Positions 1 to 64,000 of a stretch of DNA of 64,000 nt are shown piece after piece. The notes under the pieces are model-generated. The model was not told the origin of the DNA, made no database searches, and saw only the letters and a list, made by a program, of their open reading frames with translations. This stretch comes from Candidatus Raymondbacteria bacterium RIFOXYA2_FULL_49_16 (GTDB lineage: Bacteria; Fibrobacterota; OXYB2-FULL-49-7; XYB2-FULL-49-35), in NCBI GenBank assembly GCA_001789205.1, contig MFYT01000004.1, positions 25,544 through 89,543 on the forward strand. Reading direction: 5' to 3'. Numbering within the stretch: position 1 is the stretch's first letter; every line of letters starts with the position of its first letter. A program made the position numbers and the translations under genes.

Positions 1-1111
1 CCGCGCAGGTAATAAGCGGAATGTACCGGGTCTTCTCGCGCGCATATATGCCCACGATGAAATTGGAATAGATGCCGCAAAAAAGATAGGCCAGCAGCAG
101 CACCGGGATAACCGGCAGGCCGGCCGCGTATTTCGCGCCCACTAGGGTAAAGTTCCTGAAACCAAGGCCCGCGATCTCCCGGTAAAAAAGCCCTACTGTC
201 AAAAACACAAGGGTAGTTACAAACACATAATAGGTGAAGACCCGCGAAAACATGCGCGCCCCTGATTCGTCCTTCATGTGCGTAAGAAAAAACGGGGTCC
301 AGGCGGTCTGAAAGGCGTAGACAACCAGGAACATGATGACCCCGAGCTTTGCCGCGGCGCTGTAGAGCCCCACCTGTTCAGCGCCCAGCATGCGATTGAC
401 AAGAATGCGATCGATAAGGTCGATGATAATGACAAAAACAACGTTGGGGATATAAGGCAGCCCAAAGCCAATCATGCGCTTCATGAGGCTGCCGGGAGCG
501 CTGCGCCGCAGATTTTTGGCATAGAGCGGTATGAACACGCCTACCACCAGGCACGAGGCCAGGGTGTTTGCCTGGAGCACGGACACGACCGTGGTATTGT
601 GCCGCAGATAAATAAGGTAAAAACAGGTGGAAAAATGGATGGTGACGTGCACAATTTTCATGATAATGAACGACAGTGGCCGCTTGTCGGACTGGAGCAA
701 CGTATAGGGCGCGACTGTAAGCGCGTCAAAAACCAGGATGGCAAGCATATACCCGTACGCGCCGGGCGCGTCGAGTCCCATGACGCCCAGCAGAAATCCC
801 GCGGAGAGCTTAAGTACAAAGAACCAGAAGATGCTGGCCGCGACTATCCAAGCGACTCCCGCGGTAAAGGCCGCATCGCGGCTGGTTTCGTCTTTGACAC
901 GGTAGCGCATGATGGCCTGGCGCATGCCGCACATGAAAAAGACTTCGGCAATGCCTATGAAGGTCTGGATGACCCCCAGCTTCCCGAACTCCGAGGGCGC
1001 CATGCTGTTGGTGAGCAGGGGCAGCAGCATGAAATTGATGCCGCGAGAAATAAAACCGCCAAGGCCATAGATGACCGAGTCGGATAAAAGGGACCTGATT
1101 TTCTGGAACAT
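1..1111 (-). CDS. Polysaccharide flippase (Wzx/MATE-like), C-terminus outside window
   Basis: Reading the minus strand from the ATG at 1109-1111 gives an uninterrupted frame to base 1, so the gene is cut by the window edge. The protein starts MFQKIRSLLSDSVIYGLGGF and contains about ten hydrophobic segments with few charged residues. This pattern, with the early GLGGFISRGINF and the later DRILVNRMLGAEQVGLYS stretch, is that of the Polysacc_synt/MVF family that flips undecaprenyl-linked O-antigen or exopolysaccharide units across the inner membrane. The ATG directly follows the TAA of the upstream gene (1112-1114), so the two are likely co-translated. The cargo cannot be told. The family call is firm; the role in LPS is inferred from the many glycosyltransferases in the window. 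Confidence 0.85.
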   Translation of the reverse strand, partial: MFQKIRSLLSDSVIYGLGGFISRGINFMLLPLLTNSMAPSEFGKLGVIQTFIGIAEVFFMCGMRQAIMRYRVKDETSRDAAFTAGVAWIVAASIFWFFVLKLSAGFLLGVMGLDAPGAYGYMLAILVFDALTVAPYTLLQSDKRPLSFIIMKIVHVTIHFSTCFYLIYLRHNTTVVSVLQANTLASCLVVGVFIPLYAKNLRRSAPGSLMKRMIGFGLPYIPNVVFVIIIDLIDRILVNRMLGAEQVGLYSAAAKLGVIMFLVVYAFQTAWTPFFLTHMKDESGARMFSRVFTYYVFVTTLVFLTVGLFYREIAGLGFRNFTLVGAKYAAGLPVIPVLLLAYLFCGIYSNFIVGIYAREKTRYIPLITCA

Positions 1112-3745
1112 TTATCGGATAATCGCCAGTTTCCCGGTCCGGACCTGCTTATCAGGCGCCGTGAACCGGTAAATATATATTCCTGTGCGTACGTATGTCC
1201 CGCCCGGGTTTTTCGTGTCCCACTGACAGCTGGACTGGTGGCTGGGCAGCGCCTTCTGGAACACCAGCTCGCCCGCCAGCGTGAAGACCACGATGGACGC
1301 GCCGTTCACGCGGGTATTGAAAAAAACAGGGCGGACGCCCCGGCAGAGCACCGGGTAGGCGTATCCAGATTCGACCGCGTCGGTAAGCCGCACGCCTGAT
1401 TCGAATTCCTGGAGCCCGTTTTCGAACCCCAGAAACACCTTCCCTGTGCTGCGGTGCACAGCGACTGAAAACACCCGGTCGTACATAAGGCCCTTTGACT
1501 TGTCGTAGGAATCAATAAGAATGCCGCTCCGGTCCACATCGCCCACGTCCACGGCGCTGGTCGGATACCGTGCCGTGGCATAGTGGAGCATCTTTACCCC
1601 GTATTCGTCCGTGGCTATCCAAATATTGTTCAGTGAATCAAAATCAAAGTCATTGATGCCCACGTCAGGCAGGAAATACCGCCAGAGCCCGTCCACGTTG
1701 CTATATATCTTTGTACCGCTCAACGGAGGATAATAGTCCTTTCCTTCGGCGTAATAATATAGTCCCGATGTGGTGCTTATCCATATATCACCGTAAAGGT
1801 CGGTCTTGACCTTTTTCGCCGTCTTGTTGGCAAGGTACGACTGCAGGCCCCTTTTAGATTCGGGCAGCCCCTTGGTGGACGCTGACTGTATGCACAGATT
1901 CTTGTATGTCGAAAGGTTATCAAAAATCAGGGAATCGCGTGTGCTCAGTTCGCGGCGCAGGCCGAACGCGTCAATATCGCCCCTTCCCTGGGCGATAGCC
2001 CAGATATTTCCCGCGCCGTCCACGGCCAGGCTGTTGTAGTGGCCGTCGGCCTGAAGCCGGTTGCGCGTGTCCACGCGGCAAAGCTGTTTAAACCCGCCCG
2101 TGGCGCCCGAGTAATCGGTCATATTGACCATGTATCCCTGGTAGGACCTCTGTCCGTCAAGGGACTGGTCCCGGTACACCCTGATGCCTCCGGGATTGGT
2201 CCATTTGCCGCTGATGTATTCGTTCTCAGACTGCGAGAAGTAAAAATTGCCGGCCGCGTCAAAGCACAGTGCGGTGGGAGTAAAGGCCGTGACCCAGGAA
2301 TAGATTTCCGGATTCGGCGCGTTCATATAGATGCTCGGGTGCATATAGTTTACCGGCCCAAACTGCTGCCTGAACTCCCAGATTGCGGGCCCATAGGTCC
2401 GGTTGCCCAGCGTCGTTTCTTCCGTGAGAAAGGGGTTGTCAATAGAGATAAAACCATGGTGCCAGGTGTCTGTGCAGAACGAGGCGAAAATACGGTTATT
2501 TTTATCAACCACAAACGCGTTCATGCCCGCAATGGTAGTGGGGTCGTATCCAGCGAAAATATGGGTCCATTTGTGTCCATCAAATTTCAGGATCCCCATG
2601 CTCTTCTCTTTGTTCGCCCATGAGTCGCCGGGAATGTCCGTATTGTTCGCGTACACATTGCCGTACTGATCAACCGCAATGGACCTAATGAGGCTGAATG
2701 TTTGTTCATCGCCGTTCCAGAACCAGCCCTGGCTCAGCGGCGCAAAGGGCATGAAGAGGCCCCGTCCCTTTGTGCCAACGTAAAACCGCCCCCGGTTGTC
2801 CACGGCAAGGGAGGTGTAGGCTGACACGCCCACATGGTCCTTTGAGAAACCGTAAATTTTTCCAGCGGTGATGGTGTCGTACCTGAATCCATCATTGATG
2901 ATAGTGATCCACGCTGAATCATTGGTGTAGGAAACAGCGTAAACAGCGCCAGAATCGTCGGTGAAAAGATCGGCGCACACGCGGCCAGCAATGGCATTTC
3001 CCTGCAGGTAGAAATGGTCATATCCCACAGTGTCCCACTCACCCGGCGCTGTTTCAACACGATACGCGAAATCTCCCTGGTTGGCATTAGTGGTCCAGAG
3101 TGATGGGTCGTTCAGATTGAAAGTGCTGTTTGACCGCACCATGGGTTGTGTCCAGTTGAGCTTGAGTTTTGCCCAGAAGAGCCGTGTGAGCGCATATATG
3201 GTGTCCTGGCGGACAAAAACATCGCGGACCGGGGTTTTGTCCTGCACCAGCACCTTGATCGAATATCCGTTGGTGTCGGTCCCGAACTGCCTGAACGAGG
3301 GCTCGACAATGGCGCCTCCGGCTTCGGAAAAAAGCCCCAGTCCCTCGTTTGTGGCAATAAGCAGGGTACCTTTGTATACATGCAGTTTGTTGAAGACAAT
3401 GTCTTTTTGGCTTTTAAAGTCCGTATAAACGCGGAATTGACCCTTGTCGAAAACCGTGATGTTGCCGCCATCCATGCCCATATAGAGTTTGCCGTTCTGT
3501 TTGTCCACGGCAAGCTTGGCAATACCAGTCCCGCCAATGCCGTCAGTCAGCGAATATGTTGTCTCGCTCCCGTCAGCCACGTCAATGCACAACAGGCCTC
3601 CGGCCGTTGCCGCGTACAGGGTCCCGCGCGAATAGACCGCATCGCGCACTTCCGCCATGGATGTGTGCACATGCCATTGTCCGTCAATGGCAAAAAGCGG
3701 TACAACACATACTGCCGCAAATAGAATCAGAATAAGGTTTTTCAT
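1112..3745 (-). CDS. Secreted beta-propeller protein with C-terminal sorting domain (PorZ-like N-terminus)
   Basis: 877 aa from the ATG at 3743-3745, chosen because it starts a clean signal peptide (MKNLILILFAAVCVVPLFA); an upstream in-frame start would add 18 unlikely residues. After the signal come repeated blades of the two-component-regulator-propeller type (YAATAGGLLCID, LYMGMDGGNITVFD, FYVGTKGRGLFMP, IWISTTSGLYYY). The last 85 residues form a beta-sandwich with a final KLAIIR, typical of type IX secretion C-terminal domains. The first 150 residues resemble PorZ, a surface component of that system. I cannot decide whether it is a true PorZ or only a secreted propeller. It is divergent from prfB and directly upstream of the flippase. 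Confidence 0.7.
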   Translation of the reverse strand: MKNLILILFAAVCVVPLFAIDGQWHVHTSMAEVRDAVYSRGTLYAATAGGLLCIDVADGSETTYSLTDGIGGTGIAKLAVDKQNGKLYMGMDGGNITVFDKGQFRVYTDFKSQKDIVFNKLHVYKGTLLIATNEGLGLFSEAGGAIVEPSFRQFGTDTNGYSIKVLVQDKTPVRDVFVRQDTIYALTRLFWAKLKLNWTQPMVRSNSTFNLNDPSLWTTNANQGDFAYRVETAPGEWDTVGYDHFYLQGNAIAGRVCADLFTDDSGAVYAVSYTNDSAWITIINDGFRYDTITAGKIYGFSKDHVGVSAYTSLAVDNRGRFYVGTKGRGLFMPFAPLSQGWFWNGDEQTFSLIRSIAVDQYGNVYANNTDIPGDSWANKEKSMGILKFDGHKWTHIFAGYDPTTIAGMNAFVVDKNNRIFASFCTDTWHHGFISIDNPFLTEETTLGNRTYGPAIWEFRQQFGPVNYMHPSIYMNAPNPEIYSWVTAFTPTALCFDAAGNFYFSQSENEYISGKWTNPGGIRVYRDQSLDGQRSYQGYMVNMTDYSGATGGFKQLCRVDTRNRLQADGHYNSLAVDGAGNIWAIAQGRGDIDAFGLRRELSTRDSLIFDNLSTYKNLCIQSASTKGLPESKRGLQSYLANKTAKKVKTDLYGDIWISTTSGLYYYAEGKDYYPPLSGTKIYSNVDGLWRYFLPDVGINDFDFDSLNNIWIATDEYGVKMLHYATARYPTSAVDVGDVDRSGILIDSYDKSKGLMYDRVFSVAVHRSTGKVFLGFENGLQEFESGVRLTDAVESGYAYPVLCRGVRPVFFNTRVNGASIVVFTLAGELVFQKALPSHQSSCQWDTKNPGGTYVRTGIYIYRFTAPDKQVRTGKLAIIR

Positions 3746-3914
3746 TACCCTAATAAAATACAAACTTGCAGAGCCCGGAGGCGAAGGGTCGGTATGCACA
3801 GAGAGAGACTACATACCAAAGATAATGAGTATTGTCCCTTCACTCTCCAGCCCGCTCCTCTCTCCCATTGCTTTCCCTTCCCGCTATTGGGTATTTTCAT
3901 AGTAAAATTTACCT

Positions 3915-4991
3915 ATGAAAGAAACCATCCAGGATCTGTCCGATAAGCTCAAAGATCTGTACGCCATCCTGAAAATCGAGGAGCGCACGGCAAAAGTCGC
4001 TGAACTCGAAAAACAGAGCATGGCGTCCGATTTCTGGAACTCCCAGGAGCGCGCCCAGAAAGTGCTCAAGGCCATCAAAATTGAAAAGAAATGGCTCAAC
4101 GACTATGCCGCTGCCGGAAAGACCATTGCCGACGCCACTCTCTTTCTCGAAATGCTCAACGAAGGCGACGATCCTGAGACGCGCGCCGAACTCGAGCGCT
4201 CCCTTAAAACCGCGGGCGCGCAGGTCGAGGCGCTGCAGCTTGCCAAAATGCTTGGCGGTGAAGACGACGCGTGCGACGCCATCTTTGAAATCAACGCGGG
4301 CGCAGGCGGCACCGAGGCCCAGGACTGGGCCAGCATGCTCCTGCGCATGTACACCCGCTATTGCGAGCGCAGGGGGTTCGAGGCCCAGCTGGTCGATGTC
4401 CAACCCGGCGAAGAAGCGGGCATAAAAAGCGCAGTGCTCGAAGTCAAAGGCGATTTCGCGTTCGGCTATCTCAAAGCCGAGGTGGGCGTGCACCGGCTGG
4501 TGCGCATCTCCCCCTACGATTCAAACGCCCGGCGCCATACCTCCTTTGCTTCAGCCTATGTCATTCCAATCCAGGAGGAAGTCGACTTAAAAATCGAGGA
4601 AATGGACATTCGCGTCGACACCTACCGTTCGGGCGGCGCGGGTGGCCAGCACGTGAACAAGACCGATTCAGCCGTGCGCATGACCCACATTCCTACGGGA
4701 ATCGTGGCGCAGAGCCAAACCGAACGCTCACAGCTGAAAAACCGTGACAGCTGCTTCAAACTCCTCAAGGTGCGCGTGTTCCAGCACTTTCGCGAACAGC
4801 AGGAAAAAGAGCGCGATAAAAAATCGTTCGAGAAAAAAAAGATCGAATGGGGCAGCCAGATACGCTCCTATGTCCTGCACCCCTACAACTTGGTTAAAGA
4901 CCTGCGCACCGATGTTGAAACATCAAACACCTCGGCGGTGCTCGACGGTGACCTTGATGATTTCATCAGGTCCTTCCTGCTGAAATTCTAG
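3915..4991 (+). CDS. prfB: Peptide chain release factor 2
   Basis: 358 aa. Class I release factor: N-terminal helical domain (about 1-110), the peptidyl-hydrolysis motif GGQ inside SGGAGGQHVNKTDSAVR (about residue 243), and a codon-recognition region reading SPY where RF2 usually has SPF (RISPYDSNARRHTSF). RF1 would have a PxT tripeptide here, so RF2, reading UGA and UAA, is favoured. The gene is one continuous frame: the usual programmed +1 frameshift site with in-frame UGA near codon 25 is absent. No clear Shine-Dalgarno precedes the ATG. RF2 competes with SelB for UGA, relevant because selA, selB and selC are in this window. Confidence 0.95.
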   Translation: MKETIQDLSDKLKDLYAILKIEERTAKVAELEKQSMASDFWNSQERAQKVLKAIKIEKKWLNDYAAAGKTIADATLFLEMLNEGDDPETRAELERSLKTAGAQVEALQLAKMLGGEDDACDAIFEINAGAGGTEAQDWASMLLRMYTRYCERRGFEAQLVDVQPGEEAGIKSAVLEVKGDFAFGYLKAEVGVHRLVRISPYDSNARRHTSFASAYVIPIQEEVDLKIEEMDIRVDTYRSGGAGGQHVNKTDSAVRMTHIPTGIVAQSQTERSQLKNRDSCFKLLKVRVFQHFREQQEKERDKKSFEKKKIEWGSQIRSYVLHPYNLVKDLRTDVETSNTSAVLDGDLDDFIRSFLLKF

Positions 4992-5025
4992 GGCCGCGCG
5001 TCACGGCTGTCCGCGGAGCCTCTGC

Positions 5026-6603
5026 ATGACCGAATCGGCGAAAAAAAACCTTCCCTTGTTCCTGACGGCGTGCCTTTTTACGCTGTCGCGCCTCCTTTTC
5101 CTGTCCGCAACCCCCTACGAATGGGATTCAGTAAACTATGCCCTTGCCTTGGACAACTTCTCCATTCCCGACAGCCTGCCCCACCCACCCGGCTACATTT
5201 TCTATGTGCTCGCGGGCCGGTTCTTCGCCCTCTTCACCGGCGACCCTGTGCGCGCCCTGGTCGCGGTGAACATAGTTGCCGGTCTTGTCACCCTGGTCTT
5301 CATCTACCGCACGTGCAGGCTCTCGGGTTCGCGCCGCGCGGGAACGGTTGCCGCGCTCCTTTTTACTTTGAATCCCCTCAGCTGGTTTTATGGTGAAGTT
5401 GCAGAGATCTATGCCATGGAAGCCGCGCTATCCGTATGCACGGCTTATTTTTTCCTTAAGCACCATAAAATACACCGGCATTATCCCATGATACGGGGCA
5501 CGCTGCTCCTGGGCATTGCGGGCGGATTCAGGCAAAACACCGAGATTTTCCTCCTGCCCCTCTGGTTTTTCCTCATCTTTTCAGGAGCAAGCACTGCCGG
5601 ATACCGGATAGCGCACCTACTTCTGCTGGCCACGGCCACCAGTCTCTGGTTTGTGCCCACAATCCTCAACTGCGGCGGTATTGCGGCCTATCTTAAGCTA
5701 TCGAGCGATACGGTACTCCCTTTTTTCAGGGACAGCTCGCTCTTCTATGGCGCGCCGCTGGCGCACCATGCGATCATGGCGGCGAAACTGGCCTTCTGGA
5801 TCGCCCTCTATTTCGGCCTCTGCCTTGCAGTATCGTTTCTTGTTAAAAAACAGACAGGTCTTGAGCCCCTAGACCGTGACGAACGCCGCTTCTTCGCCCT
5901 TTGGACCCTGCCAGCCATTCTCTTTTTTGCCTTGGTATATATCGCAAAGCCCGGGTATCTTCTCTTCCTGCTGCCTCCCGTGGTAATCGCCGCGGCGCTC
6001 CACCTCTCCGCTTTTGCCCCCCAGGTCCGGAAACTTGCGCTTCTCACCGTGCTCATCATTCTTCCCGGACTGCTCTATTTTTTTTCTCCCGGTGTTGGCG
6101 GCAATGAGATGAAGCTGCGGCTTTTACCCGACGCACCGGTCCTGTCCAGCGGTTTCAAACGGCTTTTTAGATACACGGCCGCGGACATCCGCTTTTCGGA
6201 CAAGAAGAACAACGCCTTCAGGGACTGCGTCGCCCATGGTATGCGCGATCCATCCGCAACGGCCTTTGTTTTCACCAACTTCTCTGACTGGAGTTTTCGG
6301 ACCGCCACCTACTTCTTTCCCGAAGTAGAATCGCACTATTTTGTCCTCGATCCTTCGTACAACACCCTCTGCCATACCCAGTATCAATACGGGAAACTCT
6401 TCGATTTTTCCGACGACAGCGTCCTGATAAAAAACGAACGGATTTTTCTTTTTATCAGCGAGTATTCGGTCCATGCCAGCCAACTACGCTCAGCAGGGTA
6501 TGCCAGGCACGAATGTAAAAACGGCGCAGGGTATTACGTTTTCAAGGAAAATACCGTGAGCGGACTCTCATTCGCACACGGAACAGTGTCGGTCCTGCCC
6601 TAA
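5026..6603 (+). CDS. Membrane GT-C type glycosyltransferase (PMT/ArnT-like)
   Basis: 525 aa with about ten to eleven transmembrane helices. The first periplasmic loop carries EWDSVNYALALDNF and HPPGY, and a second conserved loop reads GEVAEIYAMEAAL, as in the polyprenol-phosphate-sugar dependent GT-C families (PMT, ArnT, DUF2723-like). An acidic residue in the first loop is the usual catalytic base. The C-terminal 130 residues are soluble and probably periplasmic. It starts 34 nt after prfB and ends 114 nt before tig, so it may be transcribed with prfB. The acceptor, lipid A, other glycan or protein, is unknown. Confidence 0.75.
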   Translation: MTESAKKNLPLFLTACLFTLSRLLFLSATPYEWDSVNYALALDNFSIPDSLPHPPGYIFYVLAGRFFALFTGDPVRALVAVNIVAGLVTLVFIYRTCRLSGSRRAGTVAALLFTLNPLSWFYGEVAEIYAMEAALSVCTAYFFLKHHKIHRHYPMIRGTLLLGIAGGFRQNTEIFLLPLWFFLIFSGASTAGYRIAHLLLLATATSLWFVPTILNCGGIAAYLKLSSDTVLPFFRDSSLFYGAPLAHHAIMAAKLAFWIALYFGLCLAVSFLVKKQTGLEPLDRDERRFFALWTLPAILFFALVYIAKPGYLLFLLPPVVIAAALHLSAFAPQVRKLALLTVLIILPGLLYFFSPGVGGNEMKLRLLPDAPVLSSGFKRLFRYTAADIRFSDKKNNAFRDCVAHGMRDPSATAFVFTNFSDWSFRTATYFFPEVESHYFVLDPSYNTLCHTQYQYGKLFDFSDDSVLIKNERIFLFISEYSVHASQLRSAGYARHECKNGAGYYVFKENTVSGLSFAHGTVSVLP

Positions 6604-6717
6604 GCGCCCCCGCACTATCCCACACTATCCTGCGGGGAATGTTTACTTCATCGCCGCTGATTTTGTATTTTAATTGTGTTCTATCCGTCGCAATCACCAC
6701 AACAAGGAGAAACGTTT

Positions 6718-7968
6718 TTGAAGACAACGGTATCTGAAAAAGACCCCTGCACCCGTTCCATAGCCGTCGAGGTCGACGAGGAACAGGTACAGAAGAAAAT
6801 CGAGGAACTGCTCGGCAAGTATAAGAAAAGCGTCCAGGTCCCCGGGTTCAGGCCCGGTAAAGTACCCCGCGAAATTATCGAGAAGCGTTTTGGAAAAGGC
6901 GTCCGCGACGAAGCGATCGAGGATGTTGTCAGCGACTCGTTCAAAGAAGTCTGCGCAAAGGAAAATCTGCGGCCCATCAACCGTCCGGTCATTACATCGC
7001 TGAAGGCCGATGAAGGCGCGCCCCTGTCGTATCAGGCGGACGTTGAAATCGACCCGCCGCTCGAACTGAGCGTATACAAAGACCTGGGTGTCACCATTGA
7101 AAAAAAAACAGTGGCGGACAAGGACGTCGATACCGTGGTTGAAGAACTGCGTGACCGTCTGGCCACACTCACCACGGTCCAGCGCCCCCTGCGTGCGGGC
7201 GACTTCGCCCTGCTCGAATACCGGAAAGTAGTTATCGGCGGCGTTGAAAAAAAAGACGCTGAAAATCCAAAATATCCTGTTGAAATCCGTAAAGGCGCTC
7301 CGGACGATTTCCAGCAACAGCTCATCGGTTGCGCGGCAGGAGAGGAAAAGACCGTTACATTCACTTTCAAGTCCGATTATAGTGTCAAAGATCTTGCCGG
7401 AAAAGACGCCTCATTTACCATATTTGTTAAAGAGGTCAAGGAGAAAAACCTTCCCACAGCCGACGACGCCTTTGCCAAGGAGGTCAACCCTGAGGCCGCG
7501 ACCATGGTGGACCTGCGCGAACAGCTGAAAAAAGAGCTGGAGCAGGAAAACGCCCGGGCCGCCCTGGGCAAGGCGCACACCGAAGCCATTGCCGCGATCG
7601 TGGCGAAAAACACCATACACATTCCCGCGTCACGCTTGCAGAGCTTCCTTTCGCTTTCATACGATAATTTTAAGAACCAGTATAATAACACCACTATTTC
7701 CTTTGAGGAGTTCTGCGAAAAAAACAGGGAGCCCGCGATCACCGAGCTCAAACGGTACAAGATCCTCGACTGGGTTGCGGCAAAGGAAAACATCAAGGCC
7801 TCCACCGAAGAGGTCGACGCCGAAATCCGGCGCCTCGCTGCCATGCGGGGAGCGTCATTCGACGAAACCAAGGCGGCATTGCGAAAAAACGGCGCCATTA
7901 TCAACATCCGGGACGATCTCCGCGAGCGCAAGGCCCTAAACTTCCTGGTAAACCACACGGGAGACTGA
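6718..7968 (+). CDS. tig: Trigger factor
   Basis: 416 aa ribosome-associated chaperone that binds nascent chains at the exit tunnel. The start is set at TTG 6718-6720 because AAGGAGA at 6704-6710 sits 7 nt upstream and the N-terminus ([18 protein letters not shown]) then aligns with the family; an upstream GTG at 6676 lacks a ribosome site. The ribosome-binding signature [13 protein letters not shown] is intact. A PPIase-like FKBP region (about 150-240) is present, and the helical C-terminal domain is full length. The TGA stop is one base before the clpP ATG, giving the classical tig-clpP-clpX operon. Confidence 0.96.
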
Positions 7969-7969
7969 C

Positions 7970-8551
7970 ATGCTTATTCCAATGGTCATTGAACAGACCG
8001 GCCGCGGCGAACGGTCGTACGACATTTATTCCCGCCTTCTCAAGGAGCGCATCATCTTCATTGGCACTGAAATCGACGACAACGTAGCCAATCTGATCAT
8101 GGCGCAACTCATCTTCCTGGAATACGAGGATCCGGACAAGGATATCAGCCTCTATATAAACAGTCCGGGCGGCATGGTGTCCGCAGGTCTGGCCATATAC
8201 GACACTATGCAGTTCGTGAAACCCGATATCTCGACCATCTGCATGGGCCAGGCCAGCAGCATGGGAGCGATTCTTCTCTGCGCCGGCGAAAAGGGCAAGC
8301 GTTTCGCGCTGCCCAACTCCCGGGTCATGATCCACCAGCCCATGGGCGGCATTGGCGGCCAGGCAACGGACATCCAAATACACGCCAAGGAAATATTGAA
8401 CATTAAAACCCGCCTCAACCAGATTCTTGCCGCGCATACAGGTCAATCCGCGGAAAAAATCGCGCACGATTCTGACCGCAACTTCTTTATGAACGCCGAA
8501 GAGGCGCTCACCTACGGCATCATTGATGAAATAATCAAGGACAGGAAATAA
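7970..8551 (+). CDS. clpP: ATP-dependent Clp protease proteolytic subunit, Asn in place of catalytic Asp
   Basis: 193 aa, normal family length. It forms the tetradecameric serine peptidase chamber that works with ClpX. Visible catalytic elements are Ser97 in GQASSMGA and His122 in RVMIHQP. The third triad residue, normally Asp in the DTDRD(F/N) motif, reads Asn171 here (DSDRNFFMN; codon AAC), a single-base difference from GAC. Listeria ClpP1 is a known ClpP with the same replacement and is poorly active on its own. The rest of the sequence, including the handle helix region [17 protein letters not shown], is ordinary. It lies between tig and clpX with a 1-nt and a 5-nt gap, so it appears to be the main copy. 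Confidence 0.96.
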
Positions 8552-8556
8552 CCTCC

Positions 8557-9798
8557 ATGGCCAACTACACGCGGCTTGCTTGTTCGTTCTGCGGCAAGGC
8601 ATCGGCTGAGGTGGGAAAACTCATCACCGGTCCGGACGTCAACATCTGCGACCGCTGCATTACCATGTGCAATGAGATCATCGCGGACGAGTCGCGCGCA
8701 AAGACCGGCCAGACCGCCATTGCCATGCCCACGCCCGCGCAGATCAAGGCCGACCTCGACCGGTACGTGATAGGCCAGGAAATCGCCAAACAGAACCTCG
8801 CGGTCCTTGTCTACAACCATTACAAGCGGATCAACGAACCGGCTTCCGCCACCGTTGAGATCGAAAAATCGAATATTCTTCTTATGGGCCCCACTGGTTG
8901 CGGCAAAACGCTCCTGGCCCAAACCCTGGCGCGGTCGCTCAAGGTCCCGTTTACAATCGCCGACGCCACAGTGCTTACCGAAGCCGGGTATGTGGGCGAA
9001 GATGTTGAAAACATTCTGGTGCGTCTGCTGCAGGCCGCCAACCACGACGTGGCAGCCGCGGAACGGGGCATTGTGTATATCGATGAAATCGACAAGATAA
9101 CCCGGAAATCAGCCAATCCATCAATAACGCGCGACGTATCGGGTGAAGGTGTGCAGCAGGGCCTGTTGAAGATCCTCGAAGGATCGGTCACCGCAGTGCC
9201 GCCAAAAGGCGGCCGCAAGCACCCCGAGCAAAACCTCATCAACATCAACACGAAAAACATCCTCTTTATCTGCGGCGGCGCCTTTGAAGGACTCGAGGAC
9301 GTGATCGCGCGCCGGACTGGCAAAGGCCGCATGGGATTTACGGGCAAGGAACGGCGGTCCATTATCCGTGAGCGCAACGACCTGCTGGCCCTGGTCGAGC
9401 CCGAGGACCTTATCCACTACGGCCTTATTCCCGAGCTCGTGGGAAGGCTTCCGGTCATCACGCCCGTGCAGGAGTTGGACAAAGACGCCTTGCGCGCCAT
9501 CCTCACCGAGCCGCGGAACGCCATCATCAAACAATACCGCCGCCTGCTTGAACTGGACGATGTTGAGCTTACCATCACGGACTGCGCGCTTGATGAAATC
9601 GTGAAGATCGCCCACAAAAAAAAGACCGGCGCACGTTCCCTGCGCCTGGTCCTTGAAAAAATCATGATAAAGGTGATGTACGAGATCCCGGAACAGAAAG
9701 AGATCCGCGAGGTGGTCATCGACGCTGGGGTCATTCAAGGCGAGAAGCGGCCCACATACGTCTATCGTGAACAGAAAGCGAAAAAACTCGCCTCATAA
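8557..9798 (+). CDS. clpX: ClpX, ATP-dependent Clp protease ATP-binding subunit
   Basis: 413 aa AAA+ unfoldase. The N-terminal zinc-binding domain shows CSFCGK and CDRCITMC; Walker A is GPTGCGKT; Walker B reads [10 protein letters not shown]; the pore and arginine-rich loop appear as [10 protein letters not shown]. The C-terminal small domain is complete ([14 protein letters not shown]). It selects and unfolds substrates and feeds them to ClpP. Its last 6 nt overlap the end of the convergent oxidoreductase gene, so there is no room for a separate terminator. Confidence 0.97.
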
Positions 9799-10803
9799 CC
9801 GGTTTTCATAGATCGCCAGCACCACATCAGTTGCCATGCGCGCGGATTCTCCGGATATTGCCGGTTCCCTGTTGTTTTTGACAGCATCGATAAAGTCCCG
9901 GATAATGGCCTCGTGCCCTGCGGTCTCTTTTACCGCCGCGCTGGTCGCGCTATCGTGGACGGCAAAACCCTTGGATTGCGTGGGATTTTCCATGCCTTCG
10001 ATGTTCCACACGGTTATCACATCGTTCTCCATGATAAAAGCGCCTTTGTCCGTATGAATATGCAATTGCGCTGGAAATCCGGGCTTTGCCGCTGTTGAGG
10101 CAATAACGGTCGCGATCATGTTGTTGGGATACATCAGCAGGGCCGCCCCATGGTCTTCGACTTCAATATCGTGTGCATAGGTCCCCAGGGCGCTGACAAC
10201 GCGTAATGGTTTGCCGAAAAACCAGCAGAGAATATCGATGTTGTGCGCGGCCTGGTGCATGAAGGGCCCGCCGCCATCGTATTTCCGCGAACCCCGGTAG
10301 GCCGCGCTGTTGTAATAGGCCTGGGGCCGGTAAAATTTTGCGATAAGGTCCGCAGCAAACACACGTCCAAGGGCGCCTGAATCGAGCAGCTGCTTTACAA
10401 CAACATTGTCCGGACTCATGCGCCGCTGAAAAGCGACACTGAGTTTTACCCCATGCTCCTTGCACTCGCGGATCATGAGGTCCATTGCTTCACGGGTTAC
10501 ATCGAGCGGCTTTTCGGTGAGCACATGCTTGTTCAGGCGCGCGGCGGCAACCGCACCTTCGTGGTGCAGTCCATTTGGCGTGGTGACAATGACCGCGTCA
10601 CAGGTATCGGCAAACGCTTCGAGCGAAAAGGCGACGGGGACTGCCGGATGGCCCTCTGGTACCACTGGCGCGGTGGCGCTCCGTGACACCACGCCTGTCA
10701 CGCATGCGCCTGGAATGGCGCGTATTGCCGCGCAATAGGTGCGGCACATGCTGCCCGAACCAATGATCACGAACCTGAAATTGTTTTCCAAGGATACGGT
10801 CAT
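9793..10803 (-). CDS. Gfo/Idh/MocA family NAD(P)-dependent oxidoreductase
   Basis: 336 aa from the ATG at 10801-10803, whose ATGA overlaps the TGA of the DUF362 gene upstream; the longer reading frame upstream is not needed. An N-terminal Rossmann fold starts [14 protein letters not shown], followed by the family motif EKP (LTEKPLDVT) around residue 95 and a C-terminal alpha/beta substrate domain with [27 protein letters not shown], where the conserved His/Lys-type catalytic residues lie. Such enzymes oxidise or epimerise sugars and inositols. The substrate cannot be read from sequence. Coupled translation with the DUF362 protein is likely. Confidence 0.85.
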
Positions 10804-13076
10804 TTCAGATATATCAGCTGCCGTGTCAGGACAGCATTGTTGGCCTTTAAACACGCGAAATATACTCCGCTCATGACTTCTTTGCCGTTTGCGTCTGTTC
10901 CATGCCACAAAACCGCCTGGCGGCTGGCGGCCCTGCGGCTTTTGTATATGTCTGCCACCTTACGTCCGGAAGCGTCGTATATCCCGAGCAATACAGGCGC
11001 ATTGCTCTTTGGCAAAGTAAAGGATATTTTCACCGTGCTGTTGAAGGGATTGGGGCTGCTGGCCAATATCATTTTTGTTCCTTGGGCAACACCCGCCTTC
11101 TCAACCGCCACGTCTGATCCCAGGTGGTAGAACGTGCCCCAAAGCGTACGGCCGCCGAAATAGGACATTTTTTGGGCCGCGGTAAAGGTGTCCGGCGTAC
11201 CGAGCGTCCAGCTTGACGAACTATGCGGAACATAGCCATTGCGCTCCGTGAGGCCGCCGATATTCACCACGGCAAGGCTGAAGCCATACTCGGATCCTGA
11301 CCGTCGCATCTTCACGAGAATACGATTGTCGCCTTGTTGTAAGTTTACAACGGGGAACGAAGAGACCCTGTCATAAGTAAGATAACTCGCGTTCGTGAGC
11401 GCCTCACCGTTAATATATATCTTAATATCTCGTACCCCGCCGGCATACAACATGCCGCTCTGCGCGGTTTTGGAATAAATCCTGGAGAAAGCGTATATGA
11501 TGCTGTTCGTCGCCGTATTCTGGTCCGCCACGGTCAGATCCACGTAATCCGAGGGAGAAATATATTCGGTCCATGTCTTGCCGTCCTCCTGATCGCCAGC
11601 CATGGGATTCGCGTCAGTCTCGGCAATCGCTTCGGAATCGTTTGTCGATGCGTTGAAAGGACCGAGCAAAAGCCATCTCCGGCAGCCGCGTCCATAATAA
11701 TGCATAGAATGAAAATCGGTATAATTGCCCGCTCTGCCTATGGGCGCCATAAAATCAGTCCGCACGCTGCCAATGGAATCGCCGATGACCGCAATTTGGT
11801 CAAGGAACATGGTGCCGGTTCCCTTGGCATGTTCCCAGCGAAGCAGGTCAAGGTCCATGGGGTTGATGTTTATTGTGGCGCAGGCCACGGCCTCGACGGC
11901 CACAGGATCGCCGCCTGTCATAATGAAGTTGCGGCGAAGAAACCCCGTGGACCTTCCGTTGGGATGGGAGCCGTCGCCCTCAAGAGACGCTATGCCGTCA
12001 ATAACGCAATAATCCGTGGGATGGTAGGCGAACAGGTTTAGCACGGTTTCCACAAGCTCGTCATGGTCGAGCAGACTCAGCGAGTTAACGCGCGGCCGCG
12101 GATAGGTGTCGCCCACCGCATACACGCCGCGCGACACCGAGCCTATGTAGTTCTTGTGCACGCAATTAAGAACAAGATGGTCGTTAAAAGTCGTTTTCAG
12201 GACAGGAACATTGACAAGAATATCGCAATTGAGCACAGCGTCGCATGGGACATAGCCATTGTCAGCCGTGGTGTTCGCGGTCGTCAGCGCCCCCAGGCCT
12301 ATCTGGTTATTGTCCGGCACCGGATATATCTGCGGCGCCATGCCCGCCCTTTCCGAGTCGGGAATCTCATTGTAGGGCCGGCCGTCGCTCATTATTTCAT
12401 TGAAATTTAAATTTATACAGTCAATTATTTTGCCCGGGTGGCGAACCCTGGCGGAATCAGCAATCGATCCGAGCGTAAAATCGGAGTGCAGGCCTGGAAA
12501 GAAGTCTGCCCAGGTATACGAACCGAATTGAGCCAGCTCGAATATGTCAAATTCCCCATAGCCAGCATACCCTCCGCCAGCAAGCAAGCTGATGCGTTGT
12601 GCGCCGGTACTGTCGGCTATATAATCAAGCACAGCCTGGATAATGCGTGGATCCGTCTGGTCTCCGGGCATATATTTCTGGCCTGGACAATACACAATGT
12701 TCGGCATTATGGCCACCCAGCATCCGGCGCCTTTGCCGTCAATTTTGTATTTCAATTCCGGGATGAGCGTTCCGAAATGTCTGTCCCCTGCAAGGGCCTT
12801 GAAGACCATCTCCCGCACCTCAGCCGGTGTGAGGTCCGCGGTGTCGCCCTTGGAAAATGAAAGGAGCGGGTTGCTGGCTTTTATGATGGACACGTGCGTC
12901 TTGATGGAAGCGCCCGTAACACCATCGTAGTCATCATTCTCTCCGGAATCGTAGAAGTAACTGTCGACCACCGGGTCGTTTCCCGCGTTGTTGCGCGACG
13001 TGACAATATCAACGGCCACAAGGCATGTGACCGCAACGGCGGCAAAAAAGACCTTCTTCCTTTTGACAAATCGCAT
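10800..13076 (-). CDS. Secreted DUF362-domain protein with C-terminal sorting domain
   Basis: 758 aa from the ATG at 13074-13076, which has a strong purine-rich GGAGGGGGAGGGG ribosome site just upstream. The N-terminus (MRFVKRKKVFFAAVAVTCLVA) is a signal peptide or anchor. A DUF362 region (about 75-430) contains DILVNVPVLKTTFNDHLVLNC and the TGGDPVAVEAVACA segment; several DUF362 proteins are thought to bind iron-sulfur clusters or act on polysaccharide substrates, but their function is open. The C-terminal 90 residues (ASSPNPFNSTVKISFTLP ... RQLIYLK) form a type IX-style sorting domain. A TATAAT-like hexamer lies on the minus strand at 13102-13107. Confidence 0.75.
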   Translation of the reverse strand: MRFVKRKKVFFAAVAVTCLVAVDIVTSRNNAGNDPVVDSYFYDSGENDDYDGVTGASIKTHVSIIKASNPLLSFSKGDTADLTPAEVREMVFKALAGDRHFGTLIPELKYKIDGKGAGCWVAIMPNIVYCPGQKYMPGDQTDPRIIQAVLDYIADSTGAQRISLLAGGGYAGYGEFDIFELAQFGSYTWADFFPGLHSDFTLGSIADSARVRHPGKIIDCINLNFNEIMSDGRPYNEIPDSERAGMAPQIYPVPDNNQIGLGALTTANTTADNGYVPCDAVLNCDILVNVPVLKTTFNDHLVLNCVHKNYIGSVSRGVYAVGDTYPRPRVNSLSLLDHDELVETVLNLFAYHPTDYCVIDGIASLEGDGSHPNGRSTGFLRRNFIMTGGDPVAVEAVACATININPMDLDLLRWEHAKGTGTMFLDQIAVIGDSIGSVRTDFMAPIGRAGNYTDFHSMHYYGRGCRRWLLLGPFNASTNDSEAIAETDANPMAGDQEDGKTWTEYISPSDYVDLTVADQNTATNSIIYAFSRIYSKTAQSGMLYAGGVRDIKIYINGEALTNASYLTYDRVSSFPVVNLQQGDNRILVKMRRSGSEYGFSLAVVNIGGLTERNGYVPHSSSSWTLGTPDTFTAAQKMSYFGGRTLWGTFYHLGSDVAVEKAGVAQGTKMILASSPNPFNSTVKISFTLPKSNAPVLLGIYDASGRKVADIYKSRRAASRQAVLWHGTDANGKEVMSGVYFACLKANNAVLTRQLIYLK

Positions 13077-13171
13077 GATCCCCTCCCCCTCCACCCGAAT
13101 GATTATAGAACAAATATCAGTATAAATCTAGATAATTACTCAATGAAAAACAAACGAATTTTCACCTGATT

Positions 13172-14407
13172 TTATAGCAGATGGTCCACCTTCTCATCAG
13201 CGCTAAATATCAACACAAACCCGTCCACATTGTTCATGGATAAAATATCCATGACCTCTTTTTGCGTGTTGAAGACCATGAACTTGCCAGACATGCCGCG
13301 TATTTTTTTATTGAGGTTTTTCAAAAACTGCATGAACGTGGCGTCAATGTCGTCCACGCCCTCAAAATCGAACGCTATGTTTTGCGATCCCAACGCGAGC
13401 ATCTCCTGGATGCGCAGCTTGACCGGAATCATGGAATAGGCGTTCAGCCTGCCGCGCAGTTTGAGGATCCTGAAATACTTGCTCGCCTTTTCCTCGATCC
13501 CCACCTGCGATGTTTTCACAACAGCCGCTTTGAACCCTTTGCCGGCCGACCCTCTCTTTTTTCCCTTCTGCCGCGTCGAGGGATCCGCGATCTTCTTGCG
13601 CGCCAGGTAGTAATTAGTACTTACCAAAGGGCTGGTGTCGCGGTCCAGGCGCCCGAGCAGCTGGGCAAGGGGCTGGCTCTCAATCCCGATCTCGCCAATG
13701 ACCCATGCGGCGCTGGCGCGCATGAGTTCAGACGGACTGGTGACCATTTCCTTTAAGTCCTTTTCCACATCGTGGTAGCCCAGGCTCCAGAGCGCTTTTA
13801 CGACATTGGCGCGCACCCGGTTGTTGGTGTCGTTTTTAATGCGTAACAGCACACTCACGCTGTTCTTGTTCTCGGTCTCCTCAAGCGCCTCCACCGCATT
13901 GGCGCGCACGCGCGAATCAGCGTCCTTGAGATAGGTGACAATGATGGCCGGCTCCTTCTTGCGCGCCATGGTGCCCAGGGTCTTCACGGCTGCGGCCCGG
14001 ATCAGCTTGTTACTGTCGTTGAGCGCTTGCTGGAGAATGTCCGAGGCTGTGCGCACGCTGTTCATGGAGCGGAGCAGAAAGAGAGAATCGAACCGTTTCT
14101 TTAAGTCTGTGGAAAGAAAATCAGCGCGCAACCGTTCGAGGATTTCGGGTTCAAACTTGAGCAGAAGACCCACCAGCACGTCGCGCGTACCCGGTTCAAT
14201 GGCGTTGTCCATGCTGCGCAACGTCTCCTGGATCACCGATGACGCAATACGCATAGCCTCGTCCGCGGGCATGCCTTTTTTCCCGCGGATGATCTCCATG
14301 ATCATGGGCAAATTGACGTAGAAATTGTCGCGGGTTATCTGGCGAAGTCCCTCGAGCTGTTCTGTTTCCAGGGGGCTTAAAAGCAGTTCCTTGAGCGAAG
14401 CGTTCAT
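13172..14407 (-). CDS. HEAT-repeat protein with C-terminal STAS domain
   Basis: 411 aa, soluble, no signal peptide. Residues about 95-260 hold five or so HEAT/PBS-lyase-like repeats (SNKLIRAAAVKTLGTMARK, DSRVRANAVEALEETE, NNRVRANVVKALWSLG, SELMRASAAWVIGEIG). Residues about 305-405 are a STAS fold of the anti-sigma-factor-antagonist kind (AFDFEGVDDIDATFMQFLKNLN), with Asp instead of the usual phosphorylatable Ser before the alpha1 helix. It is the last gene of an overlapping operon after pdxA (ATGA overlap). It is likely a protein-interaction hub in a partner-switching pathway; partners are unknown. Confidence 0.75.
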   Translation of the reverse strand: MNASLKELLLSPLETEQLEGLRQITRDNFYVNLPMIMEIIRGKKGMPADEAMRIASSVIQETLRSMDNAIEPGTRDVLVGLLLKFEPEILERLRADFLSTDLKKRFDSLFLLRSMNSVRTASDILQQALNDSNKLIRAAAVKTLGTMARKKEPAIIVTYLKDADSRVRANAVEALEETENKNSVSVLLRIKNDTNNRVRANVVKALWSLGYHDVEKDLKEMVTSPSELMRASAAWVIGEIGIESQPLAQLLGRLDRDTSPLVSTNYYLARKKIADPSTRQKGKKRGSAGKGFKAAVVKTSQVGIEEKASKYFRILKLRGRLNAYSMIPVKLRIQEMLALGSQNIAFDFEGVDDIDATFMQFLKNLNKKIRGMSGKFMVFNTQKEVMDILSMNNVDGFVLIFSADEKVDHLL

Positions 14408-15384
14408 ACTGTTTTCCCTTTCCGCGCCATTGTGGCGGCAAGCGTAATAGCGTCGATCATGCTGCCAGGATCAGCCACGCCCTTGCCGGCAATATCAAAC
14501 GCCGTACCATGGTCGACTGACGTGCGTATAAAAGGAATGCCCAGGGTCACGTTCACCCCTGCGGTGCGGCCGCGGCGCTCGGTAAGGCTGAAGAGCGCTG
14601 TCTTGAAGGCCACGTGGCCGTGGTCGTGGACCATGGAAACCACCCCGTGAAACTTGTCGCCAAAAAGCTGCGCAAACACCACGTCGGGCGGCACAGGCAG
14701 GGACGCGCGTATCCCCTCCCTGTTTAATTGCTTGACAGCAGGAACAATCTCCCGCTCCTCCTCCGCGCCGAACATTCCTCCCTCGCCCGCATGGGGATTG
14801 AGGCCCGACACGCCGATGCGCGGCGCGCGCACGCCAATGCCCTTGAGAAACCCATTGAGGAGCCTGGCCGTGGCAACCACCCGTTCACGCGTCACCATCC
14901 TGATGGCTGTGCGCAGGGGCTCGTGTAGAGTGACAAAGGCGATGGTCTTTCCGGCCGCGTACAAGGCAAGGCAATACCGTTTAATTCCCGCATACTCCGC
15001 GATGTAATCCGTGTGACCATGGAAGCCCTTTACTCCCGAAAGGGCCACCGCCTCCTTGGACAGCGGGGCCGTGGCAATGCCGTCTATCTGCCGCGCGGTC
15101 ACCAAGCCCAGGGCCGCATTGAGCGCGATGAGTGCCTCCCTGCCGGCGCGCGCCTCGGTTTTGCCGTACCGCGGAACACGCGCGCACGGGTCACTGTTGA
15201 AAAGGGGGATCCTGGACAGGGAAACGCCCAGACATGCGGCCGCGCTGCCGATTGCGGCTGCGGAGCCAATAATCAACGGCGAACAGATCGCCCGCACTGG
15301 CCGATGGAGCGCCGCCTTGACCGCAAGTTCGGGACCAACACCATTGGGGTCGCCCGCGGTGATGCCGATAACCGGTTTTTTCAT
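14404..15384 (-). CDS. pdxA: 4-hydroxythreonine-4-phosphate dehydrogenase
   Basis: 326 aa, normal family length. It oxidises 4-phosphohydroxy-L-threonine in the DXP-dependent pyridoxal phosphate pathway. Family signatures are visible: N-terminal GITAGDPNGVGPE, the metal/substrate His residues in GFHGHTDYIAEYAG, LNPHAGEGG and VHDHGHVAFK, and the C-terminal TSVDHGTAFDIAGKG. Both ends overlap neighbours by 4 nt. Nearby genes are not B6 genes, so a PdxA2-type role on another phosphorylated sugar acid remains possible. Confidence 0.93.
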   Translation of the reverse strand: MKKPVIGITAGDPNGVGPELAVKAALHRPVRAICSPLIIGSAAAIGSAAACLGVSLSRIPLFNSDPCARVPRYGKTEARAGREALIALNAALGLVTARQIDGIATAPLSKEAVALSGVKGFHGHTDYIAEYAGIKRYCLALYAAGKTIAFVTLHEPLRTAIRMVTRERVVATARLLNGFLKGIGVRAPRIGVSGLNPHAGEGGMFGAEEEREIVPAVKQLNREGIRASLPVPPDVVFAQLFGDKFHGVVSMVHDHGHVAFKTALFSLTERRGRTAGVNVTLGIPFIRTSVDHGTAFDIAGKGVADPGSMIDAITLAATMARKGKTV

Positions 15385-16607
15385 AATACCGTCCCTTTAC
15401 GCTCATCAACAAGGAATAGAAGCGCAATGCCAATGACAAAGAAACCCGCGGTCATGAGTATGGCCGAACGGATGTCCCCGCCAGAAAATGACAGGAAGAG
15501 CCCGAAGGTAAAAAGACCACACAGGGCCGCGGCCTTGCCCGCAAAGCCCCAGAAGCCATAAAATTCAGCTTCCTTTCCCGCAGGCGCAAAGAGGCCCACA
15601 ATGCTGCGGCTCGCTGACTGGCTTGCGCCCATGGCAAAACCCACCGCATTGGCCACCACCCAGAAGCTCTCCCGCTCCTTTACAAAATATGCTCCCAGCA
15701 CCGCGGAAATCCAGAGGAAAAGCGTTATGAAGAGCGTACGGCGCGCGCCAATACGGTCCTGGACAAAACCAAACACAAAGGCGCCCGCAGCCGAGGTGAC
15801 GTTCGCGGCCAGGATGAGGAGAATGATCTCCTTCTGCGAAAAATGCAGCGCCTCCTGGGCAAAAATCGCTGCGAATGAGATCACCGTGGCTGTGCCGCAC
15901 GTGTAAAAGAAAAACGAGAGCAGGAAGAAAAACAACTCGCGATAGTGCCTGATGTCCCTGAACGTGTCGCGCAGACTGCTGAACCCCGCCTCGGGAATGG
16001 TCTTGTTCGACGGTGGAAGCGGTGCCGCGGTCCGTTCTTTTAACAGAAAAAAGACCGGCAGGGCGAAAACCCCGAAAAAAAGCGCGGTAAGAACAGGTGT
16101 GAACCTCAACGCGTTCTCGCCATAGCCTGCGTGTGAGAGATACGCGAGGCAGAGCAGAAGCGAGGAAATGCCGCCCACATATCCGAACGACCACGCGTAC
16201 CCCGATATGCGGCCAATGGTATGGCGCGACGCAAGGCCGGGTAGAAAGCTGGAAACAAAATTCTCGGACAGGGCAAAGCCGAAATTCGAACAGATGACCA
16301 TGGCGCAGGCGAGGAATACGTGTTCGCTGCTCCCGAAATAGAGCAGCGCGGTTGACGCAACACAGATCGCGTACGACGCGAAGAGAAAGCGCTTGCGGCT
16401 GTTGCCAAAGTCGGCCATGGCCCCGGCGATGGGGCTGGCGATAATGACAAAGAGATATGAAAGCGAGAGGGTCAGTGACCAGAGAAAGGGTGTACCAATA
16501 GCCGAGACAAAATAAGCGTTGTATACGGCCGTGATGATGACCGTGGTGTAGCCAGAATTGGCGAAATCAAAGAGGCAGAAGCCGAAAATTTCACGTTTTG
16601 CCGCCAT
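15381..16607 (-). CDS. MFS transporter, UMF1/Atg22-like
   Basis: 408 aa with about twelve hydrophobic helices. The start GFCLFDFANSGYTTVIITAVYNAYF is the signature of the UMF1/vacuole-effluxer-like branch of the major facilitator superfamily (DFANS motif). A second recognisable block is ASRSIVGLFAPAGKEAEFYGFWG. Bacterial members are uncharacterised exporters, some linked to sugar or amino-acid release. It overlaps pdxA by 4 nt and follows the HAD gene by 6 nt. Confidence 0.88.
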   Translation of the reverse strand: MAAKREIFGFCLFDFANSGYTTVIITAVYNAYFVSAIGTPFLWSLTLSLSYLFVIIASPIAGAMADFGNSRKRFLFASYAICVASTALLYFGSSEHVFLACAMVICSNFGFALSENFVSSFLPGLASRHTIGRISGYAWSFGYVGGISSLLLCLAYLSHAGYGENALRFTPVLTALFFGVFALPVFFLLKERTAAPLPPSNKTIPEAGFSSLRDTFRDIRHYRELFFFLLSFFFYTCGTATVISFAAIFAQEALHFSQKEIILLILAANVTSAAGAFVFGFVQDRIGARRTLFITLFLWISAVLGAYFVKERESFWVVANAVGFAMGASQSASRSIVGLFAPAGKEAEFYGFWGFAGKAAALCGLFTFGLFLSFSGGDIRSAILMTAGFFVIGIALLFLVDERKGTVL

Positions 16608-16613
16608 GCACGC

Positions 16614-17261
16614 CTATGCTTCCAAAAACCGGACAATGTCCACCAGACCAGCGGCCACGGTTTGCACCGCCAGGTCAGCCTCGCCCAGGTCCTCGGGATA
16701 GGGGCCGGTATGCACGCCCACCACACGCGCGCCCGCTGCCTTTGCCGCGCGTATCCCAATGACCGAATCCTCAAAGACCGCGCAGGCGGCGGGCGGCCTG
16801 CCCACCCGTTCTGCGGCAAGAAGATACCCTTCGGGGTCGGGCTTGAAGGCCCGCACATCCCCCGCGTGGACTCGTACGGGAAAATACGTCTCCAGCTCCG
16901 TGGAACGCAGCACCGCCTCAACGGTTTTCTGCGCGCTCGCGCTCACCAGCGCAATGGGAACCCGGCCATGGTAGCGTTCCAAAAGATCCCTGATACCCGG
17001 CAAAGGATCTATGGGCCCTTCAAGCAGTCTGACAAAAAGATCGTGCTTTTCGCGCACGGCTGTATGCAATGGCACGGGAAAAGGGTGCACCGCGTTCACA
17101 TCCGTAAAAATCGACACAGTGTTTCTCCCCTTGACCGGGATATGCCTGACGTCCGTGGCTGGGATGCCATAGGCGCGGTAGACCGCTTGACGCGCTGCTT
17201 CGTGGACCGGCTCGGTGTCGACCAAAACCCCATCCATGTCGAACATGAGCGCCTGGATCAT
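16614..17261 (-). CDS. HAD-superfamily phosphatase/phosphomutase (beta-PGM-like)
   Basis: 215 aa. HAD motif I is DMDGVLVDTEP (nucleophile Asp and acid/base Asp), motif II is ALVSASAQ, motif III is the Lys of KPDPEGYLLAAERVG, and motif IV is VFEDSVIGIRAAKAAG. The alpha-helical cap between residues 15 and 80 makes it subfamily I (beta-phosphoglucomutase, phosphoglycolate phosphatase and similar sugar phosphatases). The substrate is unknown. It overlaps the amidohydrolase by 4 nt. Confidence 0.87.
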   Translation of the reverse strand: MIQALMFDMDGVLVDTEPVHEAARQAVYRAYGIPATDVRHIPVKGRNTVSIFTDVNAVHPFPVPLHTAVREKHDLFVRLLEGPIDPLPGIRDLLERYHGRVPIALVSASAQKTVEAVLRSTELETYFPVRVHAGDVRAFKPDPEGYLLAAERVGRPPAACAVFEDSVIGIRAAKAAGARVVGVHTGPYPEDLGEADLAVQTVAAGLVDIVRFLEA

Positions 17262-18478
17262 ACAAGCACCTCCTTCCCATTTACCAAAACAAAAACCACG
17301 TCGCGGTCTTCGGTTAGAATCTCCTCAACCACGTCGCCGCTGGAGCATTCATGAAGTCGCACGCCGATAAGATCGGCCAGAAAGCCCTGCCGCACTTGTC
17401 CCAGCACCCCATTGAGCCCAATGGCGCGCGCGCCCCCCTGAATGGCAAGACAGAGGATTTCCTCGCCCGAAAGCGCCGGGGCAAGGGATTTCAAGCAGAA
17501 AAGCTCGTCAAAGAGGTTGAGCGAATCGACCGTGGCAAGGCTGTCCGTACCCACACAGACATTGATGCCGCTGGCGCGGAATTTTTCCAGGGGAAAGGGG
17601 CCATGGTTGAACCGCTGCCAGCTCCGAGGGCAGATAACCACAGAGACCTCTTGACGCGCCATGCGGGCAATCTCCTGGTCTGAAACGAAATTCGCGTGCG
17701 CCACGATCATTTTCCGGGGAACCAGTGAACGCGAAAACAGATACGAGACTGGAGACTCGCCTATGGGGCACGACAACCCCATGCCATGCCTGCTGAGGGC
17801 GGCATTGAGTCCGCCTGTGCCGTACAGAAAGAGATCGTGCTCCTCTTTGCTCTCGGCCACATGGCTCAAAACAAAGACATTCTGTTCAGCGGCATAAGCA
17901 AGGCACTGCCTGAAAAGCTCTTCAGGGACCGAATAGGGCGCATGGGGGCAAATACCCCAGTTAGACAGCTCATTTGCCAAAAAGCCGCTCGCTTTGGCAA
18001 GGGTGTCGGCAAAAATGGTTGCGGGATCCTTACCCCCGGCAAGGGAAAACTCAAGGAAAATGATCGACCGAAGCCGTTCGTTGAAAAGTATCTTGAACGA
18101 GGCGCCGCTATAGCTGGAGTCGAGCACGGTCGTTGTGCCCGAATTGAGGCATTCAAGAACGCCCAGGTGCACGGCATTGATCTCTTCATCGAATGAAATC
18201 TCTTGTCTCTTATGCAAAAAATCAGACAGCCATATTGAAAAGCTACTCGAATAATCGATAACGTCCCGGAGAGGACCATATTCAAGGTGCGTATGAGCAT
18301 TGATGAGACCGGGCAGCAGCGCCGTATTCTCAAAAAAGAGCTCGTGGTCATTTGGATATTTATCCTTAAGCAGCCTCCAGGCGCCCACATCGACTATCCG
18401 TTTATCCACAACCCTCACACAACCGTCATTAATGACACCCTGGTGCAGCGTAATAATCTTGGAGGCCCCGTAAAGCAT
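17258..18478 (-). CDS. Metal-dependent amidohydrolase (ATZ/TRZ, cytosine deaminase-like)
   Basis: 406 aa from the ATG at 18476-18478, which begins at the expected first strand (MLYGASKIITLHQGVI); an earlier in-frame start at 18520 would add 14 residues. Metal ligands appear as INAHTHLE, CPHAPYSVP, LSHVAES and GTDSLATVDSLNLFDEL. The family deaminates or dechlorinates purine-like and triazine-like substrates (SsnA, S-adenosylhomocysteine deaminase, aminodeoxyfutalosine deaminase). A menaquinone-pathway deaminase is possible but no mqn gene is nearby. It is the first gene of the overlapping operon running to 13,172. Confidence 0.82.
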   Translation of the reverse strand: MLYGASKIITLHQGVINDGCVRVVDKRIVDVGAWRLLKDKYPNDHELFFENTALLPGLINAHTHLEYGPLRDVIDYSSSFSIWLSDFLHKRQEISFDEEINAVHLGVLECLNSGTTTVLDSSYSGASFKILFNERLRSIIFLEFSLAGGKDPATIFADTLAKASGFLANELSNWGICPHAPYSVPEELFRQCLAYAAEQNVFVLSHVAESKEEHDLFLYGTGGLNAALSRHGMGLSCPIGESPVSYLFSRSLVPRKMIVAHANFVSDQEIARMARQEVSVVICPRSWQRFNHGPFPLEKFRASGINVCVGTDSLATVDSLNLFDELFCLKSLAPALSGEEILCLAIQGGARAIGLNGVLGQVRQGFLADLIGVRLHECSSGDVVEEILTEDRDVVFVLVNGKEVLV

Positions 18479-18581
18479 GCTCAAAAAATAAGTTACATGA
18501 CTTGATGAAAGCAAAACCAACCGTTCTGCGGGAAACCCTTGCCCTTTGGGGTGAGAAATTATATTTTAATATAAATCTTTG

Positions 18582-18587
18582 TATAAT
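18582..18587 (+). promoter_or_regulatory. Putative -10 box before the STAS-PEGA gene
   Basis: A perfect TATAAT stands 30 nt before the ATG at 18617, in a very AT-rich 135-bp gap between divergent genes. No good TTGACA lies at the right distance, so a plain sigma-70 promoter is only tentative. AGGA about 10 nt before the ATG is the ribosome site. Confidence 0.35.
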
Positions 18588-18616
18588 TTAAACTTTTTAT
18601 AAAAGGACCTATTCTC

Positions 18617-20380
18617 ATGGAAATGCGCATTCATTCCCTGGGTATCTTCGAGGTCATTGTGCCCGAACTTGGGGCCGACCAAATTTTCGACACGGAAAAA
18701 CTCAAAGATTTTTTCACTTCAGCGCTCAACCGCGGGGTCCGGAATTTCTGCATCGACTTCTCGCGTTTTTCATCGCTCGATAAGGCGGTAATAAAATCTA
18801 TCATAAGCTTGAATAAGGTTGTTTTGCGCTCAACCGGCAGACTCACCATTCTCTCCACCAACAGCGCCATCACAGAGACGCTCGACCATTCGGGCATTTC
18901 CGGCATTATCCGCGTCTATCTGTCCGAAGATGAAATCAGCGCAGATTCAAAAGAGATCCTGAAACAGACCGAATCATTCTACATCGGCAACATCAAGCAG
19001 GCCGAACCCCCCAAACACCTGAAGAAAGAGGACACGCCCGAATCCAAGGTAAAAGCCGACACACCGCCAAAAGACCAGTTTGATACGCTCAAGGCTGAAC
19101 TTTCGAGCCTCATCTCATTCGATACCGATGAACCTGAAACGCCATCCACTACCCCGCCACCGCAGCAGCAACCGAAAAAAGAGGAGAGCGTACTCGAGAC
19201 CATTCCGGAGAGGAAAGAACAACCCCGGGAAAAAAGCGAACCCGATACTGGGTGGCTTAAAAAAGACCTCTCAGCCCTCTTTTCCGATTCCTCCGAGCCC
19301 GAGAAAAAACCAGAACCAAAACCCGAGCCGCCAAAGCCAAAGGAAGAAGAAGCGCCTTTTATCTCTTCAGCGCCAAAAACTTTCAAACAAGGTGAACCCA
19401 GGTATCACGCGCCTCGCGCTGTGGAACAACCTGCGCAGTCGCCGAAAAAGCCAGCACCCGCAATGGACCCAGGGTCCCGCAAAACCGGGGAAGGGCCTGT
19501 TCCCGAGAAAAAGAAATCCGGCGTTCCCAAGGCAATACTTGTCATTTTACTTCTTTCCGTTATGGCCGGGGCCGTATATATGTTTGTTTTAAAGCCAGCG
19601 GACGAGAACGCCCCTATCGAGCGTCCAACTAAATATACCGCGGAACAGCCGCCTGTGGAAAAACAACCCTTGGCGCCTCCTGAGGCCGCTCCTGTTGTTC
19701 CTGAAAAACCTGCTGAAGCCGTACCACAACCCGAAGAACAAGTAGAACCTGAAAAAACAGTTAAACCCGAGTTCAGGCCTGCTCCCATGAAGCCGGAGTT
19801 CAAACCCGCTCCTAAGCCTGAACCCAGACCAGCTCCAAAGCCTACTCCAAAGCCAGAACTTAAGCCTGAACCCAAGCCTGCACCCAAACCTGAGCCTAAG
19901 CCCGAACCCAAGCCTGCACCCAAACCTGAGCCTAAGCCCGAACCCAAGCCTGCACCAAAACCTGAGCCTAAGCCCGAACCTAAACAGGAAGCAAAACCTG
20001 CTCCGGCAAAAGCCGCGCCTCAACCTGAAAAAAGCATTGAGGAAGAGGCTGATGATCTTTTTGCCGATGAACCAGCAACAGCGCCTGCTGCAAAAGCCGC
20101 TCCAGTTCCGGCCGCTCCAGCCCCCGCTCCAGCAGCAGCTGCTCCGGCGCCTGCGGCTGCCGGAGGCGGAAGTAGTACTGGGGCAATCTTCATCTCATCG
20201 TCTCCGCCAACTGCCGAGATCATTTATGATGGTAAAGTGGTGGGTACGGCAAACCGCGCGCCGGTCACGCTTCCGGTTGGCACCTACAAAATTACCCTGC
20301 GCAAGGGTTCCATTGAGACTGAAGTCGAAATCGAAGTGCTCGAAGGCAAGAACAAACCCAAGTTCATCAAGCTGAAATAA
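18617..20380 (+). CDS. STAS domain - transmembrane - proline-rich spacer - PEGA domain protein
   Basis: 587 aa with an unusual order of parts. Residues 1-110 are a STAS domain (FCIDFSRFSSLDKAVIKSII). Residues 115-300 are charged, low complexity. One transmembrane helix follows at about 303-325 (AILVILLLSVMAGAVYMFVL). Then comes a long TonB-like Pro-Lys-Glu spacer (about 340-520) including three exact 12-residue repeats, and a C-terminal PEGA domain (about 525-587, IFISSSPPTAEIIYDGKVVG). The layout implies a cytoplasmic STAS sensor or anchor joined through the periplasm to a PEGA domain near the cell wall or outer membrane. The next gene, 5 nt on, is a cell-wall endopeptidase. Confidence 0.8.
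   Translation: MEMRIHSLGIFEVIVPELGADQIFDTEKLKDFFTSALNRGVRNFCIDFSRFSSLDKAVIKSIISLNKVVLRSTGRLTILSTNSAITETLDHSGISGIIRVYLSEDEISADSKEILKQTESFYIGNIKQAEPPKHLKKEDTPESKVKADTPPKDQFDTLKAELSSLISFDTDEPETPSTTPPPQQQPKKEESVLETIPERKEQPREKSEPDTGWLKKDLSALFSDSSEPEKKPEPKPEPPKPKEEEAPFISSAPKTFKQGEPRYHAPRAVEQPAQSPKKPAPAMDPGSRKTGEGPVPEKKKSGVPKAILVILLLSVMAGAVYMFVLKPADENAPIERPTKYTAEQPPVEKQPLAPPEAAPVVPEKPAEAVPQPEEQVEPEKTVKPEFRPAPMKPEFKPAPKPEPRPAPKPTPKPELKPEPKPAPKPEPKPEPKPAPKPEPKPEPKPAPKPEPKPEPKQEAKPAPAKAAPQPEKSIEEEADDLFADEPATAPAAKAAPVPAAPAPAPAAAAPAPAAAGGGSSTGAIFISSSPPTAEIIYDGKVVGTANRAPVTLPVGTYKITLRKGSIETEVEIEVLEGKNKPKFIKLK
19871..19978 (+). repeat. Three tandem 36-bp repeats coding for a Pro-rich spacer
   Basis: Three head-to-tail copies of a 36-bp unit encode PKPAPKPEPKPE. 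The copies are almost identical (one C-to-A change in the third), so the array is recent and could change length by slippage without shifting the frame. Degenerate copies extend to both sides. Confidence 0.9.
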
Positions 20381-20385
20381 AACCT

Positions 20386-21618
20386 GTGCGCCGTTTTTTC
20401 ATTACCGGCGGCTCAACGGCCATTGGCCTTGTGGTCGCCCTTATGGCTTTTTCCTCTCCCTTTGACCGTGCTCCGGGAAGTGTGCCCGTTATCAAGGCCG
20501 CGCCCCCGCGAATACAAGGGCTTGGCGCGCCACTGGGAAGCGTTGTCCAGAAAGACCAGACCCTCTCACAGATACTAGCTGCGCAGGGGATAAAACCGGA
20601 CAGACATGCGCGCATTGTCCAAACATTGAAGGGCGTCTATGCGACCCATATTTTCCCTGGCCAGGAATACAAAATCACAACAACCCCCGATTCGCTCCTC
20701 ACGACGCTCACGCTAAAATCACGCGACCGGTGCACCGTCTACCGGGTGACGGCCAATGATACCGGCCTGTGCGCGGACTCTCTTGCGCTGCCACTTACCA
20801 AAATAACACGGTCGCTTTCGGGCACGCTGGAATCATCTCTCTACAGCGCCATTTCCTCCCTGGGCGAATCGCCCGAACTCATCCAGGCCATGATCGACCT
20901 TTTCTCCTGGGACATCAACTGGTTCTTTGATCCGCGCGAGGGCGACCATTTCTGCCTCGTCTACGAAAAATATTATTGCGGCGAAGAATTCATGAAATAC
21001 GGACGGATCCTTGCCGCAACGTACGTGAACGGCGACCGCAGGTTCACCGTCTACCATTTCAACCCGGACAGCGTGGTCAACGGCTATTTCAACGAGAACG
21101 GCGTATCTGCCAAAAAAGCGTTTCTCAAGGCGCCTTTGACCTACCACCATATCAGCTCCCGGTTCAGCCGGAGCAGACTGCATCCCATACTCAAGGTCTA
21201 CCGGCCCCATTTTGCCGTTGATTATGCGGCTGCCACAGGCACGCCGGTCAAAGCGGCCGCGGATGGCGTTGTTACCAGCGCGGGTGCGCATGGCGGGTAT
21301 GGAAACATGCTCTCACTCCGCCACGCGGGCTCCTATAATTCTTATTATGGCCACCTCTCAGGTTTTGCGCGGGGCATCCATTCGGGTAACAGGGTGCGCC
21401 AGGGCGATATCATCGGCTACGTGGGAAGCACCGGCCTTGCCACTGGTCCGCACCTTGACTATCGCATATCCCTGAACGGCCGCTTCATCGATCCATTGAA
21501 AATGGCGCCGCCGTCACTCTCCAGCGTACCCGCTCTCTTTGCCGGCGCTTTTGATGAAGTTAAGGAAAAATACCGGCACAAACTTCTTTCCGGCGAACCA
21601 GCCTATGCAGACAAATGA
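20386..21618 (+). CDS. M23-family peptidoglycan endopeptidase
   Basis: 410 aa from a GTG at 20386. The N-terminus (MRRFFITGGSTAIGLVVALMAF) is a signal anchor. The middle region (45-270) resembles the LysM/OapA-like and Csd3-like N-terminal part of envelope M23 enzymes. The C-terminal LytM domain shows the zinc motif HFAVD, the catalytic YYGHLS, and GPHLDYR, where the usual HxH is HxD as in a common subset of this family. It probably cuts peptide cross-links of peptidoglycan. It is encoded 5 nt after the STAS-PEGA gene and its last 14 nt overlap the Minf_1886 gene. Confidence 0.88.
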   Translation: MRRFFITGGSTAIGLVVALMAFSSPFDRAPGSVPVIKAAPPRIQGLGAPLGSVVQKDQTLSQILAAQGIKPDRHARIVQTLKGVYATHIFPGQEYKITTTPDSLLTTLTLKSRDRCTVYRVTANDTGLCADSLALPLTKITRSLSGTLESSLYSAISSLGESPELIQAMIDLFSWDINWFFDPREGDHFCLVYEKYYCGEEFMKYGRILAATYVNGDRRFTVYHFNPDSVVNGYFNENGVSAKKAFLKAPLTYHHISSRFSRSRLHPILKVYRPHFAVDYAAATGTPVKAAADGVVTSAGAHGGYGNMLSLRHAGSYNSYYGHLSGFARGIHSGNRVRQGDIIGYVGSTGLATGPHLDYRISLNGRFIDPLKMAPPSLSSVPALFAGAFDEVKEKYRHKLLSGEPAYADK

Positions 21619-22015
21619 CACCTACATACGCCGCATCGAGACCGCTGTGGCAAAAGATCCCCGCTATAAAATGCAGGCCTACCTCTTCATCCTCGGCGGC
21701 CTCGAATACACGCTGAAAAAACTCTCGAAAAAGGGCCGGAAGGCCGACCCGAAAAAACAAGTCACCGGCCAGGAACTCTCCCATGGGATCAAGGAATACG
21801 CCCTGGCGCAGTTTGGGCCCACGGCAAAAATGGTTTTTGACCACTGGGGCATACGCGGTTCCGGCGATTTTGGCAATATCGTCTATAATCTGATTGACAC
21901 GGGTCTCATGGGCAAAAGTGAAACAGACCGGATCGAAGACTTTAATAATGTCTTCAGCTTCGAGGATGAATTCGTGAACAACTACCGATTCAAGGTGGAT
22001 CCGCGGCGCCTCTAA
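21605..22015 (+). CDS. Minf_1886-family protein of unknown function
   Basis: 136 aa from the ATG at 21605, overlapping the M23 stop. The sequence (AKDPRYKMQAYLFILGGLEYTL ... TGQELSHGIKEYALAQFGP ... HWGIRGSGDFGNIVYNLI) matches the Minf_1886 family that I know mainly from Planctomycetes, Verrucomicrobia and related phyla. No enzymatic motif is evident. Its TAA shares one base with the ATG of the next gene (TAATG), so translation is coupled. Confidence 0.8.
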   Translation: MQTNDTYIRRIETAVAKDPRYKMQAYLFILGGLEYTLKKLSKKGRKADPKKQVTGQELSHGIKEYALAQFGPTAKMVFDHWGIRGSGDFGNIVYNLIDTGLMGKSETDRIEDFNNVFSFEDEFVNNYRFKVDPRRL

Positions 22016-22902
22016 TGGATGCCCCTTTCGTCAGCATCATTGTTCCCACTCTCAACAGGCCCGATTTTTTACGCCAAACTCTGTCCTGCATCCAGCAACA
22101 GACCTACCGTGCGTTTGAAGTGATCGTGGTTGACCAATCAACACCCGCGCGTCCTACGCAGTGCGCGGATATCCCCGACTTCAGGTATTTCCATCTTCCA
22201 AAGCAAAACCTGCCCGCTGCACGCAATCTGGGTATCAGCAATACCCGTGGAAGCATCGTCCTCTTCCTGGACGACGACGTCTCCTTTGGTCCCCTGCTGG
22301 CGGCCGCGCATGTTCGCGCCCACGCCGCCAACCCAGGGGCAGGCGCGGTGACCGGAAGGATACGGCTGAATCCGCCGCATTTTTATCCGCCGCAGAAAAC
22401 CTATGCCCTGCTCGATCCGAAAAGCGGAAAGTATTCGGCCAACTGCGACCTGGACGCAGCAGGCTTTGTCACCTGCATGAGCGGCTGTAATATGTCGCTG
22501 AAAAAAAAGGCTCTGGACGCGGTCGGGCCTTTTGATGCCAACTACCGGGGCAATGCATTGTACGAGGAAATTGATTTTTCCCTTAGGCTTACGCGTAAAG
22601 GTTTTCACATCTGGTTCGAACCCGCGGCCAGCCTCACCCATTTCAGGGCTGACAATGGCGGTTGCAGGGCAAGTGCGGGAACAGCCTACCTCAGGGCCAA
22701 ATTCAGGAACACTGGTTACTTTTTCTCAAAAAACCTCTCTCTGCTTCCCGGGCCCGCGTTTTTTATAGCGCTGAAAAATGAAATCGAGTTTTACACAAGG
22801 GAAAAAGAGGGGGGCCACAGACTCGGCGAGGCGCTGCTCCACTTCTTTTCAGCCTGCCGAGGCCTGGCGCGGGGAGCGCTCAAACGTCTTTCCGGCCTGT
22901 AG
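22015..22902 (+). CDS. Glycosyltransferase family 2
   Basis: 295 aa. GT-A fold with the N-terminal VSIIVPTLNRPDFLRQTL, the UDP-sugar/metal motif region FLDDDV, and the acceptor-site EEIDFSLRLTRKG. No membrane helix is evident, so it is a cytoplasmic or peripheral enzyme adding one sugar to a lipid-linked glycan. Its last 23 nt overlap the convergent GT4 gene. It is the last gene of the plus-strand unit begun at 18,617. Confidence 0.87.
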   Translation: MDAPFVSIIVPTLNRPDFLRQTLSCIQQQTYRAFEVIVVDQSTPARPTQCADIPDFRYFHLPKQNLPAARNLGISNTRGSIVLFLDDDVSFGPLLAAAHVRAHAANPGAGAVTGRIRLNPPHFYPPQKTYALLDPKSGKYSANCDLDAAGFVTCMSGCNMSLKKKALDAVGPFDANYRGNALYEEIDFSLRLTRKGFHIWFEPAASLTHFRADNGGCRASAGTAYLRAKFRNTGYFFSKNLSLLPGPAFFIALKNEIEFYTREKEGGHRLGEALLHFFSACRGLARGALKRLSGL

Positions 22903-24034
22903 CATTGACCAGCAATCCATATATTCGGGCAAGCTCGCTTCCCAAAACCTCTTCGGTGAACTTTTGACCATGAAGCGCACCCTGGTCAATCATGCTCTTG
23001 CGAAGCGCTGCATTGCTAAGAATGCGCTCCAGGGCATTGGCAAGCGCACTATCATCGAACGGGGCAACATACAGGCTTGCGGCGCCTCCTGCTTCGGAAA
23101 AACAGCTTCCCCTGCTGGTGATCACCGGTACCCTGCTTGCAAGGGCCTCGGCAATGGGCAAACCAAAACCTTCGAACACTGAGGGATAGGCGAACACTGA
23201 AGCCCCCTGATATAATGCGGGCAGGTCGCACGGATCAGCGTGGCCCAGGAACACAACCGACGCCTCAAGCTTCTTGCCGGTAATATACGATTTTACGGAA
23301 CTAAAATAGCTCCCCGATCCACTGCCGCAGACAACAAGGGACATTGGCACGCTGGCACGCACGCGCTCAACCGCCTTGACCAGAGAAAACAGATTCTTGC
23401 GCCGGGTAATTGAACCCACGGAAAGAATGTACTGACCTGAAAGACCATAGCGGCCCCGCACTTCGGTTATCGCCTCTTCAGAAAGGGGAACAAAATAGGC
23501 CGGATCCACGCTGGGATACACCACGCGTATCTTTTCCGGATCACAGTTAAGAAAGGCGCACAGATCGTCCCTGGTCTGGCGGCTGTCGGCAACAACGCAG
23601 GAAGCAACGCGCACCGCATGCCTGCACTTTGCCGCATACACCTTTCTATCGACAAATGGATAGGTCTCCGGATAGCGCAGAAAGATGAGATCGTGGATGG
23701 TGACCACGCTCCGGGTCCTGGTTTTTTCAATGCCCCAGGGCAGTTCATTGGTCAATCCATGGTAGATATCCAGCGCATCGCGCCCTATTTCAGATGAAAG
23801 AAAGAGCGAACGCCAGAGGGGATGGAGGGCCTCCAACACCCGCGTACGGGGCGTCCGGAAAACAGTGTTGCCCGATAGGGAAAACGCTCCGCCTGGTACA
23901 GGCTTTTTTGGACAATACAAAAACAGTTTCGCATCGGGCAATTGGCGCTGCACAGCGCGAAGCGCCGCACGGCTGTAGGCGCCAAGGCCAGTGGCATTGA
24001 AAAAAGCGCGCTTTGCGTCAAATCCGATATTCAT
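22880..24034 (-). CDS. Glycosyltransferase family 4
   Basis: 384 aa GT-B enzyme. The N-terminus reads MNIGFDAKRAFFNATGLGAYSR, typical of a GT4 subgroup with a glycine loop for the acceptor; the C-terminal donor domain has SVGSITRRKNLFSLVKA and the E(x7)E motif EGFGLPIAEALASRVPV. Retaining transfer from a nucleotide sugar is expected. It is the last gene of a four-gene minus-strand operon; its start overlaps the GT9 stop by 4 nt. Confidence 0.88.
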   Translation of the reverse strand: MNIGFDAKRAFFNATGLGAYSRAALRAVQRQLPDAKLFLYCPKKPVPGGAFSLSGNTVFRTPRTRVLEALHPLWRSLFLSSEIGRDALDIYHGLTNELPWGIEKTRTRSVVTIHDLIFLRYPETYPFVDRKVYAAKCRHAVRVASCVVADSRQTRDDLCAFLNCDPEKIRVVYPSVDPAYFVPLSEEAITEVRGRYGLSGQYILSVGSITRRKNLFSLVKAVERVRASVPMSLVVCGSGSGSYFSSVKSYITGKKLEASVVFLGHADPCDLPALYQGASVFAYPSVFEGFGLPIAEALASRVPVITSRGSCFSEAGGAASLYVAPFDDSALANALERILSNAALRKSMIDQGALHGQKFTEEVLGSELARIYGLLVNATGRKDV

Positions 24035-25002
24035 AGGCGCTGCGGTCCTTTTTTATCCCAGGCAATGATAACGGCAAGCACCTGTTCCACGGAAATGTCC
24101 GCAGGATCGGGGGCTGATACTGTGGATGCCCGACTGCCCACAGGCGCCCATCTGCCCGGATGCGTGGGAGGCCGGTCTGTATGTATGCCAAGCACACGGC
24201 GGCCAAGGGCAGCGGCTATGTGCGCCGGACCTGTACTCGATGCGACAAACCCATCCGATGCCGCGATAAAGGAGATAAGCCCCGAAAGGTCTGTCTCGGG
24301 TAGAAGCCTGCAGGCCGCAACGCCAAAGGCCGTCCGTATCTGTTCCCGTTCATGGCCATTGCCCGATAAAACAACATTGAATCTTTCCGATGGAAGGCGC
24401 GCTGCAAGATCGACAAAATGCTCCATAGGCCATACCGGAGCGCTTCCGCGCGACCCTGGGTGAAGAACCAGATTGAACCGCGCCGGATCGATGCACTTGG
24501 CCAGAGTTGGGTGCAGTTCGGGCACTCGCGTAAGGCCATACAATAATGGAATACTTTTAAGCGGGAATCCGGCAGGGCCAATGATGGGCGCAAGCAAAAG
24601 TAGGTTCAACTGCGCCTCGTGCAGGCGCGATCCTGACCGTTTTACCATGACACGCCGGTTGCAGGTAAGCCAATGATACCATCGCCGCAGCGTGCCAATG
24701 CGCAGCGGTATGCGCGCCCGTGAACACAGCCGGGCTATCCAGGGAACGGGGAACACATGCACAACCGCGTCAAAACCCGCTTTTTTGAGGCGTTCGGCGG
24801 CCCTGTCCAATCCCGCTGCCTCAAGCTCCTCGCGCACGATAATCTCATCCACGTTTGCGCATACGGCAACCAAGGGCTGCACATGCGCGCTGCAGAGAAA
24901 TCCGACCCTGCATGCCGGTTGCCACGCCTTAAGCGCGCCCGCAAGCGGTAGCGTGCAGACGACATCACCTATTTTATCCGTGCGGCTGATGAGTATCTTC
25001 AT
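24031..25002 (-). CDS. Glycosyltransferase family 9 (heptosyltransferase-like)
   Basis: 323 aa. The start MKILISRTDKIGDVVCTLPLAGALK and the C-terminal LSGLISFIAASDGFVASSTGPAHIAAALG are hallmarks of ADP-heptose:LPS heptosyltransferases. This supports an LPS inner core and therefore an outer membrane. The HPGSRGSAPVWPMEHF block is the nucleotide-sugar region. It overlaps the following GT2 gene's end by 29 nt, an unusually long coupling. Confidence 0.88.
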   Translation of the reverse strand: MKILISRTDKIGDVVCTLPLAGALKAWQPACRVGFLCSAHVQPLVAVCANVDEIIVREELEAAGLDRAAERLKKAGFDAVVHVFPVPWIARLCSRARIPLRIGTLRRWYHWLTCNRRVMVKRSGSRLHEAQLNLLLLAPIIGPAGFPLKSIPLLYGLTRVPELHPTLAKCIDPARFNLVLHPGSRGSAPVWPMEHFVDLAARLPSERFNVVLSGNGHEREQIRTAFGVAACRLLPETDLSGLISFIAASDGFVASSTGPAHIAAALGRRVLGIHTDRPPTHPGRWAPVGSRASTVSAPDPADISVEQVLAVIIAWDKKGPQRL

Positions 25003-25747
25003 GGTTCAAACGGTACAAGCCCGCGTATTTAAGGTAATTTGCCAATGCGGAAACCAGCGCAATGGTGAGTCCGTCCCTTCCATCAAGGAACCCGAGACGG
25101 AACAGATAGTCCCGGACAAAGCGCGCCGCTGGCCTGAGTAATACGCCAGCGCGCGACACCCGCCTGCCCCGTGCGTGCAATTCGCTGATGGCGATCTTAG
25201 TAAAACGCGAGGCTTGCCGGACATGCTCGTCCAATGATTCGTACGAACAGTGGACCAGGTCGCCGCGAATCCTGACAATGCGTGAACCCGGCTTCATGAC
25301 AACGGCGTTGTGCGGGTTGACGCCGCCGAATTCACCGCAATCCGTCCGCCACAACCGAACCTTGCGGTCAGGGTACCATCCGCCATGGTTGACCGGCTTT
25401 CCGCAATAAATGTTGCGGCGGTTGAACGCATACGCGTCTGCGCTGAAATCTTTTTTTACTTCAATAATTGATTGCCGCAATTCTGGAGAAAGGTATTCAT
25501 CCGCATCAATGGAAAGTACTTGCGGGTTGTTGGCCTGTGCCACGGCAAACCGTACCTGCTCCACATAACCCTCAAAGGCATGGGTGACAACACGGGCGCC
25601 TTTCTGGCGGCAAATCTCGACCGTATTGTCCATTGATCCCGAATCGACCACTACAATCTCGTCCGCAACTGGCGCCACTGAATCCAGACACCTGCCTATC
25701 TTCTCTTCTTCGTCCTGGGCTATGATTATAACCGACAACTTGATCAT
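24974..25747 (-). CDS. Glycosyltransferase family 2 (WaaE/LgtF-like LPS core type)
   Basis: 257 aa from the ATG at 25745-25747, whose ATGA overlaps the GT4 stop at 25744; an earlier start would add 15 residues. The sequence (LSVIIIAQDEEEKIGRCLDSV, DEIVVVDSGSMDNTVEIC, LSIDADEYLSPEL, KVRLWRTDCGEFGG) follows the WaaE/KdtX-type beta-glycosyltransferases that add the first hexose to the LPS core. The DxD-like metal site is DADE. Confidence 0.87.
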   Translation of the reverse strand: MIKLSVIIIAQDEEEKIGRCLDSVAPVADEIVVVDSGSMDNTVEICRQKGARVVTHAFEGYVEQVRFAVAQANNPQVLSIDADEYLSPELRQSIIEVKKDFSADAYAFNRRNIYCGKPVNHGGWYPDRKVRLWRTDCGEFGGVNPHNAVVMKPGSRIVRIRGDLVHCSYESLDEHVRQASRFTKIAISELHARGRRVSRAGVLLRPAARFVRDYLFRLGFLDGRDGLTIALVSALANYLKYAGLYRLNHEDTHQPHG

Positions 25748-26865
25748 TGGCGCACTGCCTTCTTTTCCGTATCCTGGCAGAGACGCTCCCATGCACGGCC
25801 AAACTCCTTCATGTTGAAAGGACCGCGCGCCTGCTCTTCATTGAACCTGCCGAACCTAAGCCGCTTGCTCCTGTCGTCCGCCAGCTGTTTTATTGCGTCG
25901 GCAAGGGCATGCCCGTCCCGCGGCCGTACCACAATACCGCCCTTGCCGTTTTGTACGATCTCAGGAACGCCATGCACATTAGTAGCAACCAGAGGCAGGC
26001 CAAAACACATCATCTCAAGACCAATGCGGCAGATTGCCTCTGATCCGACCGAAGCCACAACACCGATAGTAAGGGAAGGAAGAATCTCACGTACATCAGC
26101 GGCGCGCGGAAGAAAAAAAACATTGGCCCGCGCTTCAGGCCGCAGCAACGCTTCAAGGTCTGTTCGTTTTACCGCGCACTCCTCGCCGCTTACCAGGAAC
26201 TTAATATCAGGTCTTCCGGAAAGGAGGTTCGCGGCCTCCATGAGATACCGATGGCCTTTGACCGGATCGAGCCGGGCGACAATGCCCGTAAGAACAACGT
26301 CATCAGCAAGGCCCAATTCGCTGCGCACGTTTCTTTGCGGTGCAAAATCCCTGAACCCGGCGCAATCAATGGGCTGGGGAACAACCGTGACCATGTCTGG
26401 TCCAATGCCAAACCCCTCATAATACCCTTTCATGAACAAGGAGGGGACCACCTTTGTATCAATGATTTTTTTATACAGAAAACGGTTCAGAGGATTGTCG
26501 CGGGGCTGCCTGATATCAGCGCGAACATCAATGGTACGCAATCCTGTCCGGGAAAAAGGCGCGGCTGCTGCTGCCAGCAGGCGGTCCTCGCCCCGGTGGG
26601 TCACCATCACATCGATCTGATTATCATGGATAAACTTCCTGAGCCGCACGACTGAAAGACACAATTTAATGGGGTTGAATGAATTGGGGTAGATACCGGA
26701 TACCGTGGGGAAGTTGCGCGTCTGCGCCGCGGAGATGATTGGTGAACCCGCGATGCCGCTGAAAAAGACCTCCGCGCCCTGACTGCGCATGGCAAGGCCC
26801 GCGTCGAGCGCGTATTGCGCGCACGCATTGAACCACCGGACGGAAATGAGATGAAGTACACGCAT
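25744..26865 (-). CDS. Glycosyltransferase family 4
   Basis: 373 aa GT-B enzyme: N-terminal acceptor domain (VLHLISVRWFNACAQYALDAG), linker, and donor domain with LTGIVARLDPVKGHRYLMEA and EAICRIGLEMMCFGLPLVATNVHGVPEIV. It is the first protein gene of the GT operon and its ATG lies only 9 nt after the last base of the selenocysteine tRNA, with no ribosome site in that gap. Confidence 0.87.
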   Translation of the reverse strand: MRVLHLISVRWFNACAQYALDAGLAMRSQGAEVFFSGIAGSPIISAAQTRNFPTVSGIYPNSFNPIKLCLSVVRLRKFIHDNQIDVMVTHRGEDRLLAAAAAPFSRTGLRTIDVRADIRQPRDNPLNRFLYKKIIDTKVVPSLFMKGYYEGFGIGPDMVTVVPQPIDCAGFRDFAPQRNVRSELGLADDVVLTGIVARLDPVKGHRYLMEAANLLSGRPDIKFLVSGEECAVKRTDLEALLRPEARANVFFLPRAADVREILPSLTIGVVASVGSEAICRIGLEMMCFGLPLVATNVHGVPEIVQNGKGGIVVRPRDGHALADAIKQLADDRSKRLRFGRFNEEQARGPFNMKEFGRAWERLCQDTEKKAVRQ

Positions 26866-26874
26866 ATAAATAAC

Positions 26875-26967
26875 CGGAAGAGGCAGGAATCGAACCCACC
26901 ACGGACAGTATTATCCGCCCGCATACGGTTTTGAAGACCGCTGGAGACACCAGTCCCCGTCTCTTCC
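26875..26967 (-). tRNA. selC: tRNA-Sec (anticodon UCA)
   Basis: 93 nt, folded by eye. The RNA starts GGAAGAG and ends CUCUUCC plus discriminator G; no CCA is encoded. The D stem has six pairs with a four-base loop (GGGGAC / UGGU / GUCUCC), a hallmark of tRNA-Sec. The anticodon loop is CUUCAAA (UCA), the variable arm is long with a 5-6 bp stem (CGGGC / GUCCG), and the T loop is UUCGAUU. Between T loop and discriminator there are 12 bases, so acceptor plus T stem is 12 bp rather than the usual bacterial 13. selA and selB lie 2.8 to 6.2 kb upstream on the same strand. Confidence 0.95.
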
Positions 26968-26973
26968 GTCAAT

Positions 26974-27003
26974 AGTATATTATTTTCCCGGAAAATGGGG
27001 CAA
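26974..27003 (-). promoter_or_regulatory. Putative selC promoter with a palindrome between -35 and -10
   Basis: On the minus strand TTGCCC (26998-27003) and TATACT (26974-26979) are 18 bp apart, and the -10 box ends 6 nt before the first tRNA base, so transcription would start at or next to G1. The spacer contains the palindrome ATTTTCC-C-GGAAAAT on the plus strand (26982-26996), a possible operator. Confidence 0.45.
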
Positions 27004-27032
27004 GGAACAATCGCGGAGTTGACACAAAAATA

Positions 27033-29021
27033 TTATTTGCAGCAGCGGAAATAGACTTCGGCGCCAGGTTCGCCGCGCCGCGGCACTTTCGAGGCCTGGC
27101 ACTTTTGGCCAAGCGGCGACTTGGGGGCGCCGTCATAGGCATAGTCAATATCGTAGGGCGGCTGCATGCGTGAAGGATCTGTGGCCCATTCGGTTATATC
27201 GCCGCTCATGTCGAAGATAAGCCCGCTTGCGGTGTCGAGAAACGAGGTGCTGCACGCCTGCGCCCACTCCCAGGTATCGCAGAGCCGTTTGCCGTGCGCT
27301 ACGCATGAATCGCCCGCGGCGACAAATGAAATATTGTTCATGGGTACCGCGTCTTTCCTAAAGACTTCCTTGTCAACACAATACCCGTCGTGGAATATTT
27401 GGTCGTCTGCGCACTTGCCGCCTTCGGCGGGAACTTCCACGGTCAGCTGCGAGGTCCACGGCGACCATGCGCTGGAAGTATTTATCGCGCACATGCGAAA
27501 TAAATACTGAGTTCCCGTCATGGTCGTACTATCGATATATTGGCGCGCCGCAGGGCTTGCCTGGCCCAGGTAGGCCCAGTCTGCTCCGCCGTTGTCAGAG
27601 CGCTGGATTTCGTACCGGTCAATATTGGTATTATCGCCATAGTCCCATTGGAGCATGACCTGGTTGCCGTTCTCGAATATAAAGCGGAAATTTCCCGGCG
27701 TCTGAGGTCCGCTCGAAGAACCCGTATATATCTGCGCGTTGTTTGAGCAGTATTCCGAGGCGCCTTCAACAGCGCAGACCTTGTAGTCGAGCAGCGTGGT
27801 CACAGGGGCTGAAAAATCGTCCCACGAACGGGTTGAGGGAGCAGGTAGCGCAAGCGGCCCGCTCCAGGTGGTCCCACCGTTGGTTGAACGGAAAATCCTG
27901 AATTCTGTCAAACGGTATTCTTCGGACTGGGGGACATTCCAGGCAAGCGAAACCTTGCCGCCGTCCCAGACCGGCGTATTGAGGGTAACGTTGATGGCCG
28001 AGGCGCCTGCGGACACGTACACGGTCACTACATTTGAATAGGGTGACTCGCTATTGGCCGGTGCCGGACCGATTGCCTTGAGACGATACCAGTAGGTGTT
28101 CTGCTGGGCTGTCGAATTATCCGTAAAAATGGTGGTCGCACCTGCGGGGTGGTTGATGACCGTGAAAGGCCCTTTTTTGCCAACCGACGAACGCTCCAGG
28201 ACAAACTGCGCTATTTCCGCGGGACGGCCATAGCTCCATTGCACTTCGACAGATCCGGACGAAAGGGAACGCGCCTCCTCGAGAAAGGGGATCTCGAGCG
28301 CGGCTGAAAAACCAGCGGTCGTGGCCTTGATTTCCTGTATGTTGGAGACCGCTGTCACACTCCCCCGTTCGAGCCTGAGCCGGTACTGGTATGTGGTGAT
28401 CGCGGCATATTTGTTGATATTATTCTGATCTACAATCTCGCGCTGTTCGCCGTTCAGCCTGCCTACTTCAATCCAGCTTGTCCCACCCTCGGAACGTTCG
28501 AGAATGCAGGCGTCCCACGAAGCGATGTTCCAGACCACCCAGGATAGCCTGATAGCCGTGGCAGTGACCTGGACCGGCGCGGCCAGATACGGTTTTACCG
28601 TATCCGCGGGTTCGACCGGAATATCGGGAGTCGCGGTCTGGTTGGCTTGGACCCGCACCTCGACGGAGCCGCCCATGATAGCGTTACCCATATTGTCAAT
28701 AGCGTTAACCTTCACCGTGGCCGCGCCCTCCGCAACGCCATCGATCTCAGCGCTCTTGGCCTCGTAGTCGAATTCCTTGCTTATTTTTCCTTCGGCGGTG
28801 GTTATTTCGATCCGTACCATCCTGAGCGATGGCCGGATGTCCTGGTCAAAAGAGATTTGCGCCGGGGCGGACTGTTTGAACAGGATATGGGGCGCGACAG
28901 ATCCGGTCGCGGCGTCGCGGGCCGACTCGGGATTGCGCAGCGCGCACCTGACAAAAAGGCAGGCGCACAGGAGCGCAAACGCGGCCACGGCGGCCGTTGG
29001 CAGGCATGTTCTTAGTCCCAT
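27033..29021 (-). CDS. Lipoprotein with fibronectin type III domains and FGE-like C-terminus
   Basis: 662 aa. The N-terminus AVAAFALLCACLFVRCAL looks like a lipoprotein signal with possible lipobox Cys residues. A first beta domain (about 50-140, DIRPSLRMVRIEITTAEGK) is followed by four or so fibronectin type III modules (YQYRLRLERGSV, TYWYRLKAIGPAP, LDYKVCAVEG, YLFRMCAIN). Residues about 545-662 form a reduced formylglycine-generating-enzyme/sulfatase-modifying fold (CVDKEVFRKDAVPMNNISFVAAGDSCVAHGKRLCDTWEWAQAC ending FRCCK), probably a binding module rather than an oxidase. It overlaps the CsgG-like gene by 10 nt. Motifs longer than a few residues are given only to locate the fold. Confidence 0.7.
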   Translation of the reverse strand: MGLRTCLPTAAVAAFALLCACLFVRCALRNPESARDAATGSVAPHILFKQSAPAQISFDQDIRPSLRMVRIEITTAEGKISKEFDYEAKSAEIDGVAEGAATVKVNAIDNMGNAIMGGSVEVRVQANQTATPDIPVEPADTVKPYLAAPVQVTATAIRLSWVVWNIASWDACILERSEGGTSWIEVGRLNGEQREIVDQNNINKYAAITTYQYRLRLERGSVTAVSNIQEIKATTAGFSAALEIPFLEEARSLSSGSVEVQWSYGRPAEIAQFVLERSSVGKKGPFTVINHPAGATTIFTDNSTAQQNTYWYRLKAIGPAPANSESPYSNVVTVYVSAGASAINVTLNTPVWDGGKVSLAWNVPQSEEYRLTEFRIFRSTNGGTTWSGPLALPAPSTRSWDDFSAPVTTLLDYKVCAVEGASEYCSNNAQIYTGSSSGPQTPGNFRFIFENGNQVMLQWDYGDNTNIDRYEIQRSDNGGADWAYLGQASPAARQYIDSTTMTGTQYLFRMCAINTSSAWSPWTSQLTVEVPAEGGKCADDQIFHDGYCVDKEVFRKDAVPMNNISFVAAGDSCVAHGKRLCDTWEWAQACSTSFLDTASGLIFDMSGDITEWATDPSRMQPPYDIDYAYDGAPKSPLGQKCQASKVPRRGEPGAEVYFRCCK

Positions 29022-29749
29022 GTGATCTTCACAGTTCCGGCTGGTTTTTCCTCGGGGGCCGCATCGTCCTGTTGCGACAGGATAAAAGCCGCAGCAGCGC
29101 CGCCCGCGCCAAGAACTCCTAACCCGATATAAAGCATGGAATGCGACTTTCCTTTTTTAGGAGGTATGTTTTTTGTTTCAGAAGCCTGGGCCGGCATTGC
29201 GGCAACCACGGGTTCGGGTTGTGAAATGCCGGCAAGCTCGTTTGCGATATCAGGCAGCACGTCGGACAAAAGCCCGTCGATTTCACCCTTGAAAAGTTTG
29301 GTGACTGTGCGCGTGATCTCGCCAGTCTTAACGCTGATGAACCGAACATTGACAGAATAAGTACCGCCTACCCTGCCAATGCTGCCGGCAAGAATGTTGT
29401 CCACGCCCAAAAGCTGGCCCATTTCAACAATACACGCTTCGTCGGAACAGGCGCCCGAACTCTGAAATCCCTGCTCCTTGAGCACCTCGTCCATTTTTCC
29501 CCGTTCCATGACGCGAAAAGCATTGGTATTGATAAGGTATGACCTGAAAGCGTCGGAAAGCGTGCTCCCCTCACCCTGCTCAAGGCCGCGGCCTTCGAAA
29601 TCAGCGGCGGCAACCACCTGCTTGACTGGATTCTTGTATCCCTGGTACTTCATATATCCCTTGTCCTCGGCGAAAAGAGAGGCGCTGACAAAGGCCAGAC
29701 AGAACAAAACCAGCAGTATTTTCACACCAAAAGCTTTTTGGACATGCAT
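29012..29749 (-). CDS. CsgG/LpoB-like envelope protein
   Basis: 245 aa. A signal peptide (ILLVLFCLAFVSASLFA) is followed by a CsgG-type alpha/beta domain with FRVMERGKMDEVLKEQGF and the Cys pair GACSDEACIVEMGQLLG, then IANELAG. A second hydrophobic helix close to the C-terminus (MLYIGLGVLGAGGAAAAFIL) could anchor it. The same CsgG-type domain occurs in the gene at 41,832-43,289. The role could be outer-membrane assembly or cell-wall synthase activation. ATG at 29749 has no ribosome site and a GTG at 29725 is an alternative start. Confidence 0.7.
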   Translation of the reverse strand: MHVQKAFGVKILLVLFCLAFVSASLFAEDKGYMKYQGYKNPVKQVVAAADFEGRGLEQGEGSTLSDAFRSYLINTNAFRVMERGKMDEVLKEQGFQSSGACSDEACIVEMGQLLGVDNILAGSIGRVGGTYSVNVRFISVKTGEITRTVTKLFKGEIDGLLSDVLPDIANELAGISQPEPVVAAMPAQASETKNIPPKKGKSHSMLYIGLGVLGAGGAAAAFILSQQDDAAPEEKPAGTVKITWD

Positions 29750-29757
29750 ATATAAAT

Positions 29758-29786
29758 AATATAATTCCCTGAATCAAAATTCGCAA
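29758..29786 (-). promoter_or_regulatory. Putative promoter of the CsgG-like gene
   Basis: TTGCGA (29781-29786) and TATATT (29758-29763) on the minus strand with a 17-bp spacer. The -10 box ends 8 nt before the annotated ATG, so either the message is nearly leaderless or the GTG at 29725 is used. The paralogue at 41,832 has a similar TTGCAT/TATATT pair. Confidence 0.45.
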
Positions 29787-29803
29787 GGCCCACGGAATGT
29801 TTT

Positions 29804-31696
29804 TTAGAGTTTTTTTCTGAGTATTCTCAGGTCGCCCTGGCGTATCAGCACTCCCTGCGCTTCATAATAATTGAGCAGGGGAATGGCGAATTTTCTGGAT
29901 GTGTTGATGACCTGGCGCAGCGCGGAAACCGTTGCTGGCCCGTTTTTTTCCAGGTATTGGGTGAGTAGCGCCCTGCCTGTTTCCAGCGCAGCCCCGCTAA
30001 AAATCATGCCTTCAATGACAACCAGTTCCTTTTCCCTGATCATGGCGTCGATGACGCTGCCCGCCCGTTTGTCGCGGGCCTGCGCAACCGCCTCCTGCCT
30101 GCTGGGCGGCGAAAAATGCGCTGTGCCAAAAAAATCCCGCACCTGTTGTTTCAATTGGCCATCGCGTTCTGTTGCCTGCGCTTCCCACAACGCGAGCGCG
30201 CATGTGCCTGAAACGTCCTTGAATACAGACCCGTCAGTGAGCCGCGTCCAAAGCGCGGCAAATAACGGCTCTGCCAGGTGTATGCCAAAAAAAGCCTCAC
30301 ACTTCTGTTTTATTGCCGGCCTATCAGCGCCTTGCGCAACCAGGGGATGCTGCGCATGGAATTCGAGCACACCCGGTTGTATGCTCTGGACCAGGCGGGC
30401 AAACTGTTCATTACCAAACGCATACCATTCTGTCCCGGTTTTGATGATAACGGCTTGTTTCCGTTCCTCGATAGTATTGAGCGCGGCCAGGACCGCTCCT
30501 TGTTCCATGGTGAGTCTGGCGCATAGGTTGGACCGGGAACTATGCGCCTTTGCCTTGTTGATTTCCATCAGGACCAGCGCCTCCGGACCAGCCTGTATGA
30601 GCGCTTCCACGTCCTGCGAATGAACATTTTTTTTCCGCTTGTGCCGCAGGGGATGGGGATCGAGTATTTCCCCGCCGCCAAGAGTATGTTCCGCGCCCTG
30701 GTCCCTGACAATAAAACGGTCGCCTTTTATCGCCACGCACTGTTCGGCCAGGGTAATCTGGACAAGGCTGTTTTCGAAAAAATAGATGCGGCCATTGATC
30801 TCATTGGTGCCCAAATGGAACTTGATATGACCACCCTGTTTGAGGCGCACACCCGCTTCAAGGCGTGCGAATCGGCCGTCGACCATGCGCGTGGGAATAA
30901 AATAGCCCGGCGTACATACTATGCTGCCACGCGCAACATCGCTTTTTGCAACCTGGGCCAGATTGAGGGCCGCACGCTGGCCAAACAAGGCCTCCGCTGC
31001 CTGCTCCTTATGCACCTCAATGCGCCGTACCTCGGTCTCAAGTCCCTGGGGCAGGACAATGACCCGGTCATTGGTCTTAACCGCGCCTGAGAAAACCGTG
31101 CCTGTGACAATGGTGCCAAATCCGGCAACACTAAACGAGCGATCAACGGGCATGCGGAAGAGACCCGCCGCGGCGCGATCAGGCATGGTGCGCGCCATGG
31201 TCTCGATGACGCGTTTGAGGATGTCCATTCCCTCGCTCGTAAGAGCCGAGACTTTGACTAGTGGCGCTTGTTCGAGAAAGCTGCCCGCGGCCAGCGCACG
31301 AACATCATGGATAACCTCCTCTATCCTGGCAGGTTCAACAAGGTCTATCTTGTTTATGACAATTATACCCGCGCGTACGCCCAAAAGCCGGACAATGTCA
31401 AAGTGTTCGCGCGTTTGCGGCATGACCGAGTCATCGGCAGCCACCACGAAAAGGACAAAATCTATGCCCGCAACACCCGCAAGCATGGTTTTTATAAAAC
31501 GCATATGGCCGGGAACATCAACCACTCCCAAACGTGTGTTGTCTGGAAGGTCAAACCAAGCATAGCCCAGGTTGATGGAAATGCCGCGTTTTTTTTCCTC
31601 GGCAAGAGTATCCGTATCAATGCCCGTGAGCGCTTTTACCAGCGCGGTCTTGCCATGGTCAATATGGCCAGCAGTGCCAAGTACTAAATGTTTCAT
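29804..31696 (-). CDS. selB: Selenocysteine-specific translation elongation factor
   Basis: 630 aa. The EF-Tu-like GTPase part shows [31 protein letters not shown] and NKIDLV, followed by beta-barrel domains II and III. The C-terminal 240 residues carry the winged-helix repeats that bind the SECIS hairpin in the mRNA ([20 protein letters not shown]-like end). It delivers Sec-tRNA to UGA codons. It starts 19 nt after the selA stop, forming a selA-selB operon with hflX in front. Confidence 0.95.
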
Positions 31697-31711
31697 TGCT
31701 CTTCTCTTATG

Positions 31712-31740
31712 CCCCTTAACAAGGGGGGTTAGGGGGGATC
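31712..31740. repeat. REP-like palindrome overlapping the selA stop
   Basis: CCCCTTAACAAGGGG is a near-perfect palindrome, followed by GGTTAGGGGGG. The selA TAA lies inside it and the last residues of SelA (IPPNPPC) are encoded by it. This C-run/TTAACAA/G-run pattern is familiar as a dispersed intergenic repeat in several bacterial groups; no second copy was seen in this window. Confidence 0.55.
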
Positions 31741-33092
31741 AGCCCCCGCACCCATTCGGCAATTTCCCGTTCCTCCCCTTTTAAAAGACTCCTGACATTG
31801 AGGGCAAAGGCGCCTTTAATAAAATCGCCGATAATGGGGAGCGTATGAGAGCGCGCTTTTTCAGCGAGTTGCCGGGGAGATAGCGCGGGATGCCTGACCA
31901 GAACAGCGTACGATGGTATCTCGGCGCCAGGCTGCGACCCGCCGCCCACAGACGCCGGAGCAGAAACAACAGATGTCTGAAGCGCGGGATTGGCCTGCTG
32001 TATCTTGCGCATGAGCGCACCAGCCCTTCGTTTTACCTCAGGGTCTGACAGGGCATAGCTGGTAAAAAGGGGGGCCTGAAAAACGCCTGTCGGATTGATA
32101 AAAGGAATGAGCGCTGCCTCAAGCGCCACAAGGTCCAATTTGCCCATCCTGAGCGCGCGCATCATGGGATTGCGCTTCATTGCGTCGATGTATTTCTTTT
32201 TTCCCAGAACAATGCCCGCCTGGGGTCCGCCCAAAAGCTTGTCGCCGCTCATGCACACCAGGGCAGCGCCAAGCCTGACGCTTTCGCGCGGGTCAGGTTC
32301 GTTCTCAAAACGCCATGCCTTGGAATCAACAAACAGACCGCTCCCTGCGTCGTGCAGGACCGGGACCCGCATTTTTTGCCCTATGGCAATCAGTTCCCGT
32401 ATGCCCACTTCCTGGGTAAACCCGGATATACGGTAATTGCTCGTGTGGATTTTCAGGACAATACCCGTCTTTTTGGTGATCGCCCGCGCATAGTCGTTAG
32501 GTTTTGTCTTGTTTGTTGTGCCCACTTCCCTGAGCGTGCCACCCGCGCGTTCAATAATTTCAGGCAATCTGAACGATCCGCCGATTTCAACCAGTTCTCC
32601 GCGTGAAACAACCACCTCTTTTCCAAGAGCAAAGGTGTTGATGGCCAGCATAAGCGCCGCGGCATTGTTGTTCACGGCCAGCGAGGCCTCACAGCCTGCC
32701 AAATGGTTCACCTTGGCCTCCACATGCACGGCCCGCTTTCCCCTGTTGCCTGTGGCAAGGTCGTATTCAAGGTCGCAATACCCGGACAAAGATCCCTGAA
32801 TGGCCTCGAGAACGCCGCTGCCAAGCACGGCCCTGCCCAGATTGGTATGCACAAGTATTCCTGTTGCATTGATGACCCTGCGCAGGCCAATAGTGCTCAG
32901 CGAATGAAGGACAGCGGCAAGATGCGCGGCAATTTCATTGGTCGGGGGAACAGCGTCCGCCATCCGGAGTTCCTGAAGATACGGCCGTATGGCGCGCACA
33001 ACAGCCTCCCGCGAATGGGTCTGGACAAGCGCCTTAACCTCAGGGAGTTCGAGCAGTTTTGCCACCTGCGGAATGTTCCTGTTTTTATTCAT
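31716..33092 (-). CDS. selA: L-seryl-tRNA(Sec) selenium transferase
   Basis: 458 aa from the ATG at 33090-33092 ([19 protein letters not shown]), the family start; 69 further upstream residues are in the frame of hflX and are not used. It is a PLP enzyme that converts Ser-tRNA(Sec) to Sec-tRNA(Sec) with selenophosphate. The PLP lysine is in [12 protein letters not shown], and the tRNA-binding N-terminal domain plus [15 protein letters not shown] are clear. The first 8 nt overlap the hflX stop. The final residues are supplied by a repeat element. Confidence 0.95.
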
Positions 33093-34221
33093 GAGGCTCT
33101 CCGGTTCTTTCACCCTTCCAGGCGCGGGCGAACATGCCAAGCGCTGCCTTGAATCCGTCAATGCCCTCTTTTTTTGACGCTGCGGTAAAACAGGCGTTTG
33201 GAAATTCATTCTGCAGCCGTTCGAGGAACTTCGGCTCCTGGACCAGGTCGATTTTATTGAACACCAGAAGCCGCGGGATGTGCGTGGTCTTGAGTTCATT
33301 GAGCACGGTATTCACCACAGTGCTGTGGTCCTGGTAGCACGGGCTTGACGCGTCAATGACAATGACAATGAGATCAGCGTCGGTGATCACCTCGAGCGTA
33401 CTCCGGAACGACGCCACCAGATGATGGGGCAGCTTGCGGATAAAACCCACGGTATCGCTCAGAAGAATTTCGCCATGGTCCTGAATATACACGCGCCGTG
33501 TGGTTGCATCGAGTGTGGCAAAAAGTTTGTTCTGCACCAGTACCGATGCCTTGCTTGCCGCATTGAGAATGGTCGATTTTCCCACATTGGTGTATCCCAC
33601 AATGCACGCTTTGAAGATGGCGCCCCGGTTCTGTTTCTGCTGAGAACGCTGCTGCTCAATATCTTTCAGCTCCTTGCGCAGTTCGGCCATGCGAGTTTTA
33701 ATCAGGCGGCGGTCGATTTCAATCTGTTTTTCACCCGGGCCGCGGCGCGTGCCATGGCCGCCCGCCTGCTGGCCAAGGTGGCTCCACATGTGCGAGAGGC
33801 GCGGTGAAAGATAGGCAAGCTGCGCAAGTCCGACCTGCACCTTTGCCTCGTGCGTGCGTGCGTGCTGGGCAAAGATGTCGAGAATGAGCATGCTCCGGTC
33901 AATAACCTTGGTTTCACATATTTTTTCAAGATTGCGGAGCTGGCGGGGCGAAAGATCGCTGTCAAAAATAACCACATCAATTTTAAGCTCCTGGACAAGG
34001 AGCTTAATCTCCTCGGCCTTGCCTTTACCAACATAGTGGGCCGAATCGGGCGACTGGCGCATCTGGGTGACAGTGCCTGCGACAATCGCGCGGGCAGTAT
34101 CGGCCAGCAAGGCGAGTTCTTCGATGTGTTCGGCCAGAACCTGGGGAGTGTCGTTCCCATATCCCACGCCCACTAGAATGGCCCGGTCCCATTGCTGCTG
34201 TTCTTTTTGTATTTCGTGCAT
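33085..34221 (-). CDS. hflX: GTPase HflX
   Basis: 378 aa. The N-terminal ATP-binding region (AHYVGKGKAEEIKLL, DSDLSPRQLRNLEK) is followed by the glycine-rich helical linker (GPGEKQIEIDRRLI) and a G domain with GYTNVGKST, DTVGFIRKLPH and NKIDLV. HflX binds the 50S subunit and can split stalled ribosomes under stress. It heads the hflX-selA-selB unit. No strong ribosome site precedes the ATG. Confidence 0.95.
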   Translation of the reverse strand: MHEIQKEQQQWDRAILVGVGYGNDTPQVLAEHIEELALLADTARAIVAGTVTQMRQSPDSAHYVGKGKAEEIKLLVQELKIDVVIFDSDLSPRQLRNLEKICETKVIDRSMLILDIFAQHARTHEAKVQVGLAQLAYLSPRLSHMWSHLGQQAGGHGTRRGPGEKQIEIDRRLIKTRMAELRKELKDIEQQRSQQKQNRGAIFKACIVGYTNVGKSTILNAASKASVLVQNKLFATLDATTRRVYIQDHGEILLSDTVGFIRKLPHHLVASFRSTLEVITDADLIVIVIDASSPCYQDHSTVVNTVLNELKTTHIPRLLVFNKIDLVQEPKFLERLQNEFPNACFTAASKKEGIDGFKAALGMFARAWKGERTGEPHE

Positions 34222-34278
34222 GGGATGAAAATATAGTTTTTCAAGAGAACCGGGGCGTACCTTCGCCTGAGACGCTAT

Positions 34279-37254
34279 TTAAGGACAGTTACGCGCGCAG
34301 CGTACACCAACAATCTTGATATAAAAAAGCCCTGCATCGGGAGAGACGTCTACACGGTGATAGACGGGATGTGCGGGCCGGTCCAAACTCCGGTTTTCTG
34401 ATCCAAGGGTAACACGGCCGCCGGGACCGGAACTATTGCAATACCCCACTCTGCCGTCCGCCTTGTGCTGCGCAAAAACATCCCAGCACCATTCAGAGAA
34501 AAGTGGGCGCATGCGGTCTTGTATCCACGCGTATTCCCATTCATCCTCAAGCGGCAGCCGGAAACCGTTTTTCCCAGGTTCAAACCGCAAGCCGGTGATG
34601 AGCGAGCACTTGAGCCCGCCCGCACGCGCCTGGGCGCTATAGGCCTGGTCGTACGAATAACAGGTATCAAGTCCCTGGGCAATACTCCTGCGGTTGCAGT
34701 AAAGGAGCGCGTCGTACCAGGTGAGGTTTTCCACGGGCCGCGTAAGGTCCACGCCGTAATCACCGGGTGGATACTCCGTACGACTGCCGTTGAAATGCGA
34801 TGGATTTGCGCCAGTGGCTTCAAAATACTGTTGCTGGGTCACGGGCTGGGAGTCGATCCAGAAAGGCTCCACATACGCCGCATTGCCCCTTCTATCAATA
34901 AATACGCCACCTGCCAAAGCGACCATGCCCTTGGGCGCTGGCGCGCAGGGGGTTGCGCCATGAAGTATGCGCGCATGCAGGCTGACCGCGGGCCCGGCTG
35001 TTTCCGCCAGCCGCACCATCTCTATCGCGTGTTTTGCTTGGCCGCGCGCTGAAAAGGACACGGCAAGGGAACGGCAAAGCGTATAAAAACCCTCTTTTCC
35101 AAGAAAAACCTCGAATTCCTCCGCGTTGCCCTGGACCTCTTCCGCAAGCGTGCGCGGATTAACCAAATGATCCAGGCAAATCTGGCGCACCAGTGTCTGG
35201 CCGCCCCTGCTCTTGTCCTCTGCAACCAATCGCATCACTGTCACAATCCCGCTGTCATTGACCTGGCGCACCCTGCCTTGTAACGCCGATTGTTTGAGCG
35301 CCCCCAGGATGACGTCCTTGACGCCGGGTTCGAGCAGGGTATTGTATCTGCCCTGGCCAATCCGAACGTAGTACCTTTCCGCGTCAACATACCGCTCCCG
35401 GTTGAGTATGACCGCGCACGCGCTCCGAAGCGCGATTGCCGCTGCCGGACAAGCCCCGGTGGATACTGTCAGTTGCTCATAAAATTCAAGCGCGTCAGCA
35501 TAGAGTCCCCTGTTGTATAGGGCGTCGCCGATCCTGGTCACATTCACCATTTCCGCGTACTGCTGGCGGTATACCCTGAGATTGTCAAACGTGACCCTAC
35601 CCGGAATATCGATCATAAGAACAAGCCCCCAGTACGCGTTGCTCTTTTCCTCATAGGGAAGAAGGAGGTCCGCGTCGGCAATGGTCACGCCGTCCGCAAC
35701 GAGCCTGAGCCGGTAGTCCTCTTTTTCAGCAATAACATGGATCAGCTTCCCGGGTTTGAGCAAGGAGACTGGCTTGTTTAAAAGCACCTCAGCATTGCCG
35801 CGCATCCACCCCTTGTCAATCTTTACGCTTCCCCAATCCCAGCTCATGGAATAATACCGCCCCATCCGGCGGATCAGGGAATCGCAGCACAGGAGCACGT
35901 TGATCTCGCCCCCTTCCCCGGCAATGGCGTCGAATTCCATGCGTATATTTCCATACACCGGCTGCCGGCCGTACGCTTGAACGCCGTGCCCCTTGAAAAC
36001 AAGCATATTGTCTTCAATGGCGGCCGTGCCCGTGGGGTTGGCCTTATACACCCATCCCTCGCCCAATTTTTCCCTGTTAAAATCGTCCTCAAAAGCGAGT
36101 ATCCACCGGCTCATGGCGCGCCGCTGCTCCTCCTTGAGTTTCTCCCCGGTCTCGCGCGACCGTTGTCGCTCCCCGCGGATTTGCGCGGTGGACAGCCACC
36201 AGTAGGCGGCCAAGGCGGTTGAGGAGATTGCCAGCAGCGTCGCAAGCACAGCCACGGTCCTGTGCTTGAGTATCTTTTTACGCACCGTATAGAGCAGGCT
36301 GGGCGGCCGCGCAAGTATTGGCTCGCCATCAATATACCGTTGGATATCGCTGGCAAACGCGCCCGCGGTCCGGTACCTGCGTTCGGGCCGCTTGTCCATG
36401 GCCTTTTCGCAAATTGTCTCGAGTTCGCGCGGCACGCGCGGATTGATCCGCCGAACATTCGTCGGGTCTTCGTGCGCGATTTTGTGAAGCATATCGCCTA
36501 TATTTGCGGTATCAAGAAAAGGGGGCCTGCCAGTAAGCATCTCGTAGAACATGGCGCCCAGCGAATAGATGTCGCTCCTCTCCCCTATCTCATGCCGCAA
36601 CCCTTCAGCCTGCTCGGGACTCATATAGGCGGGCGTGCCCATAATCTGGCCGGTCAGCGTCACATCGCTCGGCGCGTCAATATGACGGGCAAGGCCAAAG
36701 TCCATGACCATGGGTTCGCCGGTCCGCGTAATAAGGATGTTCGAGGGTTTGAGATCGCGGTGGATAATGCCGCGGTCGTGCGCATGTTCTACCGCGCGTG
36801 TTACTTTCATCATGATCGCCAGCGCCTGGCTATGGGGCAGGGCATAATGGTAGCGCCTGCCCGGAGCTCCCGCGACCGCGATCTTTTTACGGGACATGAT
36901 CAGCGTTACCAGTTCCCCAATGGTGGAGCTGTCCGAACCGGTCTCCCTTCCTTCGCCCAGAAGTTCGGCAAGGGTACAGCCATCAATGCAGTCCATGGTG
37001 AAAAAAGGCTTGTTGTCAACAACGCCGAATTCGTGGATGGCGACGATGTTGGGATGCTGGAGCGAGGCCGTGGCCTCGATCTCGCGGCGGAACATCTTGG
37101 CCTGCTGTGGGTCTGCAAGCGAGTCTGATCTCAGAAGTTTTAGAGCGACCGTGCGGCCCAGGTCCTTGTGCACAGCCCGGTATACAAGCCCCATGCCGCC
37201 CGATCCAACCTCTTCGAGCAGACGGTAATTGCCGAAATCAAAGGGAAAATCCAT
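34279..37254 (-). CDS. Transmembrane Ser/Thr protein kinase with FGE-like extracytoplasmic domain
   Basis: 991 aa. The kinase domain (about 8-275) has the glycine loop GSGGMGLVY, the VALKLL lysine, HRDLKPSN and DFGLA, and an activation loop with [10 protein letters not shown], so it should be active (PknB/Hanks type). A transmembrane helix follows at about 335-355. The outer part holds a lectin-like beta-sandwich (about 390-550), a helical repeat region, and a C-terminal FGE/SUMF1-like domain (about 790-991: [34 protein letters not shown]). The outer domains may sense glycans or proteins. It is transcribed away from the next gene. Confidence 0.85.
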
Positions 37255-37423
37255 GCTGTGCCCTCACACATAAATATGCACTTCTTTCGCGGCACGGGCA
37301 AGTTTCGTATTTTGTTTATTGCCGATTACATTGTCCGCCAGGCGGAGGTGCCTTTCTTGTTATTTTACCCGGACACCACTGAACAACTATATTTATTAAC
37401 GCTATACCAGGAGTTGATCCACG

Positions 37424-38104
37424 ATGAAAATGAATATTTCAAGCCTCGAACGCAACACCCTTCTGGAATGGAAAGGATCCTCAGCCGTCATATTCCCGGA
37501 AGAGGAACAGCTGGCCGCGCTGTTAAAAAAGCATCCGGGCGGCGCAATTGACCTGAACGAAAACCAGATCATCATTCTCTCATCGTGGGCCGAATCGACC
37601 GTGGACAAGCATTTTGGGGCAGGCGCCATAACCAATGTGGTCGAAGGCGGATTGCTGAAAAAAATAACCGATCTATATGAGAAGCTCCCCGCACCGGACA
37701 GCGCACAGAGAGGGGAAAAAACAACCGGAATTTCCCCAGGAGCAGGCCAGCCCGCGGATACAGCGCACCAGAGGGTAAAAAAAAGCCGCGCACCCACTCT
37801 GATGCTTCGCATGACACTGGCGGTGCTGGTCGCGGCTGTTGCGATATATGTCTCGCATAAGAAAGCCCCGGAACCCGAAGTTCTTCCTGAGCCGGCCGGA
37901 CTTGCGGCCTATGGGGTTTCCTATGTTGTGGGCGACGTGTGTATAAAAAGGTCCGATACCTGGGTACAGCTCGAAATCGGCGACAAGGTAACGGTTGCGG
38001 ACTCCCTCAAGACGGACAAAGCTTCGGAAGTGACAATCGCGAACAAGAACAAGTCGTTCACCATCTCCGAGGAAAAAATTCTCCAGGTAAAGGACCTGGA
38101 ATAA
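37424..38104 (+). CDS. Single-pass membrane protein with FecR-like C-terminus, unknown function
   Basis: 226 aa. Residues 1-90 are an unrecognised globular domain (NENQIIILSSWAESTVDKHF), 100-125 are charged, a transmembrane helix lies at about 126-144 (MLRMTLAVLVAAVAIYV), and residues 160-226 look like a small FecR-type beta domain (GDVCIKRSDTWVQLEIGDKV). AGGAG is 12 nt before the ATG. It is divergent from the Ser/Thr kinase with a 169-bp gap, so it could be that kinase's partner or target, but this rests on position alone. Confidence 0.6.
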   Translation: MKMNISSLERNTLLEWKGSSAVIFPEEEQLAALLKKHPGGAIDLNENQIIILSSWAESTVDKHFGAGAITNVVEGGLLKKITDLYEKLPAPDSAQRGEKTTGISPGAGQPADTAHQRVKKSRAPTLMLRMTLAVLVAAVAIYVSHKKAPEPEVLPEPAGLAAYGVSYVVGDVCIKRSDTWVQLEIGDKVTVADSLKTDKASEVTIANKNKSFTISEEKILQVKDLE

Positions 38105-38107
38105 CCG

Positions 38108-38635
38108 TTAGTCCCGGTTCTGGATCGCCTGCGCGAACAGCCTGCACGCCTCTTCGGGGTCTTTAGTTTTCAGGCCTACCTGCGATAAAATCATCTTTGT
38201 TGCACAGCCGTGTACAAAAGCGTCCAGACTCCCTTCATCAGGCTCTCCTTCTGCAACCAGGTAATCTATTCCCGGAAGGTCCGCCTCTGAGAAAATCACC
38301 TTCCCTTTTCCCAGAATACGCCGCGCTTCGTCTATGGGCATGTCCTTGTCCGTCAGGTGCACGCCCGCTGCGTCAATAATGAAAGCGGCCACAACATGGT
38401 GCTTGATTATCAGCGGGACTTGGAAACGGTCGCATACCTCTTTGACCTTGAGCGCCTCGGTGACAAACTCCTCGTCGTTAAAATTGTGCTCGCAGAATTC
38501 AATACCCTGGGCGCCGCCCGCTATGGCCGCAACGGCAATTTCATGATGGGGTAAAAACCCTGCTGCTCTGCGGTTGGTGGAAAACCAGAAATGGGTGTTT
38601 TTAATAGCGTCAGGAAGTTCCTTGGCACTCTTCAT
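38108..38635 (-). CDS. Degenerate ThiE/TenI-like protein
   Basis: 175 aa from the ATG at 38633-38635; a TTG at 38665 inside the valS end is an alternative. The middle is recognisably thiamine-phosphate-synthase-like (VKEVCDRFQVPLIIKHHVVAAFIIDAAGVHLTDKDMP, IDEARRILGKGKVIFSEADL) but the phosphate-binding GPVFxTxTK segment and most of the last barrel strands are missing. It is about 30 residues short of a normal ThiE. It is probably not a thiamine phosphate synthase; it may be a TenI-like remnant or a new small barrel protein. It lies 13 nt after valS. Confidence 0.6.
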   Translation of the reverse strand: MKSAKELPDAIKNTHFWFSTNRRAAGFLPHHEIAVAAIAGGAQGIEFCEHNFNDEEFVTEALKVKEVCDRFQVPLIIKHHVVAAFIIDAAGVHLTDKDMPIDEARRILGKGKVIFSEADLPGIDYLVAEGEPDEGSLDAFVHGCATKMILSQVGLKTKDPEEACRLFAQAIQNRD

Positions 38636-38648
38636 GACCGCTGGTTTT

Positions 38649-41303
38649 TCAGCTGAACAGGGCAAGGTTGGCGCGCAGTTTTTCCAGTTTCTCGCGCGTG
38701 GTGGAGAGTTTTACGCGCTCTTTTTCAACAACCTCAGGACTGGCGTGTTGCATAAACTTTTCGTTCGCCAGTTTCGCTTCAACGGATTTTAAGAAGCTAT
38801 CGTTTCTTTCAAGGTCTTTCATTATTTTCGCCCGTTCAGCCGCCTTGTCCACGAGTCCTTCGAGATTGAGGAAGACCTCGGCGCCGGCAATAACGGCCGA
38901 CACAGACTGCGCCGGCTTTGCGGCCGCATGGGTGACGGTAAGCGTACCTGTTTTTGACAGAAACTTGATCTGGGTCTCGAGGTCCATAATCCACTGTTGT
39001 TTTGCCTCTTCAGCGGCGCTAATGAGCACATCGCCCTTTTTTCCCGGAGGAATATTGTTCTCTGCCCGCAGATTGCGGATAACGACCACCAGATCCTGGA
39101 CAAACTGCATGCGCGCCTCGATATTGGGAACAATGAGATTGTCGTCGCAGACCGGATAGCGCGCCACAATAAGATGCTCCGCGCCTTCAACGCCATATTC
39201 CCTGAGCGCGGCGTAGATCTCCTCGGTAATAAAGGGCATGAAAGGATGCAGGAGTTTGACCGTGCCCACCAGCACTTCACGGAGCGTGTGCAGGGCCGCG
39301 TTCCTGGAAGCCAGGTCAGCGCCCTCGGCCATGCGGGGCTTGATGAATTCAAGATACCAGTCGCATAGCTCGTTCCAGGTGAAGTGATAGGCCGCTGCCA
39401 GGGCCGCGTTGAAATCGTAGCCATCAATGGCGCGGGAAATGACCTTGACCGCCTGGTTGAACCGCGAGATCATCCACTGGTCCTCGGTGCGCAACTGCGA
39501 TTTCTGGGGAGCGGTGATGGTCTGGTCCTTAAAATTCATCATGGCAAAACGGGCCGAATTCCACAGCTTGTTGGCAAAATTGCGGCCCAGTTCGCACTTT
39601 TCAGTCGCAAAATGGACGTCCTGTCCCGAAGGCGCCAGCGAGATGATGGTATATCTGAGCGCGTCGGCGCCATAGGTGTTGATCACTTCAATGGGGTCGG
39701 GCGAATTGCCCAGGGACTTGCTCATCTTGCGTCCCTGCATGTCGCGCACAATGGAATTGAAAAAGACCTCTGAAAACGGCAGTTTTCCCATGAACTCCAT
39801 GCCGGCAAACACCATGCGCGCCACCCAGAAAAAGATGATGTCAGCCGCGGTGACCAGCGCGTTTGTGGGATAAAATTTGCTGAGCGTTGCGGTCTCATCG
39901 GGCCATCCCATGGTCGAGAAGGGCCAGAGCCACGACGAAAACCAGGTGTCAAGCACGTCTTCGTCCTGTTTAAGATCAGTGCTCTTGCATGCAGGACATT
40001 CTGTGGGAACCTGACGCGCCACGACAATATGACCGCACACGCAATACCATGCGGGAATGCGGTGGCCCCACCAGAGCTGGCGGGAGATACACCAGTCGCG
40101 GATATTTTCAAGCCAGTGGGCAAAGGTCTTTTCCCACCGTTCGGGATAGAAGCGCAGTTCCCGTTTCTCAACAGCCGCAAGCGCGGGTTGTATCCACTGG
40201 TCGTATTTGACAAACCACTGCATACTTAAAAATGGCTCTGTCACGGTATGGCAGCGCTGGCAATGGCCAACGGCGTGGCTGTGGTCCTGGATTTTTTCCA
40301 AAAGCCCCAGGCTGTTGAGGTCCTCGACCACTGCTTTGCGGCAGGTAAACCGGTCCATGCCGCGGTATTTCTGAGGCACCGCATTGTTCATGGTACCGTC
40401 CAGATTCATGACAACAAGTTTTTCGAGGTTGTGGCGTTCACCCATGGCAAAATCATTGGGATCGTGCGCCGGGGTCACTTTAACGCAGCCTGTGCCGAAT
40501 TCACGGTCAACATAGTGATCGGCAATGACCGGGATGGGGCGGTTTGCCAGGGGCAGGACCACGGTGTTGCCCACAAGGCCCTTGTAGCGTTCGTCCGCGG
40601 GATTGACCGCCACGGCGGTATCGCCCAGCATGGTTTCGGGCCGTGTGGTGGCGACCACAACATACCCGTTGCCGTCCTGGCGCGGATATCTGATGTGCCA
40701 GAGATGGCCGTTTTTCTCCTGGTGTTCGTTCTCTTCGTCGGACAGGGCCGTGCGGCACCGCGGACACCAGTTGATAATATATTTTCCCCGGTAGACCACG
40801 CCCTTTTCATAGAGCCGTACAAAGGCCTCGGTGACAGCGCGCGAAAGCCCCTCGTCCATAGTAAACCGCGTACGCTCCCAGTCGCAGGAACAGCCGAGCA
40901 TGCGCAGCTGACGTAAAATGGTTGAGCCGTATTTGTCCTTCCACTGCCATACCCGGTCCAGGAACTCTTCGCGGCCAAGGTCGTGCCTGCTCTTCTTTTC
41001 CCCGGCAAGGAGCGCGCGCTCCACCACGTTCTGCGTGGCAATACCCGCGTGGTCCGTTCCCGGCAGCCAGAGGACCGTGCGGCCCTCCATGCGCTTTTTC
41101 CGGGCCAGTATATCTTGGATCGTGTTGTTAAGCACGTGGCCAAGGGTGAGCATGCCCGTGACATTGGGCGGCGGAATCACGATGCAGAAAGGTTCGTCTC
41201 CTGTACGGTTTTCGTCAGCGTGAAAGTACCGGTTCTTTTCCCAGACAGCGTACCATTTCGCCTCGACCGCAGCCGGTGTGTAGGTTTTTTCAAGTTCGGC
41301 CAT
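38649..41303 (-). CDS. valS: Valyl-tRNA synthetase
   Basis: 884 aa from the ATG at 41301-41303, which has GGAGAGAG upstream. Class I synthetase: the HIGH motif appears as PPPNVTGMLTLGHVLN, the editing CP1 domain follows (TTRPETMLGDTAVAVNP), and KMSKSLGNSPDP is at about residue 525. A C-terminal coiled coil (about 815-884) is typical of ValRS. It is divergent from the CheY-like gene. Confidence 0.97.
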   Translation of the reverse strand: MAELEKTYTPAAVEAKWYAVWEKNRYFHADENRTGDEPFCIVIPPPNVTGMLTLGHVLNNTIQDILARKKRMEGRTVLWLPGTDHAGIATQNVVERALLAGEKKSRHDLGREEFLDRVWQWKDKYGSTILRQLRMLGCSCDWERTRFTMDEGLSRAVTEAFVRLYEKGVVYRGKYIINWCPRCRTALSDEENEHQEKNGHLWHIRYPRQDGNGYVVVATTRPETMLGDTAVAVNPADERYKGLVGNTVVLPLANRPIPVIADHYVDREFGTGCVKVTPAHDPNDFAMGERHNLEKLVVMNLDGTMNNAVPQKYRGMDRFTCRKAVVEDLNSLGLLEKIQDHSHAVGHCQRCHTVTEPFLSMQWFVKYDQWIQPALAAVEKRELRFYPERWEKTFAHWLENIRDWCISRQLWWGHRIPAWYCVCGHIVVARQVPTECPACKSTDLKQDEDVLDTWFSSWLWPFSTMGWPDETATLSKFYPTNALVTAADIIFFWVARMVFAGMEFMGKLPFSEVFFNSIVRDMQGRKMSKSLGNSPDPIEVINTYGADALRYTIISLAPSGQDVHFATEKCELGRNFANKLWNSARFAMMNFKDQTITAPQKSQLRTEDQWMISRFNQAVKVISRAIDGYDFNAALAAAYHFTWNELCDWYLEFIKPRMAEGADLASRNAALHTLREVLVGTVKLLHPFMPFITEEIYAALREYGVEGAEHLIVARYPVCDDNLIVPNIEARMQFVQDLVVVIRNLRAENNIPPGKKGDVLISAAEEAKQQWIMDLETQIKFLSKTGTLTVTHAAAKPAQSVSAVIAGAEVFLNLEGLVDKAAERAKIMKDLERNDSFLKSVEAKLANEKFMQHASPEVVEKERVKLSTTREKLEKLRANLALFS

Positions 41304-41454
41304 TGCGCTCTCTCCGTTGAATAAGTAGCTAATAAAATACACTTACCCTCGCGGCAAATCAAATGATAATGGAGGAAATAGATTGAAAACCAAAACACAT
41401 TAATGTAATTTATTTTGGTCAGTTACCAAGACCGCTTTCACAAAGGATGGTGCC

Positions 41455-41835
41455 ATGAAGAAGATACTCATAGTTGACGACGACAGCGCCATGCGCGAAG
41501 TTGTGAAGACCGTGCTTGCCGGCTCTTACGAGGTCCAGGAAGCCTCGGGCAAGGCCCAGGGCCTGGGCAAGGTAAAGAGTTTTAATCCCGACCTGATAAT
41601 CCTCGATGTCATGATGGAAACAGCCTCCGCGGGTTTCGACATGGCGCGCGAACTCAAGGGTGACAACAAGCATAGCAAGATAAAAATCCTGATGCTTACC
41701 AATGTGAGTATGGAATCAAAGATGGATTTTTCGACCGTGGCCGGCGATCCCGAGTGGCTGCCGGTCGACGAATTCCTATCAAAGCCCATTGACCCCAAGG
41801 GCCTTTTTGCCACTGTAAAGAAACTACTCGCCTAG
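41455..41835 (+). CDS. Single-domain response regulator (CheY-like)
   Basis: 126 aa, receiver domain only. Acidic pocket VDDDS, phospho-acceptor Asp in LIILDVMMET, the switch Thr in MLTNVS and the conserved Lys in FLSKPID are all present, so phosphorylation is expected. No output domain. Two-component proteins lie 1.5 to 4.6 kb downstream on the other strand; a link is only positional. Its stop overlaps the end of the convergent CsgG-barrel gene by 4 nt. Confidence 0.9.
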   Translation: MKKILIVDDDSAMREVVKTVLAGSYEVQEASGKAQGLGKVKSFNPDLIILDVMMETASAGFDMARELKGDNKHSKIKILMLTNVSMESKMDFSTVAGDPEWLPVDEFLSKPIDPKGLFATVKKLLA

Positions 41836-43289
41836 AAAAAAATATTCAGGCCAAGGCTGGCCGAGGGCCCGGAGAAATCAACGCTCGATTGTTCCTTGTT
41901 CAGCACCCGATCGGCAATGGGCTGGCTCAGAAACGACGGACTTGTTTTTTCGAAAAAATAGACCTCGCCGCCTGAATTGTTTTGTCCCATGGAAAGCGTA
42001 TAGTTCGTCTCCCCGTCAGAAACAACGTCTCCCGCAAGGACGTTATCGAGCTTGGCAAGATTGCCCGTACCCTCGTATCCGGAAAGCTCAAGACGCGTAA
42101 AGGCAACCTGGAGTTCGATGCCAAACCGCCGCGTAAGCTGCAGCACCGCCCCAACGTTAACGCCGAATCCCGGTCCTGAATGGTCCAAATCAACATGTGC
42201 GTCAATTTTTCCCTGGTGTCGTATTCCCAGGGTGTCGTACCCGTCGAATTGTCCTGCGGCTGAAAAGGAGTACGATGAACTGAACATGAGCAGGTCAATG
42301 CCCGCATAGGGATGGAGGCGATTGAAATGCCACGAAGCCCTGCCGCCAACGGCGAACAGACTGTTCCGGACATCAGTCTCTATGGTAATATTGCCCCCGG
42401 AAAAAAGGTGCGTGTTGTGCGGCGCTGGCTGCAACCGGTATCCGCCAATGCCCGAGCTTGCGGTGGACAAGCCGCTGATTCTCAGCGCTATATGCGAGGT
42501 AAGTTTACGGCAAAGGTAGAGCCCGCCGCCCTTAAACGTGGTAAGGTTGACCTCGCCGCTTTCCTGTACCAACTGATAATTATGAAATATGGGAGGATTC
42601 TCGTATGTGGACATGACATTGTTGAATTCAGGATCAGCCCCATGCGCTGTCCAAAAGAGTCCCAGTGTCCAGTGGTGCATTGCACGCACGGGCTTGTCAG
42701 AAGCGGTTTCCACTGCGGTTTCCTGAACAGCCTGCGGCGCAGGCTGGGGCGCTGCCACGGGAGCAGCGGATTGAGCAATGGCCTGCGGAGCTGTTTTTGA
42801 CCCGCCGGCAAGACGATCAGCCGCGGTCTTCATGGCTCCGCCCAGATCCTCGATACGGCAGCGGCATTCGCCCGAATACGTATCGACCAGTTTTCCCGTG
42901 CTCACGTCGATAATGCGCAAATTTATGAGATAGACCGTTCCCAGCATGCCAATGGACCCAGCGACCATTTTCGACGCGCCCAGCAATTGTCCGATTTCCA
43001 CCATGCACGCCTTGTCGTCGCAGACGCCGCTCTGCTGAAATCCCTGTTCCTTCAAAATGGCGTCCATTTCACCCCGTTCCATAACCGCAAAGCGGCCGGT
43101 ATTGAAAAGCTCGGCGCGCAGCCGGTCGGATAATATGCCCGAGGCTGACTTGAGGTCGCCTTCGGCTTTCAGGTCCATGATGCCAATGACCTCCTTGTTC
43201 GAATCCACGGCTGCGTTCGCTGCACCCATGAAGAGCGAAAGACCCACGGCCATAAGCGACATGACTCTAACGATGAATATGCTTTTCAT
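41832..43289 (-). CDS. CsgG-like domain fused to an outer-membrane beta-barrel
   Basis: 485 aa from the ATG at 43287-43289 (AGGAAAGGA upstream, signal peptide ending GAANA). Residues 25-200 are a CsgG-type domain (FAVMERGEMDAILKEQGF, GVCDDKACMVEIGQLLG) like the gene at 29,012. An Ala/Pro/Gln-rich linker follows (about 200-235). Residues 240-485 are alternating-hydrophobic strands ending in ...LGLNIFF, the terminal Phe expected of BAM-inserted barrels. A periplasmic sensor or assembly domain tethered to its own barrel is implied. Confidence 0.7.
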   Translation of the reverse strand: MKSIFIVRVMSLMAVGLSLFMGAANAAVDSNKEVIGIMDLKAEGDLKSASGILSDRLRAELFNTGRFAVMERGEMDAILKEQGFQQSGVCDDKACMVEIGQLLGASKMVAGSIGMLGTVYLINLRIIDVSTGKLVDTYSGECRCRIEDLGGAMKTAADRLAGGSKTAPQAIAQSAAPVAAPQPAPQAVQETAVETASDKPVRAMHHWTLGLFWTAHGADPEFNNVMSTYENPPIFHNYQLVQESGEVNLTTFKGGGLYLCRKLTSHIALRISGLSTASSGIGGYRLQPAPHNTHLFSGGNITIETDVRNSLFAVGGRASWHFNRLHPYAGIDLLMFSSSYSFSAAGQFDGYDTLGIRHQGKIDAHVDLDHSGPGFGVNVGAVLQLTRRFGIELQVAFTRLELSGYEGTGNLAKLDNVLAGDVVSDGETNYTLSMGQNNSGGEVYFFEKTSPSFLSQPIADRVLNKEQSSVDFSGPSASLGLNIFF

Positions 43290-43327
43290 CTTGGATATTC
43301 CTTTCCTGCAAAAAACAACGGTAATAA

Positions 43328-43355
43328 AATATACCACGCAAATCAGGACATGCAA
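43328..43355 (-). promoter_or_regulatory. Putative promoter of the CsgG-barrel gene
   Basis: TTGCAT (43350-43355) and TATATT (43328-43333) on the minus strand with a 16-bp spacer, about 40 nt before the ATG. The gap to the upstream fusion gene is 77 nt. Confidence 0.4.
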
Positions 43356-43366
43356 TGGAAAAGGGT

Positions 43367-45775
43367 TCATTGCACCCAATACGCATACCCGCCCTCAAGG
43401 ACAAGGATGTTCTCGTAGCCACGCGACACAAGGTGGCGGTACGCTTCGTAGGCACGCGAACTGGTCTTGCTGTATACAACGCACTTTGCCTTCTTGTCAA
43501 ATGCGATGCCCTCGCGCCGCAGGTTCTCGAGCGGTACATTGACGCTGCCGGGAATGGCGTTCATCATGTGCTCGGACACAGGCGACGCGTCGATAATGTG
43601 ATACGCTCCCATGTTCCGGGAGAGGTCCTCGGCCGTTATGGTCTTGATAAAGCCCTCCATTTTACTTCCCAACACCAGGCAGGCGGTCTGGACCACGTCA
43701 ATGGGGATGTTAAACTCGGGCGCATAGCCCAAGTCGAGCGCAAAGATGTCGGTAAGCGTCATGGCTTTGGCAATGCCGCAGGCAACGACCTGCACGTGCC
43801 TGAAGACATCGCCGCGGCCATAGCCCTGCACACCCAGAACGCGTCCGGTCTTTGTATCGGCAATAAGCTTGAGGGTAACATACTGGGCGTTCCGGGCGTA
43901 ATGGGCGCGGTCCAGGCCAGTGACTACCACGGCCATGGCGTTAAACCCGTGTTCACGCGCCCGTTCGAAGGTGAGGCCTGTGCGCGCTATGGAAAGGCCG
44001 AAGCTCTGGAACACCACCGTGCCGATGAACCCGTCGAACACAGACGCACGTCCGCATATGTTGTCCGCGGCAATGCGCCCCATTTTAGTTGATATGGAAC
44101 CCAGGGGCCAATATTCCTGCGTGCGTGTGATGCAGTTGACGCTTGCTGCGCAGTCGCCTATGGCGTAGATGCTTTTGTCCGATGTCCGTAAGTGGCGGTT
44201 GACCATTACCGCTCCCACAGGAGTGCACGCGAGGCCCGCCTTTTTCGCCAGCCGCGCATTGGGCACCACGCCCGCGGAGAGAATCACCAGATCGGCGAAA
44301 AATTTGCCTTTGTCCGTGGAGAACACCAGCTGCTCCCCTTTGCGCGCAATACGCTCAATGGCCGTGTCCGTGACTATTTTGATGCCCTTCTTTGTCATGG
44401 CGTTCTGGATCTTTCCCGAGATATCACGGTCAAATATAGTGGAAAGAATGTGCGCCTTTTTTTCGAGTATGGTAACGCGCGCACCCGCTTCTATAAGCGA
44501 CTCCGCGGTCTCAATGCCGATAAGTCCGCCGCCGATGATGCAGACGTCGCGCGCGTTCCTGCCCATGCATTCGCGCTTGATCGCCTCCGCGTCCTCAACG
44601 CGATGAAGCGAGTAAATGCCCGGCAGCCGTATGCCCGGAATGGGCGGCAGAAAGGAGTCGGCGCCCGTGGCAAGGACTAGGGCGTCATAGGGAACGCGCC
44701 ATGACTCTCCCGTGGCAAGGTCCTTCACCTCCACGGTCTTCCTTTTTCTATCAATATCGACCGCCTCGATCTTGTTCAATATTTTGATGTTCCGGATGGT
44801 CTCAAAAAAGCTGATGTCGCGGATCGTGTTGTCCGCAGTGGACATGAGCGCCTTGGGCGAAAAAACCCTGCCCGCGATATACGAGGGCAGCCCGCACCCT
44901 GAGTAGGAAAGGAACTCGCCTTTCTCGATAATGGTGATGTCCATGTCCTCGCACAGCCGCCGCAGGCGCGCCGCGGCCTTAGGCCCAGCGGTGACCCCGC
45001 CGATGATGACCACCCGTCTGCGCTTTCGCGCGCCGCGCGCCAAGGACCGCACCCGCGTATAGGGCAGGGAAATGGTAAAAATACTGCCCGCGTTCTCACG
45101 CGACTCGGCGCTGATGCCGCCGCCCATGGAGGTGATGATGTTCCTGGTAATGGAAAGGCCCAGGCCTGTTCCAGCCGCAGCGCTCTGGTGTTTGACTGAC
45201 CGGTAAAAGGGGTCGAAAACATTGTCCAGTTCTGCCGTGGGAATGCCGCTGCCCGAGTCGGACACGGCAATGACGCATTGCTTCTTTCCTTTCTGCACCG
45301 ATGCCTTGACAACAATATGGCCGTGCGCGGGTGTGTACTTTATGGCGTTCTCGATCAGGTTCCGGAGCGCAATCTCGAGGCCGCGCATTGATCCTTTTAC
45401 AAATATCGCCGTATGCTCTGGCAGGCGGGTGCGCAGGAAAACCTCCCGGTCTGACGCCTCGGCCATATAGGCGCCCGCCACGGTGTGGGTCAGATCAACG
45501 CAGTCGAATTCCTCGGCCGCGGCCTGTCCGGCGCCCGCGTATTGCTGAAAGGTGAGCAGATCGGCAATGAGCGTATTCGCCTCAGCGGTCTTGCCGATGG
45601 CTTTTTCAATGAAGTGGCGCGTCTTGTCGCTGATGTCGCCCGTAAAACCGTCGGCAATGGTCTTGAGAAGGGAATTGATGGTGTTTATGGGAGATTTGAG
45701 CTGGTGGGAAAGCGTGCCGATGAATTGCTCGCCTCGCTGAGCGGGCGAAACGGGACGCGAATCGTTCTGCCTCAT
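43367..45775 (-). CDS. Histidine kinase - CoA-disulfide reductase-like - rhodanese fusion
   Basis: 802 aa from the ATG at 45773-45775 (GGAG 6 nt upstream; a TTG four codons earlier is possible). Part 1 (about 10-240) is a soluble histidine kinase core: phospho-acceptor His24 in GTLSHQLKSP, N-box LIENAIKYTP, G1 DSGSGIP and G2 GTGLGLSI, without transmembrane or PAS domain. Part 2 (about 252-700) is an FAD/NAD(P)-disulfide oxidoreductase of the CoA-disulfide reductase/NADH oxidase group: VIIGGVTAGPKAAARL, redox Cys294 in SYSGCGLPSYI, VCIIGGGLIGIETAE and YAIGDCAA. Part 3 (about 705-802) is a rhodanese fold whose active-site Cys is Ser769 (VYSKTSSRA). No frameshift or stop separates the parts. Confidence 0.88.
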   Translation of the reverse strand: MRQNDSRPVSPAQRGEQFIGTLSHQLKSPINTINSLLKTIADGFTGDISDKTRHFIEKAIGKTAEANTLIADLLTFQQYAGAGQAAAEEFDCVDLTHTVAGAYMAEASDREVFLRTRLPEHTAIFVKGSMRGLEIALRNLIENAIKYTPAHGHIVVKASVQKGKKQCVIAVSDSGSGIPTAELDNVFDPFYRSVKHQSAAAGTGLGLSITRNIITSMGGGISAESRENAGSIFTISLPYTRVRSLARGARKRRRVVIIGGVTAGPKAAARLRRLCEDMDITIIEKGEFLSYSGCGLPSYIAGRVFSPKALMSTADNTIRDISFFETIRNIKILNKIEAVDIDRKRKTVEVKDLATGESWRVPYDALVLATGADSFLPPIPGIRLPGIYSLHRVEDAEAIKRECMGRNARDVCIIGGGLIGIETAESLIEAGARVTILEKKAHILSTIFDRDISGKIQNAMTKKGIKIVTDTAIERIARKGEQLVFSTDKGKFFADLVILSAGVVPNARLAKKAGLACTPVGAVMVNRHLRTSDKSIYAIGDCAASVNCITRTQEYWPLGSISTKMGRIAADNICGRASVFDGFIGTVVFQSFGLSIARTGLTFERAREHGFNAMAVVVTGLDRAHYARNAQYVTLKLIADTKTGRVLGVQGYGRGDVFRHVQVVACGIAKAMTLTDIFALDLGYAPEFNIPIDVVQTACLVLGSKMEGFIKTITAEDLSRNMGAYHIIDASPVSEHMMNAIPGSVNVPLENLRREGIAFDKKAKCVVYSKTSSRAYEAYRHLVSRGYENILVLEGGYAYWVQ

Positions 45776-45847
45776 GGGTTTCTCCAAGGAAAAATTCGAG
45801 CGTAAAAAGAATATAATTTCAGGCGTTGACTTGAAAACAGGGTTTTG

Positions 45848-46507
45848 CTATGCGGCAATAGGCGCAATGACCGGTTTCTCGAACTGGAGGCCATACCGCA
45901 CGCCGGTTTTCTCGGGGTCTTTGCGCACGATCACGCCTTCGCGGAAGGTATATTTTTTCTCGTCCCAGGCCTTGATCCCCACCTTGAGGCGATGGTTGAG
46001 ATCAAAAGGATATTTGCTGTGAAAACCAATGCCCGACAAACTGACGTCGACTACTGAATCTATGGCGTTTGTATCAGGATCAACGGCCACCGCAGGGTGC
46101 TTCTTGAACCGCTTGAAGAGCCTCTTCTCGGATGACACCCGATTCTGTAAAATCCCAAGCAACACTTGGGTCAATTTTACAAAGTCGATTCTGCGGGTAA
46201 AGACGCACTCCACACCTGCGCGCGCATGTGAAAAATTTATATCCCGTTCTGAATAGAAAATAACCTTGGCTTTGGCGGCATCCTTGTGCTTTTTAATTTT
46301 TGAGAGGATCTCCTGACCCCCAATACCAGCCATGCTAAAATCGGAAATAATCACATCAACATTTATATAGGGTAGCAGGTTAGGGAAATGGCATCCGCCT
46401 TCGCAGCAGGCGACATATTGGAACCCCTGTTTTTTCAGCATCTTATGAACAAGGAAAATATCCTCTGGTTCATCGTCCACAATAAATATTTTCTGTTTCA
46501 GAGGCAT
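45848..46507 (-). CDS. Response regulator with PilZ output domain
   Basis: 219 aa. Receiver domain (1-122) has the acidic pair VDDEPED, phospho-acceptor Asp in VIISDFSM, but the conserved Lys-Pro is replaced (VFTRRIDF). The PilZ domain (about 128-215) keeps both c-di-GMP motifs, RLFKR and DVSLSGIG, so second-messenger binding is expected. It ends 72 nt before the kinase-fusion ATG on the same strand, a natural partner for it. Confidence 0.87.
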   Translation of the reverse strand: MPLKQKIFIVDDEPEDIFLVHKMLKKQGFQYVACCEGGCHFPNLLPYINVDVIISDFSMAGIGGQEILSKIKKHKDAAKAKVIFYSERDINFSHARAGVECVFTRRIDFVKLTQVLLGILQNRVSSEKRLFKRFKKHPAVAVDPDTNAIDSVVDVSLSGIGFHSKYPFDLNHRLKVGIKAWDEKKYTFREGVIVRKDPEKTGVRYGLQFEKPVIAPIAA

Positions 46508-46583
46508 GTTTCCCGCCCTCTTGTAGCAATCAGAGATATTGTAGGTATTGTAGTTTAACTATAATCTAATATTTTTATCATTT

Positions 46584-46622
46584 AAATGCAAGCTTTTACA
46601 GATAAATGCAAGCTTTTACAGA
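46584..46622. repeat. Tandem 20-bp direct repeat upstream of the 46.7-kb gene
   Basis: Two adjacent copies of AAATGCAAGCTTTTACAGAT, the second differing only in its last base, lie in a 199-bp AT-rich gap between divergent genes, about 85 nt before the plus-strand ATG. The spacing (20 bp, two helical turns) suits a pair of regulator sites. Confidence 0.7.
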
Positions 46623-46706
46623 AATCATATTTTTTTATGAATTTTTATTGTGAAAATAAGGGCAATAAATTATTTTTTTAAAAATTTCATGTTTTAAGGA
46701 GAAGAT

Positions 46707-47888
46707 ATGCTTACAAAAACCTGTTTTCTTGCTCTTCTGTTCCTCAGCATCAGCCTCATGACTGTCCCGCTCTTTGCCAGCGCTGAAATGAAAGACGATT
46801 GCTTTGACCGCTTTTTTAAAAAGTCGGTAATCGACGGCAGTTCCACGCCAGGCAAATACAACCTCGACGTACGCATGGGCAAGGCCGGATCAACTCTTGG
46901 TTTTATCTTTGACGTTAAAAACCCGTTTGTTAAAAAAGACAATATTTCCCAGACCTTTGGCCTGCTGTTTTACAAGTTCGAAGACACCCTGGTGCCGCCC
47001 GCCATTACCCCGGCCAATGGAACCAGCATAATCGGCATAACGGCCTTTTCACTGGCCTATGGCTGGAACTGGTATGGCCTGCCGCTCAATACCAACCTCT
47101 ATGCAGGCCTCAACCTCTACATGGGCGGCGAAACCAGAATGGTGAAGCAGGCTGACGGCACGCTGGCGGACAAGGGCCCCGGCGTCTTCGCCCCTGCCCC
47201 GTATTTTTATTTTGTAAACCCTTGGAGCGAAAAAGTCAAGACCAAGCTCGATATCATGGTGTCGCACAACTGGCAGGAAATGGCAAAACTCGCGGCCGAG
47301 GTCTTTGTGACCCTTCCCGGCTGGATGTTCGAAAGCGTAGTAGACCGCACAGGTTCAACCTACAGCGACAGTTACCGTTCGTCCGTGGGCATTGCCAAGC
47401 GCCTCACCACCAAGCAGGTACTGGGTCTCTTCATCCCCGCAGTCAGGAACGCGCCCGAAGGAGACTCCTCCATGGCGCAGGTCGACGCCATGTTTGGCGG
47501 CAGCACCGGGTACCTCAAATTTTCCGGAGGCACCACCTTCACGGTCAACAATGTGATCGGCGAAACCTTTGCCGACAAAGCGGGCAGCTCAGACAACTAC
47601 TATTTCAAAGGCGAATTTTCGTATATCCTGCTCCTGGGTCTTGGTTATAAAGTGGGCGAAGGCCTCGGTTTCCGCTTTGGCCTCAACTACGGTCTCAACC
47701 TCGACGCTATTTCGACCATGCAGGGACAAAGTCAGGGAATTGAGTCAGCTGAAAAAGCGGGCTTCTTCTCACTCAAGCACAAAACAGTCTATGTGGCGCT
47801 GGAATATATGAACGACTATGTGGCCGAGGACATTTTCGGGTCACGCGTTGTGCCCAGCATGTTCCACATCAGTCTGGCCATCAGATAG
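46707..47888 (+). CDS. Secreted or outer-membrane protein, unknown family
   Basis: 393 aa with strong AAGGAG 5-10 nt upstream and a signal peptide (LLFLSISLMTVPLFASA). Many alternating aromatic/hydrophobic strands (TFGLLFYKFED, AFSLAYGWNWYGL, FGLNYGLNLDAI) and an end at MFHISLAIR suggest a beta-barrel or large beta-sheet protein, though no terminal Phe is seen. I do not recognise the family. It is followed by a good terminator, so it is monocistronic. Confidence 0.65.
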   Translation: MLTKTCFLALLFLSISLMTVPLFASAEMKDDCFDRFFKKSVIDGSSTPGKYNLDVRMGKAGSTLGFIFDVKNPFVKKDNISQTFGLLFYKFEDTLVPPAITPANGTSIIGITAFSLAYGWNWYGLPLNTNLYAGLNLYMGGETRMVKQADGTLADKGPGVFAPAPYFYFVNPWSEKVKTKLDIMVSHNWQEMAKLAAEVFVTLPGWMFESVVDRTGSTYSDSYRSSVGIAKRLTTKQVLGLFIPAVRNAPEGDSSMAQVDAMFGGSTGYLKFSGGTTFTVNNVIGETFADKAGSSDNYYFKGEFSYILLLGLGYKVGEGLGFRFGLNYGLNLDAISTMQGQSQGIESAEKAGFFSLKHKTVYVALEYMNDYVAEDIFGSRVVPSMFHISLAIR

Positions 47889-47926
47889 CAAAAAACGTCA
47901 AACTCAAAGCGCGGGAACTCTATGCT

Positions 47927-47964
47927 GGTACCAGGGCTAAAAACAGCGCCTGGTACCTTTTACT
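47927..47964 (+). terminator. Rho-independent terminator
   Basis: A 9-bp perfect stem GGTACCAGG / CCTGGTACC with a 13-nt loop, followed by TTTTACTT, 38 nt after the stop of the 46.7-kb gene. Confidence 0.8.
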
Positions 47965-48021
47965 TGACTACGATGCTTTTTGGACCTTCGGATAACGCGT
48001 ATGGCTAACCATACCGCTTAT

Positions 48022-48276
48022 TTACAGTATTCTGTAGACCTGTGATATCGACAGCCCAACTTTTTTTGCAATTGCCGCGCCGGAAGCGCCTTTCTTGTAC
48101 ATGCCTTTGATGGTATCATTACGTTCTTTGTTCTTTTTCCTGTTGTAGTCGAGTCCGTATTTGATCCGGAGTTGATGCACTGCCTGGCGGGTAATGCCGA
48201 ATTTCTTTCCAATCGCAGCGTCGGTCTTCAAAGTCTTCTGAAGGTTCTTTAACTGGTCTTTGCTGATTCGTGCCAT
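48022..48276 (-). CDS. Small double helix-turn-helix DNA-binding protein
   Basis: 84 aa with AAGGAGG 6 nt before the ATG. Two similar HTH units are visible: residues about 8-40 (DAAIGKKFGITRQAVHQLRI) and about 52-84 (GASGAAIAKKVGLSISQVYRI), both of the resolvase/Hin or homeodomain-like type, with a basic linker (NRKKNKER). No catalytic domain. A related double-HTH protein is at 58,120. It may be a repressor; its targets are unknown. Confidence 0.7.
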   Translation of the reverse strand: MARISKDQLKNLQKTLKTDAAIGKKFGITRQAVHQLRIKYGLDYNRKKNKERNDTIKGMYKKGASGAAIAKKVGLSISQVYRIL

Positions 48277-48650
48277 GATAGGCCTCCTTGGGTTATAGTC
48301 TGGTAAAGGACACTGATTGATAGATAACTATTTAATACATGGATTGTCAATAGTATAGTAACTTATTATCCAGGGGCCAAAAAACAGACCATGAAACCCA
48401 TCCGCACGCCAAGGACAGGTAACCCGAATGATATTTGCCAAAAAAACAATCGCCAAGGAATGTGGTATCCGCATTGTGAACTTATTGACATACGACGCAT
48501 CAATTATCTATTTCTACAGCGTGAGCCCGCAGTATACAGTAAAGGCTGCATTACAGCCACCAGAAACCCAAATATCCATAGAAGCGCCGCCGTTGCAGGT
48601 AATGTACCTGCCAAGAGAAGAATACACATCCTAAATACGAAGAAATACAT
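48277..48650. other. 374-bp AT-rich gap, no convincing gene
   Basis: Contains a minus-strand TTGACA at 48345-48350 that may belong to the double-HTH gene promoter. Two overlapping plus-strand frames of 68 and 87 codons (48428 and 48391) lack ribosome sites and recognisable content, so none is called. The leader of the 48,651 gene must be here. Confidence 0.4.
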
Positions 48651-49778
48651 ATGAATATCTTAAAACTAACGCAAATTTTAACAATTCTATTGACCCTTGC
48701 GGCCGCTATTCCGGTGTCCGCCGAGACCCACGTCTTCTGGTACAAGGCCCTGCAGAACCACTATGCCCTGACCGATAGCCTAGGGCCAGCCCTGCCTGCA
48801 GACGCTATTGTACATGAGGGGAAAATAGTAACATGTAACGTTTCGGTAGGACTTGGATATGCTGGAAGAGGATTTTCCTGCGGATCTGGTTGGACCGATG
48901 ACCAGGGCTGGTGCTCTGCCTTTTTCTCAGGTGATCTCAGCGATTCGGCAAACGCGGGCAGCAGCGTAACTTCAGCGTTTCTCCGGGGCGAATATGACGA
49001 CTGGGCTTTCAGTAGTCCCCAATGCAACGAAGGACCTATTGCTATCCGATGCGGTGTTATTGATGTTTCCTTCGGCGTTTCCATGTGGGACAAACCCTCG
49101 AATCTACCCGATGACGCTGTTTGGGCAGACCTCGATCCCATGAACACGCTAAACTATAATTACCCCATTGCTGGAGCAGAGGAAATTTTAAATTTTACTG
49201 CGTTGGGCGGACGTAGGGATGGTATGGCAGCGCCAGTACTCGACAGCCAGTTTGTCAGTATCGATGTTACTGACCAGGTCAACTGGATATTGGCCAACTA
49301 TGCCGCTGGAACTTATTATGCCATTGTGGTTCTTTCCAAGGTTGGCACAGGCAGCACAGGGAAATTCTCTACTCTTGCAAATGAACAATGCGTATACGAT
49401 CCCACCCATAATCGCATGGTTATGGTTCCGAATGCGCCATGGGCAGCTGATGGCAACTCGATACACCTCGTTATCAATGGCGACCTTGCGGACAGCGTAC
49501 GCGCTGAAAAGCCGCCTGCCATAACAGAACAGGCGCTTGGCGTATCCGTATACCCCAACCCCTTCAACCCGTCCACAACGATATCCTATTCCATCCCCGG
49601 CAATGGTCGGGCTATGTTGAGCATTTTCTCCTTTTCCGGCCAGTGTGTCTTCCAAAAACAGGTGGCAGGTAGCGGCAGTTTCTCCTGGGATGCCTCAAAG
49701 CAGGGGAGTGGGGTGTATGTGTGCAGATTGGAAGCGGGCGGGAAAGTGATGGCGAGGAGAATGGTTTTCATACGATGA
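48651..49778 (+). CDS. Secreted protein with C-terminal sorting domain
   Basis: 375 aa with signal peptide (LTQILTILLTLAAAIPVSA). The body (25-280) is a jelly-roll-like beta protein with several Cys residues (GFSCGSGW, QGWCSAF, SPQCNEGPIAIRCG), of unknown family; the VSIDVTDQVNWILANYAAGTYYAIV segment recalls disaggregatase/DNRLRE-type carbohydrate-binding modules. The last 80 residues (VYPNPFNPSTTISYSIP ... RRMVFIR) are a clear type IX-style sorting domain. Probably displayed on or released from the surface. Confidence 0.72.
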   Translation: MNILKLTQILTILLTLAAAIPVSAETHVFWYKALQNHYALTDSLGPALPADAIVHEGKIVTCNVSVGLGYAGRGFSCGSGWTDDQGWCSAFFSGDLSDSANAGSSVTSAFLRGEYDDWAFSSPQCNEGPIAIRCGVIDVSFGVSMWDKPSNLPDDAVWADLDPMNTLNYNYPIAGAEEILNFTALGGRRDGMAAPVLDSQFVSIDVTDQVNWILANYAAGTYYAIVVLSKVGTGSTGKFSTLANEQCVYDPTHNRMVMVPNAPWAADGNSIHLVINGDLADSVRAEKPPAITEQALGVSVYPNPFNPSTTISYSIPGNGRAMLSIFSFSGQCVFQKQVAGSGSFSWDASKQGSGVYVCRLEAGGKVMARRMVFIR

Positions 49779-49871
49779 AGAGTGCGCAAACTCAAAGAAA
49801 AACCGGTACTGTTCATTCAACAGAAAAACGAAATTCCATAACCAAACAATCATTTTACCAAAGGAGCTACC

Positions 49872-50459
49872 ATGAAAAAACTTCCGCTTTTTGCTCTTTA
49901 CACACTCATGCTGGGCATAACCTCTCATGCGCTGCTGAATAATATCAAAGACCCTGCCGCCTCCATCCGTCTGGAACGGAAAATGACCCTCTCACTGGAG
50001 CTGGCCTGGAACGGGCTTGCAGGTGTGGGACCGGTCTTAAGCTATTACCCGATACCGAAATTTGGCCTGGACTGCGGCTTAGGTTTGGGCGGTGCCGGGT
50101 ACAAGCTGGGTATCCGCGGCCGCTACCTTTTCAAGAATGACAACTTAACACCTTTTATCGGCGCGGGTGCAACGATGGGTACTGGTACGATGGGTCAAGA
50201 GGCGGGAGTCAACGATCAGGGGAGTACCATCAAGGTAAAAATGAAGTCCTGTCCCTATATCCTTCTCGGCGGCGGCCTGGAAAACATCTCCCAGGGCGGT
50301 TTTTTCTTCCAGTTCCATCTGGGCTACGCTCTGCTTCTGGGTGACGATAAAATTGAATACACCCAAGGAACACCCAGTTCGACCATGAAAAAATCCCTTG
50401 ATCTTTCCGTTAACGGCGGTGTGAGTATTGGGCTCAACGTGGGATATGCGTTCAGGTAG
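49872..50459 (+). CDS. Small outer-membrane beta-barrel protein
   Basis: 195 aa with AAGGAG before the ATG and a signal peptide. About eight amphipathic strands (GPVLSYYPIPKFGLDCGLGLG, YLFKNDNLTPFIGAGATMG, SCPYILLGGGLE, FQFHLGYALLLG, GVSIGLNVGYAFR) and the terminal aromatic/Arg end fit an OmpA/OmpW-type 8-strand barrel. Ligand or role is unknown. It ends 10 nt before the antitoxin-like gene. Confidence 0.68.
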   Translation: MKKLPLFALYTLMLGITSHALLNNIKDPAASIRLERKMTLSLELAWNGLAGVGPVLSYYPIPKFGLDCGLGLGGAGYKLGIRGRYLFKNDNLTPFIGAGATMGTGTMGQEAGVNDQGSTIKVKMKSCPYILLGGGLENISQGGFFFQFHLGYALLLGDDKIEYTQGTPSSTMKKSLDLSVNGGVSIGLNVGYAFR

Positions 50460-50469
50460 AGAGCCAAAT

Positions 50470-50706
50470 ATGAGCGCAAGTTCACTTCGCCTGCCACATT
50501 CATTACATAAGTACATGAAAGACGTAGCCAAACATGAGTGTGTTTCTGTAAATCAATTTATTTCCGTGGTAATTTCTAAAAAGGTTTCTGCGCTCTTTGC
50601 CCAAGATTATCTTGAACAACGGGCGAAACATGCTTCAAGGACAAGATTTGAAAAGGCCCTCTCCAGAATCCCGCATTCAGAACCAGACTCCTTCGACAAA
50701 CTCTAA
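50470..50706 (+). CDS. HicB/Arc-like ribbon-helix-helix protein, orphan antitoxin candidate
   Basis: 78 aa from ATG 50470. SSLRLPHSLHKYMKDVAKHECVSVNQFISVVISKKVSAL is a typical ribbon-helix-helix domain of HicB-type antitoxins (strand, helix, SVNQFI turn). The C-terminus is short and charged. No HicA or other toxin gene lies on either side, so it is an orphan. A plain transcription factor is the alternative. Confidence 0.65.
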   Translation: MSASSLRLPHSLHKYMKDVAKHECVSVNQFISVVISKKVSALFAQDYLEQRAKHASRTRFEKALSRIPHSEPDSFDKL

Positions 50707-51194
50707 AGACAGCGCGGGGTAAAGACGGGCATACAACAGCGCATAACGAAGCTATAGGAAAATCCCCTGTGCTGTTTTACTAAAAATCGCGCTTTTTGCC
50801 GACTCCCGGGCTCAAAGCAGTATGTAGATTACTTTAGCGAAAGACTCCGCCCCCAATTCAAAGATTGTCGAATTCACAAGATTTTAGACACCGAGCAATT
50901 ATTCGATGGGTTTTGTTATCGGGGAACTGGTTTCCAAGACTGAAGGTACTCTGAGAAAGACGAGAAGGATAATTCAGTTACTTGCATGACAGACTCCTTG
51001 GGTTTTAAGTGTTTGGAAAATTATTTTATGTGAATGGGAAAAACAGGACCAAACGAACCTTCTGATTATCCAAGAAAGAAAAGGGGCCAGACATATTGAC
51101 GCATCTGACCCCCAGAAAACGATTACTCAGTTTAAATTTGCTGATTTATATTTCCGCCTTTTTATATTTTACCTGCAATACAGAAAGGGTCAAA
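50707..51194. other. 488-bp gap without a recognisable gene
   Basis: No frame with both ribosome site and plausible content on either strand. The sequence is mixed in composition with short remnants; I see no structured RNA or repeat here. The in-frame extension of the following gene upstream of 51195 lacks a ribosome site. Confidence 0.4.
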
Positions 51195-51524
51195 ATGAGT
51201 TCATACACAAGCAATCTTCAGCACTTCCTGGATAAAAATGGCGATATCCCACTGGACATACACCCTGAAGGCAGGAAGATGGCGTCCTTTCTAACCTCAG
51301 TAGTTGACAGAGTAACCGCCTCCTTTCCGTTTGTGAGGGAATTCATCAAAACAGGTTTAAAGTGCATGAAGACAGATTGCCGAGGGGCTATTATCGGCCA
51401 CTTTCGCAATGAGAATGAACCTATAGTTTGGCAATGCATGAAATGCAGTGACTTTGGATCAATATCCGATTGGCAAAACTCCCACTGGGACAAAGCCACA
51501 AACAAAATCAAAAAGACAGTTTAA
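51195..51524 (+). CDS. Small zinc-ribbon protein of unknown function
   Basis: 109 aa from the ATG at 51195 (GAAAGGG upstream). Residues 1-55 are helical; the C-terminal half has Cys pairs CMKTDC and CMKC about 25 residues apart, then GSISDWQNSHWD. I know this ending (WxCxxCGDxGxIxxWxxSxWD) from widespread small proteins with no assigned role. Zinc binding is likely. It is the last gene before the tRNA fragment at the element boundary. Confidence 0.6.
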   Translation: MSSYTSNLQHFLDKNGDIPLDIHPEGRKMASFLTSVVDRVTASFPFVREFIKTGLKCMKTDCRGAIIGHFRNENEPIVWQCMKCSDFGSISDWQNSHWDKATNKIKKTV

Positions 51525-51569
51525 TAACAGGCTGGTTAAAACACGGTTGAGCAAGGTCTTTTACCCTGA

Positions 51570-51608
51570 AATAAGAAACCCTCGCAATCCTTTAAGATTA
51601 CGAGGGTT
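51570..51608 (-). terminator. Terminator of the split tRNA gene
   Basis: On the minus strand, AACCCTCGTAATC and GATTGCGAGGGTT pair around a short loop and are followed by TTTCTTATTT. It lies 4 nt beyond the encoded CCA of the tRNA 3' half, as expected for the terminator of the original tRNA gene. Confidence 0.8.
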
Positions 51609-51612
51609 ATCA

Positions 51613-51657
51613 TGGTACCGGCTCAGGGATTTGAACCCCGGACCTGTGGATTATGAT
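51613..51657 (-). other. 3' half of a tRNA(CAU) gene, integration attachment site
   Basis: Minus strand reads, from the anticodon loop (ATCATAA) to the end: anticodon stem 3' side UCCAC, variable AGGUC, T arm CGGGG-UUCAAAU-CCCUG, acceptor 3' side AGCCGGU, A, CCA. The 5' side of the anticodon stem does not follow at 51658-51662 (no GUGGA), so the tRNA stops in its anticodon loop. A CAU anticodon belongs to Met, fMet or Ile2. The geometry (3' half on the left) places the inserted element to the right and an intact tRNA beyond the window. Confidence 0.85.
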
Positions 51658-51683
51658 TCGTAATTGACATTTTACGCATAGTA

Positions 51684-51807
51684 TTGCAGATTCTTGCAAC
51701 TCATTGTAACAATAATGCATTATCAGTAAAATTGACTGTTTTTGAAAGTGTCGATTTTGCAGGTTTTTGCAGGGGGTTGCAATAAAATGGTGGCAAATGG
51801 TGGCAAG
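51684..51807. repeat. Phased TTGCA motifs and tandem TGGTGGCAA repeats beside the att site
   Basis: TTGCA occurs at 51684, 51694, 51757, 51767 and 51777, that is in 10-bp steps within two groups. TGGTGGCAAA (51788-51797) is followed immediately by TGGTGGCAAG (51798-51807). Repeats on one helical face next to a tRNA core site are typical of tyrosine-recombinase arm sites. The whole 51,658-51,926 gap has no gene. Confidence 0.7.
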
Positions 51808-51926
51808 ATTTTATAACAATTATCGCAAGGCACAGACTCAAGCCGCCACCTTTTTCAGCCATAAAAAAACCCGCCCAGCCGCCCTGTTTTTGTTTTAAGT
51901 TTCTGTAGAAATCCTGCCTGGGGATG

Positions 51927-53120
51927 CTACCTAACTACTGCGAACTTAGCAAATCTCTTTTGCCCATTGGCCTTTATACCCAAGCAGTAGACACCTGCTG
52001 GTAATGTAGAGGTTGTTATTCTTGCTTCTCCTGTAGTGGCTGTAAGTGTGCTGCTGAAGAGTTTCTTTCCAGCTATGTTGTAGATGGTGGCTATTGCGTT
52101 TGAGGATTGCAGTGCCTGTGGGACTGTTATATGTAGGGTATTTGGTGTCAGATATTGGACGCATAGGGCTGTATTAATTGATCTGGGAATCTGGCTTTTC
52201 TCAACAGCAATAGGTACTGCTGGAGAGGTAAGAATTGTGCCGCTATCGCCAACAGCAATATATTGATTGTTACCATATGTGACAGAATTAAGTCTTTTCC
52301 CCGTCCCTGATATGCGACCAGTCCAATCAATTCCATTGGAAGATGTCATGATTGTACCGAAACCGCCTACCGACACGAATTGATCATTACCATAAATAAT
52401 AAACTTGAGCTGATCTTGTGTTTCCGTCAGACTGTTCCAAGTGATACCATTAAGAGAAGAATAAATTGTTTTATTCCCCCCAATTGCCACGTATTGATTT
52501 TTGCCATACGTAATTGAATACAGATTTTGTGATGTTCCTAAAGTACGGCTAGTCCAAGTTGTGCCATCCGAAGAGGTTAGAATTATTCCATAATTACCTA
52601 CCGTTACAAATAGGTTGTTGCCATGGACAATAGATAGAAGTTCATGTTGCGTACCTATCCAACAATTGGCCCACGTAATGCCATCTTGAGACGTTAAAAC
52701 CGTTGTGTGTGAGGAGTAACCACCACCCACAGCTACGTATTGCCCTTCGCCATAAGTGACTGAAGCGAGGTCGTACGGTGTCATCCATTCACAAGTTGTC
52801 CAAGCAACACCATCAGGAGCGGTAAGGACCAGACCCCAATAACCGACTGATACGTATCGGTCATTTCCATAGGTTACAGATCCAAGCCACTGGGATGATA
52901 GAGTGGTCCCTGACACACGTTTAGTCCAGATGATGCCATCATTAGAGGTCAGAATTGTGCCAGCATCACCCACGATTACGTATTGGCTATCACCATAAAT
53001 AATGGAATTAAGCTCCTCTGAAGTGCCAGAAATTCTAGTATCCCAATCAACTTGTGCAAAGCATGTTGCTGAAAATAGAATGGTCAATAATTGAGACAGC
53101 TTAATGATTTTTAAGTTCAT
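51927..53120 (-). CDS. Secreted repeat beta-propeller protein with sorting domain
   Basis: 397 aa from the ATG at 53118-53120, starting the signal peptide (MNLKIIKLSQLLTILFSATCFA). Seven or so repeats of about 38 residues follow the pattern SITYGNxQYVxVGxxGxILTSxDGxxWTxRxSGT, a BNR/Ycf48-like propeller blade. The last 75 residues form a sorting domain (LFSSTLTATTGEARITTSTLPAGVYCLGI ... KFAVVR). Same repeat type as the broken gene at 58,734-60,764. Probably surface-exposed; ligand unknown. Confidence 0.75.
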   Translation of the reverse strand: MNLKIIKLSQLLTILFSATCFAQVDWDTRISGTSEELNSIIYGDSQYVIVGDAGTILTSNDGIIWTKRVSGTTLSSQWLGSVTYGNDRYVSVGYWGLVLTAPDGVAWTTCEWMTPYDLASVTYGEGQYVAVGGGYSSHTTVLTSQDGITWANCWIGTQHELLSIVHGNNLFVTVGNYGIILTSSDGTTWTSRTLGTSQNLYSITYGKNQYVAIGGNKTIYSSLNGITWNSLTETQDQLKFIIYGNDQFVSVGGFGTIMTSSNGIDWTGRISGTGKRLNSVTYGNNQYIAVGDSGTILTSPAVPIAVEKSQIPRSINTALCVQYLTPNTLHITVPQALQSSNAIATIYNIAGKKLFSSTLTATTGEARITTSTLPAGVYCLGIKANGQKRFAKFAVVR

Positions 53121-53310
53121 CTTTGACTCTATAGCAAATATAGATTCCCAGTATCCTTTTTGCAATAGATTCAATGAGAGATACAGACTGTTGTTTGGTA
53201 ATAAGGGATAGATACTGGAATTAAAAGTACGAGCTGTCTCTGAAAACCCTGGAAGAAGACAGGGCCACCCTTAGGTGATACTCAACCTATCAAAAACAAC
53301 TCATACCAGT

Positions 53311-53532
53311 TTAAGGTTTTACATTCAACATCTTGGCAGCGTTGGCACTCCAATACTGCTCTATAAACTTTACAGTCTTAAATGAGTAATGATCGTCACT
53401 CAAAAGTTCTGGCGTAATAAGCCCTATTCTCTTAAGCTTATTTATCATTTCTGCTGGCATTTTCAACCCCTCAGCGATCTCCTGGGTGGAATAACTTTGG
53501 GTTGTAGGATTTATTTTTTCCGCGAATGTCAT
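53311..53532 (-). CDS. Small MerR-like HTH protein
   Basis: 73 aa. YSTQEIAEGLKMPAEMINKLKRIGLITPELLSDDHYSFKTVKFIEQYW has the wing-helix order of MerR-type/excisionase DNA-binding domains without an effector domain. Its ATG shares a base with the TAA of the preceding MerR-like gene, so the two are co-translated and may form a heterodimer. Confidence 0.65.
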   Translation of the reverse strand: MTFAEKINPTTQSYSTQEIAEGLKMPAEMINKLKRIGLITPELLSDDHYSFKTVKFIEQYWSANAAKMLNVKP

Positions 53533-53729
53533 TATTTCCCCCTCAATCTGTCTTGGTTGTCGGCATAAATCTGTTTAATGGTCTCAAAACCAGCCTGGTT
53601 GAATAAGTGCCGTTTACCCAGGACTGTTGTAGCTTTGACCAGTCCCAGCTTTCTATACCTGTTTATTGTGGCCGTGGATATGCCTGTTAGGTGACAAATC
53701 TCACCAACCCCGTATAGTGTTTGCTCCAT
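53532..53729 (-). CDS. Small MerR-like HTH protein
   Basis: 65 aa with AAGGAGG before the ATG. YGVGEICHLTGISTATINRYRKLGLVKATTVLGKRHLFNQAGFETIKQI is a compact MerR-type HTH plus wing. Element-borne proteins of this size act as excisionases or regulators of integrase. First gene of a two-gene unit. Confidence 0.68.
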   Translation of the reverse strand: MEQTLYGVGEICHLTGISTATINRYRKLGLVKATTVLGKRHLFNQAGFETIKQIYADNQDRLRGK

Positions 53730-53868
53730 GTGAACCTCCTTAATATATGGATAGCTACCCCGATGGTAGTGTTCCTATACAATGTTATACCAACAAATGG
53801 TATCTACTTTCAATAGCTGGACGTATTTTATTCGTGGAGGATAATAAAATTGCGGGGATGATGACTAT

Positions 53869-53904
53869 AAATAAAAATCCCCCTGTATTTTATTACAAGG
53901 GGAT
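53869..53904 (-). terminator. Rho-independent terminator after the LamG-repeat gene
   Basis: On the minus strand ATCCCCTTGTA and TACAGGGGGAT pair around AATAAAA and run into TTTTTAT, 17 nt after the stop of the 53,921 gene. Confidence 0.8.
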
Positions 53905-53920
53905 ATGTTTTCCGCGAAAA

Positions 53921-56900
53921 TTACTTTAGCAACAATATTTTCTTCTGTAACACCTTCTCCGCTCCAGTTACTCGAACCAGATACAAACCACTGGAAACAC
54001 CAGTATTAGTGTAATCGCGGCCATTCCAGGCTATTTTATGGTAACCTGCTCCTGAAACCTGCCATGATCTAATAGTTTTGCCGTTGATATCAACTATTTG
54101 GACGCTGACACCCTGTTTCAAGGCTGAGGGAACACCGATAGACAAGTTCACGGTCGGATTGGCTGGGTTCGGTGAAGATGTCAGGGACAATTTAGTTGGA
54201 AGGGGGATTGCCGCGTTTTCAATCTTCATGTGACCTATGACCTCGAATATTGCTTCAAGAGTATCGGTCAGCGAACCGTCAGAAACAATAATCAAAATCG
54301 TGTCATTTCCAATCTGTGAGGCCGTGGGTGCCCAAACAATGGTCGAGTCAATCAATGTCATTGTTGAGGGCTTGTTCACAATCGACCAGGTCAAATTGTC
54401 GTTTTCCTCATCTATGCCAACCAATGTAATAGTATAGAGGGAATCTACAAAAAAGGTATCAGGGAAAATGTTTTGAATAACAGGAGCATCATTTACGCGA
54501 GTTGCATGGATTATAAGGGTCACTGTGTCACTTAATACGCCGTCAGTAGCTCTTACCCTTACCGTGTCATTTCCCGCATCCTTATCTAAGGGCATCCAGG
54601 TTATTACCCCTGTTGTGAGACTGATCTTAAGGCTGTCTGGGCCTTTGAGAAGGTACCAGAAAACAGCATTGCCATCGGGGTCAGTCGCCTTTACGGTGTC
54701 CACATAGGCGATGTCCTCAGTAGCGGTGTCCAAAGCGATTGTAGAGATCACAGGGGCATCATTTACATTACCCACGGTAATGGACCAGCTCTGGCTATCT
54801 GCTGCCAGGGATGCATCGCGGACATAGATTTTCACACTATTGGTACCGATTTGTCCTGAATTTGGTGTCCAGGTAATTAATCCTGTACCGCTTACTACCA
54901 TCCCTGAAGGATTAGTAGCGAAAGCATAGGTCTTGGCATCACCTACATCAACATCCGTTGCCGTCACTGGATACTGATATTGCAAATTTTGCGTGGCTAT
55001 GGTCGGCGGAGTGGAAGTAATAACAGGTGCGTCATTCGTGTTTGTTACAGCGATTGTGTACTTTTGCTGGGTATATGCTCCGTGGTTATCACTGGCACGA
55101 ATAACAACGCGGTTATTACCTACATTGGAGTTAGTCGGGGTCCAGTTGATGACATTTCCTAAAATAGTCATTCCGCTGGGTAGGGTATCAAGAGAGAGGG
55201 TAACAGTATCGTCCAGGTCAACATCGACTACGGTAATGGAATAGCTATAAGCGGAATCTTCGGTGGCTGTAGTTCCAGCGGAGGAAATGAATTGAGGGGC
55301 GTTGTTTACAGGGCCAACCATCAAGTTGTACAACGAATCAACCTCGGATGCGGATATGGCTCGATTGTAAATTCTGACTTCGTCTATAGAGCCAACCCAA
55401 TTATTTGAGATGGTATCGCGGGTAGAGCCTATCATTATGTTGCAATTTGTAACGGTTGCCATAGGGTTGGTTAGTTGTTTCGCCCTTTCCATGACTCCAT
55501 CGACATATATTTTGGTGGTGTCATTAGTACGAGTCCCAACGACAAAATGCCAGTTCCCATTATTGATCAGAGAAATTGATGCTAAAGAATCCCAGGTATT
55601 AAGAGCTGATCTTGTGGTAAAGTGAAGCTTATTTGCATCGTTTTTAACGAACTGCCATTGTCTACCATAACCATCTTCGTCTCTGGAGCATATTGACATG
55701 TAGCTGCCATCATTTGACGTTTTCATCCAAGCAGCTACAGTAAGATTAGTTATATTCTGAAAAGGTAGGCCATTTCCGCAATCAATAAAGTCGGTGCTAT
55801 CAAAAGAATAGGCTTGGTTTGAATTTCCAAGTTTATCTATAGATAAAGTAGCCCCTGATACTAGTCCGTCATTTCCATTTCCGCTCTCATCATTCGCATT
55901 ATCACTAAAAGGATAGTAGGCAATAAGGCCACCCGTATCAGGATAGCCTGTCCATCCATTCAAACGATAAAGAGAGTCAACTTCACCAGCCGACAATGCT
56001 CTGTTATAAATTCTAACATCATCAATGTTGCCAGTAAATTGCAGATTTGTAGTGCCTGAATAACATCTCCCAAGATAAATATTGTCTGGAGGAGTCCTTA
56101 TTAAGTTTTGCTGATAAAAAACAGCGTTCTCCGAAACCCCATCAACATAAACTCTAATGCTATCAGCTTCCTTTGTTCCTACTACAAAATGCCATCGACC
56201 GTCATTTATTAGTTTAGTCCCTCTGGCAACAGTATAGTTGCCATTCTTAGTAGTATCAAACATTACAAAAGCTAAATGATTTTCAAAATCTCTATTAAAC
56301 TGCCATACTCGACCACCCGACGCCCAGTTGGTATTGTCTCGGATGCATATTGCCATTTCACTATTATTATCGCTTGTTTTTATCCATGCAGCAATGGTCA
56401 CCTTGCTTAAGGCGTCAAGAGAAGTGCTTGGAGGTATTTGAATATAAGAAGTACCTGAAAAGTCATAGGCACCACTTGAATTGCCAAAGCGATCACTTGC
56501 TAATGTAGCCCCAGTCACCGTCCCATCGTTTCCATCTCCGCTGGAATCGTTCGCGTTACTACTAAAAGGATAGTAGGCAACAAGATTGTAAGCATTCCAA
56601 ATTACTTTTATATTCTCAGCTGATCTTGCCGTATCACTTATCCTGATTTCATCAAATTTACCTTGTAGCCTTGAAGATGCACTGCCTTCGTTAGCCCAGG
56701 TATGGCGATTTACATAAAGGTTTCCGTTGGCCGTCCCAATGCGACCAACCTTGCAATAACTTGAAGCAGTCTTGGTACCGTTTACGTAGATATAAACACT
56801 ATCCCCATCATAAACGCCAGCCACATAAAACCATTGATTATAAGTGTAAGTCGCAGGATCGACAACCCCTCCAACCGTAGGGTCTCCCGTGTTTGTATCG

Positions 56901-57313
56901 GATTCTACATAAAAGTGGAAAGCATATCCACCAGATTTATAGAGAACACATAAATGATAACCACCATACGGGAGGGCATCACCTTTTCCAATAATGTCCT
57001 CATGATTAACGGAATTAATATTTGCCGCAGTAAGATAAACCCATGATTCAACGGTTATTTTATTAAAATAATGCAATTTTGAATTATTCGTTATGGTTAC
57101 ATATTCATCGTAATTAAGGTTGACACAATTTGAATCAACACCTGCGGTCCAAGTACCACCCGTTTTTGTTGCATTCAGGTTATTCCCTGATACATCAGCA
57201 ATGGTATTTCCAATTCCTTCGTTAAATTGCCATAGACCTACAGTTCTGGAATCTGATGGAAAAATGTTTGCCCAAATGGGCAGGGTAAGCAAGAACAGAA
57301 GCTTGATAAACAT
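53921..57313 (-). CDS. Large secreted LamG/cadherin-like repeat protein with sorting domain
   Basis: 1130 aa from the ATG at 57311-57313 (AAGGAGT upstream; signal peptide IKLLFLLTLPIWA). Three LamG/concanavalin-like domains occupy about 25-225, 245-455 and 465-665 (VTIAAWIKTSDNNSEMAIC, RWHFVVGTKEADSIRVYVDG, IDDVRIYNRALSAGEVDSLY). Four cadherin-like/Ig modules follow at about 670-1040 (NDAPVI openings, DVDxxD calcium-type acids, ITWTPxxxxIG). A sorting domain closes it (NPANPTVNLSIGVP ... KILLLK). It is likely a carbohydrate- or cell-adhesion surface protein. Confidence 0.8.
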   Translation of the reverse strand: MFIKLLFLLTLPIWANIFPSDSRTVGLWQFNEGIGNTIADVSGNNLNATKTGGTWTAGVDSNCVNLNYDEYVTITNNSKLHYFNKITVESWVYLTAANINSVNHEDIIGKGDALPYGGYHLCVLYKSGGYAFHFYVESDTNTGDPTVGGVVDPATYTYNQWFYVAGVYDGDSVYIYVNGTKTASSYCKVGRIGTANGNLYVNRHTWANEGSASSRLQGKFDEIRISDTARSAENIKVIWNAYNLVAYYPFSSNANDSSGDGNDGTVTGATLASDRFGNSSGAYDFSGTSYIQIPPSTSLDALSKVTIAAWIKTSDNNSEMAICIRDNTNWASGGRVWQFNRDFENHLAFVMFDTTKNGNYTVARGTKLINDGRWHFVVGTKEADSIRVYVDGVSENAVFYQQNLIRTPPDNIYLGRCYSGTTNLQFTGNIDDVRIYNRALSAGEVDSLYRLNGWTGYPDTGGLIAYYPFSDNANDESGNGNDGLVSGATLSIDKLGNSNQAYSFDSTDFIDCGNGLPFQNITNLTVAAWMKTSNDGSYMSICSRDEDGYGRQWQFVKNDANKLHFTTRSALNTWDSLASISLINNGNWHFVVGTRTNDTTKIYVDGVMERAKQLTNPMATVTNCNIMIGSTRDTISNNWVGSIDEVRIYNRAISASEVDSLYNLMVGPVNNAPQFISSAGTTATEDSAYSYSITVVDVDLDDTVTLSLDTLPSGMTILGNVINWTPTNSNVGNNRVVIRASDNHGAYTQQKYTIAVTNTNDAPVITSTPPTIATQNLQYQYPVTATDVDVGDAKTYAFATNPSGMVVSGTGLITWTPNSGQIGTNSVKIYVRDASLAADSQSWSITVGNVNDAPVISTIALDTATEDIAYVDTVKATDPDGNAVFWYLLKGPDSLKISLTTGVITWMPLDKDAGNDTVRVRATDGVLSDTVTLIIHATRVNDAPVIQNIFPDTFFVDSLYTITLVGIDEENDNLTWSIVNKPSTMTLIDSTIVWAPTASQIGNDTILIIVSDGSLTDTLEAIFEVIGHMKIENAAIPLPTKLSLTSSPNPANPTVNLSIGVPSALKQGVSVQIVDINGKTIRSWQVSGAGYHKIAWNGRDYTNTGVSSGLYLVRVTGAEKVLQKKILLLK

Positions 57314-57393
57314 AATTTGACTCCTTGTTAATTTATTATGGTTTTGTTTCTCGAATTTAATCGATGGGTAAAGAAGCTGACATCGAGAACCTC

Positions 57394-57919
57394 CTTTCGA
57401 CATTGCGAAAAGGATCTTGCGAGCTATATTTTAAGCCCAGCGTACCCTTTCTGCGTGACTGTCGAAGGCTCGCAGACCGAATTGGGGTATACCCAAAATG
57501 GCAGGATACGCCAGGCCATAATACAAATATGGCATGGTACCCGCTTTGGGTTACCCTTGACCTACAATTTCCTGCTGGGCTAATTGTGGGATTAGCCTGC
57601 AAACCTTCGACACTGGTAATATATAAAATGGCCTGACACTGTGCAATATATATTTCTTGCGAAAATAAGGAATTTTGTGGGAAATAAAAAGGCCTGGCAA
57701 TTATCCGCTGCGAAACTGTCGAAGGTCCACAGGCTCCACGAATGGAGTTGGATAACGCCAGACCAAAATGGCCTGGAGATATCCATTCGTAGAGAGGGAA
57801 AAGCCAAAAAACGGCGATTCCCAATGATAAACCTATAAACCTTCGACACTGATAAAATAGATTAATTGCGGGGATAAATCAAAAGGAGTTACGGGCCTTT
57901 ATGCCGCACCTCGACATTG
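57394..57919. repeat. Block of inverted and direct repeats with CTGTCGAAGG / CCTTCGACACTG borders
   Basis: CTGTCGAAGG at 57459-57468 and 57716-57725 opens, and CCTTCGACACTG at 57604-57615 and 57840-57851 closes, two structured units of about 157 and 136 bp. Related half-motifs are at 57394-57405 and 57908-57919. Inside are palindromes (GGTATACCCAAA / TTTGGGTTACC; GCCATA / TATGGC; CGAATGGA / TCCATTCG) and copies of GGATAxxGCCAGxCC on both strands (57504, 57691, 57750). Several random-looking frames cross it on both strands; I call none of them genes. Confidence 0.65.
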
Positions 57920-58038
57920 GTTTTTAAATGGTCGAAAATCAGCTTTGGGACTTTCAGTAATCCCAATTTCTCCGCCTCTAACTTTGAAGTCGCTTTGATC
58001 TCCTGAACGATGGTCACTTCAACTTGATACCTGTTCAT
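57889..58038 (-). CDS. 49-residue protein of unknown function
   Basis: ATG at 58036-58038 with AAAGGAGG about 7 nt upstream; TAA at 57889-57891. The product starts MNRYQVEVTIVQEIKATSKLEAEK and then LGLLKVPKLIFDHLKTNVEVRH: one strand, a helix and a second strand, a pattern common in small phage or plasmid proteins. The last border repeat of the palindrome block lies inside its 3' end. Confidence 0.55.
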   Translation of the reverse strand: MNRYQVEVTIVQEIKATSKLEAEKLGLLKVPKLIFDHLKTNVEVRHKGP

Positions 58039-58119
58039 TGAAAACCTCCTTTCTTGGTTAAAACTCTTTCATATCTGAAGCTATCTATCAATATATTTAA
58101 TGAATTATTTTAATCTCGT

Positions 58120-58419
58120 ATGGTTTTAAATAAGAAAACAAAAAGGCGAAATCAGCGGATAGTGGACCTTGCCCGTAAAGGCATGAATTCGAGAGATATT
58201 GCCAAGCGAGTTAAAATCTCTCAGACGCTGGTATCAAGGATGCTGAGAAGATATTACGCCAAGAATAAAAAAACGCCATTCCATATAGTGAGGAAACAAG
58301 AGCGAACCAAGCGTATTCTCAAGTTGCGAAAGAAGGGTGTCTCAATTAGGAAGATAGCCGAGACACTTGGAATTGGTGCACATACGGCTTGGATGACGGT
58401 GAAACAAAGAAATAGATAA
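58120..58419 (+). CDS. Double helix-turn-helix DNA-binding protein
   Basis: 99 aa, highly basic. Two HTH units: about 12-45 (IVDLARKGMNSRDIAKRVKISQTLVSRML) and about 64-97 (ILKLRKKGVSIRKIAETLGIGAHTAWMTV). Architecture matches the 84-aa protein at 48,022, with a longer linker. It stands next to the palindromic repeat block, which could be its target. No ribosome site is seen before the ATG; an AT-rich stretch abuts it, so the message may be leaderless. Confidence 0.65.
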   Translation: MVLNKKTKRRNQRIVDLARKGMNSRDIAKRVKISQTLVSRMLRRYYAKNKKTPFHIVRKQERTKRILKLRKKGVSIRKIAETLGIGAHTAWMTVKQRNR

Positions 58420-58489
58420 GCCGATACTCTGAGATTCAACAGTGTGCTGCATTTAATCTCTTTCATTCAGTCATATAGTTAGCAGGCTC

Positions 58490-58687
58490 ATGGGTGGTAA
58501 ACGCCAGGCTATTGAGGCAAAGACGGGTGATGTTTGGAATAAGATCGTTGATCCAAAACCTGGCTTAGCTGATATTATTAAAATGATTCAGAAGGTGCAG
58601 AAGATGAAATATATTACCGTGAATGTGAATAACCATTATGAAGGGTCTGCACCGTTGACGATAGAGAGGATCATGAAGGATATTTAG
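58490..58687 (+). CDS. Small hypothetical protein
   Basis: 65 aa. MGGKRQAIEAKTGDVWNKIVDPKPGL followed by a helix (DIIKMIQKVQKMKYI) and TVNVNNHYEGSAPLTIERIMKDI. No family recognised. It follows the double-HTH gene by 70 nt on the same strand. The reading is plausible but the ribosome site is weak (AGCAGG). Confidence 0.45.
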   Translation: MGGKRQAIEAKTGDVWNKIVDPKPGLADIIKMIQKVQKMKYITVNVNNHYEGSAPLTIERIMKDI

Positions 58688-58733
58688 AAGCCCTCCCTGA
58701 TTTCATGAGAGGGTAGTCCACGACGCTCATACT

Positions 58734-60764
58734 TTATTTCAGGAGCATTAGCTTTTTTTGCAGGATTTTCGTTCCTCCGATAACTCTGAGCATATACATT
58801 CCACTCGATAGACACCTATTCTGGCGGTCCCTGGCATCCCAGGTAAAGTTGTGGTAGCCTATTCCAGATAGCTGCCATGTTTTGATGGCTTTGCCGTTTA
58901 TCCCTACTATCTGGACACTGACACCCTGTTTAAATGCGAAAGGAATACCAATAGACAGGTTCACGGTCGGATTAGCTGGATTCGGTGAAACTGTAACGGA
59001 TAATTCTATGAGTGAAATATCAGGCACATCTTCAACCCTAATCGTGTCAGGATAACCAGAATTAAGAACAAACGGGATGCCCCACTTATGTTTGATTCCA
59101 TTGACATCCCAGCTTACACCAGGCACTTCATTTAAGTATCCCGTTACGGCAAGGGTAAATCTCGTCAAATATGTAACCTGATTATTATATGAGAAAACAT
59201 AGTCGACTTCTGGGACGATGTTCGCCTGTAATGGTGTGATTTTGATCTGGTTTCCAAAAGTCACATTGTATCTCGAGGAGTCATAAACCATTTCTGTTGA
59301 ACCTTGTCGGTTGTTCCATATTGAAATGTTTGGCGTTGATGAAAATAATCTACCATATACATTGTAGAAACTGTCTCCAGACATATTTGAAATAATCGGA
59401 ATTAATTCACCGATTTCATTTGGCTCGATTATATCATTATTATTTCCTCGGCTATCTGGATTATTATCGTCGTCTATCAATACTCTTGGGATTATAAAAG
59501 GAGTAAGTGGAATTGTGAAACTACTAACCCATGGGCCACCGATAACAAGTTCATCTGTTATAATTAAATCAAAAGAGGCGGTAGTATTTGCTGGTATGTT
59601 GTCCTTCAGCAATACCTCAAACTCATCGGACGACCATCCCGCTTGGTTCGATAATATATTATTGAAATTTCCTATGCTATCCATAATTGTGACATTACTA
59701 TTAGATGAGCGGATTATCCCTTTCAAGGTCAATAAATTTTGAGACAGATAATTTCGAGTCATTATTTTTAGCCTTATAGGAAGCCCTGGTATGATGAAAT
59801 TATTGGGGTTCATTAGAGAAGGGTTCACGGTTTGATAAAATTCATAGCGTTCAAACGAGACTGGTTGACGTGTTTCGCTAGATAAAATTGTGCCCGCAGT
59901 ACCCACGGTAACATACTTGTTGTTGGCATATATAATTGACAATAAGGTGTTCTCTGTTCCCGATGTTCTAATTGTCCAAATTATACCATCTCCAGAGGTA
60001 AGGATCCTGCCTGAAAAACCCACTGCAACATATTGGCTGTTGCCATACGTGATCTAAGAAAGAGTGAATGTTGTGCCCGAGGTCCTACTCGTCCAGGTTA
60101 TGCCATCTATAGAGGTGATAATTGTGCCACCTTCGCCGACAACCACATACTGGTTGTTACCATATGTGATTGAACGAAGGGATTGTGTTGTTCCCGAGGT
60201 CCTGCTCGTCCAGGTTATGCCATCTGCAGAGGTAAAAATAATACTAGCAGGGCCTATTCCGTTATAGCCTCCTACAGCAATATACTGGTTATTGTCATAG
60301 GTGATTGATTTAAACCACCCCGTTGTTCCTGAACTCCTGCTTGTCCAGGTTATACCGTCTACAGAGGTAAGGATTGTGCCGTTTGAGCCAACAACGACAT
60401 ACTGACTATTGCCATAAGTGATTGAATAAAGTAATTGCGTTGTACCTGAGGTCCCGCTGGTCCAGTTTATACCATCTCCAGAAGTAAGGATAATGCCCGC
60501 AGAACCCACAACAACATACTGGCCGTTGCCATAAGTGATTGAATTAAAGGTTTCCGTTGTTCCAGAACTCCTGATTGTCCAGATTATCCCGTCTGCAGAG
60601 GTCAGGATGGCACCATTGCCCACAGCAACATATTGGCCGTTACCATATGTAACTGAATATATGACATTCGTTGTTCCTAGACTCCTATTTGTCCAAGCAT
60701 ATTGAGCAAAACAGTGACAAGAAATAAGCAGAATGATTAACTTGACAAACTTAATCGGTTTCAA
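58734..60764 (-). pseudogene. Secreted repeat-propeller protein interrupted by an in-frame TAG
   Basis: One continuous minus-strand frame of 677 codons with a single TAG at 60054-60056. The front (MKPIKFVKLIILLISCHCFA signal, then six propeller repeats like SITYGNGQYVVVGSAGIILTSGDGINWT) ends SGTTFTLS; directly after the TAG the repeat resumes in the same frame as ITYGNSQYVAVGFSGRILTS. The aligned repeats have Ser at the TAG position, so a point mutation is the simplest reading. The remainder holds an unrecognised beta region and a sorting domain (NPANPTVNLSIGIP ... KLMLLK). If not decoded, a 236-aa secreted fragment without sorting domain results. Confidence 0.75.
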
Positions 60765-60897
60765 TTTATTCTCCTTTTATTATCTGTCATATTGACGGTC
60801 ACATATTTGAAGCACTTAAACAGGCACACAAGTGCCCATCGATTACGTATCGCATCAAACTGATAAATTTGTTTCACATCCGAGAACGCCATCACAT

Positions 60898-61341
60898 TCA
60901 TACTTCATATCCATTTTTCCGTGCCTTTTTAAGCATTGTACGAAATGAGTTAACATCTATAAACGGTGCCCATTGACCATATTTCTTTTCAACCTTTTTT
61001 GCTTTATTGGTTACCATATGCCAATACGGTAACCAGATAGAAATCTCTTTTTCTTTTGGTTCAATGAGTTGTAAAATAACCATAAAGGGATAAAACTCTA
61101 CAGTAGACTCATTTTCCTTCCAAAAAGATCTTTTGTCGGGCAAGAAACAATCCAATACCTGACATTTCTGATCCCCAGCACCTACGCCAAAATGGAAAGT
61201 CAACAGCAAATCGCTGGTCTCTTTGCATTTCTCACAACGGCTTGGTTCGTTTTTGGACAGATTTAATAAAGCATCAAACAACGAAAACACCCACTTCTTT
61301 TCATTGCATTTGGGACAAACTAAATAACGATCAGTTGCCAT
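60898..61341 (-). CDS. Zinc-ribbon protein of unknown function
   Basis: 147 aa with AGGAGG before the ATG. An N-terminal four-Cys ribbon (CPKCNEKK ... CEKCKET, about 9-40) precedes an alpha/beta region with FWKENESTVEFYPFMVILQLIEP and a basic C-terminus (FRTMLKKARKNGYEV). No family recognised. It is divergent from the next plus-strand group. Confidence 0.6.
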   Translation of the reverse strand: MATDRYLVCPKCNEKKWVFSLFDALLNLSKNEPSRCEKCKETSDLLLTFHFGVGAGDQKCQVLDCFLPDKRSFWKENESTVEFYPFMVILQLIEPKEKEISIWLPYWHMVTNKAKKVEKKYGQWAPFIDVNSFRTMLKKARKNGYEV

Positions 61342-61435
61342 GTGATCCTCCTATAAGTTGATCTATTCTTTTATCCTTGATAAATTAGCCATAATCACAG
61401 TAATGGGTCAAGGGTATTCTGTGAAGTTATAAACC

Positions 61436-61464
61436 TTGACACAATAACCGTAAAGAACGATATT
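61436..61464 (+). promoter_or_regulatory. Putative promoter giving a leaderless message
   Basis: TTGACA (61436-61441) and GATATT (61459-61464) with a 17-bp spacer. The expected start of transcription (about 61471) falls at the ATG at 61472, which has no ribosome site. Confidence 0.45.
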
Positions 61465-61471
61465 TCTGTTT

Positions 61472-61885
61472 ATGGAAATACAGACCTTTTTACTCGCGGT
61501 TTCAGTCGAAGAGATGTACCCTGGGAATGACAACATTCTGAACGGTACTCATTTAGGCATTAATGAATTCTTCCCGAATAACGGACAATTTCCTGTCGAG
61601 GCCAACATTCCCTTCCTCATGGTCCTACGACGGCAGAACAAAGAAATAGATGAGCCAATTACCCTGAGATTCAACCTTGTGGATGTGGATGGCAGGCCAG
61701 CAGGTTTGCCCAGGGATTTGATAGCTGATGCAGTTTTCCCCAAAGGGAAGAAGCTCTGGAAGCTACGGGGAACGATACGTTTTATTTTCAACAGCCCTGG
61801 GGATTATCGGTTGGATATCACAGCTGATGAAGACAAGATACCAAGTATGTATTCATACAATATTGAGGTTGCTGAAAAGGAATAA
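61472..61885 (+). CDS. Small beta-sandwich protein, DUF6941-like
   Basis: 137 aa, mostly strands: IQTFLLAVSVEEMYPGNDNILNGTHLGINEF, VEANIPFLMVLRRQNKE, ITLRFNLVDVDGRPAGLP, GTIRFIFNSPGDYRLDITAD. The pattern of a short beta-sandwich with a DxDGxP turn resembles the DUF6941 family; this is from memory and not certain. It ends 7 nt before the FRG gene, so the two are probably one unit. Confidence 0.6.
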   Translation: MEIQTFLLAVSVEEMYPGNDNILNGTHLGINEFFPNNGQFPVEANIPFLMVLRRQNKEIDEPITLRFNLVDVDGRPAGLPRDLIADAVFPKGKKLWKLRGTIRFIFNSPGDYRLDITADEDKIPSMYSYNIEVAEKE

Positions 61886-61892
61886 ACAACCG

Positions 61893-62741
61893 ATGATACA
61901 CGATCCAATTGAAATATCATCAATTCAGCAATTTGTCGATGTTGCAACGTCAAGACCTGAAGGTTTCTTTATTAACTCTCCTTGGTGGAGGGGACAATCG
62001 GAAAATATATTAAATAGTAAAATAACCGCGACATTAATACCTGAAATATATCGTAGATCTCATTATCACGAGCCATCACTTTCGAACGGTTTTATTAAAG
62101 AAGCTAAAATCCGTTTCCCCAAACCTCCAGCAGACGATAATCTTGCGGCATGGGTTTTTCTTATGCAACATTATCGGTGCCCGACCAAATTGCTAGACTG
62201 GTCCACGTCGCCATTTATAGCATTATTTTTCGCTTTGGAATCGATAAGTTTAAACAGCGATGGAGTGATTTGGTGTTTGGATCCGATTTTATTAAACAAA
62301 ATACAAATAGACACGCCATCAATAATTACATATTCTATTGATCCAGGATTTAAAAAGGCACTCGACTCTGTTTTTAGATCTTCATTTATAGCAAAAGAAA
62401 AGATTTCGGATTGGCATCAGAAACCAAATTTCCGAGATGCCATTTTTGCCATGAATCCAGACATATTTGATATCCGTCAATTCGTTCAACGCTCTGTCTT
62501 TTCAGTACACATGATTAATACTCCAATAGAAGAACTTCCTGAATGTGATAAATTTATAAGGAAAATATTAATCAGAAGAGAAAATAAGGAAAAGCTTACT
62601 GTCGACCTTGATAAGCTTGGTTATAACATTTCGACAATATTTCCAGATTTGGAATCATTGTCTCACCATTTGAAGGGAATAAATATGGCGGCAAATTTCT
62701 ACAATCTTGATCAAAATCTAAAGATATTATCACATTCGTAG
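61893..62741 (+). CDS. FRG-domain protein
   Basis: 282 aa from the ATG at 61893; the frame is open upstream but that part overlaps the previous gene. The FRG signature is clear: FFINSPWWRGQSENI near the start and WVFLMQHYRCPTKLLDWSTSPFIALFFALE at about 105-135, then FVQRSVFSVH and a C-terminal FPDLESLSHHLK. FRG proteins are often found in defence islands and prophages, with unproven biochemistry. A plausible extra 30-codon tail exists in the +1 frame after about 62720, so the end may carry a frameshift. Confidence 0.82.
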   Translation: MIHDPIEISSIQQFVDVATSRPEGFFINSPWWRGQSENILNSKITATLIPEIYRRSHYHEPSLSNGFIKEAKIRFPKPPADDNLAAWVFLMQHYRCPTKLLDWSTSPFIALFFALESISLNSDGVIWCLDPILLNKIQIDTPSIITYSIDPGFKKALDSVFRSSFIAKEKISDWHQKPNFRDAIFAMNPDIFDIRQFVQRSVFSVHMINTPIEELPECDKFIRKILIRRENKEKLTVDLDKLGYNISTIFPDLESLSHHLKGINMAANFYNLDQNLKILSHS

Positions 62742-62989
62742 AGATGATCCAGAAGGCGGCAACAGTTTATTTTCAGAGTTAACTGAACTGGGAATTAAAT
62801 CTTTCTCAAAATTCTAGCTCTTCATCCCACATTTCATCATATTTTCAATGGTATTGCCCTCTCGATTCTATGAGACATAAATAATTACCTAAAAGTCGAA
62901 ATATACCCTCTATCCTCTACTCCGTACAAGTAGACCATTTACCATTTTTTTCGTGCCAAAAGAACCATTGTTAAGTTATTTTCTGAACA

Positions 62990-64000
62990 ATGAAAGAACA
63001 GGCGTACAAGGATATATCCGACCTCGTTAAACGATTCGAGGAACAGTATGCCTCTTATAAAAGTGGTGATTATAACGAAACCGCGACCAGACGGGATTTC
63101 ATTGACCCGTTTTTCAAAGCCCTTGGCTGGGATATCGATAACTCCCAGGGAGCGGCTGAAGCCTACAGAGAGGTCATCCATGAGGATAAAGTAACAGTAG
63201 GCGAACAGAAGAAGTCCCCCGATTACTCGTTCAGGCTCCCAGGCGGCAAGCGGTTATTCTTTGTAGAAGCCAAGAAGCCGTCAGTTTTCATCAAAGAGGA
63301 GATATCCCCCGCGTATCAGATCAAACGGTATGCCTGGAGTGCCAAGTTACCCATATCCATCCTGACCGATTTTGAGGAATTTGCTGTTTACGATTGCACG
63401 ACAAAACCCAAACTGACTGACAAGGCTTCTTTAAGCCGTATAAAATATCTTACCTTCCGTGAATATCTGGCTGAATTTGATTTTCTGTGGGATACTTTCG
63501 CGAAAGAAAATGTCATTCGCGGCAGTTTCGACAAGTTTGTCCTGTCTGATAAGAACAAGAAGGGTACGGCAACGGTCGATAAGGAGTTTTTAGCCTCATT
63601 GGATGAATGGAGAAAGCTCCTGGCCGTTGATATCAGCAAGAATAATAAGAAGCTGGATGAAGGTTCCATCAACTATGCGGTGCAACAGACCATAGATAGG
63701 ATCATTTTTCTCAGGATTTGCGAAGACAGGGGCATTGAGCCCAGCGAACGGCTGAAAAGTTATGTTGCCGACAAACACTGTTATCAGGCTTTGTTTGAAT
63801 ATTTCCGCGAAGCGGATAAGAAGTACAACTCTGGCCTGTTCGATTTTAAGAAGGACAAACTATCTGAAGACCTGACCATAGATGATAAGGTCCTGAAAGA
63901 AATAATTCGCGGACTATACTACCCAGAATGCCCTTTTGAGTTCTCTGTCCTGCCAGTTGAAATATTGGGTAGTGCGTACGAGCAGTTTCTGGGTAAGGTC
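62990..64000 (+). CDS. Type IIG-like restriction-modification enzyme, N-terminal part
   Basis: 337 codons to the window edge, ATG at 62990 just after an in-frame stop. The front (about 30-105) is a type I HsdR_N-like nuclease domain with the PD-(D/E)xK motif as PDYSF ... FFVEAKKPS. A helical region follows (INYAVQQTIDRIIFLRICEDRGIEP), typical of the linker before the N6-adenine methyltransferase domain in Eco57I/MmeI-type enzymes, and the sequence ends in LPVEILGSAYEQFLG, where that methylase part begins. Restriction plus methylation in one chain is expected. Confidence 0.82.
   Translation, partial: MKEQAYKDISDLVKRFEEQYASYKSGDYNETATRRDFIDPFFKALGWDIDNSQGAAEAYREVIHEDKVTVGEQKKSPDYSFRLPGGKRLFFVEAKKPSVFIKEEISPAYQIKRYAWSAKLPISILTDFEEFAVYDCTTKPKLTDKASLSRIKYLTFREYLAEFDFLWDTFAKENVIRGSFDKFVLSDKNKKGTATVDKEFLASLDEWRKLLAVDISKNNKKLDEGSINYAVQQTIDRIIFLRICEDRGIEPSERLKSYVADKHCYQALFEYFREADKKYNSGLFDFKKDKLSEDLTIDDKVLKEIIRGLYYPECPFEFSVLPVEILGSAYEQFLGKV

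Follow-up and report, generated by a model that had tools for sequence, protein, structure and literature searches.

Little is known of how anaerobes sense their thiol or persulfide and NADH state when routing electrons to H2 or sulfide, and one gene in the DNA stretch that we analysed (the window, 64,000 nucleotides of Candidatus Raymondbacteria bacterium RIFOXYA2_FULL_49_16) raises the question of whether a histidine kinase may take such an input from an enzyme fused to it. The gene lies on the minus strand at 43367-45775, running from an ATG at 45775, with GGAG immediately 5' of it, to the end of the stop codon at 43367. The original prediction of one uninterrupted 802-codon frame holding a kinase, a flavoprotein and a rhodanese was borne out by the open reading frame, by Pfam and by full-length relatives, with the domains ordered HisKA, HATPase_c, CoADR/NPSR flavoprotein and rhodanese and all Pfam matches above their gathering scores.

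Evaluating the domains residue by residue revealed a complete HisKA-type kinase core, composed of a HisKA dimerisation and phosphoacceptor domain (residues 16-77; 45545-45730, minus strand; Pfam 2.9e-7) with His24 in SHQLKSP, and a HATPase_c catalytic domain (residues 131-240; 45056-45385, minus strand; Pfam 2e-26) with Asn143 in the N box, Asp173 and Gly175 in the G1 box and GTGLGL as the G2 box. This half scored 139 bits against the NCBIfam PnpS core over residues 16-238. The flavoprotein part possesses the features that define the CoADR/NPSR superfamily, namely FAD- and NAD(P)H-binding folds with a single flavin-side cysteine (Pyr_redox_2, residues 254-546; 44138-45016, minus strand; Pfam 2.5e-63; Cys294 codon at 44894-44896) and a dimerisation domain with the tyrosine of the YAP motif, Tyr684 (Pyr_redox_dim, residues 593-689; 43709-43999, minus strand; Pfam 3.8e-12). 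It scored 358-360 bits against the TIGR03385 CoA-disulfide reductase equivalog, below the curated cut-off of 578.8, which was reached in none of the 14 control genomes either. The AN(K/R)xGR motif of the CoADR/NPSR family, with its Asn, is absent from the window protein, which has STKMGR there, and in the rhodanese domain (residues 714-801; 43373-43636, minus strand; Pfam 2.1e-14) the catalytic cysteine of NPSR/CoADR-RHD persulfide reductases is absent, with Ser769 (codon 43469-43471) in its place. His24, the N, G1 and G2 boxes, Cys294 and Ser769 thus all sit where they had been placed beforehand. No transmembrane segment was found in the 802-residue protein, the maximal Kyte-Doolittle 19-mer being 1.47.

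An assembly error or a frame-shift might join two genes in this way, but 14 further full-length or near-full-length fusions, 33-62% identical, were found in 13 other genomes of two phyla. Among the 167 genomes of the window's phylum, four others aligned end to end (G018, 63%; G044, 60%; G006, 59%; G060, 51%; identities from the search alignments), and a profile built from the five fusions of this phylum was used to search the phylum of L032, a 'Spirochaetae bacterium' MAG. This search revealed the fusions of G212 and G242 at about 1050 bits and, spread over seven genomes, a second group of eight fusions at 630-680 bits (G215, G236 with two, G229, G222, G207, G196 and G171). Within that second group, the L070 fusion has a stop inside the kinase frame, such that its open frame begins past HisKA, and the L075 fusion lacks the start of the kinase frame at a contig edge. 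The original prediction had named an artefact, or relatives that all split near residue 245, as grounds for abandoning the fusion; the 13 other genomes hold continuous open frames of the same architecture, and the relatives are not all split at that point. The artefact explanation is refuted by the same open junction in the 14 further proteins, which leaves it a negligible probability, and the gene is real, single and present in at least two bacterial phyla. No fusion was found in the 398 genomes of Pseudomonadota (the phylum of L031, Sulfuricella) nor in 72,556 PLSDB plasmids, and a peptide-pattern scan of genome contigs, which is sensitive to close relatives only, added none.

With the window protein included, these searches give 15 fused proteins in 14 genomes, two phyla and two clades. 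A tree of the CoADR part placed the window protein and the fusions of G018, G044, G006, G060, G212 and G242 in clade I (support 100/100) and the eight other fusions in clade II (support 100/100), with both clades and the unfused proteins of L038, L077 and L078 forming an unresolved fork. When a clade II kinase domain was compared with the seven clade I genomes, each of which held 3 to 47 kinase matches, the fused kinase came out best every time, by a narrow margin in G000 and G006, and we therefore favour one fusion event rather than two. The genes of L077 and L078 are the closest unfused CoADR-rhodanese genes of the Spirochaetae-type phylum and have, in two genomes, ParA/Mrp-type P-loop ATPase genes on both sides, a conserved arrangement.

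Comparing the window protein with known systems revealed that each half belongs to a known family. From residue 254 to residue 800, the protein aligns end to end with A. fulgidus NPSR (6pfz; E 1.4e-105), and the window protein shares with the NPSR/CoADR-RHD enzymes (6pfz; 3icr, B. anthracis CoADR-RHD; 3ntd, S. loihica NPSR; 8a56, E. faecalis CoAPR) the order of FAD, NAD, dimerisation and rhodanese domains, the flavin-side cysteine and the YAP tyrosine. Unlike these enzymes, it carries a histidine kinase of about 250 residues in front and has exchanged the rhodanese Cys for Ser and the Asn of AN(K/R)xGR for Thr. Its kinase has all the catalytic boxes of the soluble HisKA/HATPase_c cores of the PnpS/PhoR/WalK type but, unlike them, no membrane or N-terminal sensor, and here the flavoprotein lies C-terminal to the catalytic domain. 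An AlphaFold2 model of the monomer, made from a 16-row alignment (mean pLDDT 85.9), shows two HisKA helices (11-41 and 50-80), the ATPase domain to residue 244 and then the NPSR fold, with the kinase and NPSR folds separate and a short low-confidence link between them at 247-249. The best Foldseek match to the model was again A. fulgidus NPSR 6pfz (TMt 0.95, 35% identity), and among the best matches listed, by sequence or by fold, no solved structure spanned both halves. The claim that no such fusion with a histidine kinase in front was known agrees with our literature search, which returned no title or abstract describing one; we found no description of the fusion in the papers searched, and uncharacterised database entries of the same architecture may exist.

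We compared the active sites of the fused proteins with those of unfused relatives. On the kinase side, the residues at N143, D173, G175 and T203 were invariant in the 15 fusions, and His24 was kept in all 13 fused proteins that cover that position. On the flavoprotein side, the Cys294 position was Cys in 15 of 15 fused proteins and in 42 of 43 unfused relatives (the remaining one being a gap), and Tyr684, present in all 15, was equally constant in the unfused relatives. The rhodanese catalytic position followed a different pattern: it was Ser in all seven clade I proteins, so that the Ser at position 769 is a family trait of the window's clade, while in clade II it was Cys in five, Ser in two (the sisters L073 and L076) and Asp in one (L071). 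The cysteine was thus missing from 10 of 15 fused proteins versus 1 of 42 unfused ones (Fisher 7e-7, with kinship ignored), and parsimony on the tree requires at least three losses within the fused lineages. The description of the rhodanese as 'Cys-less' holds for this catalytic position and not for the whole domain, which has C765 nearby, itself conserved in just 4 of the 15. Only C294 and C542 among the cysteines of the window protein are invariant across the fused proteins, on which ground we reject a thiol switch through other conserved cysteines.

In characterised enzymes the rhodanese cysteine takes up sulfur, which passes by way of CoA to the flavin-side cysteine (PMC7969121), and turnover of E. 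faecalis CoAPR reportedly depends on Cys42 as well as on the rhodanese Cys508 (PMC9405070). The window protein has therefore probably lost the persulfide relay known from characterised NPSR enzymes, and keeps the flavin, Cys294 and NAD(P)H site. A kept flavin site with a lost rhodanese cysteine is the pattern expected of an enzyme turned receptor, which it does not by itself prove. Cys294 could still support plain enzymatic turnover, and the protein might be a working reductase of the CoA-disulfide or NADH oxidase type whose kinase core serves as regulator or dimer scaffold, which would make it an enzyme under phosphorylation control rather than a sensor. All 15 fused proteins do have an intact FAD domain, NAD(P)H domain, Cys294 and Tyr684, and A. 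fulgidus NPSR has NADH oxidase activity too (PMC7969121), but the loss in 10 of 15 of the cysteine that corresponds to Cys508, on which E. faecalis CoAPR reportedly depends together with Cys42 (PMC9405070), a canonical kinase core and a receiver gene conserved nearby make a working enzyme quite improbable.

The suggestion that the rhodanese had become a binding or regulatory module was supported, as the conserved Ser769 fits a non-catalytic or binding role. We reject mere decay of the domain in clade I on account of a new rhodanese loop, YS(K/R)(T/S)S(S/A)(R/G)AY, which is a signature of this clade and is conserved across two phyla. Likewise, STKMGR stands in all seven clade I proteins where the CoADR family has AN(K/R)xGR, a motif whose Asn was kept in all eight clade II proteins and in 42 of 43 unfused ones. 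These two conserved signatures would also suit a sensor of a ligand rather than of redox state, in which the pseudo-rhodanese and the altered CoA site bind a CoA-type or anionic ligand and the flavin is mainly structural. The rhodanese interface of E. faecalis CoAPR indeed buries the 3'-phosphoadenosyl part of CoA (PMC9405070). Such a ligand receptor would have no need to keep Cys294 and the NAD(P)H domain, yet both are found in 15 of 15, and clade II retains the Asn and often the Cys, such that we regard it as unlikely.

We narrowly favour the reading that the fused protein is a soluble homodimeric kinase with a converted NADH-dependent persulfide reductase as its input and that it would signal to a stand-alone receiver encoded at 41455-41835. 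Its input module would be a CoADR-rhodanese derived from an NADH-dependent persulfide reductase, in which the flavin, NAD(P)H and the Cys294 thiol (with CoA or another sulfur ligand) would report the NAD(P)H/thiol or persulfide redox state. Because there is no conventional N-terminal sensor, the input must reach the kinase from the C-terminal side, an unusual order, and the flavoprotein dimer behind the kinase core might set the state of the DHp helices, and with it that of the DHp/CA core, through the short linker at 245-253. The core would then phosphorylate or dephosphorylate the receiver, which, having no effector domain, would have to act by binding something. Through the fused protein and its receiver, a converted enzyme probably informs the cell of its thiol or NADH redox state. 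We infer what is sensed (NADH/NAD+, CoA or persulfide), in which direction the kinase responds, phosphotransfer, the receiver target and an H2/sulfur output, and the arguments from known ligands all rest on unfused enzymes.

The fused protein appears to be a two-component kinase whose redox input derives from an enzyme. Sensory hydrogenases of the HupUV/HoxBC type, which signal through the kinases HoxJ/HupT, also use an enzyme-derived redox module as kinase input; there the enzyme is a hydrogenase and a separate polypeptide, whereas the window flavoprotein is fused to its kinase. ArcB, RegB/PrrB, NreB and NifL-type systems bring a cytoplasmic redox signal to a kinase core via PAS, quinone-binding, Fe-S or FAD-PAS modules, and none of them is known to use a pyridine nucleotide-disulfide reductase module such as we propose as input here. 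A whole persulfide-reductase scaffold placed on a kinase, retaining one of its active sites and losing the second several times over, offers a directly testable example of the path from enzyme to receptor, for which a candidate receiver is at hand and the genomic contexts point to hydrogenases.

Evaluating the gene neighbourhoods for a partner pointed to this receiver (41455-41835, plus strand; 126 residues; convergent to the fused gene), which retains D8-D10, D51, T82 and K110. A single-domain receiver lies adjacent or one gene away, 3' of all six clade I fusions that have 3' sequence, convergent in four and on the same strand in two. In G018, G044 and G006, a receiver 54-58% identical to that of the window lies directly 3' of the fused gene and convergent to it, with gaps of 300 bp and 11 bp and a 6-bp overlap. 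In G212 and G242 the receiver follows immediately on the same strand, 12 bp away or overlapping, and with only 30-35% identity to the window receiver these two may represent different receiver lineages. Close homologues (E <= 1e-32) occur in 4 of the 167 genomes of the window's phylum, all of them fusion-bearing, which amounts to four of five fusion genomes versus none of 162 others (Fisher 1.6e-7, kinship ignored). In the fifth, G060, the contig stops 40 bp past the fusion, and the rest of this 82% complete bin yielded no close homologue. Fusion and receiver are not neighbours in most clade II genomes. With its conserved neighbourhood, its co-occurrence with the fusion and an intact phosphoacceptor site, the 41455-41835 receiver is the probable cognate response regulator of the fused kinase. 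The gene between the two in the window (41832-43310, minus strand; Pfam CsgG 1.8e-11) encodes a CsgG-like/outer-membrane protein, is not there in the other loci and stands outside the system. It combines a CsgG/LpoB-like N-terminal domain with a probable outer-membrane barrel, and a second CsgG-like gene is found at L039 13017-14000, on the same genome contig as an ordinary CoADR-rhodanese.

A different partner had been proposed originally, the REC-PilZ gene (45848-46507, minus strand), through which a thiol-redox input would lead to a c-di-GMP output. The gene is indeed the next one upstream of the fusion, on the same strand and 72 bp away, and its sequence contains the PilZ motifs RLFKR and DVSLSG. 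However, no REC-PilZ homologue was matched in the neighbourhoods of the other fusion loci, and its receiver has TRRID in place of the KP motif with its Lys, the Pfam match stopping at position 81 of 111, ahead of this region. We reject REC-PilZ as the partner on account of this lack of conservation and the missing Lys; the c-di-GMP link falls with it and is very unlikely, the conserved neighbour being the stand-alone receiver on the plus strand. Also near the window fusion is a gene for a helix-turn-helix-like protein of 84 residues (48022-48276, minus strand), whose 60% identical counterpart adjoins the G060 fusion (L037 1212-1742, minus strand) and is not beside other fusions.

Evaluating the genomic contexts further, we found links to hydrogen and redox metabolism. 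The closest paralogue of the window receiver in its own genome (43%) lies directly behind a cluster for an NADH-dependent group A6 [FeFe] hydrogenase, an assignment made at 818 bits where the cut-off is 765. In G196, a clade II genome, an operon with the large and small subunits of a sulfhydrogenase-type [NiFe] hydrogenase ends in a receiver gene, which the fusion faces. The same operon with its receiver begins at one contig end of G215, whose fusion stops at another contig end, and the G215 subunits match the models for sulfhydrogenase alpha, beta and delta without reaching the strict equivalog cut-offs. A receiver of the hydrogenase-linked type in G207 lies 3' of a stand-alone CoADR-like flavoprotein gene, and in G171 such a receiver lies within an [FeFe]-hydrogenase-type cluster, as judged from neighbour sequences. 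A NikR-type gene precedes the G229 fusion, and upstream of three clade II fusions are Mrp-type antiporter genes, confirmed by Pfam in one case. These hydrogenase, flavoprotein, NikR-type and Mrp-type contexts suggest that the pathway may serve H2/sulfur/NAD(P)H electron balance. More tentatively, and with considerable doubt, the fusions might constitute a previously undescribed two-component class in which a persulfide reductase was captured as a cytosolic kinase input, its relay cysteine being lost repeatedly, and in which single-domain receivers would act on NAD(P)H enzymes, [NiFe] and [FeFe] hydrogenases among them, and so match the disposal of electrons as H2 or through sulfur to the thiol/NADH state. 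A literature search for sulfhydrogenase-linked two-component systems returned no paper with a title or abstract describing one.

Receivers of this kind were also seen at loci apart from the fusions. The partner-related stand-alone receiver of the window's own genome ends its group A6 [FeFe] hydrogenase cluster at L045 9173-9544 (plus strand), and hydrogenase-linked receivers recur in L075, L094 and L097. At L096 6408-8149 (minus strand), a receiver directly behind a stand-alone CoADR-like flavoprotein gene forms an unfused flavoprotein/receiver pair. Also within L045, positions 9561-10432 and 12126-18992 hold a CRISPR-like repeat array, whose repeats were read as open reading frames, adjoining type I Cas-like genes.
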